Of a stretch of DNA of 39,378 bases, positions 1-39,378 are shown one piece after another; the stretch's first letter is position 1; each line of letters opens with the position of its first letter. The stretch is taken from the NCBI GenBank assembly GCA_016201865.1, contig JACQCA010000044.1, positions 1 to 39,378 of the forward strand, in the 5' to 3' direction. Source of the DNA: Nitrospirota bacterium (GTDB lineage: Bacteria; Nitrospirota; Nitrospiria; JACQBZ01). A program made the translations under genes and the position numbers. The notes below the pieces were generated by a model that was not told the DNA's origin, searched no databases, and worked only from the letters and a program-made list of their open reading frames with translations.

Positions 1-480
1 CCGGAGGTGGGACAAGATATCCAAACCGAGGTCGGCCTGATCACCCTCCGCGGCCGGACGACGGATACCAAAGACAGTCCATTGGCACAGATCATCACCG
101 TGCCGGGCGAGCTCTTTCCCGAAATCGCGCAGGGTGGCTATCTGGAAGACCGCGACGTCTGCTGGACCGTCACAGAGAGAAAAAAGGCCATGGACGGAAT
201 CGGCAAGGAACGGGTCGCGGCCGCCAATCCAGGCACGGCGAGAGAACCGGTTCTTCGGGATTTCTTCAAAGCGCCTTATCTCTTCCTGTTCGGCCTCGCA
301 AACGATGAACTCGGTTACATCGTCCCGGCCAACGATTTTGTTTTTCCGACCTACAATCCGGGACCGATCTTCGGCACGGACCGGTGCGGGAGCAAAGACC
401 ACTACGAAGAGACGCTTTCGGCCAGCTCACGCATGGCCCCGGCGGTCATCCAAGCCTTGACAGGGCTGATCCGGGATTAA
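1..480 (+). CDS. Neutral/alkaline ceramidase-like protein, C-terminal part (5' cut by window)
   Basis: The frame is open from the first base, so the true start lies to the left and this is only the last 159 codons. The tail carries FGLANDELGYIVPANDF, which matches in place the GFANDYIGYVIPGKYY segment of the next gene, so the two look like tandem paralogues. That segment is typical of the neutral/alkaline non-lysosomal ceramidase family (Pfam Ceramidase_alk), amide hydrolases that are usually secreted. The Zn-binding N-terminal part is outside the window, so activity cannot be judged. The next gene begins 20 bases downstream and is probably co-transcribed. Confidence 0.72.
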   Translation, partial: PEVGQDIQTEVGLITLRGRTTDTKDSPLAQIITVPGELFPEIAQGGYLEDRDVCWTVTERKKAMDGIGKERVAAANPGTAREPVLRDFFKAPYLFLFGLANDELGYIVPANDFVFPTYNPGPIFGTDRCGSKDHYEETLSASSRMAPAVIQALTGLIRD

Positions 481-500
481 CCGTAACAGGATGATTCGCA

Positions 501-1904
501 ATGAACCTCCGCAGAACCAAAGAACTCTTTTCTTTTCTGCTCGCCCTTCTCGGTCCGCAACTCATTGAAGGTTGTCTCTCGCTTGATTACACGCCGATGG
601 ATCAACAGCCCTTCTTTCACCGAACCGAGCAAACCCTTAACGCGCTCCGCGTGGAAAGGACGGAGGCGCATCCTCCCGGCCCGCTGCAGGTCGGCGCGGC
701 GAAGATCGAGATCACGCCGCCGATCGGTCTGCCGATGGCCGGCTACGGCGCCCGAACGTCCACCGGCGTTTTGGATCCGATCATGGCCCGCGCGCTCGCG
801 ATCTCCGACGGCCGAGAGACCGTTATTCTTGTGAGTCTCGATCTGTTGGCCGTCACGGATGATCTCTTTCGTTCGATCTTTGAGAAGGTCCATGCCGTCC
901 TTCCGCTTCCGGAAGAAAATTTATTGATCGCGGCCACGCATACCCATTCCGGTCCGGGAAGTCTTGGAAAACGTTTTTGGGAAACCCTCGCGGCCGGACC
1001 TTTTAACGCCGGCGTGTTTGAGCAGACCACGGACCGAGCGGCCCGGGCCGTGATCGAGGCCTATCGCCGACTTCAACCGGCCGTCATGGCATACGGCCGC
1101 GCCGATGCCGGCGACCGGATCCAGAACCGGATGATCCGGGACGGACCCACCGATCCCGATCTGAGTTTTCTCCTGTTCAAGACGCCGGAAGGCCGGCCGC
1201 TCGCCTATCTGGTCAATTTCTCGGCCCATCCGACCTTGCTGCGAAGCACGAACCGGCTGCTCTCAGGCGACTTCCCGGCCGCGGTCAGTCGGACTCTTGA
1301 AAAAGAGGACGGCCGACAGGAAACCGAACAGGCCGGAAGCGCGGAGGCCGTCGCGTTGTACACCTCCGGCGCGGTGGCCGATCAGCGCGCGCGTCCTCCG
1401 GCCGGGAAGGACGTTTACGAACGAACGGCGCGGATGGGACGGGAATTGGCCCAACGGGTCTTGACGGCCGGCGCTCATTTATCGTTTCAGAATCGCGCGA
1501 CGATCTCAAGCCGAAGCCTCTGGATCGAACTCCCGCCGCCCCAAATCAAGGTCAATGAGGCCCGGCGCCTCCCCGGTTGGATCGGACGCGCCTTGTTGGA
1601 CGACAAGACCCGCGTCCAGGTCGTTCAGATCGATCGGACCCTTCTATTGGCCGTTCCCTGCGATCTCGGCTCCGAGATCGGTCTGGTCCTGAAGCGACGG
1701 GCGGCCGCGTCCGGGTTTGAGGCCGTGGTGATCGGTTTCGCCAACGACTACATCGGTTATGTCATCCCCGGAAAATATTATTCTTCGCCGGCTTACGAGG
1801 CCTTCATGTCGTTCAACGGCCCGCACATGGAGGATTACCTGACCGACATCCTGGAGAAAATGATCGAGGGTTTCAATCCGCCTCGGAACGACACCGACAG
1901 ATGA
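501..1904 (+). CDS. Neutral/alkaline ceramidase-like secreted hydrolase
   Basis: 467 residues. The hydrophobic N-terminus (SFLLALLGPQLIEGC) looks like a signal peptide with an imperfect lipobox (Glu at -2). The mature part opens with VGAAKIEITPPIGLPMAGYG, the usual beginning of neutral/alkaline ceramidase N-terminal domains. ATHTHSGPG (about residue 150) is the His-rich metal-binding motif, followed by VNFSAHPTLL, a second candidate metal-ligand region. Family members hydrolyse the amide bond of ceramide-like lipids, but many bacterial relatives have unknown substrates. It is shorter than classical ceramidases (about 650-700 residues) because the C-terminal Ig-like domain is missing. The ATG at 501 follows a weak CAGGA site. 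It sits 20 bases after a paralogue. Confidence 0.8.
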   Translation: MNLRRTKELFSFLLALLGPQLIEGCLSLDYTPMDQQPFFHRTEQTLNALRVERTEAHPPGPLQVGAAKIEITPPIGLPMAGYGARTSTGVLDPIMARALAISDGRETVILVSLDLLAVTDDLFRSIFEKVHAVLPLPEENLLIAATHTHSGPGSLGKRFWETLAAGPFNAGVFEQTTDRAARAVIEAYRRLQPAVMAYGRADAGDRIQNRMIRDGPTDPDLSFLLFKTPEGRPLAYLVNFSAHPTLLRSTNRLLSGDFPAAVSRTLEKEDGRQETEQAGSAEAVALYTSGAVADQRARPPAGKDVYERTARMGRELAQRVLTAGAHLSFQNRATISSRSLWIELPPPQIKVNEARRLPGWIGRALLDDKTRVQVVQIDRTLLLAVPCDLGSEIGLVLKRRAAASGFEAVVIGFANDYIGYVIPGKYYSSPAYEAFMSFNGPHMEDYLTDILEKMIEGFNPPRNDTDR

Positions 1905-1929
1905 CAGGATCTATAAAACGAGGTATACT
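1901..1929 (+). promoter_or_regulatory. Sigma70-type promoter for the lipoprotein gene at 1971
   Basis: ATGACA (1901-1906), 17-base spacer, TATACT (1924-1929). It overlaps the stop codon of the preceding gene, so the lipoprotein and hydrolase genes can be transcribed independently of the ceramidase-like pair. Predicted start near 1936. Confidence 0.55.
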
Positions 1930-1970
1930 CATTCATGACTTTTGTTTCCATCGCCGCTTTGAGAGGCCGC

Positions 1971-2606
1971 ATGAAAAGGATTCTCACAGGGATCGTCCTT
2001 TGCATCGGGCTCGCGGCCTGCGCCGGACCGCTGTCCCAGTTCCACTTCAATGCGTTCGAATTAGGGCGGACGCCCGGCTTCACGCACCAGAATCTTGAGG
2101 ATCTGAAGATTGGCATCCTTTCGGCCACCGGCGGCAACGCCTATCGGAGGGTCCTGAGCGACTCCTTTTCCAAAGCCCTGCTCCAGATCCATCCGGAGAT
2201 CCCGCAAGTTCCGCCGCAGGAGGCCTTGAGCCTTTTAAACCGCGCCGACCTCGCCGACGAGTATACGAATATGCTCCGGGACTACGAGACCTCCGGCATT
2301 CTCCGAAAAGAGAGTCTCAATCGAATTGGAGAAACGCTGGGCGTGCGTTATCTAATCCAGCTCAGCCTGCTTCAATATACCCAGGACACCTCGACCCGAG
2401 TCTCGGTTTTTGGGGTTCGGTTTTTGGAAACCCGATCCTCAACGCTACGCGTCTTTGCGCAAATCTGGGATGCGGCATCGGGCGGGATCGTCTGGGAAGG
2501 CTCTTCGTCCGTGACGGTCGCCGGCGAAGACGTCCGCGAAAAACCGATCCCTTTTGAAGAAGTGGCCACCCGGGCCTGGCAAGAACTGATCAAACAATTA
2601 CCCTGA
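1971..2606 (+). CDS. Outer-membrane-type lipoprotein of unknown function
   Basis: 211 residues from the ATG at 1971, preceded by GAGAGG; an in-frame ATG at 1935 would put 12 extra residues before the signal peptide and lies at the predicted transcription start. MKRILTGIVLCIGLAAC is a clear lipoprotein signal with LAAC lipobox. The mature part reads LKIGILSATGG..., contains GETLGVRYLIQLSL and ends with FAQIWDAASGGIVWEGSSS. This arrangement (protein revives an 'identify the system is present, then report its activity' type strand-loop pattern) recalls CsgG/LpoB-like lipoproteins with an alpha/beta fold, but this is only a resemblance and no function is assigned. It lies 5 bases before the hydrolase lipoprotein gene, suggesting a shared transcript and perhaps a shared envelope role. 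Confidence 0.75.
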   Translation: MKRILTGIVLCIGLAACAGPLSQFHFNAFELGRTPGFTHQNLEDLKIGILSATGGNAYRRVLSDSFSKALLQIHPEIPQVPPQEALSLLNRADLADEYTNMLRDYETSGILRKESLNRIGETLGVRYLIQLSLLQYTQDTSTRVSVFGVRFLETRSSTLRVFAQIWDAASGGIVWEGSSSVTVAGEDVREKPIPFEEVATRAWQELIKQLP

Positions 2607-2611
2607 TACCG

Positions 2612-3598
2612 ATGTTGAGTGTCATTTATCCCGCAACCCTGCGTTGGATCGGCCTGATCGGCCTGGCCGTCAATCTGAGCGGCTGTCTTTATTACGGCCA
2701 TTACGCCGCCCGCCTCGAATCGCCCGCCGCAATGTCGATCGATCCGGATTATTTCCATCGGGAAACGCCTCACGCCCCGCCCAAGGTCCTCTACCATCGG
2801 GAACGCGACGGTTATACCATTGAAAAACTCCAGTTCAGGACGCACACCGCTTTTCTTTATCTCCCGGAGGAGGGGATAAATGTGAAATCCGTCCCCCGCC
2901 GGCCGGCCGTCATTATCCTCCCGATCACGCAGGGGGATCACTACACCAAAGAGATGGCCCGCTTCTTAGCCCAGTATGGGATCATCAGCCTCCGATTCCA
3001 AAGCCACGGGCATCTCCTTACGGCCAAGAACAGTGAGGACGCGTTGACCGAGTTCGAGGCGCTGTTGAAGGAGGACGTGATGGATGTGCTGGAGGGAATA
3101 GATTGGCTCGGCGCCCAGCCCTCTGTGGAAAACGAACGAATCGGGATCGTCGGAATCAGCATGGGCGCCGTCATCGGCAGCGTCGTGACCGGGGTGGACT
3201 CAAGAATCCGGGCGGGGGTTTTCATCCTGGGCGGCGGGGACCTCGCCGGCATTCTTTTTTCGTCCAAGGAGCCCAGCATCGTCTCGATTCGGAAACGGAT
3301 CGAAGAGGAAGAGGACCTTACACGGAAGGATCTCTTGGCCGAGACCGCAAGGCGACTGCGAAACGTGGACCCCCTGACTTATGCGGCCCGGTTGGATCCG
3401 GGCCGCATCCTGATGATCAATGCCTATTTCGACCAGGTGATCAAGCGGCGGTACGGCAAGGCGTTATGGGAGGCGGCCGGGGAACCGCCGATGGTGATGC
3501 TCCCGACGGGCCATTACTCCGCTGCGACGTTCTTCGATTACGCCCAACGTCGCATGCTGGCCCATTTTGAAAAAGTCTTCGGGTTGGAGAAGAAATAG
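2612..3598 (+). CDS. Alpha/beta-hydrolase lipoprotein
   Basis: 328 residues. The N-terminus has a hydrophobic stretch ending in the lipobox LSGC (Cys about residue 26). The rest is an alpha/beta-hydrolase: AVIILPITQGDHY in the oxyanion region, the nucleophile elbow GISMG near residue 187, an acidic residue in INAYFDQVI (about 275) and the histidine in PTGHY (about 302). This makes a complete Ser-Asp-His triad, as in dienelactone-hydrolase/acyl-esterase-like enzymes; the substrate is unknown. No obvious ribosome site precedes the ATG, which is 5 bases after the previous stop, so translation is probably coupled. It converges with the lipoprotein gene on the other strand. Confidence 0.8.
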   Translation: MLSVIYPATLRWIGLIGLAVNLSGCLYYGHYAARLESPAAMSIDPDYFHRETPHAPPKVLYHRERDGYTIEKLQFRTHTAFLYLPEEGINVKSVPRRPAVIILPITQGDHYTKEMARFLAQYGIISLRFQSHGHLLTAKNSEDALTEFEALLKEDVMDVLEGIDWLGAQPSVENERIGIVGISMGAVIGSVVTGVDSRIRAGVFILGGGDLAGILFSSKEPSIVSIRKRIEEEEDLTRKDLLAETARRLRNVDPLTYAARLDPGRILMINAYFDQVIKRRYGKALWEAAGEPPMVMLPTGHYSAATFFDYAQRRMLAHFEKVFGLEKK

Positions 3599-3613
3599 GG
3601 GGTCTCACTTGTG

Positions 3614-4171
3614 TTAGTTCGGCGGCGTCAGGAGATAGGCCACGGACCGTTCCAGTTCCTGCTCATCCCAACTGTTCACAATCTCATCCACCATCGTCCC
3701 GCTTAGCGAGACCTCGACCCCATGATTCGATGAGATGGGCTCTTCAGAAACCACATGGCTCATGAGATCGTCGAAGCGGTCCCTCTGCTTCTGTGACAGC
3801 CAGCCGTCTTTTTCAAGCCGTTCTTCCCACCGAACCCGGGCCGGGCTTTTCACGCGATGACGACTCCTCAGGGCCTCGCGAGCATCCCGCCAGAAGAGGT
3901 GATGGCCCTCGCCGATGGTTAGAAACCGGTCCTTAAACCGACCGATCTGTCTTTCGGAGGGCGGACCGTGCTTCTTGAGGATCGACCAGAGCTCCTCATG
4001 CGCCGACACCACGGTATCCTGCGGATCTTCCGTGACGGCGAGAACCAGTTCGGTGATCTTCTGGCGTTCCTCGGGTGTGAGGGATACCGCTTCGTCACCG
4101 TCCGCGGCGCAACCCAAGAACAAAACAAGGCTCAGAAAGGAAAGAACCGTTCCGGCCGCCCGGGGCCGCAT
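3614..4171 (-). CDS. Hypothetical lipoprotein
   Basis: 185 residues. LSLVLFLGC gives a lipoprotein signal peptide with a lipobox. The mature chain is charged and largely helical (LTPEERQKITELVLAVTEDP; several Arg/Glu-rich segments), without a domain I recognise. It starts 2 bases after the stop of the DUF3467 gene, so the two are surely read from the same transcript. The function is unknown. Confidence 0.7.
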   Translation of the reverse strand: MRPRAAGTVLSFLSLVLFLGCAADGDEAVSLTPEERQKITELVLAVTEDPQDTVVSAHEELWSILKKHGPPSERQIGRFKDRFLTIGEGHHLFWRDAREALRSRHRVKSPARVRWEERLEKDGWLSQKQRDRFDDLMSHVVSEEPISSNHGVEVSLSGTMVDEIVNSWDEQELERSVAYLLTPPN

Positions 4172-4173
4172 CG

Positions 4174-4488
4174 TTATTTCGAAAACCCGATTTTTTTCTC
4201 CGGCACGGTAGCGACCTTGATCGGGCCGAAGGCTTTTTCGTACTTTTGAATGTTTTCCTGAAGGGCCAGCAGGAGCTGTTTCGTATGACTGGGGCTGGAG
4301 ATGATTCGGGCGCGCACCCGGGCCTTCGGCTGCTGAGGCTGAAGGTAGATAAAATCGAATGTGAATTCGGTCTCGGTATGGGCCATCATCGCCAGGTTGA
4401 TATAGATCCCCTGCGCGGTCTGCTCATCCATCTCGATCTGGATCTGTACGGGTTGTCCCGCCTGCGGCGGGCGTTCTTGATTCGACAT
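4174..4488 (-). CDS. DUF3467 family protein
   Basis: 104 residues. The pattern IQIEMDEQTAQGIYINLAMM, then ETEFTFDFIYLQP, then KARVRARIISSP and a helical LLALQENIQKYEKAFG tail is the DUF3467 signature as I know it. Members are small cytoplasmic proteins found across many bacteria; no function is established. A TTGAGGAG ribosome site lies upstream of the ATG, behind a very good promoter at 4534-4562. The downstream partner is a lipoprotein gene. Confidence 0.85.
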   Translation of the reverse strand: MSNQERPPQAGQPVQIQIEMDEQTAQGIYINLAMMAHTETEFTFDFIYLQPQQPKARVRARIISSPSHTKQLLLALQENIQKYEKAFGPIKVATVPEKKIGFSK

Positions 4489-4533
4489 AGAATCTCCTCA
4501 ATTTGAAGTGCCGATTCAAACAGAACCTCACCC

Positions 4534-4562
4534 ATTATAGGTAGGGATCGCCTCCGCGTCAA
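4534..4562 (-). promoter_or_regulatory. Sigma70-type promoter for the DUF3467-lipoprotein operon
   Basis: On the minus strand: TTGACG (4562-4557), 17-base spacer, perfect TATAAT (4539-4534). Predicted start near 4527, giving a leader of about 40 bases that contains TTGAGGAG just before the ATG at 4488. Confidence 0.75.
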
Positions 4563-4650
4563 TCGGAAGCCTCGATCTTCCCCGAACGCAAGGGTTGCTC
4601 CACAACCGCTTTATATGATATACGATATCCGTTGCCGGGAGAAATATCGG

Positions 4651-6372
4651 ATGCGCATGAAAGAACAGTCTCGTTTCACGGCCTTTCTGGGTCCCTACGA
4701 GGAACCGGTTCAGGAGGCGTTGCGAACGCTTCATCAGCAGAAGTTTTCTGAACGGCTCTGGGCCAAGGATGCCTCTCTTTGGACGTCCGATCCGGAGGCT
4801 CAGAAGACGATCAAGAACCGCCTGGGCTGGTTGACCGTACCGGAGGCCATGGCCGGCCGGATTCGGGAAATTGCGGCATTCGCTCGGTCGGTCATGGAGA
4901 CCGGTTTTAGTCAGGTCGTGCTCTTGGGGATGGGCGGAAGCAGCCTCGGCCCGGAAGTTCTTCTAAAAACGTCGGGTCTGAAAACCGGCCATCCCGATTT
5001 AGAGATCCTCGACAGCACGGATCCGGCGACGATTCTACGCGTTGAAGAAAGATTGAACCTCAAACGGACCCTTTTTATTCTGGCCAGCAAATCGGGAACG
5101 ACCCTCGAAGTCGAATCGCTCTACCGCTACTTCTCCGAAAAGGTGCGGGCGATGACCGGAAAATCCATCGGCAACCATTTCGCCGCCATTACCGATCCCG
5201 GTACGCTCCTCGAACGTTTGGCCGGAGAGCAGAAATTTTGCAAGCTTTTCCTCAATCCGCCCGATATCGGAGGCCGTTATTCGGCCCTGTCCTACTTTGG
5301 ATTAGTTCCGGCGGCCCTGATCGGGATCGACCTCGATCTCTTCCTGAAACGGGCGGCCGAGATGATCGAGGCCACGGCCCCTTCGATCTTGGAAGAAGAT
5401 AATCCGGCGGTGCATCTCGGCGTCATCTTGGGCGTGCTGGCCCAAAAGGGTCGGGACAAGGTCACGTGGATCTCTTCGCCGCCCATCCAAAGTTTCGGGG
5501 TTTGGGTGGAGCAACTCTTAGCCGAAAGCACGGGAAAGGAAGGAAAGGGGCTGGTGCCGATTGAAGGTGAACGACTCGGAAAAGCGACGACCTACGGCGA
5601 CGACCGTCTATTCATCGATCTGAGTCTGGACCCCTCCCGCAACAGGACATTGGATCAGAAACTAGAAACCATCCGGCGGGCGGGTCACCCCGTGATTCGG
5701 ATCCGCCTTCGCGATCCGTTGGACCTGGCCGGAGAATTTTTTCGTTGGGAAGCGGCCGTGGCCGTCGCGGGGGCCGTCTTAAAGATCAATCCCTTCGACG
5801 AACCGAACGTGACCGAAAGCAAAGAGAACACGCGGAAGGTCTTGGAGGAATTTCAGAAGTCGGGACGGATCGCTTCGCAAACGATGATCCTGGAGGAAGA
5901 CGGAATTCGGCTTTACGGAAATAGAAACGCCGGCCCCCAAAAATCTCTGAAGGAGGCAATCGACGTCTTCCTGAATCAGGTCCGGCCGCATGATTACCTC
6001 GCTTTGACGGCGTATCTGGAGCGATCCCGTTCTCATGAAACCCTTTTGCAGAAACTGAGACATTGGATCCGAGACGGCGCCCGTGTCGCGACCACGCTGG
6101 GATATGGACCGCGATACCTGCACTCCACCGGCCAACTCCATAAAGGCGGCGCCGGGAACGGACTGTTCCTCCAGATCACGGCCGACGATAAACGAGACAT
6201 CCCGATCCCCGGGAAAACATACACATTCGGAATTCTAAAACAGGCCCAGGCCTTTGGGGATTATGAGGCGCTCACCCGGAGGGGATTCCGAGTTCTTCGG
6301 ATCCATCTGGGAAGCCTTGTGGAACAGGATCTGAACAAACTGATTCGTCGGGTGGGGCTCCGTCTCCGGTGA
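4651..6372 (+). CDS. pgi: Glucose-6-phosphate isomerase (tal-pgi-fusion type, stand-alone)
   Basis: 573 residues from the ATG at 4651, which has GGGAGAA seven bases upstream; an in-frame ATG at 4615 lacks such a site. SIS-type sugar-isomerase motifs are in order: VLLGMGGSSLGPEVL, ILASKSGTTLEVESLYRYF and GGRYSALSYFGLVPAAL, then STGKEGKGL with the catalytic-region glutamate and HSTGQLHKGGAGNG near the C-terminus. It interconverts glucose-6-phosphate and fructose-6-phosphate in the cytosol. The C-terminal 180 residues match the form found in bifunctional transaldolase/phosphoglucose isomerase rather than classical PGI. There is no transaldolase domain here, and none is adjacent. The stop overlaps the glucokinase start (GTGA), indicating an operon. 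Confidence 0.9.
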   Translation: MRMKEQSRFTAFLGPYEEPVQEALRTLHQQKFSERLWAKDASLWTSDPEAQKTIKNRLGWLTVPEAMAGRIREIAAFARSVMETGFSQVVLLGMGGSSLGPEVLLKTSGLKTGHPDLEILDSTDPATILRVEERLNLKRTLFILASKSGTTLEVESLYRYFSEKVRAMTGKSIGNHFAAITDPGTLLERLAGEQKFCKLFLNPPDIGGRYSALSYFGLVPAALIGIDLDLFLKRAAEMIEATAPSILEEDNPAVHLGVILGVLAQKGRDKVTWISSPPIQSFGVWVEQLLAESTGKEGKGLVPIEGERLGKATTYGDDRLFIDLSLDPSRNRTLDQKLETIRRAGHPVIRIRLRDPLDLAGEFFRWEAAVAVAGAVLKINPFDEPNVTESKENTRKVLEEFQKSGRIASQTMILEEDGIRLYGNRNAGPQKSLKEAIDVFLNQVRPHDYLALTAYLERSRSHETLLQKLRHWIRDGARVATTLGYGPRYLHSTGQLHKGGAGNGLFLQITADDKRDIPIPGKTYTFGILKQAQAFGDYEALTRRGFRVLRIHLGSLVEQDLNKLIRRVGLRLR

Positions 6373-7373
6373 TCCTGGCGGGCGACATCGGAGGGACGAA
6401 GACCTTGCTGGCGCTTTTCCGAGGTCAAGGGGAAGGTCCGATTTCCGTCCGACGACAGATTTTCCTCAGCCGGACTTATTCCGGCCTGGAAGAGATCCTT
6501 CAGGAATGGCTTCCCGGACAGCCCCCTTCAATTCGCATCGCCTGTTTTGGAGTGGCGGGGCCCGTCATCCAAGGCCGGACCGAAACCACGAATCTTCCCT
6601 GGGTCGTGGATGCCGATCGGATTCGTCAACGGTTCGGCATTCCCTCCGTGGTCTTGCTCAACGACTTAGAGGCGACGGCCTACGGGGTCTTGGGTCTCAG
6701 CGAGAAGGAATTCCGGGTCTTAAATCCGGGACGGCCGGTCTCTCAAGGCAACCGGGCCGTGATCGCGGCCGGAACCGGCCTGGGCGAGGCCGTCCTGTTT
6801 TGGGATGGAGCGGAATACCGGGCCATGGCCTCTGAAGGAGGTCATGCTGATTTCGCCCCCCGAAATCCCATCGAGATCCGGCTCCTTGAATATTTATTGA
6901 AGCCGTTCGGTCGGGTCAGCTATGAACGGGTTCTGTCCGGCCCGGGTCTCTTAAATATTTACCGGTTTTTGAAAGAGACGGGATACGGCAAGGAACCTGA
7001 ACGTCTCGCCGCCCGGTTTGAAAAAGAAGATCCCGGGACCGTGATCACGGAAGAGGCGCTCGCGGAAACCGCGCCGCTTTGCGTCAAGACGCTGGATCTG
7101 TTCATCTCGTTATACGGAGCCGAGGCCGGCAATCTGGCGCTGAAGGTCTTCGCCACCGGCGGGGTATATATCGGCGGAGGAATCGCGCCGAAGATTGTGC
7201 GGAAACTGGTCGAGGGAGCTTTTATGAAAGCCTTTGTGGATAAAGGGCGCTATTCTTCATTGATGGACCGGATCCCGGTCCGGATCATCCTGAACGAAGA
7301 AACCGGTCTGCTGGGCGCCGCCCGCTTCGGACTGCGTCGTTTGACGAGTGCAGGAAAAAAAGAGAGAGACTGA
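6369..7373 (+). CDS. glk: Glucokinase
   Basis: 334 residues, GTG start overlapping the pgi stop by four bases. LAGDIGGTKTLLALF is the phosphate-1 ATP motif of the ROK/glucokinase fold. LLNDLEATAYG supplies the catalytic Asp, AAGTGLGEAV the phosphate-2 motif, SEGGHADFAP the GHxxF-type sugar-contact region, and FATGGVYIGGGIAPK the adenosine loop. This is the bacterial Glk family (ATP + glucose to glucose-6-phosphate). It lacks the Cys-rich Zn site expected in ROK proteins. With pgi it forms the entry of glycolysis or, with the nearby fbp, handles hexose phosphates made by gluconeogenesis or released from storage polymer. Confidence 0.93.
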   Translation: MILAGDIGGTKTLLALFRGQGEGPISVRRQIFLSRTYSGLEEILQEWLPGQPPSIRIACFGVAGPVIQGRTETTNLPWVVDADRIRQRFGIPSVVLLNDLEATAYGVLGLSEKEFRVLNPGRPVSQGNRAVIAAGTGLGEAVLFWDGAEYRAMASEGGHADFAPRNPIEIRLLEYLLKPFGRVSYERVLSGPGLLNIYRFLKETGYGKEPERLAARFEKEDPGTVITEEALAETAPLCVKTLDLFISLYGAEAGNLALKVFATGGVYIGGGIAPKIVRKLVEGAFMKAFVDKGRYSSLMDRIPVRIILNEETGLLGAARFGLRRLTSAGKKERD

Positions 7374-7383
7374 AGTGGGAGTC

Positions 7384-8901
7384 ATGCTTCCGGATGACGA
7401 ATACAATCGGACCCTGGTCCGAAACGTTCACCCCCCGGACTGGGTGAATCCGCAGCCGACCGGGCGATACAACCTCATCGTCATCGGGGCCGGCACGGCC
7501 GGGCTTGTCACGGCCGCGGCGGCGTCCGCCTTGGGCGCGCGTGTGGCCTTGATCGAACGGCACCTCATGGGCGGCGACTGCCTGAACGTCGGCTGCGTCC
7601 CGTCCAAGGGACTGATTCGGGCCGCGCGGGCCTGGGCCGAGGTTCGAAACGCGGCCGAATTCGGCGTCGAGATTCCAAGCGGCGCGCGGTTCGACTTCGC
7701 CGCCGCGATGACCCGAATGCGGAAGATACGGGCCCGCATCAGTCCCGCCGATTCGGCCCAGCGATTTAAGACGATGGGCGTGGACGTCTATTTCGGCAAA
7801 GGGCGATTCACGGGACCGGACGGCGTCGAGGTAGACGGCAAGACACTGAAATTCTCGAAGGCCGCGATCTGCACCGGAGCGCGCGCCGCCGTGCCGCAGA
7901 TCCCCGGCCTGACGGAGGCCGGTTATCTGACCAACGAGACGGTCTTCTCGCTCACCGAGCTTCCACGGAGAATGGCCGTGATCGGCGGCGGCCCGATCGG
8001 AAGCGAATTGGCCCAGGCCTTCGCCCGATTCGGCAGCCGGGTGCATCTCTTTGAGCAGGCGGCCCATATTCTCCCGCGAGAGGATGCCGATGCGGCCGAG
8101 ATCATTCAGGAACAGATGAAGAAGGACGGCGTCTCCTTTATCTTCGAGTCCAACCCGACTCGCATCGGGACACGGGATCATGAAAAGAAGGTTCATTATG
8201 AAACCAATGGGGACAAAAAAGAGTTGGTTGTGGACGAGATCTTCGTCGGAACGGGGCGGACGCCGAACGTCGAAGGACTGGGCCTGGAGGCGGCCGGGGT
8301 GGAGTATGATCTCACGACGGGTGTGCGGGTGAACGAGAAACTTCAGACGACGAACCCGCGGATCTACGCGGCGGGGGACATCTGCTTTCCGTTTAAGTTT
8401 ACCCACGCGGCCGATGCACTGGCCCAGATCGTGATCCAGAACGCCCTTTTTCCCCATCCTTTTGGATTGGGCTATGCCAGGACCGATTTATTGACGATTC
8501 CATGGTGCACCTATACCATGCCGGAGCTTGCGCATGTCGGGATATCGGAAGCCGAGGCAAAGACCCAAGGCATCGAACTGGAAACCTTCACATGGAAACT
8601 CGAAGGCGTGGACCGCGCCGTCTTAGACGGGGAAGAACAGGGATTCGCGCGGGTGGTTCTTCAAAAAGGAACGGACACGATCCTGGGCGCCACCCTTGTG
8701 GCGGCCCATGCCGGGGAGATGATCGGCGAGCTGACGGTCGCGATGAAGGCCGGGTTGGGGCTTAAAACCATCGCCCGGACGATCCATCCTTACCCGACCC
8801 AGGCCGAGGCGATTAAAAAGGCGGCGAACGCCTGGCGGAAAAGCGGCTTGACCGAGGGAAGAAAAAAAATCCTCCGCCGTTGGTTTGCCTGGACGCGGTA
8901 A
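7384..8901 (+). CDS. Mercuric-reductase-like FAD-dependent pyridine nucleotide disulfide oxidoreductase
   Basis: 505 residues from the ATG at 7384; GTG codons at 7375 and 7348 are alternative starts. LIVIGAGTAGLVTAAAAS is the FAD-binding motif, GGDCLNVGCVPSK the redox-active CxxxxC disulfide, AVIGGGPIGSELAQAF the NAD(P) motif, IYAAGDIC the second FAD motif, and HPYPTQAEAI the C-terminal His-Pro of the active site. It is therefore a catalytically complete class I flavoprotein. True MerA would need the C-terminal vicinal Cys pair, and often an N-terminal GMTCxxC domain; both are absent, and the chain ends in a basic RKKILRRWFAWTR. The substrate is unknown, perhaps a low-molecular-weight disulfide or lipoamide-like group. 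It follows glk by 10 bases. Confidence 0.88.
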   Translation: MLPDDEYNRTLVRNVHPPDWVNPQPTGRYNLIVIGAGTAGLVTAAAASALGARVALIERHLMGGDCLNVGCVPSKGLIRAARAWAEVRNAAEFGVEIPSGARFDFAAAMTRMRKIRARISPADSAQRFKTMGVDVYFGKGRFTGPDGVEVDGKTLKFSKAAICTGARAAVPQIPGLTEAGYLTNETVFSLTELPRRMAVIGGGPIGSELAQAFARFGSRVHLFEQAAHILPREDADAAEIIQEQMKKDGVSFIFESNPTRIGTRDHEKKVHYETNGDKKELVVDEIFVGTGRTPNVEGLGLEAAGVEYDLTTGVRVNEKLQTTNPRIYAAGDICFPFKFTHAADALAQIVIQNALFPHPFGLGYARTDLLTIPWCTYTMPELAHVGISEAEAKTQGIELETFTWKLEGVDRAVLDGEEQGFARVVLQKGTDTILGATLVAAHAGEMIGELTVAMKAGLGLKTIARTIHPYPTQAEAIKKAANAWRKSGLTEGRKKILRRWFAWTR

Positions 8902-8911
8902 CCGCGATCGT

Positions 8912-9940
8912 TCATTTCCTCATCTGAGGACCCGGTTTCGTCCGGCTTTGCGCAAACGCCTCGGCCATGGCCACGTCCTCCGAACTGCCGATCAGCAGCG
9001 GAACCCGTTGATGAAGATCGGTCGGGCGGATATCCATGATCCGCTCTGTGCCGGTGCCGGCGCGCCCCCCCGCCTGTTCGACCACGAAGGCCAGCGGGGC
9101 GGCTTCGTAGAGGAGCCGAAGCTTGCCTTGCGGCTTCTTGATGTCTCCCGGGTACAGGAAGATGCCGCCATGGAGAAGCGTCCGATGAAAATCGGCCACC
9201 AGCGCCCCCACATAGCGTGACGAGTACGGACGGCCGGTTCCGGCATCCGGCTCTTTTAAGTAATCGACGAAGGTTCGGGTTTGGGGCTGCCACAGGGCCG
9301 AGTTGCCTTCATTGATGCTGTAGGTCTTCCCTCGGGCCGGGATGCGGATATTTTCATGGGAGAGAAGAAATTCGCCGATCGTGGGATCGAGCGTGAATCC
9401 ATGCACGCCCGCGCCGGCGGTATAAACCAGGATCGTGCCGGGACCATAGACCACATACCCGGCCGCGACCTGATCCGTCCCGACCCGCAGCCATTCCTTC
9501 GGTGTTTCGTGCTGATGGCCGCTCATTCGGTGATGAATCGAAAAGATCGTCCCGATCGGTCCATTCACGTCAATGTTGGAGGAACCGTCCAGGGGATCGA
9601 AAAAAAGGATGTATTTTCCCTGGGCACAGTTCTCCGGAAGATGTCTCGGTTTTTCCATCTCTTCCGACACCAAGGTGCAGACCAGTCCGCTATGGCCGAA
9701 AACGTTGATGAAGGTCTGATTGGCGTATTCGTCCAGCCGCTTGATCTCTTCCCCATGAACATTGATCTCATCGGTCACACCCAAGATATCCACCAGGCCG
9801 GCCCGACTCACCGCGCGCGCGACGATTTTGGCGGCGAGACCGATCTGGGCGAGCAGCGTCGAGAGTTCGCCGGTTGCGGCCGGATGGGCGCGTTGCTCGA
9901 GCAGGATATGGCGCGTCAGCGTAAGCCCTTTTGCGGTCAT
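8912..9940 (-). CDS. fbp: Fructose-1,6-bisphosphatase, class I
   Basis: 342 residues, ATG preceded by AAGGAGGAG. LVSEEMEKP and FFDPLDGSSNIDVN are the Mg-binding motifs of class I FBPase; YSSRYVGALVADFHRTL and GKLRLLYEAAPLAFVVEQAGG form the sugar-bisphosphate site. It removes the 1-phosphate in gluconeogenesis (or a Calvin-type cycle). It converges with the MerA-like gene (10 bases between stops) and is divergent from the dCTP deaminase gene, with its own promoter. The presence of rpe and pgi elsewhere in the window is compatible with either gluconeogenesis or pentose-phosphate recycling. Confidence 0.96.
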   Translation of the reverse strand: MTAKGLTLTRHILLEQRAHPAATGELSTLLAQIGLAAKIVARAVSRAGLVDILGVTDEINVHGEEIKRLDEYANQTFINVFGHSGLVCTLVSEEMEKPRHLPENCAQGKYILFFDPLDGSSNIDVNGPIGTIFSIHHRMSGHQHETPKEWLRVGTDQVAAGYVVYGPGTILVYTAGAGVHGFTLDPTIGEFLLSHENIRIPARGKTYSINEGNSALWQPQTRTFVDYLKEPDAGTGRPYSSRYVGALVADFHRTLLHGGIFLYPGDIKKPQGKLRLLYEAAPLAFVVEQAGGRAGTGTERIMDIRPTDLHQRVPLLIGSSEDVAMAEAFAQSRTKPGPQMRK

Positions 9941-9967
9941 CGGCTCCTCCTTTTTATACCGGACCTT

Positions 9968-9996
9968 AGTTTACACTATTCCGCCGGAGCTGTCAC
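9968..9996 (-). promoter_or_regulatory. Promoter for fbp
   Basis: Minus strand: GTGACA (9996-9991), 17-base spacer, TAAACT (9973-9968). Predicted start near 9961, about 20 bases before the ATG, leaving just room for the AAGGAGGAG site. Confidence 0.5.
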
Positions 9997-10014
9997 CCTG
10001 ATACGTTTCTTTTA

Positions 10015-10043
10015 TTGACAGACGATCGATAGTTGGCTATTCT
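10015..10043 (+). promoter_or_regulatory. Promoter for the dCTP deaminase gene
   Basis: Perfect TTGACA (10015-10020), 17-base spacer, TATTCT (10038-10043). Predicted start near 10050, 21 bases before the ATG. It is divergent from the fbp promoter 19 bases away. Confidence 0.7.
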
Positions 10044-10070
10044 GAGGGCCTTACGGGGAAAGAAATCCTT

Positions 10071-11231
10071 ATGGACAGCAACATCGCCAACCTGTTTCCT
10101 GAACTCGAAAAAGACTTAAGTTCCTTTTACACCACGGGAATTTTACCTTCACAGAAAATTAAAGAATTAATCGAAACAGGTTATATCAGCGCCAAAACTC
10201 CGATTTCGAACGATCAGATTCAACCGGCGAGCATTGATCTTCGGCTCGGACCGGTCGCCTATCGAGTTCGAGCAAGCTTTCTTCCGGGCGAGCATTCAAC
10301 GGTGAACGGGAAGCTCGATGCGCTCCGAATGCACGAGATTGATCTCACCCAACCTTCCGTCTTGGAAAAAGGCTGTGTTTACATTGTGCCTTTAATGGAG
10401 GAACTATCCCTTCCTTCGAAAATATCCGGCAAAGTCAACCCCAAAAGCACGACGGGGCGCCTCGATGTTTTCACTCGATTAATTACGGATTACGGAACAG
10501 AATTTGAGCGTATCAAAGCAGGTTACAAAGGCAAGTTGTATGTTGAAATCGTGCCCCGCACCTTTAGTATTCTGGTTCACGAGGGAATCAAACTAAACCA
10601 ATTGCGTTTTGTGCGAGGCGAACCGCCGCCTTCCGATAAGGGGCTGAACGAGTTGGATGAAAAGGAAACACTCGTCTACTTGGAGAATGATACTCCTGAT
10701 GAGGCGATGATTTCTAAAGGCCTTTGGATATCCATTGATCTCCAAATAAGCAACGGCTCTGAAATCATCGGATATAAAGCGAAAAGACATGCGCCGCTCA
10801 TTGACCTGGACAAAATTAACTATTACGATCCGCTTGAATTTTGGGAACCCATAGGCAGACCCAAGACAAACCAGATGATTCTTAATCCGGACGATTTTTA
10901 TATTCTGGTCTCAAAGGAAAAGATACGCGTTCCGTCAAATTTTGCGGCGGAAATGGTCGCCTATGACCCCTCCGTGGGCGAATTTCGTATCCATTATGCC
11001 GGATTCTTTGATCCGGGCTTCGGCTATGGCAACAGGGATATTAAAGGGACCCGCGCCGTTCTCGAGGTCCGATCCCATGAAGTCCCTTTTCTGCTCGAAG
11101 ACGGACAGGTCGTGGGCCGCCTGATTTATCAAAGGTTGCTTGCCGCGCCCGAGAAAATTTACGGCACGGGCATCGGATCGTCCTACCAATGCCAAGGCTT
11201 GTCGCTCAGCAAACAATTTAAACGCTTCTAA
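10071..11231 (+). CDS. dcd: 2'-deoxycytidine 5'-triphosphate deaminase, long two-domain type
   Basis: 386 residues, about twice the ordinary Dcd (about 190). The first half has IQPASIDLRLGPVAYRV, SGKVNPKSTTGRLDVFTRLI and KLYVEIVPRTFSI, the trimeric dUTPase/dCTP-deaminase fold. The second half repeats the fold (LNPDDFYILVSKEKIRVPS, FDPGFGYG, RSHEVPFLLEDGQVVGRLIYQRL). This matches the DCD_N-type deaminase known from alphaproteobacteria and Rickettsia, which converts dCTP to dUTP for dTMP synthesis. Its 5' third is clearly AT-richer than the neighbourhood: positions 10081-10200 contain 45 G/C in 120 bases. This suggests acquisition by transfer. It is monocistronic, with its own strong promoter. 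Confidence 0.85.
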   Translation: MDSNIANLFPELEKDLSSFYTTGILPSQKIKELIETGYISAKTPISNDQIQPASIDLRLGPVAYRVRASFLPGEHSTVNGKLDALRMHEIDLTQPSVLEKGCVYIVPLMEELSLPSKISGKVNPKSTTGRLDVFTRLITDYGTEFERIKAGYKGKLYVEIVPRTFSILVHEGIKLNQLRFVRGEPPPSDKGLNELDEKETLVYLENDTPDEAMISKGLWISIDLQISNGSEIIGYKAKRHAPLIDLDKINYYDPLEFWEPIGRPKTNQMILNPDDFYILVSKEKIRVPSNFAAEMVAYDPSVGEFRIHYAGFFDPGFGYGNRDIKGTRAVLEVRSHEVPFLLEDGQVVGRLIYQRLLAAPEKIYGTGIGSSYQCQGLSLSKQFKRF

Positions 11232-11241
11232 GCGTTACCCT

Positions 11242-12087
11242 CTATTTCAAAAGCGGCGGGACGGCCTTCCAAGCCGTCACCTTCTTGGCCCCTTTGGGAA
11301 GCTCCTGGTCATCGTCTTCCTCCGCCATGATGATCGCCCGGATCTTCATCTTCAATAGACCCTCCGCATCCGCCGCGGAACGCGAAATCCCGGCCGGGAT
11401 GTTCGTGAAGCCTTTGTCCCGGATATCTTGAAGCCGTTCGACGAACCGCTCATCCCGCCCGGCCGACTCCCCCGGCAACCGCCACGTAAAAAGGGGCGCC
11501 GAAGGGAAGTCCTGGCTGGCGAGCCATTCCCTCGTTTCGGGCAAAAGCGCCTCATTGCCCGCCTCGATGTAAAGGATCTGATACCGGTTCGAAAGTTGAG
11601 CAAGAACTTTCGCCGCCTCCGGCATCGCCTCGGATGACGGGACCGGGCTGAAAGGAATCGCCGGGGGTTTGCTTGGAGTCCGGGTGGACGAAATCAGGAC
11701 CGGGAAGACCGGATAAGAACCGGTTCGACAGGCAACATATAATTCGGCCGCATCGGCCTCATACCGCGGATTTTCGACCAGGCGAACCGTGATGACGTAG
11801 AGCCCCGGCTTTTCCGGAACAAAACTCTTGACGGCCATGCCGTCGCCGCCCGTGAGGGTTTGACCGAGAGAACGATCATTCAGTAGGAATTCGATCCGTT
11901 CACCGCTGATCGGCCGCCGAACGAGCGACAGACCGCCCGTCACGAGCCGGACTTCCAGACGAACGGGCCGGTGGGGCCGGACGAGTTGATCGAAGGCGAT
12001 GATCGCGGCGGACGGCCGGGCCGAGACGTTACCGGCCGGAATGATCAGAAAGGAAAGAACGATCCAGACAAGACAAAACCGCGCCAT
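11242..12087 (-). CDS. Secreted protein with Ig-like N-terminal part and HAD-like C-terminal part
   Basis: 281 residues. The first 23 form a signal peptide (LVWIVLSFLIIPAGNVSA). Residues about 28-120 alternate short strands (RPVRLEVRLV, GERIEFLLND, GLYVITVRLV), as in bacterial Ig-like domains. The C-terminal half (YQILYIEAGNEALLPETREW, then APLFTWRLPG, then FVERLQDIRDKGF) resembles the later part of LNS2/App1-like HAD proteins, but no DxDxT nucleophile motif is visible, so it would not be a phosphatase. This reading is tentative. It starts 3 bases after the leucine dehydrogenase stop and is probably the last gene of that operon. Confidence 0.68.
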   Translation of the reverse strand: MARFCLVWIVLSFLIIPAGNVSARPSAAIIAFDQLVRPHRPVRLEVRLVTGGLSLVRRPISGERIEFLLNDRSLGQTLTGGDGMAVKSFVPEKPGLYVITVRLVENPRYEADAAELYVACRTGSYPVFPVLISSTRTPSKPPAIPFSPVPSSEAMPEAAKVLAQLSNRYQILYIEAGNEALLPETREWLASQDFPSAPLFTWRLPGESAGRDERFVERLQDIRDKGFTNIPAGISRSAADAEGLLKMKIRAIIMAEEDDDQELPKGAKKVTAWKAVPPLLK

Positions 12088-12090
12088 TTT

Positions 12091-13149
12091 TCACACCGGA
12101 GAGCGGTCCGCGCGGGCTTTGGCCAGCCGCTCTTCCGCCAGACGGTCGGCCGCTTCAAGCGGCGTGATTTTTTCTTCCTTCGCGCGCGCGAAGACCCTGG
12201 CCAGGTTTTCGGTGATCCCGGCCACGCGTTCTTCGGCCCGATCCTTCCGGTACCCCTCCATCTCGCAGGCGATATTGATCAGGCCGCCGGCATTAATCAC
12301 ATAATCCGGGGCGTAAAGGATTCCGCGTTTCTGAAGGCGCCGCGCACCCTCAGCCATAGCCAATTGATTGTTCGCCGACCCTGCCACAATTCGACAGCGC
12401 AGTTTCGGGATCACGACCGAGTTCAGCACACCGCCCATCGCGCAGGGGGCGAAGATGTCGCAGGCTGCAGCAGGAATCCGGCTCGGGGGCAGGACCTTGG
12501 CCTCCATCTTCGAGGTCACGTCCCGCACCCGCGAGGCGTCCAGATCCGAGACGATCAGGTCGGCCTCCTCCCGATGGAGCAGTTCGACCAGATGCCGACC
12601 GACTTTTCCGAGGCCCTGAACCGCCACCGTTCTTCCACGAAACGAATCGGAACCGAACACCTCGATCAGGCAGCGCCGCATCCCGTGGAGAACCCCCCGG
12701 GCCGTCATGACGGAGGGATCGCCGCTTCCGCCTCGGTCTTCGGGTATGCCGGTCGCGTAACGCGTCACCTCGCGGATCACGTCCAGATCGGACAGCGTCA
12801 TTCCCACATCCTCGGCCGTGAAATAAAGTCCGGCCAGGGAATCGACCGCGCGTCCGAAAGCCCGGAGCAGCGCCGGCGTCTTCTCCTCGGGCCGCGCCGA
12901 GATGACGGCCTTCCCGCCGCCCAGGTTCAGGCCGCAAATCGCGGCCTTATAGGTCATCGCCCTGGAGAGCCGGAGCGCGTCGGCGGCCGCCTCGTCGAAT
13001 GTTTTGTAGAACCAAAAGCGGCATCCGCCGAGGGACGGGCCGAGCAGCGTGCTGTGGATCGCGATGATCGCCCTTAGACCGGTCTCGGGATCGGTCGAGA
13101 CGACCAACTGCTCATGCCCCTCTTTCGCCATCACCTTGAAGAGGTCCAT
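12091..13149 (-). CDS. ldh/bcd-type: Leucine dehydrogenase-type Glu/Leu/Phe/Val dehydrogenase
   Basis: 352 residues, close to the usual 350-365 of leucine dehydrogenase. GGCRFWFY and MTYKAA hold the substrate-binding segment (Lys68), GLNLGGGKAVI the catalytic Lys80 and TAEDVG the Asp114 region; this numbering coincides with the Bacillus enzyme. VQGLGKVGRHLVELL is the NAD-binding Rossmann motif. The enzyme reversibly deaminates branched-chain amino acids to 2-oxo acids using NAD+. It begins 1 base after the stop of the upstream secreted-protein gene and is followed at once by another, an unexpected partnership of a cytosolic enzyme with two exported proteins. Exact substrate preference cannot be read from the sequence. 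Confidence 0.88.
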   Translation of the reverse strand: MDLFKVMAKEGHEQLVVSTDPETGLRAIIAIHSTLLGPSLGGCRFWFYKTFDEAAADALRLSRAMTYKAAICGLNLGGGKAVISARPEEKTPALLRAFGRAVDSLAGLYFTAEDVGMTLSDLDVIREVTRYATGIPEDRGGSGDPSVMTARGVLHGMRRCLIEVFGSDSFRGRTVAVQGLGKVGRHLVELLHREEADLIVSDLDASRVRDVTSKMEAKVLPPSRIPAAACDIFAPCAMGGVLNSVVIPKLRCRIVAGSANNQLAMAEGARRLQKRGILYAPDYVINAGGLINIACEMEGYRKDRAEERVAGITENLARVFARAKEEKITPLEAADRLAEERLAKARADRSPV

Positions 13150-13150
13150 C

Positions 13151-13684
13151 TCAGATGCTCTTCTTTCGGGTTTGGGCCTTGGCCTTCTTCTGGGCCGCGG
13201 CCTTATCGATCCGGACCTGGTAGATGAAGCCGGCCCCTTTGCGGAGGTCTAAGACCGATACGGCATCTTCCCACCGCGTGTGCTGGATGGGCATGCCGAA
13301 GAGATCCTCTTGATAGGTATCGTGAGGCGCCCCGTAGCTCTTCTTCGTCGCCTTCACCAAATTCTCATAGAACGGCGTGTGGAAATAGATCCGGTCGTAG
13401 ATGATGAAGATTTTGTAGAGGCGGCCCTGATAGAAATAATACTCGACGCGTTCGTGTTGGGAGGTCACCCGATAATAGACGTCCGGGTCCTCCTCGAAAT
13501 GCTCCGCATAACCGAACCCCTCCGCCATATCGACCCGGGCCACGTCCACCTGGTTTTGAAGCTCGGCCAGGGTAATCCCCCAGCCGGCCCGGTCGTGCCC
13601 GTTGGGCAGACCCGCTCCCGCCGCAGACAACGGCATCAACAGAAGGCCGATGATGAGTCCAAGTCGGAGACGCATTCGCTTCAC
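13151..13684 (-). CDS. Hypothetical secreted protein
   Basis: 177 residues from the GTG at 13684; the ATG at 13675 is an equally good start. LRLGLIIGLLLMPLSAAGAG is a Sec signal peptide. The mature part is rich in Tyr/Phe (VEYYFYQGRLYKIFIIYDRIYF), giving a strand-rich core. The C-terminus is a Lys/Arg/Ala tail (KAAAQKKAKAQTRKK). The VEYYFYQGRLYKI segment resembles small periplasmic proteins in which a lineage-specific beta sheet is formed, but I recognise no family. It is the first gene of the leucine dehydrogenase operon. Confidence 0.68.
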   Translation of the reverse strand: MKRMRLRLGLIIGLLLMPLSAAGAGLPNGHDRAGWGITLAELQNQVDVARVDMAEGFGYAEHFEEDPDVYYRVTSQHERVEYYFYQGRLYKIFIIYDRIYFHTPFYENLVKATKKSYGAPHDTYQEDLFGMPIQHTRWEDAVSVLDLRKGAGFIYQVRIDKAAAQKKAKAQTRKKSI

Positions 13685-13699
13685 CCGATAGAGGAGCGT

Positions 13700-13729
13700 A
13701 CAGTATCACTTTTGCGGGTGCTCTGGCAA
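13700..13729 (-). promoter_or_regulatory. Promoter for the secreted protein-leucine dehydrogenase operon
   Basis: Minus strand: TTGCCA (13729-13724), 18-base spacer, TACTGT (13705-13700). Predicted start near 13693, only 9 bases before the GTG at 13684 and 18 before the ATG at 13675, so the leader is very short. Confidence 0.4.
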
Positions 13730-13755
13730 GAGGTTCAACCCGTGCACCCCGCAGC

Positions 13756-13785
13756 TTGCACATCCGGTCGCCATCGGGGTAAGAT
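13756..13785 (+). promoter_or_regulatory. Promoter for the flavoprotein-TauE genes, almost leaderless
   Basis: TTGCAC (13756-13761), 18-base spacer, TAAGAT (13780-13785). The ATG follows 9 bases later, so the predicted leader is about 2-4 bases and there is no Shine-Dalgarno site. Confidence 0.4.
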
Positions 13786-13794
13786 GAAACGACT

Positions 13795-14535
13795 ATGCCG
13801 GCGCGCGATCAAAAAGAGATGAAACTCATCGTGAGCGAGATCCGGACGGAGACGCCGGAGATCAAATCGTTTCGGTTCGACCTGGGCTTAAACAAGCCCT
13901 TTCCCTTCCGGCCGGGTCAATTCATGATCATCAAGGCCGAGGTCTGGAACCCGAAACGCAACCGGATGGGCCCGGTCAACCGCGCCTTCTCGCTCTCGTC
14001 TTCCCCAACCGATGAAGATTATATCGAGATCGCAGCCAAACGATACGAGGGCGGCCGACTCACGCCCTGGCTGCATGACTCCGTCAAGGTGGGCGACGTC
14101 CTGAACGTCAAAGGACCGGAGGGGCAGTTCGTCTTCACCGAAGGCGAGAGCGATGAGATCGTTCTGATCGCCGGCGGGATCGGCATTGCTCCCTACCGAA
14201 GCATGATCCGGTATATTCTGACGAAAGGATTGCCGGCGCAGGTCAAACTTCTGTACAGCGCTCGGACGCCGGCCGATTTTGCCTTTAAGCCCGAATTCGA
14301 TGCCGCCGCGCAGGGGCACCCCAATTTTCATTGCGTCTACACAATCACCCGGCCGGCCGGGCTCCCGTGGTCCGGACGGATCGGACGATTCGACGAGGCA
14401 TTCTTTCGAGACCATCTCGGACCGGTCGGAACCTTATACTATCTCTGCGGACCGGACCGGATGATCAAAGAGCAGGCCCAGATCCTAACCACTCTGGGCG
14501 TGCCTTATCCAATGATCCTGTCGGAACGGTGGTAG
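13795..14535 (+). CDS. FAD/NAD(P)-binding ferredoxin reductase-like oxidoreductase
   Basis: 246 residues. FPFRPGQFMII and NRAFSLSSSP (the RxxS flavin-binding motif) form the FAD domain. LIAGGIGIAPYRSMIRY is the NAD(P) pyrophosphate motif, and YYLCGPDRMI with a C-terminal SERW completes the ferredoxin-NADP reductase fold. There is no ferredoxin or globin domain attached, so the protein passes electrons between NAD(P)H and an unidentified separate partner. The adjacent gene, 8 bases away, is a TauE/SafE membrane permease, as often seen for small flavoprotein reductases, but this does not identify the partner. Confidence 0.87.
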   Translation: MPARDQKEMKLIVSEIRTETPEIKSFRFDLGLNKPFPFRPGQFMIIKAEVWNPKRNRMGPVNRAFSLSSSPTDEDYIEIAAKRYEGGRLTPWLHDSVKVGDVLNVKGPEGQFVFTEGESDEIVLIAGGIGIAPYRSMIRYILTKGLPAQVKLLYSARTPADFAFKPEFDAAAQGHPNFHCVYTITRPAGLPWSGRIGRFDEAFFRDHLGPVGTLYYLCGPDRMIKEQAQILTTLGVPYPMILSERW

Positions 14536-14543
14536 AAGCGCAT

Positions 14544-15293
14544 ATGCCTTCGGACCTGCTCTGGCTTCTCCCGTTGTTCCTAATCGCCGCGATGCTCTAT
14601 GCCTCGGTCGGGCACGGCGGCGCATCGGCCTATCTGGCGATTCTGGTCCTATCCGGCTTTGCCCGTCAGGAGATCGCGCCTACGGTTCTGATCTTAAACA
14701 TCCTGGTCACGACCACGGGGTTCGTCAATTATTTCCGGGCCGGGCATTTCTCAACCCGCCTGCTTCTGCCTTTCATTGCCACCTCCATCCCCGGCGCCTA
14801 TCTGGGCGGAATGGTCTCGCTCCCCGCGCAAGTCTTCTCCGGGATTCTGGGCGGCGTACTGTTTATCGCCGGCCTCCGGTTTGTCTTCTTCACGAAGCCT
14901 ATTCCGCCCCCTCCCGCCGCGGGACTCCGTCGGATTTACGGCATCGGTCTGCCGGTGGGATTGATCCTCGGCTTTCTGGCCGGACTGGTCGGCATCGGCG
15001 GCGGGATTTTCTTAAGCCCGCTTCTCCTGGTCATGGGCTGGGCCGACGCCAAACGGACCGCGGCCGTCTCGGCCGCCTTCATCATCTTGAACTCGCTGAG
15101 CGGCCTCTTGGCTCACACGCTGCGCGGCGGAATCAATTTTGAACTCGCTCTTCCACTGGGTCTCGCGGTCTTAATCGGCGGGCCGATCGGTTCCTGGTGG
15201 GGCGCCTTCAAAGTTCCGCCCAAGATCCTCCAGCAGATTTTAGGCATCGTCCTCCTGACCGCATCGCTCAAGATGATCCACGATCTGTTGTAG
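14544..15293 (+). CDS. TauE/SafE family membrane transporter
   Basis: 249 residues from the ATG at 14544; the frame is open further upstream, but that part overlaps the flavoprotein gene and codes for no hydrophobic segment. About eight membrane helices are evident, with the two repeated half-units typical of TauE/SafE (ASVGHGGASAYLAIL near the start, GFLAGLVGIGGGIFLSPLLL in the middle). Members export or import sulfite, sulfonates or other organic anions. The substrate here is not known; the neighbouring reductase does not settle it. It is followed by 48 bases containing the promoter of the GGDEF gene. Confidence 0.88.
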   Translation: MPSDLLWLLPLFLIAAMLYASVGHGGASAYLAILVLSGFARQEIAPTVLILNILVTTTGFVNYFRAGHFSTRLLLPFIATSIPGAYLGGMVSLPAQVFSGILGGVLFIAGLRFVFFTKPIPPPPAAGLRRIYGIGLPVGLILGFLAGLVGIGGGIFLSPLLLVMGWADAKRTAAVSAAFIILNSLSGLLAHTLRGGINFELALPLGLAVLIGGPIGSWWGAFKVPPKILQQILGIVLLTASLKMIHDLL

Positions 15294-15306
15294 GAGCTCG
15301 CTGGGT

Positions 15307-15335
15307 TTGATTCCTTAAGGCTCATCCCGTATAAT
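15307..15335 (+). promoter_or_regulatory. Promoter placing the transcription start on the ATG of the GGDEF gene
   Basis: TTGATT (15307-15312), 17-base spacer, perfect TATAAT (15330-15335). Counting seven bases from the last T puts the start exactly on the A of the ATG at 15342. No Shine-Dalgarno site is possible, so a leaderless mRNA is predicted. Confidence 0.7.
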
Positions 15336-15341
15336 CTTTCT

Positions 15342-16076
15342 ATGGCAACGTCAAACGTGCCGCACAGCAAGATGCCGTATTTTGCCTACCTCCTCGTCCT
15401 TGTCCCTTGGCTCACGGAATATCTGGAGGACGGGCATTTAGCGACGAGCCCGCGAGGGTTGATCACGGAACTCACTCTTGCGGTCATCCTTGGAATAGGC
15501 ATTCATATTCTTTTATCCAACCATCGAAAGCTGCTTCAACAGAAAGCCGAGATGGAACGGCTGGCCTATACCGACCCGCTCACAACGCTGGGCAATCCCC
15601 GCGCCTTGGAAGAGGCCCTTGTGAAAGAAATCGCCCGGGCGCGACGGATGGATCGCTTCCTGTCCTGCATCTTCTTCGATCTGGATGATTTCAAAGCGAT
15701 CAATGCCCGATTCGGACACACCGCGGGAAACTCCGTCCTCCAGGTCATCGGCAAATCCGTGCAGGCCGTCATCCGACACGACATGGATCTGGCCTTTCGC
15801 TACGGCGGAGATGAATTTATGATCATCCTTCCGGAAGCGGACAAGGCCCAGGCCTACCTCATTGCCCAACGGCTGCATCAAGCCCTTTCATCCCTCCGGC
15901 CACCCGTGATCCCGATAAGAACGCTTACGGCCAGCATCGGGATCGCACAGCTCCGCCCGGAACAGAATGCGATGGATCTCCTCAGTCTCGTGGACGAGGC
16001 CATGCGTGAGGCCAAAACCCGCGGCAAGAATCTGATTTTTGACGCGGAAGATCTGGAGAAGGATTTAAGTCTCTGA
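15342..16076 (+). CDS. Membrane-anchored diguanylate cyclase (GGDEF)
   Basis: 244 residues. Two N-terminal hydrophobic helices (FAYLLVLVPWLTEYL; LTLAVILGIGIHILL) anchor a cytoplasmic GGDEF domain from about residue 75: LAYTDPLTTLGNPRAL, IFFDLDDFKAINARFGH, then RYGGDEFMIILPEAD. The intact GGDEF signature predicts conversion of two GTP to cyclic di-GMP. The allosteric inhibition site (RxxD, with the Asp five residues before RYGG) reads HDMD, so the Arg is replaced by His and product inhibition may be weak. The sensor part is too small to recognise a ligand fold. Its 3' end overlaps that of lipA by 12 bases on the opposite strand. Confidence 0.92.
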   Translation: MATSNVPHSKMPYFAYLLVLVPWLTEYLEDGHLATSPRGLITELTLAVILGIGIHILLSNHRKLLQQKAEMERLAYTDPLTTLGNPRALEEALVKEIARARRMDRFLSCIFFDLDDFKAINARFGHTAGNSVLQVIGKSVQAVIRHDMDLAFRYGGDEFMIILPEADKAQAYLIAQRLHQALSSLRPPVIPIRTLTASIGIAQLRPEQNAMDLLSLVDEAMREAKTRGKNLIFDAEDLEKDLSL

Positions 16077-16970
16077 CCGGAAGATCAGGGCTTGTTCTTC
16101 CGCATGAAAGGAACTTCGGACGAGCGGACCGGATTCCATATGGCGGAACCCGAGGCGAAGGCCCTCGTCCTTGAGGGCAAGAAACTCGTCGGGAGGGTAA
16201 TACCGGATCACGGGAAGATGTTTCGGGGTGGGCTGTAAATACTGCCCTAACGTCAGAATGTCGCAACCGGCCGCGATCAAATCGGCCATCACGGCGTGAA
16301 CTTCCTCGGCCGTCTCGCCCAGCCCCAGCATCAGGCCGCTCTTGGCGACCAGGCCGGCCTGCTTGGCCCGCGAAATCAGATCAAGACTCCAGGCGTATTT
16401 TCCCTGCGGACGGACGGAGCGATAAAGGCGCGGAACCGTCTCGGTGTTGTGATTTAAAATATCCGGCCAAGCCAAAAACACCTCGGTCTGCGCGCTACGC
16501 GAACCTTTAAAATCCGGAATCAAGACCTCAACCGTGCAGTCGTGGAGCTTCCGGACTTCTCGAATCGCCTCGGCAAAGATTCCCGCGCCGCCGTCGGGCA
16601 ATTCGTCCCGATTCACCGAGGTGATCACGGTATGGCGGAGGTTCAGGGCCTTCACCGCCCGGGCCACCCGTTTCGGCTCATCCCGGTCCGGCTCGATCGG
16701 CCGCCCCGTGGCCACGGCGCAAAACCCGCAGCTCCGCGTGCAGACATCCCCCAGGATCATGAAGGTGGCCGTTCCCCGATTCCAACAGTCCCACAGATTC
16801 GGACAGCGGGCTTCTTCGCAAACCGTATGAAGCCGAAGGTCCTGCACCAGGCCTTTCATCCGCCGGTAGCGCGGACCCGAATCGATCCGAACCTTAAACC
16901 AGTCCGGCAAGCGGGGAGCAGATTTTAAATCCGTCCCCCCATTGTCATTGAGAACCGGTAATGAGTTCAT
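16065..16970 (-). CDS. lipA: Lipoyl synthase
   Basis: 301 residues, usual length for LipA. The auxiliary-cluster motif CEEARCPNLWDC (Cx4Cx5C) and the radical-SAM motif CTRSCGFC (CxxxCxxC) are intact, and the RSSFHA segment near the C-terminus carries the Ser that ligates the auxiliary cluster. The enzyme inserts two sulfurs into octanoyl groups of E2/H proteins. GGAG overlapping the stop of the preceding 75-residue gene serves as ribosome site. No lipB or glycine-cleavage gene is adjacent in this window. Confidence 0.97.
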   Translation of the reverse strand: MNSLPVLNDNGGTDLKSAPRLPDWFKVRIDSGPRYRRMKGLVQDLRLHTVCEEARCPNLWDCWNRGTATFMILGDVCTRSCGFCAVATGRPIEPDRDEPKRVARAVKALNLRHTVITSVNRDELPDGGAGIFAEAIREVRKLHDCTVEVLIPDFKGSRSAQTEVFLAWPDILNHNTETVPRLYRSVRPQGKYAWSLDLISRAKQAGLVAKSGLMLGLGETAEEVHAVMADLIAAGCDILTLGQYLQPTPKHLPVIRYYPPDEFLALKDEGLRLGFRHMESGPLVRSSFHAEEQALIFRSET

Positions 16971-16979
16971 CGTCCGGCT

Positions 16980-17207
16980 CTACTCCAGTTCCTCAATGAT
17001 GGACTCAATCATGTCCTTGTTGATCGCCATGAACGGGATCACCTCTTTTGAAGCGTCGATTCGGACATCGGTCAGACTAACAAACTTTTGATTATCTTCG
17101 TTCATGACATCCGAGACACGCTTGCGCATGGGAGGAATGAGGAGATCCCCTTTATAGTTCCCGTTGACTGTTCTGACCTTCACACGCACTTTTTTACCGG
17201 TAGTCAT
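16980..17207 (-). CDS. Small conserved protein, function unknown
   Basis: 75 residues, ATG preceded by GGAGGG nine bases upstream. The sequence VRVKVRTVNGNYKGDLLIPP, then RVSDVMNED, then KFVSLTDVRID and VPFMAINKDMIESI-like ending looks like a compact beta-barrel of the kind annotated as small DUF proteins (DUF6812-like is my best guess). It is cytoplasmic by composition. It sits between the tiny ribosomal peptide gene and lipA, and probably shares their transcript. Here the fourth segment reads VIPFMAINKDMIESI. Confidence 0.72.
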   Translation of the reverse strand: MTTGKKVRVKVRTVNGNYKGDLLIPPMRKRVSDVMNEDNQKFVSLTDVRIDASKEVIPFMAINKDMIESIIEELE

Positions 17208-17228
17208 CTTGGTTTTCCCTCCAGACTC

Positions 17229-17245
17229 GGCGGATTCGGTCCGCC
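17229..17245. other. Short perfect hairpin between two small genes
   Basis: Six-base arms GGCGGA/TCCGCC around a five-base loop. Together with a second hairpin at 17286-17300 (CAGGGT/ACCCTG, three-base loop), it occupies the 124-base gap between the 31-residue gene and the 75-residue gene. Neither is followed directly by a T-run, so they may be processing or partial termination elements rather than strong terminators. Confidence 0.35.
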
Positions 17246-17331
17246 CCGCCCTCCGAATTTGAGAATAAAAATGGTCTCCCGACTCCAGGGTTGGACCCTG
17301 TCCCGCCGAAAGCCGGACGCCTGTTCCGGGT

Positions 17332-17427
17332 CTATCGTTTCTTTCGCTGATGACGCATCTTCTTGCGGAGCTTGCGGTATTTGTGCTTGCGCATCTTCTT
17401 CCGTCGCTTCTTGACCACCCGGGACAT
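17332..17427 (-). CDS. Tiny ribosomal protein, bS22 / AURKAIP1-COX24 type (31 residues)
   Basis: The peptide begins MSRVVKKRRKKMRKHKYRKL and ends in RHQRKKR; 20 of 31 residues are Lys or Arg and two are His. The layout (VxKKRRKxMxKxKxRKLxxxxRxxRR) matches mycobacterial bS22 and the AURKAIP1/COX24 domain of the mitochondrial small-subunit protein mS38, which sit near the decoding site. The start has an ideal AGGAGGAG a few bases upstream and its own promoter 23-51 bases upstream. These small proteins are often missed in annotation because of their length. The neighbours (universal stress protein, lipA) do not inform its role. Localisation on the ribosome is inferred from the family. Confidence 0.88.
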   Translation of the reverse strand: MSRVVKKRRKKMRKHKYRKLRKKMRHQRKKR

Positions 17428-17449
17428 AGACTCCTCCTATGGAACCCGT

Positions 17450-17478
17450 ATTCTAACGACTTTCTTGTTGAAAGGCAA
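17450..17478 (-). promoter_or_regulatory. Promoter for the bS22-like gene
   Basis: Minus strand: TTGCCT (17478-17473), 17-base spacer, TAGAAT (17455-17450). Predicted start near 17443, just upstream of AGGAGGAG (about 17438-17430). Confidence 0.55.
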
Positions 17479-17507
17479 ATTCTCTTCTATTCTATTCAGA
17501 GATCCTC

Positions 17508-18455
17508 TCATCCCTGGCCGCGGGCTTTCACCGGCCGTTTGGCCGAGGGCCGTTCACGGACCAGGAGGACCGGACAGTTTCCATACTCGATCACCTTGAG
17601 CGGAACGCTGCCCAAGAAGAACCGTTTGACGGCCGAGCTGCCGCTGGCGCCCATCACCACGATGTCGTGATCCTTCGCCTCGTCGATGATCACCTCGGAG
17701 GGGCGGCCGACACGCGCCTTCACCCGGGCCCGGATCCCCAACTGGGCCAGGATCATCTCGGCCCGCCGCCCCTGTTCCTGCGCCGTCTTCTGTTCGGCCT
17801 TTTCCGGCGCCACGGACAGAATCGTCACCTGCGCATTCAAGGCCTGCGCAATCTGGGCGCCGAACAACTCGGCCTTTTCGGCAAAGGCCGACCCATCGGT
17901 GCAGACGAGAAAATTATGCCCCGGGCGGATATTTTTGGCGATCAAGACCGAACAGGGAGCGAATTCGGCGATTCGAAGCGCCGTGCTCCCGACGAAGTAA
18001 CTGGCAAAGCCTTTGTGCCCGCGGGATCCGGTCAGGATCAGGTCATATCGACCCTGAACGGCCTCCGTCAGGATCTCTTCCGCCGATTCGCCCTCACGGA
18101 GCTTCAGCCGCACGTGCGCCGGGCGGCGGCCGATCAGATGCAGCTCGACGCCCCCTTCCGACGATTCTCGAAAGGTATGACGAACCCCGGCTTCGCCGGA
18201 GGGCAAAAGAGGGACGAGACCGGCCTCGGATAGGATCTCCTTGGCGCGCTTTAAGGACTCGACGCCCGGAATCTCCAGATCCCACTCCCCCATTTTTTTG
18301 CGGGCCGTCGTCAGGTGGATCGAATCGCCGCGGGCGGCCTTCGGACGGACAAAGAGGACCGTAACGTCCGCGTCCAGTTCGTGCGCAAACTTGCCGCCGA
18401 AACGGATCGCCTCTTCGGCGTACGGCTGACCATCGGTGCACATTAAGATTTTCAT
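17508..18455 (-). CDS. Tandem universal stress protein (two UspA domains)
   Basis: 315 residues from the ATG at 18455, which overlaps the transporter stop (ATGA). An upstream in-frame start would add 26 residues inside the transporter gene and is unlikely. Domain one (MKILMCTDGQPYAEEAI ... GSRGHKGFASYFVGST) and domain two (FLVCTDGSAFAEKAELF ... GASGSSAVKRFFLGSV) both keep the Gx2Gx9G(S/T) ATP-binding motif. Tandem Usp proteins are cytoplasmic stress or energy sensors. Coupling to an SLC13-type carrier suggests regulation of that transporter or joint use in starvation; this is inference. Confidence 0.93.
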   Translation of the reverse strand: MKILMCTDGQPYAEEAIRFGGKFAHELDADVTVLFVRPKAARGDSIHLTTARKKMGEWDLEIPGVESLKRAKEILSEAGLVPLLPSGEAGVRHTFRESSEGGVELHLIGRRPAHVRLKLREGESAEEILTEAVQGRYDLILTGSRGHKGFASYFVGSTALRIAEFAPCSVLIAKNIRPGHNFLVCTDGSAFAEKAELFGAQIAQALNAQVTILSVAPEKAEQKTAQEQGRRAEMILAQLGIRARVKARVGRPSEVIIDEAKDHDIVVMGASGSSAVKRFFLGSVPLKVIEYGNCPVLLVRERPSAKRPVKARGQG

Positions 18456-19864
18456 CGCGGCAATCCCAACAGCCTCCAGTAACTTGCGGCGATCAGCAGG
18501 ACCAGCCCCATCGAGACGAGGTTCATCTTCCAACCGGCCCGGACAAAATCGGTTCGCTCAAGGTAACCGCTGCTGTAGACCATGCCGCAGGCCGGAGAGC
18601 CGATCGTGGTCATAAAGGTGAAGGCCGATGCCGCCGCCGTCACCAGGCCCGCGGCGATGACGGACGTCCCCGAGAGATCGGCCATGTGTAATGTGACGGG
18701 GGCCAACAATCCCACCGTGGCGCCGCTGCTCATCACCGAGGCGACGGCCATCGTCAGCAAGGCCACAAAGAACAACAACGGGATTCCGCTCTGCAGTCCG
18801 AAGGGCCTGACCATGCCGAGCACGGCCTGGGCCGTCCAGTTGGCGGCGCCGGTATCCCGCATCGTGATCCCGAGCGAAATGGCGCCCGCATAGATGAGGA
18901 TCACCCCCCAGTTGATCCCCCGGCTGAAGTCTTCCCATCGCGCAATGCCGGACATGAGATAAAGGGAAACGCCGATCATGGCCGTCGTCCCAAGGCCGAT
19001 GCGGTCGCTCACGGTGATCCATAGGCCGACCGTCGTCAGAAAAATACCCACGGTGCACCAATCCTGCGCCGTCATCGTCCCTTCCTCCGCCACGCGCGTT
19101 TTGAGCTGTTCGATGGACCGGCGAAGGTCCGCCACCTCGGGTCGAAAGGTCTTCAGCAACACGAAGGCCGCGACGGGAATCTGAAGAAGGACCATAGGAT
19201 AGAGATACTCCATCCAATGGAGATAGCTCACTTGCAGACCGAAGAGCTGTTTCCAGTAGGCCAGAACGATGGCGTTGCGGGCCCCGCCGGAGGGACTGCC
19301 GACGCCGGCCGCAACGGCGCCGTACGCGATCGCGAGCAGGACGAGCGCCGACAGATTCCTAAGCCGCCGCGGCTCCGGCGCGGCGGCCGCCACCAGGGTC
19401 ATCCCGACTGGCATCATCATCGCCACCACCGTATGCTCTCCGATAAACGACGCGATCAGCGCCGAGACCGCGATCAAGCCGACCACCACCCGTTCAATGC
19501 GGGGACCGGTGACCCGCACGATCGCAAGCGCCAGTCGTTTGTCCAGCTTCTGTTTCACGATCGTCTCGGCGATCATCAGCGAGCCCATGATGAAGAGCAG
19601 CGAATCGCTGATGAAAGAGCGCGACACGTCCATCGGACCGGCAATGCCCAGAAGCACTTCGAACACGCCGATCAGAATCGCCACGGTCGGCAGCGGCATG
19701 GGTTCCGTGACAAAGAACAGGACGGCGACGGCCGCGATCGCCAACGACTTCTGACCCGGCGCCGTCAAGCCGGCGGGAGGCGGTAAAAGCAGGAGGAGCC
19801 CGCCCAGGAGAAAACCCACCACGATCCATCGCCGCTTGAACAGAAGCTCGACCAGGGCCCTCAT
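18452..19864 (-). CDS. SLC13/DASS-family anion transporter
   Basis: 470 residues with 11-12 hydrophobic helices. FVTEPMPLPTVAILI and SLLFIMGSLMIAETIVKQKL are typical of the divalent anion:Na+ symporter family, as are the helical-hairpin loops (SFIGEHTVVAMMMPVG; later ASVMSSGATVGLLAPV). The first hairpin, which usually reads SNTA for Na+ coordination, is GEHT here, and the second has SSGAT, so the ion coupling or substrate may differ from the classical dicarboxylate/sulfate carriers. GGAGAGG precedes the ATG. The universal stress protein gene is translationally coupled downstream. Confidence 0.87.
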   Translation of the reverse strand: MRALVELLFKRRWIVVGFLLGGLLLLLPPPAGLTAPGQKSLAIAAVAVLFFVTEPMPLPTVAILIGVFEVLLGIAGPMDVSRSFISDSLLFIMGSLMIAETIVKQKLDKRLALAIVRVTGPRIERVVVGLIAVSALIASFIGEHTVVAMMMPVGMTLVAAAAPEPRRLRNLSALVLLAIAYGAVAAGVGSPSGGARNAIVLAYWKQLFGLQVSYLHWMEYLYPMVLLQIPVAAFVLLKTFRPEVADLRRSIEQLKTRVAEEGTMTAQDWCTVGIFLTTVGLWITVSDRIGLGTTAMIGVSLYLMSGIARWEDFSRGINWGVILIYAGAISLGITMRDTGAANWTAQAVLGMVRPFGLQSGIPLLFFVALLTMAVASVMSSGATVGLLAPVTLHMADLSGTSVIAAGLVTAAASAFTFMTTIGSPACGMVYSSGYLERTDFVRAGWKMNLVSMGLVLLIAASYWRLLGLPR

Positions 19865-19929
19865 GCCTCTCCATGGTCTGCCGATCGTCTAAAGCGCGCA
19901 TCCGGCTCTGCCGGCGCAAACTGGGTAGT

Positions 19930-19958
19930 TTCCTAACACACCGTTCGAGGCTTGTCAA
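19930..19958 (-). promoter_or_regulatory. Promoter for the transporter-Usp operon
   Basis: Minus strand: perfect TTGACA (19958-19953), 17-base spacer, TAGGAA (19935-19930). The -10 is weak. Predicted leader about 58 bases, divergent from the lipoprotein-nadB promoter. Confidence 0.45.
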
Positions 19959-19975
19959 GAACAATCGCTGCGGCC

Positions 19976-20004
19976 TTGACCTTTCCCGGAACCCACCGTA
20001 TAAT
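19976..20004 (+). promoter_or_regulatory. Promoter placing the transcription start on the ATG of the lipoprotein gene
   Basis: TTGACC (19976-19981), 17-base spacer, perfect TATAAT (19999-20004). Seven bases on is the A of the ATG at 20011, and nothing resembling a ribosome site lies between. A leaderless mRNA is predicted. Confidence 0.75.
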
Positions 20005-20010
20005 GCCGTC

Positions 20011-20478
20011 ATGTTTGGTCAAAACGGATTCGCGTTCGCTCTCTTGATCGCGAGTCTTCTCGCAACGGCCGGATGCGAACAGCCGCCGGTCAAACCTACC
20101 GAAGATTCGAGGCGCCTGCAGCAGATCGATGCCTTCATCGAAGGTCTGCGTTCGGCCTACGAGGGCCGCAACATTCAATCCTTCTCGGCAGGGTATCCGA
20201 GCGAGCGCCAAAACGATCTGAAGACGATCGCTTCGGCCTTGGATTCAATGACATCCCCTCGTCTGGATTTCATCATCGATCGGATCGTGCTTCAAGGCGA
20301 AACCGTCCGGGTGGCGCTCCACTGGGAGCTGCGGTGGCAATCGGCCAAAGACCTCCCGGTCAAGCAACGCGGCAACGCTCTTTTTCAATTCGCCGGCAAG
20401 TCCGATCTCCGTCTTCAAACCATCGAAGGCGACAATCCCTTCATGGCCGCCGCGTCCGTTGCGACTCCCGCTCCATGA
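20011..20478 (+). CDS. Small lipoprotein, possibly NTF2-like
   Basis: 155 residues from the ATG at 20011; an earlier in-frame start would lie upstream of the promoter. FAFALLIASLLATAGC is a lipoprotein signal peptide. The mature part has a helix (RLQQIDAFIEGLRSAYEGRN) followed by strands (LDFIIDRIVLQGETVRVALHWELRW), a helix-then-curved-sheet order seen in NTF2/SnoaL-like domains; this is a tentative fold guess. The stop overlaps the nadB start (ATGA), so a lipoprotein and an NAD biosynthetic enzyme are translationally coupled, for no obvious reason. Confidence 0.75.
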   Translation: MFGQNGFAFALLIASLLATAGCEQPPVKPTEDSRRLQQIDAFIEGLRSAYEGRNIQSFSAGYPSERQNDLKTIASALDSMTSPRLDFIIDRIVLQGETVRVALHWELRWQSAKDLPVKQRGNALFQFAGKSDLRLQTIEGDNPFMAAASVATPAP

Positions 20479-22091
20479 CCCCGCCTGTCCGACGAGATCT
20501 CTCGTTTGATATGACCGATTACCTTGTCATCGGCAGCGGCATCGCCGGCCTTCGCGCAGCCATCGAACTGGGACAACACGGCCGAGTCCTCATCGTCAAC
20601 AAAGGGAATCCTCCGGAAAGCGCCTCCGAATTTGCCCAGGGCGGGATCGCGGTCGCCCTGGATCCGGAGGACAGCGTGGAGGCGCACATGGCCGACACGC
20701 TTCAGGCCGGCAAAGGCCTCTGCCGACCGGAAGCGGTCGAGATTCTCGTCAGCGAAGGGCCCGCCCGGGTCCAAGAATTGATCCGGTGGGGCGCTCAATT
20801 CGATCGACAACGGGACCGTTATGTTCTGGCCAAAGAGGCCGCTCACAGCTCCGCCCGGATCCTGCGGGCACGGGGAGACGCGACCGGGACCGAGATCATG
20901 CGCGCCCTGCTGGCCCGAGCGGAGCAGACCCCCTCCATCCGTTGGCTGACCGGATATTTCACGGCCGATCTGCTCATGGACGAGGGGCGGTGCATCGGGG
21001 CCGTGCTGCTCTCCGATTCCGACCGGATTCGGGTGGTCGGGGCCGACGCTGTGGCGCTGGCCACGGGGGGCGCCGGGCAGGTTTATTCACGCACCACCAA
21101 CCCCCCCGTCGCCACCGGAGACGGGATGGCCATGGCCTACCGTGCGGGGTGCGTCCTCGAGGACATGGAATTCGTCCAATTTCATCCGACATCGCTCGCG
21201 CTTCCCCAGGCTCCGGCCTTTCTGCTGACCGAAGCCATGCGGGGCGAGGGGGCCGTTCTGCGCAATCCGCGGGGCGAGGCCTTCATGAAGCGATACGATC
21301 CCGCCGGGGAATTAGCAACGCGGGATATCGTCAGCCGGGCGATCTGGCAGGAGATGCAGACCGGCCAGGTCTCTCATGTCTACCTGGACGTCACCCACCT
21401 GGACGCCGCCTTTATCCGGGAACGATTCCCTACCATCACCCGGACCTGTCTCCGCTACGGTCTCGACATCACGAAGACGCCCATTCCCGTGGCCCCGAGC
21501 GCCCATTTCATGATCGGCGGGGTCAAGACCTCCCTGATCGGGGAGACCTCCCTCGAGGGATTATATGCCGCGGGGGAGGCGGCCTGCAGTGGCGTCCACG
21601 GCGCGAACCGGCTGGCGAGCAATTCCCTGTTGGAAGGACTGGTCTTCGGGGCTCGGGCGGGGGCCGCGATCGCATCCGCCCGAAAGCGCGCGGTCGAACG
21701 CCCGCGGCTTGAATCCGTTGCCGGCCCGCGCCTGTCCGAATGGATTGCGGAACGATCGTTCTTTCCGACCGGGATCGAGACGGCGATGCACCGCCTCCGG
21801 GAAACGATGTGGAATCAGGTCGGCATCGTTCGGGACGGGACCTCGCTCGCCGACGCGTTAAAGTCCTTGGACGGTTGGATATCCCTCTCCGCAGTTCCTA
21901 TCGCTTCCCAATCGGAAGGGGAATTTAAGAATCAGGTCACGGTGGCGGTGTTGATCGCGCGGGCGGCCCTACTGCGGAAGAGCAGCGTCGGGGCGCATTA
22001 CCGCTCGGATGATCCCGGACCGGGAAAATCCCCGGAGTCTCGTCATATCGCATTCCGACTTTTCGATCATCCGGAGGGTTACTGGGCGTAG
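20475..22091 (+). CDS. nadB: L-aspartate oxidase
   Basis: 538 residues from the ATG at 20475, which overlaps the lipoprotein stop; the second in-frame ATG at 20511 would start at MTDYLVIGSG and is an alternative. YLVIGSGIAGLRAAIEL binds FAD; SASEFAQGGIAVALDPEDS, HSSARILRARGDATG and EFVQFHPTSLALPQ are conserved active-site regions; GGVKTSLIGETSLEGLYAAGEA and HGANRLASNSLLEGLVFG are the C-terminal FAD signatures. The enzyme oxidises aspartate to iminoaspartate, the first step of de novo NAD synthesis with NadA (not in this window). Its last 13 bases overlap the convergent transglycosylase gene. Confidence 0.97.
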   Translation: MTPPVRRDLSFDMTDYLVIGSGIAGLRAAIELGQHGRVLIVNKGNPPESASEFAQGGIAVALDPEDSVEAHMADTLQAGKGLCRPEAVEILVSEGPARVQELIRWGAQFDRQRDRYVLAKEAAHSSARILRARGDATGTEIMRALLARAEQTPSIRWLTGYFTADLLMDEGRCIGAVLLSDSDRIRVVGADAVALATGGAGQVYSRTTNPPVATGDGMAMAYRAGCVLEDMEFVQFHPTSLALPQAPAFLLTEAMRGEGAVLRNPRGEAFMKRYDPAGELATRDIVSRAIWQEMQTGQVSHVYLDVTHLDAAFIRERFPTITRTCLRYGLDITKTPIPVAPSAHFMIGGVKTSLIGETSLEGLYAAGEAACSGVHGANRLASNSLLEGLVFGARAGAAIASARKRAVERPRLESVAGPRLSEWIAERSFFPTGIETAMHRLRETMWNQVGIVRDGTSLADALKSLDGWISLSAVPIASQSEGEFKNQVTVAVLIARAALLRKSSVGAHYRSDDPGPGKSPESRHIAFRLFDHPEGYWA

Positions 22092-22819
22092 GCCACCCGA
22101 TAGCGGCGGGCATCCTGATACTGTTCCGGGACGTTGGTATAGGTCACGCGGCCGTCGGAGGAGAAGACTTTATAGACGGGCTTTCGGGAGGGCTCTTTTC
22201 CACGATAGGTTTTATAGGCCGCCATCACTTTCCGAACATACCGCTGCGTCTTTTCAATGGGCGGAACCCGGCCGTACTGCTCGACCGCCTTCGCGCCGGC
22301 GTGATAGGCCGCGAGCGTGAGCGTCAGGTCTCCGTTAAAACGGTCCAGCAATTGGCTGAGATGCTTGACGCCCCCGGAAATATTTTCGGTCGGGTTAAAC
22401 GGGTTTTGGACTCCCAAGGTCGAAGCCGTGGCCGGCATGAGCTGCATCAGCCCCATCGCGCCGGCCCCCGAGACCGCCCGAGGGTCGAAATCCGATTCCA
22501 CCTTGATCACGGCCTTGACCAGGGCCGGATCGACCCGGTAACGGCGGGACGCACTCAGGATCGTCTGGCGGATCTCGACAGGGCTGGGCGGGGCGATGGA
22601 GGCCGGATCCTGAACGCGTCGGTACCGCGGATCGGTCGGCACATTGGTATAATGAATCACGCCGTCGGCATCGATGAACTGATAAACCTCACCAAAAACC
22701 GGCTCCACCGTTACGGTCAGGCCGGAAATCATCAGGACCGCAACAAACGCAGCCCATCTGCAATCGCCTAACCGCACGAGAGGACTCCTCAATCTTCTCA
22801 ACCGATTCGTCGCTCGCAT
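22079..22819 (-). CDS. Lytic transglycosylase (SLT domain flanked by two DUF4124-like segments)
   Basis: 246 residues from the ATG at 22819. A GTG at 22855 would extend the frame but lies upstream of the predicted transcription start. A signal anchor (WAAFVAVLMISGLTVTV) is followed by a DUF4124-like strand motif (VYQFIDADGVIHYTNVP). The SLT catalytic domain then holds VIKVESDFDPRAVS with the catalytic Glu, AMGLMQLMPATA and LTLAAYHAGAKAVEQYG. A second copy of the strand motif, VYKVFSSDGRVTYTNVP, closes the protein. SLT enzymes cleave peptidoglycan between MurNAc and GlcNAc in the periplasm. The duplicated flanking motif is noteworthy. Confidence 0.92.
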   Translation of the reverse strand: MRATNRLRRLRSPLVRLGDCRWAAFVAVLMISGLTVTVEPVFGEVYQFIDADGVIHYTNVPTDPRYRRVQDPASIAPPSPVEIRQTILSASRRYRVDPALVKAVIKVESDFDPRAVSGAGAMGLMQLMPATASTLGVQNPFNPTENISGGVKHLSQLLDRFNGDLTLTLAAYHAGAKAVEQYGRVPPIEKTQRYVRKVMAAYKTYRGKEPSRKPVYKVFSSDGRVTYTNVPEQYQDARRYRVAYAQ

Positions 22820-22845
22820 CCGCAAACAGGCTCCGAATTCAATTA

Positions 22846-22874
22846 AGCGTACCACTTCGCCGTAACGGTGTCAA
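22846..22874 (-). promoter_or_regulatory. Promoter for the lytic transglycosylase gene
   Basis: Minus strand: perfect TTGACA (22874-22869), 17-base spacer, TACGCT (22851-22846). Predicted start near 22839, which favours the ATG at 22819. Confidence 0.5.
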
Positions 22875-22973
22875 CGTGCCGGAACTCGATGGGGGAGGGG
22901 GTCAGGGGGAAGAGTCAGGATCTCCCATCGACGTTGGCAAGCGCGGGGTGAACCTGCGCGAGCGAATCGAAAC

Positions 22974-23002
22974 TTGACTGAAAAATACGATCATTTTATA
23001 AT
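22974..23002 (+). promoter_or_regulatory. Promoter for hsp20-clpB
   Basis: TTGACT (22974-22979), 17-base spacer, perfect TATAAT (22997-23002). Predicted start near 23009 with a leader of about 63 bases. No CIRCE inverted repeat and no sigma32-like box were seen nearby; the housekeeping consensus is strong. Confidence 0.75.
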
Positions 23003-23071
23003 GAAACTGCATTACGATCCGGCAGGCTTTGCAGCGGACCGTTCGGGATGGATGCACAAAAGGAGTCAGTC

Positions 23072-23524
23072 ATGGCGATCATTCGATGGGACCCTTTTCA
23101 GGACTTCCTGTCTCTTCAAGAACGGATGAATAAATTATTTGAAGACAGTCTCATCCGTTCGACCCTCAAACCCGGCGAGGTCCCCCAAGGCGCCTGGAGC
23201 CCCGCCGTGGACATCCTGGAAAAAGAGGACGAGATCATTCTCAAGGCCGAACTTCCGGGCATCCAATTGGACGACGTCGAACTGCAGATCAAAGACGACG
23301 TCTTGGCGCTCAAAGGTGAACGGCGATTCGAGAAGGAAGCAAAGAAAGAAAATTATTATTGTATTGAACGTTCGTACGGCATATTTTCCCGATCCTTCAC
23401 ATTGCCCGGCATCGTGGATCAGACCGGGATCAGCGCCAAACTCAAGGACGGCATTCTGGAGGTCAAGCTCCCGAAGGTCCGATCGTCCGAATCCAAACCG
23501 ATTCCGATCGAAATCAAAAAGTAG
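23072..23524 (+). CDS. hsp20: Hsp20/alpha-crystallin small heat shock protein
   Basis: 150 residues from the ATG at 23072 with AGGAG seven bases upstream; the in-frame ATG at 23048 lacks one. [20 protein letters not shown] is the usual N-terminus. The alpha-crystallin domain follows ([47 protein letters not shown]), with a C-terminal KPIPIEI, the I-x-I/V anchor for oligomer assembly. It is an ATP-independent holdase. clpB begins 7 bases after its stop, so holdase and disaggregase are made together. Confidence 0.96.
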
Positions 23525-23531
23525 ATGCCCG

Positions 23532-26147
23532 ATGATCCGGTTTGACCGCCTCACGATTAAGGCTCAAGAGGCCGTGCTGGACGCTCAGAAAACGGCCGAG
23601 CAAAACCAGCACCAACACGTGGATGCCGAGCATCTGTTATGGGCCCTCTTGAATCAACCGGAGGGCGTCACCCTGCCGCTGCTGAAGAAGTTGGGCGGGG
23701 ATCCGGAAATCCTGCGCAAGGAACTCCTCCAAAACATCAATGACAGGCCCAAAATCACGGGAGGAGGCGCAGGCCAGTTGTACGCCACGCCGCAGCTCAA
23801 TCAGGTCTTCGATCAGGCCCAAACCGAGGCGGAACAACTGCGCGACGAGTACATCAGCGTCGAGCACCTTTTCCTGGGCATCCTGGCAGGGGACGGTTCC
23901 GCGGCGCAACTTCTCCGGCGACACGGCGTGACGAGGGAGCGGACGCTGGCGGCCCTCGTCAAGATCCGGGGCTCACAGCGGATCACGGACCCCAATCCCG
24001 AAGATAAATACCAGGCCCTGACCCGATACAGCCGGAACCTGACCGACCTGGCGCGGCGGGGCAAGCTGGACCCGGTCATTGGCCGCGACGATGAGATCCG
24101 TCGGGTGATCCAGGTCCTCTCTCGCCGCACGAAAAACAATCCGGTCTTGATCGGCGAGCCCGGCGTCGGCAAGACGGCGATCGCGGAGGGACTCGCGCAG
24201 CGGATCGTCAACGGCGATGTTCCGGAGGGCCTGAAGAACAAGCAGGTCGTGGCCCTGGACCTGGGCGCCTTGATCGCGGGCGCCAAGTTCCGAGGCGAGT
24301 TTGAAGACCGGCTGAAGGCCGTTCTTCGGGAGATTACGGATGCCCAGGGAAGCGTCATCCTTTTTATCGACGAGCTGCATACCCTGATCGGCGCCGGCGC
24401 GGCCGAGGGCGCGATGGACGCCTCCAACATGCTCAAGCCGGCATTGGCGCGGGGCGAGTTGCGGTGCGTCGGCGCGACCACGTTGGATGAATACCGAAAA
24501 CATATCGAGAAGGACGCCGCCCTCGAACGCCGATTCCAGCCGGTTCTTGTGACCGAACCTTCCGTGGAGGACACCATCTCGATTCTCCGCGGCCTGAAGG
24601 AACGATACGAGGTGCACCACGGCGTCCGGATCAAGGATTCCGCGCTGGTCGCCGCCGCCATGCTCTCGCATCGGTATATCTCGGAGCGCTTTCTTCCGGA
24701 TAAGGCGATCGACCTGATCGACGAGTCGGCCTCGCGGCTTCGGATGGAGATCGACAGCATGCCGACCGAGCTGGATGAGATGGAACGCCGCATCCGACAA
24801 CTCGAAATCGAGAAGGAGGCCATCAAGAAAGAGAAGGACGCCGCGGCCAAGGAACGCCTGGCAAAGATCGATCGGGAAATCTCCGGGCTTTCTGAAGACC
24901 GGAATCGGTTGCGGCTCCAATGGGAAGCCGAGAAGGAATCCATTCATAAGATCCGAAATGCCAAAGAAGAGATCGAGCGGGCCCGGATCGAATCGGACCA
25001 GGCCGAACGAGAAGGGAACCTTGGCCGCGCGGCCGAACTCCGATACGGCCGGCTGATCGATCTTGGAAAGCGGTTGGAGGCCGAAAACCGACGGCTCCAA
25101 GAACTCCAGTCCCGCCAGAAGATGCTGAAGGAAGAGGTGGATGAAGAGGACATCGCTGAGATCGTTTCGAAATGGACGGGCATTCCGCTCAGCCGGATGC
25201 TGGAAGGAGAGATCCAAAAACTGGTCAAGATGGAGGAGCGCCTGAAAGCGCGGGTGGTCGGTCAGGACGAGGCCGTTACGGTCGTGTCCAACGCCGTCCG
25301 ACGGAGCCGGGCCGGCATCCAGGAACCGAACCGCCCGATGGGCTCGTTCATCTTCATGGGCCCCACCGGCGTCGGTAAAACCGAGCTCGCCCGGGCCCTG
25401 GCCGAATTTCTCTTCGACGACGAGCAGGCCCTGATCCGCATCGACATGTCAGAGTACATGGAAAAACATGCCGTGTCGAGGCTGATCGGGGCGCCCCCGG
25501 GTTATGTGGGGTACGAAGAAGGAGGCCAACTCACCGAGGCCGTCCGGCGAAAGCCCTATTCCATCGTCCTCTTTGACGAGATTGAAAAGGCCCACCCGGA
25601 GGTGTTCAATCTCCTGCTGCAGCTCTTAGACGACGGGCGCCTGACGGACGGCCAGGGCCGCACCGTGGATTTTAAAAACACCGTCGTCGTCATGACCTCG
25701 AACATCGGCAGTCAGCAGATTCAAGAACTGGGAACCCAAGACGAGGACGAGATGCGCAAAAGCGTCCTAACGGCGCTGCGCGCCCAATTCCGTCCGGAGT
25801 TTTTAAATCGCATCGACGACATCGTGATCTTTCATCCGCTGGGGCTGCCGGAACTCATGTCCATCATCGAGATCCAGATGAAGAACCTCCAGAACCGATT
25901 GGCCGAAAAAAAACTCACGCTGGTTCTCACGGACCACGCGAAAAAATACCTGGCCCAGGAAGGCTACGATCCGGTTTACGGAGCCCGCCCGCTCAAGCGG
26001 ATCATCCAGCGCGACATCCTGAATCCCCTCGCACTGCGTCTCCTCCAGGGCGAATTTCGCGAAGGCGACACGATCGAGGCCGATATTTCGCCGGAGCGGG
26101 AGCTGCGGTTCAAGCGGATCCGCCCGCACGGAAGCGCCGCCGCATGA
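23532..26147 (+). CDS. clpB: ATP-dependent disaggregase ClpB
   Basis: 871 residues from the ATG at 23532; the reading frame is open much further upstream but overlaps hsp20. Order: Clp N-domain repeats ([19 protein letters not shown]), first AAA+ module with GEPGVGKTA and FIDELHTL, the long coiled-coil M-domain (about residues 400-530, rich in Glu/Lys/Arg), second AAA+ module with GPTGVGKTE and [12 protein letters not shown], and the Clp D2-small domain. It extracts polypeptides from aggregates with DnaK. Length and motifs are complete. The IGL-type ClpP contact loop of ClpA/C is not evident. Confidence 0.97.
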
Positions 26148-26154
26148 TTTTTGA

Positions 26155-26199
26155 TTGACAGGCCGTTCGAATTGTGATAAACAGGGCGCGGCATATAAA
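26155..26199 (+). promoter_or_regulatory. Overlapping promoter elements for the Fis-like gene
   Basis: Perfect TTGACA (26155-26160) with a poor -10 TAAACA (26178-26183) at 17 bases, and a second match TTGTGA (26172-26177) with TATAAA (26194-26199) at 16 bases. Either would start transcription upstream of the GTG at 26269, and both argue against translation beginning at the TTG at 26155. Confidence 0.45.
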
Positions 26200-26268
26200 A
26201 GAGTTTCTCCACCGCTCAGAACCGTTATCGATGACGTACAACGAGTCTTCCGCTTCCTGGGTGTCGCC

Positions 26269-26868
26269 GTGCCCGCAAAGAGCATCCTTCTGATCCACAA
26301 CGATCCCTCGCTGGTTGAATCCCTCCAAAAAGCGATCCGCGTCCCGGTTCTATCGATTCCGGACACGTCGCGCCTCCACCAAAAGTTTAAACAGCAGGCC
26401 TTCCCCTTTGTGATCCTGGAAATCAAAAAGGATTGGGCCAAGGACCTCAAACGCCTGATCGGGAACGGCAAAATGGACGAGGACCGCTACATCATCATCG
26501 GCTCCGCCGGTATGCTTAAACAGACCGCGGAACGAATCAATGAGATCACGGCACAGGTGCTGGAAAGAATCCCCTCCTCCGCTTCACCGGCTCATTTAAA
26601 ACCGATTCCGCAAAAGATCGCGATGGATCTGGCACTGGAAGACGTCATGGAACACCGTTTGAAGAATTTCATCAAACAAATGAATGCCTCCGGGGGACGG
26701 AATCTCCACTCGATCCTCCTTCGAGAAATCGAACGTCCGTTGATCACGATTACCTTGAAAGAGACCAACGGCAACCAGATTCAGGCATCGCATTTGCTGG
26801 GAATGAATCGGAACACCCTTCGCAAAAAGATCAAGGAGCTGAAGATTCGAGTTCCTAAGAGCCCCTAA
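26269..26868 (+). CDS. Pseudo-receiver protein with a C-terminal Fis domain
   Basis: 199 residues if started at the GTG at 26269; a TTG at 26155 would add 38 residues but coincides with the promoter. Residues 4 to about 95 look like a receiver (SILLIHNDPSLVESLQ, then FVILEIKKDW, then YIIIGSAG). The acidic pocket is degraded (HND for DD, Glu for the phospho-Asp, no K), so it is probably not phosphorylated. The last about 75 residues align along their length with E. coli Fis: LKNFIKQMN, then LLREIERPLITITLKET, then GNQIQASHLLGMNRNTLRKK (HTH). It is probably a DNA-binding regulator or nucleoid protein, placed directly before the HU gene. Confidence 0.82.
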   Translation: MPAKSILLIHNDPSLVESLQKAIRVPVLSIPDTSRLHQKFKQQAFPFVILEIKKDWAKDLKRLIGNGKMDEDRYIIIGSAGMLKQTAERINEITAQVLERIPSSASPAHLKPIPQKIAMDLALEDVMEHRLKNFIKQMNASGGRNLHSILLREIERPLITITLKETNGNQIQASHLLGMNRNTLRKKIKELKIRVPKSP

Positions 26869-26891
26869 AAATAAATCAGGCAAGATTCTGC

Positions 26892-26920
26892 TTGACAACG
26901 GCGGCTCGAATTGATATTTT
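26892..26920 (+). promoter_or_regulatory. Promoter for the HU gene
   Basis: Perfect TTGACA (26892-26897), 17-base spacer, TATTTT (26915-26920). Predicted start near 26927, which leaves a long leader of about 150 bases before the ATG at 27078. Confidence 0.7.
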
Positions 26921-27077
26921 ACCTGCGCTCTTGATACGAGTTGCCCGATTCCGCGGTTTTATCGACCCGCCGTTCGTTGTGTAACCGCTTGTACTGAGAG
27001 TCGACGCGAACTTCTCATCGAGCATTCTGAACCCGACGATACGTTCCCGAGTGCAAACGGGGAAGAAGACCCTTTCC

Positions 27078-27350
27078 ATGACCAAACATGAGCTGATTGA
27101 GAAGATCGCCGGCATGGCCGGGATCAGCAAAGTGGCGGCGGGAGACGCCTTAAACGCCGCAATCGAGGGGATCACATCGGCACTGAAGAAGGGGCAAAAG
27201 GTCAGCCTGACCGGCTTCGGCAGCTTTTCGGTGATGAAACGAAAGCCCCGCATCGGCCGCAATCCCAAAACCGGGGATTCCATCAAGATCCCGGCCTGCC
27301 GCGTTCCCAAGTTCTCGGCCGGCAAGGAATTGAAGGCTGCCGTCAAATAG
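27078..27350 (+). CDS. hup: HU/IHF-family DNA-binding protein
   Basis: 90 residues from the ATG at 27078; a GTG at 27051 would add nine residues foreign to the family. MTKHELIEKIAGMAGISK begins like HU. VSLTGFGSFSVMKRKPRIGRNPKTG is the beta-arm/GRNP signature, followed by PACRVPKFSAGKELK. HU dimers bend DNA and help organise the nucleoid. The leader is long (about 150 bases) and ends in a hairpin (TTCCCG ... CGGGGAA, about 27043-27063) that would pair with part of the GGGGAAG ribosome site, so translation may be regulated. The Fis-like gene is immediately upstream. Confidence 0.95.
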   Translation: MTKHELIEKIAGMAGISKVAAGDALNAAIEGITSALKKGQKVSLTGFGSFSVMKRKPRIGRNPKTGDSIKIPACRVPKFSAGKELKAAVK

Positions 27351-27366
27351 CTCCCCGTCCGTTTAC

Positions 27367-27396
27367 TTGACAATATCAAGCGCTTTATATTACGAT
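27367..27396 (+). promoter_or_regulatory. Promoter for tRNA-Val
   Basis: Perfect TTGACA (27367-27372), 18-base spacer, TACGAT (27391-27396); an alternative -10 TATTAC overlaps. The tRNA 5' end lies 25 bases downstream. Confidence 0.55.
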
Positions 27397-27420
27397 GCTA
27401 CCGTCTTTAAACGGTTTTAT

Positions 27421-27495
27421 AGGCGCGTAGCTCAGGGGTAGAGCGCTACCTTGACACGGTAGAGGTCGGCGGTTCAAGACCGCCCGTGCCTACCA
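27421..27495 (+). tRNA. tRNA-Val (anticodon GAC)
   Basis: 75 bases forming a complete cloverleaf: acceptor AGGCGCG/CGTGCCT, D stem GCTC/GAGC, anticodon stem CTACC/GGTAG with loop TTGACAC (anticodon GAC), five-base variable loop, T stem GGCGG/CCGCC with loop TTCAAGA, discriminator A and encoded CCA. It decodes GUC/GUU. It has its own promoter and is separated from thrS by about 350 bases. Confidence 0.97.
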
Positions 27496-27807
27496 TATTT
27501 ATTGGATCGTAGATACCGAGTAAGTCCTTGGAGATCTTCCCAGCGAGCACGGCGAGCGAGAGGGGGAGGCTCCATACGGCTTCGCCGGTGGAGTAAGCGA
27601 GGATCGGGCTTGGCCCATCCGAGCGCGGGGTCTGGGGGCATCGGAGGAGCAACAGCACCGCACAGGCCCCCAGACACAATGGTCGGCGACGCGAGCCCCT
27701 ATATATAATAGAGCAGCGAATGAAAAGGCATCATAACGAACGGATTGTGTGACGTTGTTCCGGGATGAGTCATGATCCTGTTTAGACTCTAACGCGCACA
27801 CGACCGG
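27496..27807. other. Gene-free G+C-rich segment with inverted repeat, after tRNA-Val
   Basis: No credible gene on either strand. It contains a perfect 10-base inverted repeat, GTCTGGGGGC (27630-27639) and GCCCCCAGAC (27666-27675), a GGGC-TTG-GCCC hairpin near 27605, and a GGC-TTC-GCC hairpin near 27580. A TATAAT at 27704-27709 has no convincing -35. The composition differs from the flanks and looks like a structured or dispersed repeat; no T-box, riboswitch or terminator core could be recognised. Confidence 0.45.
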
Positions 27808-27836
27808 TTGTATAGGTGCCTTTGCCGTTTTAGCAT
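27808..27836 (+). promoter_or_regulatory. Candidate promoter for thrS
   Basis: TTGTAT (27808-27813), 17-base spacer, TAGCAT (27831-27836). Predicted start near 27843, 3 bases before a ten-codon open frame at 27846. Confidence 0.4.
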
Positions 27837-27845
27837 GATGCCAAG

Positions 27846-27878
27846 ATGATGATCAAAGACAACCACCCAATCACATGA
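27846..27878 (+). CDS. Ten-codon upstream ORF coupled to thrS
   Basis: Encodes MMIKDNHPIT, then TGA overlapping the thrS ATG as ATGA. The predicted transcription start is only 3 bases upstream, so this small frame could be read from an almost leaderless end and hand ribosomes to thrS, which has no Shine-Dalgarno site. It contains a single Thr codon as its last sense codon, so it is not a classic Thr-rich attenuator peptide. Its existence as a translated unit is inferred from position only. Confidence 0.35.
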   Translation: MMIKDNHPIT

Positions 27879-29854
27879 CGCCTCAAAAAAGCGTTAAAGA
27901 AACCGCTGCGTCGCTGCAAGAAGTCACGGTCCGATTCCCGGACGGGACGGAGTTGCGATTTGCGAAAGGCGCCCTCCTCTCCGAGCTGCTGACCCGAGCG
28001 AATCCACGATGGGCCGAGCCGACCGTCGCACTGAAGGTCAACGGAACCGTGATGGGTCTCGGTCAACGATTGTTAGAAGCACCGGGAGGAACGGACCCCG
28101 TTCTGATCGAGCCGATCTTCTTTTCTTCTCCCGAGGGTCAGGAGGTCTACCGCCACAGCAGCGCTCATATCATGGCCCAGGCCGTGAAGGAGCTATATCC
28201 GAACGCCAAGCTGGCCATCGGGCCGCCGATCGAGGACGGGTTTTATTACGATTTCGACCTGGGACGACCCTTTACGCCCGAGGATCTTGAAAAGATCGAG
28301 CGGAAAATGAAGGAGATCATCGCTTCCCGTTATCCGTTTGAGCGCAAGGCGCTTTCCAAAAAGGACGCGATCCGTTTCTTCGAAGAAAAGGACGAACGTT
28401 ACAAAGTGGAATTGATACGGGAGCTGCCCGAGGATGAAATCGTCACGGTATATGAACAAGGCCCCTTCACCGACCTTTGCCGCGGGCCGCATGTCGTCTC
28501 CACTCAACAGATCGCGGCCTTCAAACTGCTCACCGCCGCCGGCGCCTACTGGCGCGGAGACGAGCGCAACCCGATGCTGCAGCGGATCTACGGCACCTCC
28601 TTCCCCACACAGGAGGCACTGGAAGCCCATCTGAAGCGACTTGAAGAGATCAAACGGCGGGACCATCGTCGCCTTGGAAAGGATCTCGATCTGTACAATA
28701 TGATCGACGAGATCGGACCCGGGCTGGTCATCTGGCATCCCAAAGGCGCGCTGATCCGGAAACTGATCGAGGATTTTTGGCGGGAGCAGCACCTTCGCCA
28801 CGGCTACGACTTTGTCTATTCCCCGCACATCGCGCGACTGGATCTCTGGAAACAAAGCGGTCATCTGGACTTCTATCGAGAAAACATGTATGCGCCGATC
28901 TCGATTGAAGGAATCGAGTACGAGCTCAAACCCATGAATTGCCCCTTCCATATCATGATCTACAAGTCCCATCTCCGAAGCTACCGGGACCTCCCGCTCC
29001 GGTTTGCCGAATTGGGAACCGTCTACCGCTATGAGCGTTCCGGCGTCCTCCACGGACTCATGCGGGTCCGCGGCTTCACGCAGGACGACGCCCATCTTTT
29101 CTGCCGACCGGACCAGATCGAACAGGAGATCCTCAAGGTCCTGGATTTGACGGTCTTCACTTTAAAAACGTTCGGATTCGACGAATACGAAATCTATGTC
29201 TCGACCCGGCCCGAGAAAGCCGTAGGCTCTGCTGAGAACTGGGAACGCGCCACGGCCGCACTGGAAGCGGCTCTCAGGACCAAAAACATGGCATACCGGA
29301 TTGATCCCGGAGAAGGCGTTTTCTACGGCCCCAAGATCGATCTGAAGATCAAAGATGTGCTGGGCCGGTCCTGGCAATGCACCACCGTCCAGGTGGATTT
29401 TAATCTGCCGGAGCGGTTCCATCTGTCCTATATCGGCGAGGACGGCAAAGAACATCAACCCATCATGATCCATCGCGCACTGATGGGATCGATCGAGCGC
29501 TTCTTCGGCGTACTGATCGAGCATTATGCCGGCGCCTTTCCGCTCTGGCTGGCGCCCGTCCAGATGAAGGTCATGCCGATCACAGACCGGCAGCACGCCT
29601 ATGCGCACGACGTGGCCGAGGCATTAACCGCGGCCGGTTTCCGTGTGGAAACGGACGCGCGGAATGAAAAGATCGGCCTGAAGATTCGCGAGGCCGAAAT
29701 GGCCAAGACCCCGTACATGGTCATCCTCGGGGCGCGAGAGGTCCAGGGACGAAAGCTTTCGGTCCGAAAACGAAGCGGAGAAAATGTCGGTGAACTGGAG
29801 ATCCCCTCCTTCATCGAACGGCTCAACAACGAGGTCTCAAATAAATCGGTTTAG
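27875..29854 (+). CDS. thrS: Threonyl-tRNA synthetase
   Basis: 659 residues. An N-terminal TGS domain (VTVRFPDGTELRFAKGALLSELL) and an editing domain with HSSAHIMAQAV and CRGPHV (HxxxH...C zinc-like site) precede the class II catalytic core: ELKPMNCPFHIMIYKSH with the Zn-ligand Cys, FAELGTVYRYERSG (motif 2), and HRALMGSIERFFGVLIEHY (motif 3). The C-terminal anticodon-binding domain (LWLAPVQMKVMPI) is present. It charges tRNA-Thr. There is no in-frame start upstream because a TGA occurs at 27836. It heads the thrS-infC-rpmI-rplT order common in bacteria. Confidence 0.97.
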   Translation: MTPQKSVKETAASLQEVTVRFPDGTELRFAKGALLSELLTRANPRWAEPTVALKVNGTVMGLGQRLLEAPGGTDPVLIEPIFFSSPEGQEVYRHSSAHIMAQAVKELYPNAKLAIGPPIEDGFYYDFDLGRPFTPEDLEKIERKMKEIIASRYPFERKALSKKDAIRFFEEKDERYKVELIRELPEDEIVTVYEQGPFTDLCRGPHVVSTQQIAAFKLLTAAGAYWRGDERNPMLQRIYGTSFPTQEALEAHLKRLEEIKRRDHRRLGKDLDLYNMIDEIGPGLVIWHPKGALIRKLIEDFWREQHLRHGYDFVYSPHIARLDLWKQSGHLDFYRENMYAPISIEGIEYELKPMNCPFHIMIYKSHLRSYRDLPLRFAELGTVYRYERSGVLHGLMRVRGFTQDDAHLFCRPDQIEQEILKVLDLTVFTLKTFGFDEYEIYVSTRPEKAVGSAENWERATAALEAALRTKNMAYRIDPGEGVFYGPKIDLKIKDVLGRSWQCTTVQVDFNLPERFHLSYIGEDGKEHQPIMIHRALMGSIERFFGVLIEHYAGAFPLWLAPVQMKVMPITDRQHAYAHDVAEALTAAGFRVETDARNEKIGLKIREAEMAKTPYMVILGAREVQGRKLSVRKRSGENVGELEIPSFIERLNNEVSNKSV

Positions 29855-29866
29855 TCAACCTTGCAT

Positions 29867-29888
29867 CCGAGGGTTTCGGACCTCTCGG
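29867..29888 (+). other. Hairpin in the thrS-infC gap
   Basis: CCGAGGG / CCTCTCGG arms with a seven-base loop, 13 bases before the infC ribosome site. It is not followed by a T-run. It could be an mRNA stabiliser, processing site or part of an L20/IF3 control region; the sequence alone cannot decide. Confidence 0.35.
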
Positions 29889-29900
29889 ACGACAGCATTG

Positions 29901-29908
29901 AAAGGAGG
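29901..29908 (+). promoter_or_regulatory. Strong ribosome binding site that fixes the AUC start of infC
   Basis: AAAGGAGG, eight bases before the ATC at 29917. No ATG, GTG or TTG exists in the infC frame between the TGA at 29899 and codon 45, so this site identifies ATC as the start. Confidence 0.85.
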
Positions 29909-29916
29909 AATCACCT

Positions 29917-30435
29917 ATCGCGGTCAAACAGCGTGTTAACAACGAAATTCGGGTTCGAGAAGTCAGGGTCATCGGCGCCGAGGGGGAGCAGCTGGGCGTC
30001 CTGCCCGTCCGGGATGCCATCGCCAAAGCGGTCGAGCTGGGGTTCGACTTGGTGGAGGTGGCCCCGACCTCTCAGCCGCCCGTCTGCCGCATCATGGACT
30101 ACGGAAAGTTCAAGTACGAGCAGAACAAGAAACAGCATGCAATGAAGCAGCACCAGAAGACGACGCATGTGAAAGAGATCAAATTGCGGCCCCACACGGA
30201 TAAGCACGATCTGGATTTCAAGATTCGTCATATCCGGGAATTTTTACAGGCCAGCGACAAGGTCAAGGTGACGATGATGTTCCGCGGTCGGGAAATGGCC
30301 TATCTCGATGCGGGAAAGGCCACGCTGGCCAAAGTGATCGAGGCCGTGACCGACATCGGAATGATCGAACAGCAGCCCCGATTGGAAGGGCGCAACATGA
30401 TTCTGATCCTGTCACCCAAACCTCAAACCGCATGA
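29917..30435 (+). CDS. infC: Translation initiation factor IF-3, AUC start codon
   Basis: 172 residues, the normal IF3 length, only if translation begins at ATC 29917. The N-terminal IF3 domain (VNNEIRVREVRVIGAEGEQLG, then PVCRIMDYGKFKYEQNKK) and the C-terminal domain (EIKLRPHTDKHDLDFKIRHI, then GREMAYLDAG, then MILILSPK) are both complete. The first canonical start in frame, GTG 30049, would remove the first 44 residues. IF3 discriminates against noncanonical start codons, and E. coli infC uses AUU for autoregulation; the AUC here implies the same feedback. rpmI follows after 19 bases. Confidence 0.95.
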   Translation: MAVKQRVNNEIRVREVRVIGAEGEQLGVLPVRDAIAKAVELGFDLVEVAPTSQPPVCRIMDYGKFKYEQNKKQHAMKQHQKTTHVKEIKLRPHTDKHDLDFKIRHIREFLQASDKVKVTMMFRGREMAYLDAGKATLAKVIEAVTDIGMIEQQPRLEGRNMILILSPKPQTA

Positions 30436-30454
30436 CGTGAAAGGAAAGGATCGA

Positions 30455-30652
30455 ATGCCGAAGTTGAAGACGCATAAAGGAACGGCCAAACGGTTCAAGC
30501 GGACTGGAACCGGGAAGATCCGGCACAAACAGACCGGCAAAAGCCATTTATTAACCCACAAAACCCGATCCAGGAAACGGCGTCTCAAAGGCCCGGGTCT
30601 GGTTTCGAAGGCCGATCAACAGACCGTCAAGCGCCTGTTGCCGTACGCCTGA
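30455..30652 (+). CDS. rpmI: Ribosomal protein bL35
   Basis: 65 residues from the ATG at 30455 with AAAGGA upstream. MPKLKTHKGTAKRFKRTGTG and THKTRSRKRRL are the standard bL35 signatures. It lies between infC and rplT, as in most bacteria, and in many species is controlled by L20 binding to this mRNA. Confidence 0.98.
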   Translation: MPKLKTHKGTAKRFKRTGTGKIRHKQTGKSHLLTHKTRSRKRRLKGPGLVSKADQQTVKRLLPYA

Positions 30653-30679
30653 GACAAATTAAGCGAAGGAGTTTTAAGC

Positions 30680-31042
30680 ATGCCGCGCACAAAAGGAGGT
30701 CCTAAAACACGAGCCCGCCGCAAGGACCGGTTGAAACTGGCCAAGGGTTTCTTCGGCGGGAAGCACCGGCTCTTCCGCACCGCGACCGAGCTGGTTGACA
30801 AGGGTCGCCAGTACGCCTACCGCGACCGACGACAGCGGAAGCGGGATTTTCGCCGGCTCTGGATCGTGAGGATTAATGCCGCTGTATCCACCCATGGTCT
30901 TTCTTATTCGAAGTTCATGGCGGGATTAAAGAAGGCCGGCATCGGGCTGGATCGAAAAGTCCTGGCTGACCTGGCCATTACCGATCCGCAGGGTTTCGCA
31001 AAGATTGCCGAGACAGCCAAGGCAAAGCTCGCCGCGGCGTAA
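30680..31042 (+). CDS. rplT: Ribosomal protein bL20
   Basis: 120 residues, usual length. [20 protein letters not shown], then [20 protein letters not shown] and the [19 protein letters not shown] segment match bL20 end to end. A GAAGGAG site precedes the ATG. It is essential for early 50S assembly. Downstream, instead of the usual pheS, the end of an oppositely oriented archaeal-genre pheT lies 19 bases away. Confidence 0.98.
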
Positions 31043-31061
31043 CCTCGATCCGTGCGGTACG

Positions 31062-32759
31062 TCACAACACCAAGTCATCCAGACTTAATTCAAAAACCGC
31101 GCAGGGCATGGCAATCTGCCAGTTTTCGAGGACCTGTGGATGAAGTTCGCCGGTCAGGCCGACGTTGCGGCCTTCGACCACGATCTTCCCAACGCGGCCG
31201 TCGAGGAAGGACGGGTGAACAACCGGTTCCAATTGATAGGCTCGGCCCAAATAGTACATCAACAGGTCCAGGCCGGAATGAAGCTCTGAGAAGTTCGCCG
31301 CCGGATGGGCAATGAGCGCGGCCAGCTTCAGAACGGTTCGAGTCCCCTCGGGCGACTTCGCATCCGTGATGGCCGTCTCACCCGCCTCGAAGATCCGGTG
31401 GGGATAAAAACTTTTCGAACTGACGGCCTCCACCCGAAGCAGTGATGGAATAATCCCGTTCCGCAGCGCCGAGTAGGTCTGGGACATTACGTTCTCGACC
31501 GTCACCAGATCGCCGTAGCCGCTCGACGCCGGCAGGTTCATCCGCGCGACCGATTCATCAGGATTGGTCAGGATGTTCGAGATCACCTCCTGGAATCCCA
31601 TCCCGATGACGGACTCCCGCACCCGGTCCGAGAACTGCTCGATGGACGAGAGCCCTCCCACGGTGAATTCGGACGGCATCTCGGGCACAAAACTTTCGTA
31701 GCCCCTGCTGATCGCGAAATCTTCCACCACGTCCACCGGATGAAGGAGATCATCCCGATAGGCCGGAACCGAGACCGTCAGGTTCCGACCGCGGGCCTTT
31801 GCATCATATCCGTAAGCCTTCAGAACCGAGACCGCCCCCGTCATCTTGACCGGCTCTCCGAGAGCGGATCTGAAATCATGGAGGGGGACCGTCATCGGCT
31901 TGGATAGAACCAACGGCATAACGACCTTCCGGCCGAAGTCGGTGAGATACGGATAGCGCACCTCAACCGGGGTGATCTCGGCGCCGCGATCGGCGAGGTT
32001 TGCCGCGAGAATGTTCACGGTGAGAATCACCATTCGAAGGTCGGTCCCGGTCACCTCGACAAACAGATCGCGGTCTCCGACCTGGACCTCCCCGACTTCC
32101 CGGCTGTTGATGATCGGCGGAAAAGACAGTATCTTATTTTCACGGTCCACCAACAGAGGATATTCGGCCGCCTTCGATAGAATACCGGCATAGGCCATCC
32201 CTTTCGGATGTTTCTCCAAAATTGTCCTCAGCGTCATCGGCGACTCGAATCCGAGCGGGACAAACCGAACTTCATCCGGCCGAACCGTCTTGTAGGTCAC
32301 GGGGAAAACGATTTTGGCGAGACGATAAAGTCCGATCGAAACCAGAAGCCGTTTCCGGCCGAAACTCTCGCTCAGTTTCTCCTGCGTCTGAATGAGTTGA
32401 ACCAGCGTCTCATTATCAATCGTCAGCCCGCGCGCGATGCAGGCGCCGATATACGGGCGGATCATTTTCAGCGATGGGGCCGCCTCGATGACGGCCGCCG
32501 CCTTTCGCTTTCCATTATAGAAAGGATACGGAACGGCCGTCTTCAGACGATGCGTCTTGATCTGCCGGGCTACGCCTTCCACGCACCACAGATCCGGCCG
32601 ATTGGTGTCGTTCAGCTCAAGCTTTAACTCGCCGCTTGTTTTATCGTATCCTTTGATTTCACCCTTCACCAACGGCAGACGATCGGCCAGTTCCGAAATC
32701 GTGACGGATCGGCCGAGGAGATTTTCGAGATCCTTCATCTTGATCTGGATCGTCGGCAA
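31062..32759 (-). CDS. pheT: Phenylalanyl-tRNA synthetase beta subunit, archaeal/eukaryotic genre
   Basis: 565 residues, against about 800 for bacterial PheT. TTG start at 32759: MPTIQIKMKDLENLLG is how archaeal PheT begins, while the first ATG (32738) would trim seven residues. LELNDTNRPDLWCVEGVAR near residue 50 is the diagnostic N-terminal motif. B3/B4-like region about 100-260, B5 domain about 290-350 (LTVSVPAYRDDLLHPVDVVEDFAISRGY), catalytic-like domain in the C-terminal 200. There is no EMAP/tRNA-binding or FDX-anticodon-binding domain as in bacterial PheT. With PheS it charges tRNA-Phe as (alpha-beta)2. It starts 3 bases after the pheS stop. Confidence 0.95.
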   Translation of the reverse strand: MPTIQIKMKDLENLLGRSVTISELADRLPLVKGEIKGYDKTSGELKLELNDTNRPDLWCVEGVARQIKTHRLKTAVPYPFYNGKRKAAAVIEAAPSLKMIRPYIGACIARGLTIDNETLVQLIQTQEKLSESFGRKRLLVSIGLYRLAKIVFPVTYKTVRPDEVRFVPLGFESPMTLRTILEKHPKGMAYAGILSKAAEYPLLVDRENKILSFPPIINSREVGEVQVGDRDLFVEVTGTDLRMVILTVNILAANLADRGAEITPVEVRYPYLTDFGRKVVMPLVLSKPMTVPLHDFRSALGEPVKMTGAVSVLKAYGYDAKARGRNLTVSVPAYRDDLLHPVDVVEDFAISRGYESFVPEMPSEFTVGGLSSIEQFSDRVRESVIGMGFQEVISNILTNPDESVARMNLPASSGYGDLVTVENVMSQTYSALRNGIIPSLLRVEAVSSKSFYPHRIFEAGETAITDAKSPEGTRTVLKLAALIAHPAANFSELHSGLDLLMYYLGRAYQLEPVVHPSFLDGRVGKIVVEGRNVGLTGELHPQVLENWQIAMPCAVFELSLDDLVL

Positions 32760-32762
32760 AAT

Positions 32763-34346
32763 TTACCCCCGCGACCGTTTGGTCCGGATCAGATCCAAAT
32801 CGCTCGAAAAGAGATCACGGATATCCTGAATGCCCAGCGCGACCATCGCCATCCGGTCCAGACCCAACCCCCACGCGATTACGGGCACTTTGACACCCAA
32901 CGGATGCGTTACCTCCGGACGGAACAGGCCGGCCCCGCCGAGTTCCATCCATCCTAATCCGCCTGAGGCGGACGGATGTCGGACATGCATCTCGACCGAC
33001 GGTTCGGTGTACGGGAAATAGGCCGGAAGATATTTCACCTCGGTCGCATGGGCCATCTCGGTCGCGAAAAGCTTCAAAAGACCCAGCAGCGTTCTAAACG
33101 TAATCGTCTCGCCCAGAGCGATGCCCTCGACCTGGAAGAAATCCGGCGCGTGCGTCGCGTCCACCAGGTCGTAGCGGAAGCAGCGTGCGATCGAGAAATA
33201 TTTTCCGGGAATGCGTGGAGAAGCGGCCAGCGTCCGGGCCGAGACGGACGTGCCCTGGCTTCGCAGCACAAGGCGTTTGGCGCGTTCGATGTCGAAGGCA
33301 TATCGCCATCCGCGCGAGCCGGTTTTCCATCCCGTTTCGTGGGTCTTAGCGACTTGAGACGTATGCGGTTCGGGCAAAGACCGGACCGATTTGGGATGGT
33401 CCACGAAATAGACATCATGGATGTCCCGCGCCGGGTGGAACTGGGGCATGAACAGCGCGTCGCTGTTCCAGAATTCGGACTCGACCAGCGGCCCGCGCAT
33501 CTCTTCAAAACCCATCGAGACCAATTTGGTTTTGACGCTGTCGAGAAACTCGCGGTACGGATGCTTGCGTCCGGTGGCCATGCGGGACGGTTTGAGGCCG
33601 ATGTTGTATTTCCGGAACGACTTTCCAAGCCACGCTCCGTCCTTGAGCAATTCCGGCGTGAGCTGGGATACCGCTTCCTCACTAACTACTTCAGAAGTTA
33701 GTCGCTTGACGAGTTCGTACCCCAGATCGGTCAGTGCCAGCCGCTTCGACTTTTTCTCATGCTGCCTGACGACACCACGTGTTTTCCATTTCTTCTCCAG
33801 AATATCATTTAGTAGATGCTTCGATTCATCCAAAAGTTCTAATTGATTCATCGGTCCACTGGACGAGGCCAGCATCGCTAAAAGCAAGGGAAGCGCGTGC
33901 TCTATAGAATCCGGCAATGGAATTCCCGTAAGCTCCAACAGCCCGCCCTGGCCGACCCGAACGATCTCGTGATCTTTGCTCCTCAGATTTCCAATCGCCG
34001 TGCTGACTTCGGATGGGTCCATATCGGACCGCTCGCGGAGGTCTTTGATCGTCAGTTTCTTGCCCAACTGAATATCGTTCAGAATCCTCTTCTCCGGCAT
34101 TCCATGTTCCCTGTATTTTTTGCCAAGCTCAGTAATGGACACGAAAGTGGTCGCTTTTTCATCCGCGACTTTGACGACGCCTTTCGTCATCAGCCATCCG
34201 AGCGCCATCGAGAGACGGGACTCATCCAGTCCGGTCTCCTGCATCAGCTCGTGATCCCACAAAATGGGACGGACTTTGAGCGTTGAAAGTACTTTACGCT
34301 CGAGCGGATGGAGGCCGGATAGAAGTTGTGTAATTTCTTGTGACAT
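32763..34346 (-). CDS. pheS: Phenylalanyl-tRNA synthetase alpha subunit, archaeal/eukaryotic genre
   Basis: 527 residues, against about 340 for bacterial PheS. Residues 1 to about 190 hold winged-helix repeats (LHPLERKVLSTLKVRPILWDHELMQ broken up as LHPLERKVL and WDHELMQETG; later KLTIKDLRERSDMDPSEV), the DNA/tRNA-binding extension of archaeal and cytosolic enzymes. The catalytic core follows: GFEEMRGPLVESEFWNSDAL, HPARDIHDVYF, FRYDLVDATHAPDFFQVEG (motif 2) and WGLGLDRMAMVALGI (motif 3). The N-terminal coding part is AT-richer (33781-33840 has 20 G/C in 60). It has its own promoter and an AAGGA ribosome site. Confidence 0.96.
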   Translation of the reverse strand: MSQEITQLLSGLHPLERKVLSTLKVRPILWDHELMQETGLDESRLSMALGWLMTKGVVKVADEKATTFVSITELGKKYREHGMPEKRILNDIQLGKKLTIKDLRERSDMDPSEVSTAIGNLRSKDHEIVRVGQGGLLELTGIPLPDSIEHALPLLLAMLASSSGPMNQLELLDESKHLLNDILEKKWKTRGVVRQHEKKSKRLALTDLGYELVKRLTSEVVSEEAVSQLTPELLKDGAWLGKSFRKYNIGLKPSRMATGRKHPYREFLDSVKTKLVSMGFEEMRGPLVESEFWNSDALFMPQFHPARDIHDVYFVDHPKSVRSLPEPHTSQVAKTHETGWKTGSRGWRYAFDIERAKRLVLRSQGTSVSARTLAASPRIPGKYFSIARCFRYDLVDATHAPDFFQVEGIALGETITFRTLLGLLKLFATEMAHATEVKYLPAYFPYTEPSVEMHVRHPSASGGLGWMELGGAGLFRPEVTHPLGVKVPVIAWGLGLDRMAMVALGIQDIRDLFSSDLDLIRTKRSRG

Positions 34347-34377
34347 GAATCCTTATCGATAAAAAAGTTCGGCCTTT

Positions 34378-34406
34378 ACAATACCGACGGGACGGGATTT
34401 TGTCAA
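34378..34406 (-). promoter_or_regulatory. Promoter for pheST
   Basis: Minus strand: perfect TTGACA (34406-34401), 17-base spacer, TATTGT (34383-34378). Predicted start near 34371 with a 25-base leader. It lies between the arsC stop and pheS, so the synthetase genes form their own unit. Confidence 0.7.
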
Positions 34407-34417
34407 GGCAGGATGAC

Positions 34418-34768
34418 TTACAGAATTTTCTCGACGTTTTCGGGCGGGCGGCCGAGGGCGGCGCGGCCGCCTGACAGCACGATCGGCCGCTCGATCAGGA
34501 TCGGGTGCCGGACCATCGCGGCGATCAATTGGGCGCGCCGGAGTTTGGGGTTGTCGAACCGGTATCGTGAGTATACCGCCTCCTTCGTCCGCATCAGCTC
34601 GCGCGGCTCCAGGCCGAGGAGCTTTAAGATCGTGTCCAACTCTTTCTCGGTCGGGGGCGTTTTAAGATACTCGACGATCTTCGGCTCGATCCCCTTCTTA
34701 CGGATTAGCTCCAATGTCTTTCGGGACGTCCCGCAGCGTGGATTATGATAGATTGTCACATCGGCCAT
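34418..34768 (-). CDS. arsC: ArsC-family arsenate reductase-like protein
   Basis: 116 residues. VTIYHNPRCGTSRKTLELI holds the single catalytic Cys (CGTSR) of the glutaredoxin-linked ArsC/Spx fold. LKTPPTEKELDTIL and the basic region ending in HPILIERPIVLSGG-like (RHPILIERPIVL, with the Arg contacts for arsenate) support a true ArsC rather than Spx. It reduces arsenate to arsenite with glutathione or a similar thiol. No other ars gene is near; it closes the htpX-rsmB-rpe cluster, 15 bases after rpe, so a general redox role is possible. Confidence 0.9.
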   Translation of the reverse strand: MADVTIYHNPRCGTSRKTLELIRKKGIEPKIVEYLKTPPTEKELDTILKLLGLEPRELMRTKEAVYSRYRFDNPKLRRAQLIAAMVRHPILIERPIVLSGGRAALGRPPENVEKIL

Positions 34769-34783
34769 GGCGCGTTTCCTGAT

Positions 34784-35452
34784 TTACCCGATCGCGGTTC
34801 GCATCTTCTGGATTGTGTCTTTATAGTCCTTACTCTGGAAAATGGCCGAGCCGGAGACGAAGATATCCGCGCCGGCCTGTGCGATGGCCGCGACATTTTC
34901 GACCTTGATCCCGCCGTCGATTTCCAATTCGACTTTTGCGCCGCGCTCATCGATCATCTTTCGGGCCCGTCGGAGTTTTTCCAAAATAGACGGTATAAAA
35001 CTCTGTCCGCCGAATCCGGGATTGACCGACATGATCAGCAATAGATCCACTTCGCCCAAGATCTCCTCGACGCTGGAGAGCGGCGTCGCGGGATTCAAGG
35101 TCACGCCGGCCTTGACGCCCTCTTCCTTGATCGACTGGATCATCCGATGGAGATGAGGGCAGGTCTCGACATGAACCGTGATGTAGTTGCTGCCGGCTTT
35201 GATGAAGTCGGAGATGAAATCGTCCGGATTCGTCATCATCAGATGGACGTCCAGCGGAAGCCGGGTTACTTTTCGGATGGCCTTCACGATCGGCGGACCG
35301 ATCGTGAAGTTCGGCACGAAATGGCCGTCCATCACATCGACATGGATCATGTCGGCGCCGGCCTCGGTCACTCTGGCGATCTCATCTGCCAGATGGGCAA
35401 AATCGGCCGAGAGGATGGACGGGGCTATTTTTCTGGACTTGGGCGGCGTCAT
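34784..35452 (-). CDS. rpe: Ribulose-phosphate 3-epimerase
   Basis: 222 residues, standard length. APSILSADFAHLADEI, HVDVMDGHFVPNFTIGPPI (metal-binding His and catalytic Asp), HLMMTNPDDF, MSVNPGFGGQSFI and LEIDGGIKVENV (second catalytic Asp) are all intact. It interconverts ribulose-5-phosphate and xylulose-5-phosphate in the pentose phosphate or Calvin cycle. It follows rsmB by six bases; rsmB-rpe adjacency is common in several bacterial phyla. Confidence 0.97.
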   Translation of the reverse strand: MTPPKSRKIAPSILSADFAHLADEIARVTEAGADMIHVDVMDGHFVPNFTIGPPIVKAIRKVTRLPLDVHLMMTNPDDFISDFIKAGSNYITVHVETCPHLHRMIQSIKEEGVKAGVTLNPATPLSSVEEILGEVDLLLIMSVNPGFGGQSFIPSILEKLRRARKMIDERGAKVELEIDGGIKVENVAAIAQAGADIFVSGSAIFQSKDYKDTIQKMRTAIG

Positions 35453-35458
35453 GACGGC

Positions 35459-36808
35459 TCACGCTCCTTTCGTCGCACGGATCAGTTTTGCGGCAAAGAA
35501 CTGATCCATTTGATACGGATTCAATAACGTGTTCAGGTAGCCCTCCGGCGTGATCAGCTCCGGCGATTCCGGCCAGAGCGATTGAAGGGATACGTTCCGG
35601 AAATCGGGATGCCCTGCCAGAAACGCCCCGATGACGGCTTCATTCTCTTCCGGTTCGGTGGTGCAGGTACTGTACACCAACAGCCCGCCGTGTTTCAAGA
35701 GCGGCGCGACCGCCGCCAGGATTTTAAGTTGGGCTGCGGCCATCGTCCCGATCACGGCCTCGGCTTTGTACCATTTGGCCTCCGGATTCCGTCGCAGGAT
35801 TCCCAGTCCGGAGCACGGGGCATCGACCAGTATCCGGTCGTACGGAGCTTTTCCGAGAGGAGCCGGATCGCCGGTTAGATCTGCCACGATCGGCCGGATC
35901 GAGGCGAGACTGAGACGCCCGGCGTTCTCGACAATCCGCTCCAGTCGTTTCGCGCCGGCATCCGCCGCCACGACCTCACCCCGATCGCCCATCAACTCGG
36001 CCAGATGCGTGCTCTTCCCACCGGGCGCGGCGCAGGCATCCAGTATGCGTTCTCCAGGTTTCGGATTGACCGCAAGACCGACGAGCTGCGCCGCCTCATC
36101 CTGTACATAGAAATCCCCTCGTTGATAGGCCGGCAACTCGGTGAGATGCGCAACGCCTCGAAGCATCAGGCCGGACGATGAAACCCGACAGTACGTCACC
36201 TCGATTCCGGCCCGTTTTAACTCGGCCGACAATGCATCGCGCGTGGTTCGAAGCGTATTGACACGAACCGTCACCGGAGGAATCTCATTATTCGCGGCGC
36301 AGAGCGCGGCGGTCCGTTCCGCCCCCAGCCTCGGGAGCCATCGCTTCACAAGCCATTCGGGATGGGAATATTTGACCGAGAGATGGAGGACCGGATCGTC
36401 GGCCGGAGCCGGAAGCGGAATCGTTTCGGCACGCGCCATCGCCCGCAGAACGGCATTCACAAATCCGGCAATCGCGCCTTCCCCAAGTGTTTTGGCTAAT
36501 CGGACTGACTCATTGACGGCGGCCGAGGCCGGCACCCGATCCAGAAACAGAATCTGGTAGGCACCCAGCCGCAGTAGATTTTTCAGTTTGACGGATTGAC
36601 GGCGGCGGTGGGTACTGAATCGGCCGATCGCCCAGTCCAGGTAGCTCCGCCGGCGCAGTACGCCATAGACCAGTTCGGTGATGAAGGCGCGGTCAAGGGG
36701 TTTTAAACCGGGAGAACGGAGCCCGCGCTCCAGAACGAGGTCGGCCTGCTTCGCCGCTTCGACAAGACAAAGGATATCCCAGGCTGCTCCCCGCGCATCG
36801 GGTTTGAT
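35459..36808 (-). CDS. rsmB: 16S rRNA m5C967 methyltransferase RsmB, likely AUC start
   Basis: 449 residues if begun at ATC 36808; the first canonical start, GTG 36535, would delete 91 residues. That missing part is real RsmB: an NusB-like N-domain reading IKPDARGAAWDILCLVEAA, then LDRAFITELVYGVLRRR and LLRLGAYQILFLDRVPASAAV. The frame is closed by the htpX TAA just upstream, and AGAGG lies five bases before the ATC. The catalytic domain has DACAAPGGKSTHLAELM (SAM), DAPCSGLGILRRNP and YSTCTTEPEENE with the two Cys of m5C methylases. It methylates C967 of 16S rRNA. Confidence 0.9.
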   Translation of the reverse strand: MKPDARGAAWDILCLVEAAKQADLVLERGLRSPGLKPLDRAFITELVYGVLRRRSYLDWAIGRFSTHRRRQSVKLKNLLRLGAYQILFLDRVPASAAVNESVRLAKTLGEGAIAGFVNAVLRAMARAETIPLPAPADDPVLHLSVKYSHPEWLVKRWLPRLGAERTAALCAANNEIPPVTVRVNTLRTTRDALSAELKRAGIEVTYCRVSSSGLMLRGVAHLTELPAYQRGDFYVQDEAAQLVGLAVNPKPGERILDACAAPGGKSTHLAELMGDRGEVVAADAGAKRLERIVENAGRLSLASIRPIVADLTGDPAPLGKAPYDRILVDAPCSGLGILRRNPEAKWYKAEAVIGTMAAAQLKILAAVAPLLKHGGLLVYSTCTTEPEENEAVIGAFLAGHPDFRNVSLQSLWPESPELITPEGYLNTLLNPYQMDQFFAAKLIRATKGA

Positions 36809-36817
36809 CGCGGCCTC

Positions 36818-37675
36818 TTATGCCGCCCGACGGATCCCGGCCATCGCCTCAAGCCGCGCGATGCGGGCCTCCATCGGCGGATGCGTCGAGAAGAGCGACA
36901 GTACGCCGCCCCCCGTCAACGGGCTGACGATGAACAGATGGGCCGTGGACGGATTGGCCTGCATCGGAATCCGTTGAGCGCCCAGATGAAGCTTCCGAAG
37001 CGCCTCGGCCAGCATCAGGGGCTGGCCGCAAAGCTTCGCGCCCCCCTCATCGGCGTCGTATTCACGCGAGCGCGAGACGGCCAGATGGATCAGCGTCGCC
37101 GCGATCGGTGCCAGGATCATCACGGCGATCTCGGCCACAAAACTCAGCGGATGCCGCTCTTCGCGGTCCCCTCCGCCAAAGAGCATGGACCACTGCAGCA
37201 TCTGGGCCAGGTAGGAAATCGCGCCGGCGATCGTAGCGGCCACAGTGCTGATCAGGATGTCGCGGTGGGCAACATGGGAAAGTTCGTGCGCCATCACGCC
37301 CGTCAGCTCTTCTTCCGTCAGGACGCGAAGGATCCCCGTGGTCGCCGCGACGGCCGCATGGGCCGGATCACGGCCGGTCGCAAAGGCATTGGGCGCATCA
37401 TTCTCGATCAGATAGACCTTCGGCATCGGCAGTTGAGCGCGCGTGGCCAGGTTCCGGATGATCCGGTGCAGGACCGGCGCATCGGCCTCCGAAACCTGCT
37501 TGGCCCCGTACATCCTCAGCACGATCTTATCCGAAAACCAGTAAGCCCCGACGTTCATGACGAGGGCGATCGCAAACGCGACCGTGGCGCCGGATTGCCC
37601 CCCGATCAGGGAGCCGACCACGACGAACAAAACAGCGAGCGATGCGAGGAAAAAAGTTGTTTTGAGTTTGTACAT
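36818..37675 (-). CDS. htpX: Membrane zinc metalloprotease HtpX
   Basis: 285 residues. Two N-terminal helices ([36 protein letters not shown]) precede [20 protein letters not shown] and the M48 zinc motif [12 protein letters not shown] (HExxH). A second hydrophobic pair and [13 protein letters not shown] provide the third zinc ligand Glu. HtpX degrades damaged inner-membrane proteins and is envelope-stress related. AAGGAGG precedes the ATG. The palindrome over its promoter suggests repression. The next gene, rsmB, is in the same frame with only TAA between. Confidence 0.96.
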
Positions 37676-37695
37676 GACCTTAAAAAACCTCCTTC

Positions 37696-37722
37696 AGAAT
37701 TTAAAAAGCATGTTTTAATTCT
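37696..37722. promoter_or_regulatory. AT-rich palindrome over the htpX promoter (possible operator)
   Basis: AGAATTTAAAA and TTTTAATTCT surround a six-base centre, giving a nearly perfect 27-base inverted repeat. It covers most of the -10 box (37718-37723) and the transcription start, the usual place for a repressor site. It is much AT-richer than its surroundings. Confidence 0.45.
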
Positions 37723-37747
37723 ACATGAACCCAAGACCTTAATGCAA
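37718..37747 (-). promoter_or_regulatory. Promoter for htpX
   Basis: Minus strand: TTGCAT (37747-37742), 18-base spacer, TAGAAT (37723-37718). Predicted start near 37711, leader about 36 bases containing AAGGAGG. It begins 3 bases after the fmt stop. Confidence 0.55.
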
Positions 37748-37749
37748 CT

Positions 37750-38682
37750 TCATTGACCCAGCACCACGCCCGGCTCGACCGAATGCCCCGCTAAAAACTC
37801 GCGCACACTCATCCGTCGGCCGTTCTCCGGCTGGAGCTCCAGAATCTCGAGAAGGCCCTGACCCGTCGCGACCGAAACCCCCTCCCGTCCGGTTTTAAGG
37901 ATCGTCCCAGGCGTTTCATCGCTCATTTTATCCTCCGGCGCCGCTTTCCAGATACGCCAGCGCTCATCCTGATAAAAGGTGTAGGTTCCGGGCCAAGGGG
38001 AAAGCCCGCGGATCCGGTTCACGATCATAACGGCCGGCCGGGCCCAGTCAATCTCGCCCGACTCCTTCCCAAGCATGGGCGCCATTGTTGCCGCGGAATG
38101 ATCCTGCGGAATCGGGACAACGTCTCCGGCCTCGATCCCCTTCAGCGTACGGAGCAACAGGTCGGCGCCGCGCTCGGCCAGCCGGACCGAGAGGCTTCCG
38201 GCCGTATCCTCCGGAAGGATCGAGACCCGCTCATGAAGGAGGATGTCGCCTGTATCCATCCCGGGGTCCATCCGAATCGTCGTTATTCCGGTTTCCGGCT
38301 CGCCGTTGATGATCGCCCACTGAATCGGAGCGGCGCCGCGATATTTTGGCAGAAGCGAGGCATGGAGATTGACGCATCCGCGCGGAGGCAGATCGAGGAT
38401 TTCGGGCGGAAGGATCCGGCCGAACGCAACGACCACGATGACGTCCGGGCCGAGATCGCGGAGATGGCCGATGAAGGCGGGGTCTTTGATTGTGTCGGGC
38501 TGAAGGACCGGCAGTCCGAACCGCTCGGCCATCACTTTTGCAGGCGGAGGCGCGAGACGCCCCCCGCGGCCTTTGGGCCGATCCGGCTGAGTGATGACGG
38601 CCAGAATCGCGTGTCCCGACTGATGCAGCGCATTTAGGCTGGGCAGCGCGAATTCCGGCGTTCCCATGAAGATCAGTCTCAT
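37750..38682 (-). CDS. fmt: Methionyl-tRNA formyltransferase
   Basis: 310 residues, usual length. RLIFMGTPEFALPSLNAL is the N-terminus, VITQPDRPKGRG holds the tRNA-contact loop, and CVNLHASLLPKYRGAAPI contains the catalytic Asn-His region. The C-terminal OB-like domain (RGLSPWPGTYTFY...) is present. It formylates Met-tRNAi. It starts 3 bases after def; these paired functions (adding and removing the formyl group) are commonly adjacent. Confidence 0.97.
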   Translation of the reverse strand: MRLIFMGTPEFALPSLNALHQSGHAILAVITQPDRPKGRGGRLAPPPAKVMAERFGLPVLQPDTIKDPAFIGHLRDLGPDVIVVVAFGRILPPEILDLPPRGCVNLHASLLPKYRGAAPIQWAIINGEPETGITTIRMDPGMDTGDILLHERVSILPEDTAGSLSVRLAERGADLLLRTLKGIEAGDVVPIPQDHSAATMAPMLGKESGEIDWARPAVMIVNRIRGLSPWPGTYTFYQDERWRIWKAAPEDKMSDETPGTILKTGREGVSVATGQGLLEILELQPENGRRMSVREFLAGHSVEPGVVLGQ

Positions 38683-38685
38683 CTA

Positions 38686-39201
38686 TTATCTCGCTTCAGC
38701 CTTTATGCGCTTCTTGAGGCGCTTGAGATACATCTGCCGTTTCAGACTGCTCAAACGGTCCACGAACACCATTCCGTCGAGATGATCCATCTCATGCTGG
38801 AGCAGTCGGGCCATCAGCCCCTCGCCTTCGACCGTAATTTCTTTTCCGTTTCGGTCGAGCCCCCTGACGGCGACTTTATTCGCCCGAGCCACCTGGGTCC
38901 GATAATCCGAAACGCTTAAGCATCCCTCTTCACCCGTTTGCGTCCCCGATTTTGAGACGAACTCCGGATTGATCAGGACGCCGGTGTGACGGGGATGATC
39001 GTCCCCTTCTTTCAGGTCGTACACGAACAGCCGCAGCGACCGGCCGATCTGCGGCGCGGCGAGACCCAAGCCCGGTGCGGCATACATCGTCTCGAACATG
39101 TCGTCGATCAGCGCCTGCAGCTCGTCGTCGAATTCGGCGACCGGTTTGGCTTTTTCTTTCAGCACCGCATCCGGGTGTTCTCGTATCGGAAGAACCGCCA
39201 T
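38686..39201 (-). CDS. def: Peptide deformylase
   Basis: 171 residues from the ATG at 39201; a TTG two codons earlier is unlikely because it lies upstream of the predicted transcript start. GLGLAAPQIG (motif 1), EEGCLSV (motif 2 with the metal Cys) and LLQHEMDHLDG (motif 3, HExxH) are complete. It removes N-formyl groups from nascent proteins. No ribosome site is present; the promoter's -10 box ends six bases before the ATG, so the def-fmt mRNA is predicted to be leaderless. This is notable for an enzyme tied to initiator-tRNA chemistry. Confidence 0.97.
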   Translation of the reverse strand: MAVLPIREHPDAVLKEKAKPVAEFDDELQALIDDMFETMYAAPGLGLAAPQIGRSLRLFVYDLKEGDDHPRHTGVLINPEFVSKSGTQTGEEGCLSVSDYRTQVARANKVAVRGLDRNGKEITVEGEGLMARLLQHEMDHLDGMVFVDRLSSLKRQMYLKRLKKRIKAEAR

Positions 39202-39207
39202 GGTCAA

Positions 39208-39236
39208 TTTCTATCACGATGCCGCGGCGAAATCAA
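39208..39236 (-). promoter_or_regulatory. Promoter placing the transcription start on the ATG of def
   Basis: Minus strand: TTGATT (39236-39231), 17-base spacer, TAGAAA (39213-39208). Seven bases on is the A of the ATG at 39201; no Shine-Dalgarno site lies between. Confidence 0.5.
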
Positions 39237-39250
39237 GCCTGTCATCCCAA

Positions 39251-39378
39251 AGTGATAATGTCCGGTTCTGCCAAAGTAGAAATGTCCTCTTACTGATAGA
39301 CTCCCTGCTCCAATTAGGAGGGCAGGATGGTCAGAGAGGACAGGATACTCATGAGCATGAAGGAGTTGCAGCGGTTGC
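39251..39378 (+). mobile_element. Left end of an insertion sequence (cut by window edge)
   Basis: The segment from about 39251 has two direct copies of AATGTCC (39255-39261 and 39279-39285), the kind of repeated transposase-binding site seen at ends of ISNCY/IS481-like elements. A short leader with TAGGAGGG and a transposase-like start follow. The exact left boundary and the other end cannot be seen. Confidence 0.6.
39327..39378 (+). CDS. Transposase, N-terminal fragment (3' cut by window)
   Basis: Seventeen codons are visible: MVREDRILMSMKELQRL. TAGGAGGG lies five bases upstream of the ATG. The MSMKELQRL stretch resembles the start of ISNCY-group integrase-catalytic transposases, which continue into a helix-turn-helix. 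Too little is present to confirm the family or whether the gene is intact. Confidence 0.6.
   Translation, partial: MVREDRILMSMKELQRL

Follow-up and report, generated by a model that had tools for sequence, protein, structure and literature searches.

The window, by which we mean the whole 39,378-nucleotide stretch of DNA that was analyzed, comes from an uncultured family (f1) of the class Nitrospiria (Nitrospirota). Its minus strand encodes the two subunits of a PheRS, namely an alpha subunit of 527 aa (pheS, 32763..34346) and a beta subunit of 565 aa with a TTG start (pheT, 31062..32759); the open reading frames, coordinates and strands agree with those of the first-pass annotation. Facing pheT on the plus strand is an operon of thrS, infC and rpmI (27875..30652) that closes with rplT (30680..31042), behind which lies the slot occupied by pheST in sister families. 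The stop codons of rplT and pheT converge across a gap of 19 bp (31043..31061), in which a scan found no terminator-like hairpin. Upstream of pheS, again on the minus strand, is a string comprising an arsC-like gene, rpe, rsmB, an htpX-like gene, fmt and def (34418..39207), whose order is kept in Nitrospiria and f13 and partly in f20. The small ArsC/Spx-like gene between rpe and pheS (34418-34768, minus strand) is seen in the window's family and was undetected at that place in other families. On the opposite side of the locus, infC (29917-30435, plus strand) has an apparent ATC start following a AAAGGAGGA site; in the list of ORFs with ATG, GTG or TTG starts it begins at 30049, 44 codons late. 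IF3 genes that regulate themselves typically use a rare start codon of this kind.

Just past the stop codon of the ArsC/Spx-like gene sits a promoter-like -35/-10 pair, TTGACA-17-TATTGT (34378..34406, minus strand), for which a role as the private promoter of the pair had been proposed. As a bare consensus, TTGACA/TATTGT occurs at chance level (2 found versus 1.6 expected); the site upstream of pheS is nevertheless conserved in position in 4/4 f1 genomes examined, G001, G003 and G004 among them. No comparable site is present in the 150 bp upstream of pheS in the examples from Nitrospira (G028), f9 and f12, where pheS closely follows rpe. Since the site is kept in f1 and missing in these three examples, a private pheS promoter is plausible for f1 and would not represent a class-wide trait.

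Both subunits proved to be of the archaeal/eukaryotic genre, as had been judged earlier from their lengths and motifs. PheS is matched over its full length by the long-PheS model NF003210/PRK04172 (564 bits, aa 12-524) and by PF01409 (282 bits, aa 246-521), while PheT matches TIGR00471 (pheT_arch) end to end with 494 bits, against a cut-off of 283 bits. With the bacterial model TIGR00472 it attains 111 bits, below the cut-off of 403 bits, and this match is confined to the C-terminal half that is shared by both forms (model positions 409-692 of 798 only). Passing the archaeal cut-off and failing the bacterial one mark PheT as a beta subunit of the archaeal/eukaryotic form. No Pfam match to the EMAP (B2) or B8 domain was found in its 565 residues, and the nearest solved structures are the P. 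horikoshii PheT (2cxi) and the eukaryotic cytosolic PheRS (3l4g, 8s8b). The traits given for archaeal/eukaryotic PheRS are an N-terminal extension of the alpha subunit, a beta subunit lacking B2 and B8, and an editing-site Asn in place of His (PMC3275996); as far as sequence tells, the window PheRS has them all. For instance, PheT N218 aligns to Asn217 of P. horikoshii PheRS, the editing residue that replaces the bacterial editing-site His (PMC3275996), and is invariant in 41/41 homologues, as is the editing-site residue S212 (41/41). The motif LELNDTNRPDLW, which the first-pass annotation had pointed out in PheT, is indeed present, and the alignment of the family shows no variation at D51, N53, R54, P55 or D56. 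We consider it confirmed that a complete archaeal/eukaryotic-form PheRS is encoded by pheS-pheT of the window.

The N-terminal extension of PheS covers aa 1-215 (33702..34346, minus strand) and is winged-helix-like, AT-richer and fast-evolving, as judged from sub-threshold Pfam matches, GC content and alignments. Several winged-helix Pfam models match aa 11-124, all below cut-off, and the length of the protein (527 aa) together with the NF003210 match from aa 12 points to a long alpha-subunit extension with putative DNA-binding-type folds. The N-terminal third of pheS has 51.2% GC versus 59.1% in the core, with GC3 at 60 versus 71, and this had been offered as a sign of transfer or of a later domain exchange. 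The compositional difference is real; it is not a sign of exchange, because the region is homologous across the relatives (about 23-69% identity, where the core shows 68-91%) and the same lower GC3 at the pheS N-terminus is seen in 27/32 of them. As the region aligns throughout the family and the GC tendency is general, a domain exchange was ruled out, and relaxed constraint accounts for the AT-richness with no exchange needed.

The pair is the only PheRS of the genome, in which we detected one PheS core and one PheT; a search for a second or bacterial-type PheRS, the latter being the check that the first-pass annotation had proposed, found none in this 95% complete assembly. As the cell's sole PheRS, the predicted (alpha-beta)2 enzyme would charge the bacterium's own tRNA-Phe, and editing of Tyr-tRNA-Phe would be expected at its B3/B4 site.

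Among named relatives, the closest PheT proteins, at 81-86% identity, belong to Nitrospiria/Nitrospirae MAGs, followed by those of Nitrospira, including N. moscoviensis and N. defluvii, and of Ca. Manganitrophus. All intact PheT proteins among 40 Nitrospiria relatives are archaeal; the three genomes that fall below the cut-off comprise one with a contig-end fragment (G006), one with the gene split over contig ends (G033) and a 65%-complete one with no match (G020). Beyond Nitrospiria, archaeal PheT occurs in families f13, f14, f17, f20 and f21, the last of which we take to be probably Leptospirillum. The bacterial form is found in f15, f16, f18, f19 and f22-f33 except f25, whose single, incomplete genome has no PheT match. 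In f15 and f18 (L238, L239) the bacterial PheT is about 810 aa long, is matched end to end and keeps EMAP/B2; in those f22, f23, f27 and f28 genomes for which a model alignment was made (L240-L243) it is about 700 aa long and lacks EMAP/B2, with comparably short lengths in f16, f19, f26, f29, f31 and f33. Plasmids and viral contigs were searched for further archaeal-form PheT and yielded none. RpoB (~1725 aa) and RpoC (~1590 aa) of f21 (L303, L304; G048, G056) both contain large insertions and are far longer than those of other Nitrospirota (~1310-1360 and ~1390 aa, respectively). A locus titled Nitrospinota (L060, JACZVJ010000002.1) carries the Nitrospiria PheRS and gene order, and is probably a misnamed MAG.

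This distribution supports the view that the archaeal-form PheRS is an old, inherited trait of the class and not a recent gain by one genome. A recent transfer into the window genome or its genus could draw on the GC content of the pheS N-terminus (51% against 59% in the core); it is refuted by the vertical distribution and must be deemed extremely improbable, given that the form is class-wide, that families represented by two or more rows form, almost without exception, one clade each in the archaeal-form PheS+PheT tree, that gene order is shared and that the GC tendency is common in relatives. The notion of a transfer peculiar to this genome, or recent, thus has to be abandoned in favor of a class-wide, older character that Nitrospira has in common with Leptospirillum-like and further Nitrospirota lineages. 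At the level of this phylum the genes do fall in a broad, vertically inherited clade of bacteria, an outcome that the first-pass annotation had named as counting against its idea.

The neighborhoods of these genes also follow a consistent pattern. rplT and pheT are head-on in 61/80 named loci; the archaeal pair is co-directional behind rplT in 1/80 (L114), and in the remaining 18/80 rplT is out of reach, in some for want of contig. The archaeal pair is also head-on to rplT in f14, f20 and f21. Head-on pairs are tied to the rpe-rsmB-fmt-def string, with pheS placed after rpe (rsmB, htpX, fmt and def being variably complete) in most Nitrospiria, f13 and f20; neither an rplT nor an rpe neighbor was seen in the f17 loci examined. 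Bacterial pheST, on the other hand, stands co-directionally and directly behind rplT in 15 loci from 10 families, as it does in Legionella and E. coli. Hence, the rplT-downstream locus of the relatives bears out the earlier proposal that the bacterial pair is gone from its usual slot. That it was replaced in place holds for the window's class as regards the loss, but not in the literal, same-strand sense, the archaeal pair here being convergent with rplT. Only G172 and G173, two genomes of one family, were found to have a foreign pair that keeps both the slot and the orientation of the native one; there the archaeal genes complete the canonical series thrS-infC-rpmI-rplT-pheS-pheT, all co-directional. 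Because G173 has the same order as G172, the arrangement is not an assembly accident, and the displacement in this family is one in situ, in the native slot and orientation. As a separate observation, the native bacterial pheST of f15 (L137, L135, L141) lies outside the rplT operon and another gene now follows rplT; in L137 ruvB/queH-like genes lie near the relocated pair.

A rooted tree of rpoB+rpoC with 2670 columns (LG+G4), covering 40 Nitrospirota and 6 outgroups, shows the base of the phylum as a fork without resolved order, and recovers a Thermodesulfovibrionia-like clade of 19 rows (94/99), f17 as sister to f15 (100/93) and G172 as sister to the f22-f33-type families (100/99). The bacterial PheS+PheT of the Thermodesulfovibrionia-like clade form one group against the 6 outgroups (94/91) and branch as f18, (f19, f15) and (f22 plus kin), which is compatible with the rpoBC order. 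Both the single grouping and the compatible order favor the bacterial form as the native one in the clade, which would make f17 and G172 lineages that switched. The slot genes ThrS+InfC+RplT likewise place G172 with the bacterial-form f22-f33-type families (92/91), and in the archaeal-form PheS+PheT tree f17 joins G172 (100/99). The deep order of the latter tree lacks resolution with or without a P. horikoshii root, the sole archaeal sequence in the trees being P. horikoshii PheT residues 2-348.

We consider it probable, taking the account as a whole, that an early acquisition from outside and displacement of the native pair were followed by vertical descent and two later switches. An archaeal-form pair, foreign to the bacterial PheRS lineage, would have entered the ancestor of Nitrospiria, f13, f14, f20 and f21 or a still earlier one, and would have displaced a native pheST that stood co-directionally behind rplT. 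Its descent since then would have been vertical, with the pair placed behind rpe and head-on to rplT in most lineages. Two lineages of the Thermodesulfovibrionia-like clade, f17 and the G172 family, would later have had their native bacterial pair displaced by this form as well, the latter precisely at the canonical slot. The interdomain origin, which the first-pass annotation had already put forward, and the old displacement are supported, and the replacement was apparently repeated within the phylum; the interdomain direction, the single early acquisition and the order of events at the root are what we infer from the above.

An alternative history would make the archaeal form ancestral to all Nitrospirota; the bacterial form would then have returned at the base of the Thermodesulfovibrionia-like clade, with f17 and G172 keeping or regaining the archaeal form. 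Such a history gains some room from the archaeal-form PheRS of most deep lineages in the phylum and from an rpoBC base that is not resolved; yet it demands that the regained pair hit exactly the co-directional slot behind rplT that is seen in 10 families, Legionella and E. coli. We therefore regard it as unlikely, and as less likely than an old displacement followed by two later ones. Several independent transfers from archaea to different Nitrospirota lineages likewise seem improbable to us. The grouping of f17 with G172 at 100/99 speaks against them, although the neighborhoods of both differ from those of Nitrospiria and the deep archaeal-form order is not resolved. Moreover, the head-on rplT position common to Nitrospiria, f14, f20 and f21 and the rpe neighbor common to f13 and f20 argue for one common event in all these lineages, as in the history of early acquisition that we prefer.

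The tRNA-Phe genes recovered from 22 genomes with the archaeal form share a GAA anticodon, and their T-loop and discriminator are bacterial. Position 20 is U in 20/22, C in 2/22 and G in 0/22; U20 and U59 are elements of the E. coli tRNA-Phe, while G20 is the yeast and A. pernix element (PMC9976931). No switch of tRNA-Phe to the archaeal/yeast G20 alongside the enzyme was found in these genomes. Because U20, the bacterial T-loop and the discriminator are kept in archaeal-form genomes, the enzyme appears to have been exchanged while tRNA-Phe did not follow. We tentatively suggest that the archaeal form may have displaced the native bacterial PheRS at least three times in the phylum, once in the canonical slot, with a tRNA-Phe lacking G20. 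At the 31-39 pair (L324 and other loci), genomes with the archaeal form have C-G, and several with the bacterial form have A-U. A tRNA-Phe pattern exclusive to bacterial-form genomes was considered and rejected, as it came from this pair and is missing in several bacterial-form genomes; since other bacterial-form genomes also have C-G, the pair is not tied to the enzyme form.

Spirochaetes are the usual example of archaeal-genre PheRS in bacteria; in the present case it characterizes an entire class of environmentally important organisms, among them Nitrospira and Ca. Manganitrophus, and probably Leptospirillum as well, and offers a rare derived character for deep Nitrospirota phylogeny. A literature search on the PheRS of Nitrospira, Nitrospirota and Leptospirillum found no report, most subscription papers being beyond reach, so that a prior one is possible; single-genome annotations of such PheRS exist, because public family models already name these proteins. 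The archaeal/eukaryotic and bacterial PheRS/tRNA-Phe pairs have been described as not cross-reacting (PMC3275996). The Thermodesulfovibrionia-like clade provides close pairs of organisms with a bacterial versus an archaeal enzyme and nearly the same tRNA-Phe, which makes this stated orthogonality directly testable. The interest of these systems rests on the repeated displacement combined with an unchanged tRNA-Phe: if true, the at least three displacements would amount to naturally repeated experiments on how an archaeal synthetase adapts to a bacterial tRNA.

When xenologous gene displacement in situ occurs in a bacterial operon, a homologue of foreign origin takes the native gene's slot. The G172 and G173 loci resemble this, with the foreign pair co-directional in the native slot, whereas the Nitrospiria pair, on the opposite strand, linked to rpe and beside the slot, does not represent a simple operon swap. 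As an enzyme, the window PheRS is like that of P. horikoshii and the eukaryotic cytosol (2cxi; 3l4g, 8s8b) in its long PheS, its short PheT without B2/B8, and N218 and S212. It differs from archaeal/eukaryotic PheRS in coexisting with a tRNA-Phe whose sequence is bacterial (U20, U59), and from the human cytosolic enzyme in that PheS position 444, which our own alignment equates with human Asn410 (PMC3275996), is Phe, as it is in 40/40 homologues. In Spirochaeta, Treponema and Borrelia, the archaeal-genre PheRS has alpha subunits of 513-528 aa and beta subunits of 514-573 aa (Andam and Gogarten 2011, PMC3191353), and this form is known to be fixed in spirochaetes (PMC3191353; PMC2939571, the latter citing Woese et al.). 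The Nitrospirota systems parallel these in that both subunits are archaeal in form and size (527 and 565 aa in the window), in being a fixed, shared derived character, in the retention of the bacterial form by sister families, and in the absence of a bacterial PheRS from the window genome (95%-complete assembly). They differ from the spirochaete case in concerning Nitrospirota, in spanning a whole class and five other families, in the position of the pair, which lies behind rplT and faces it or, in one family, occupies the canonical slot exactly, and in apparently having arisen by more than one displacement.
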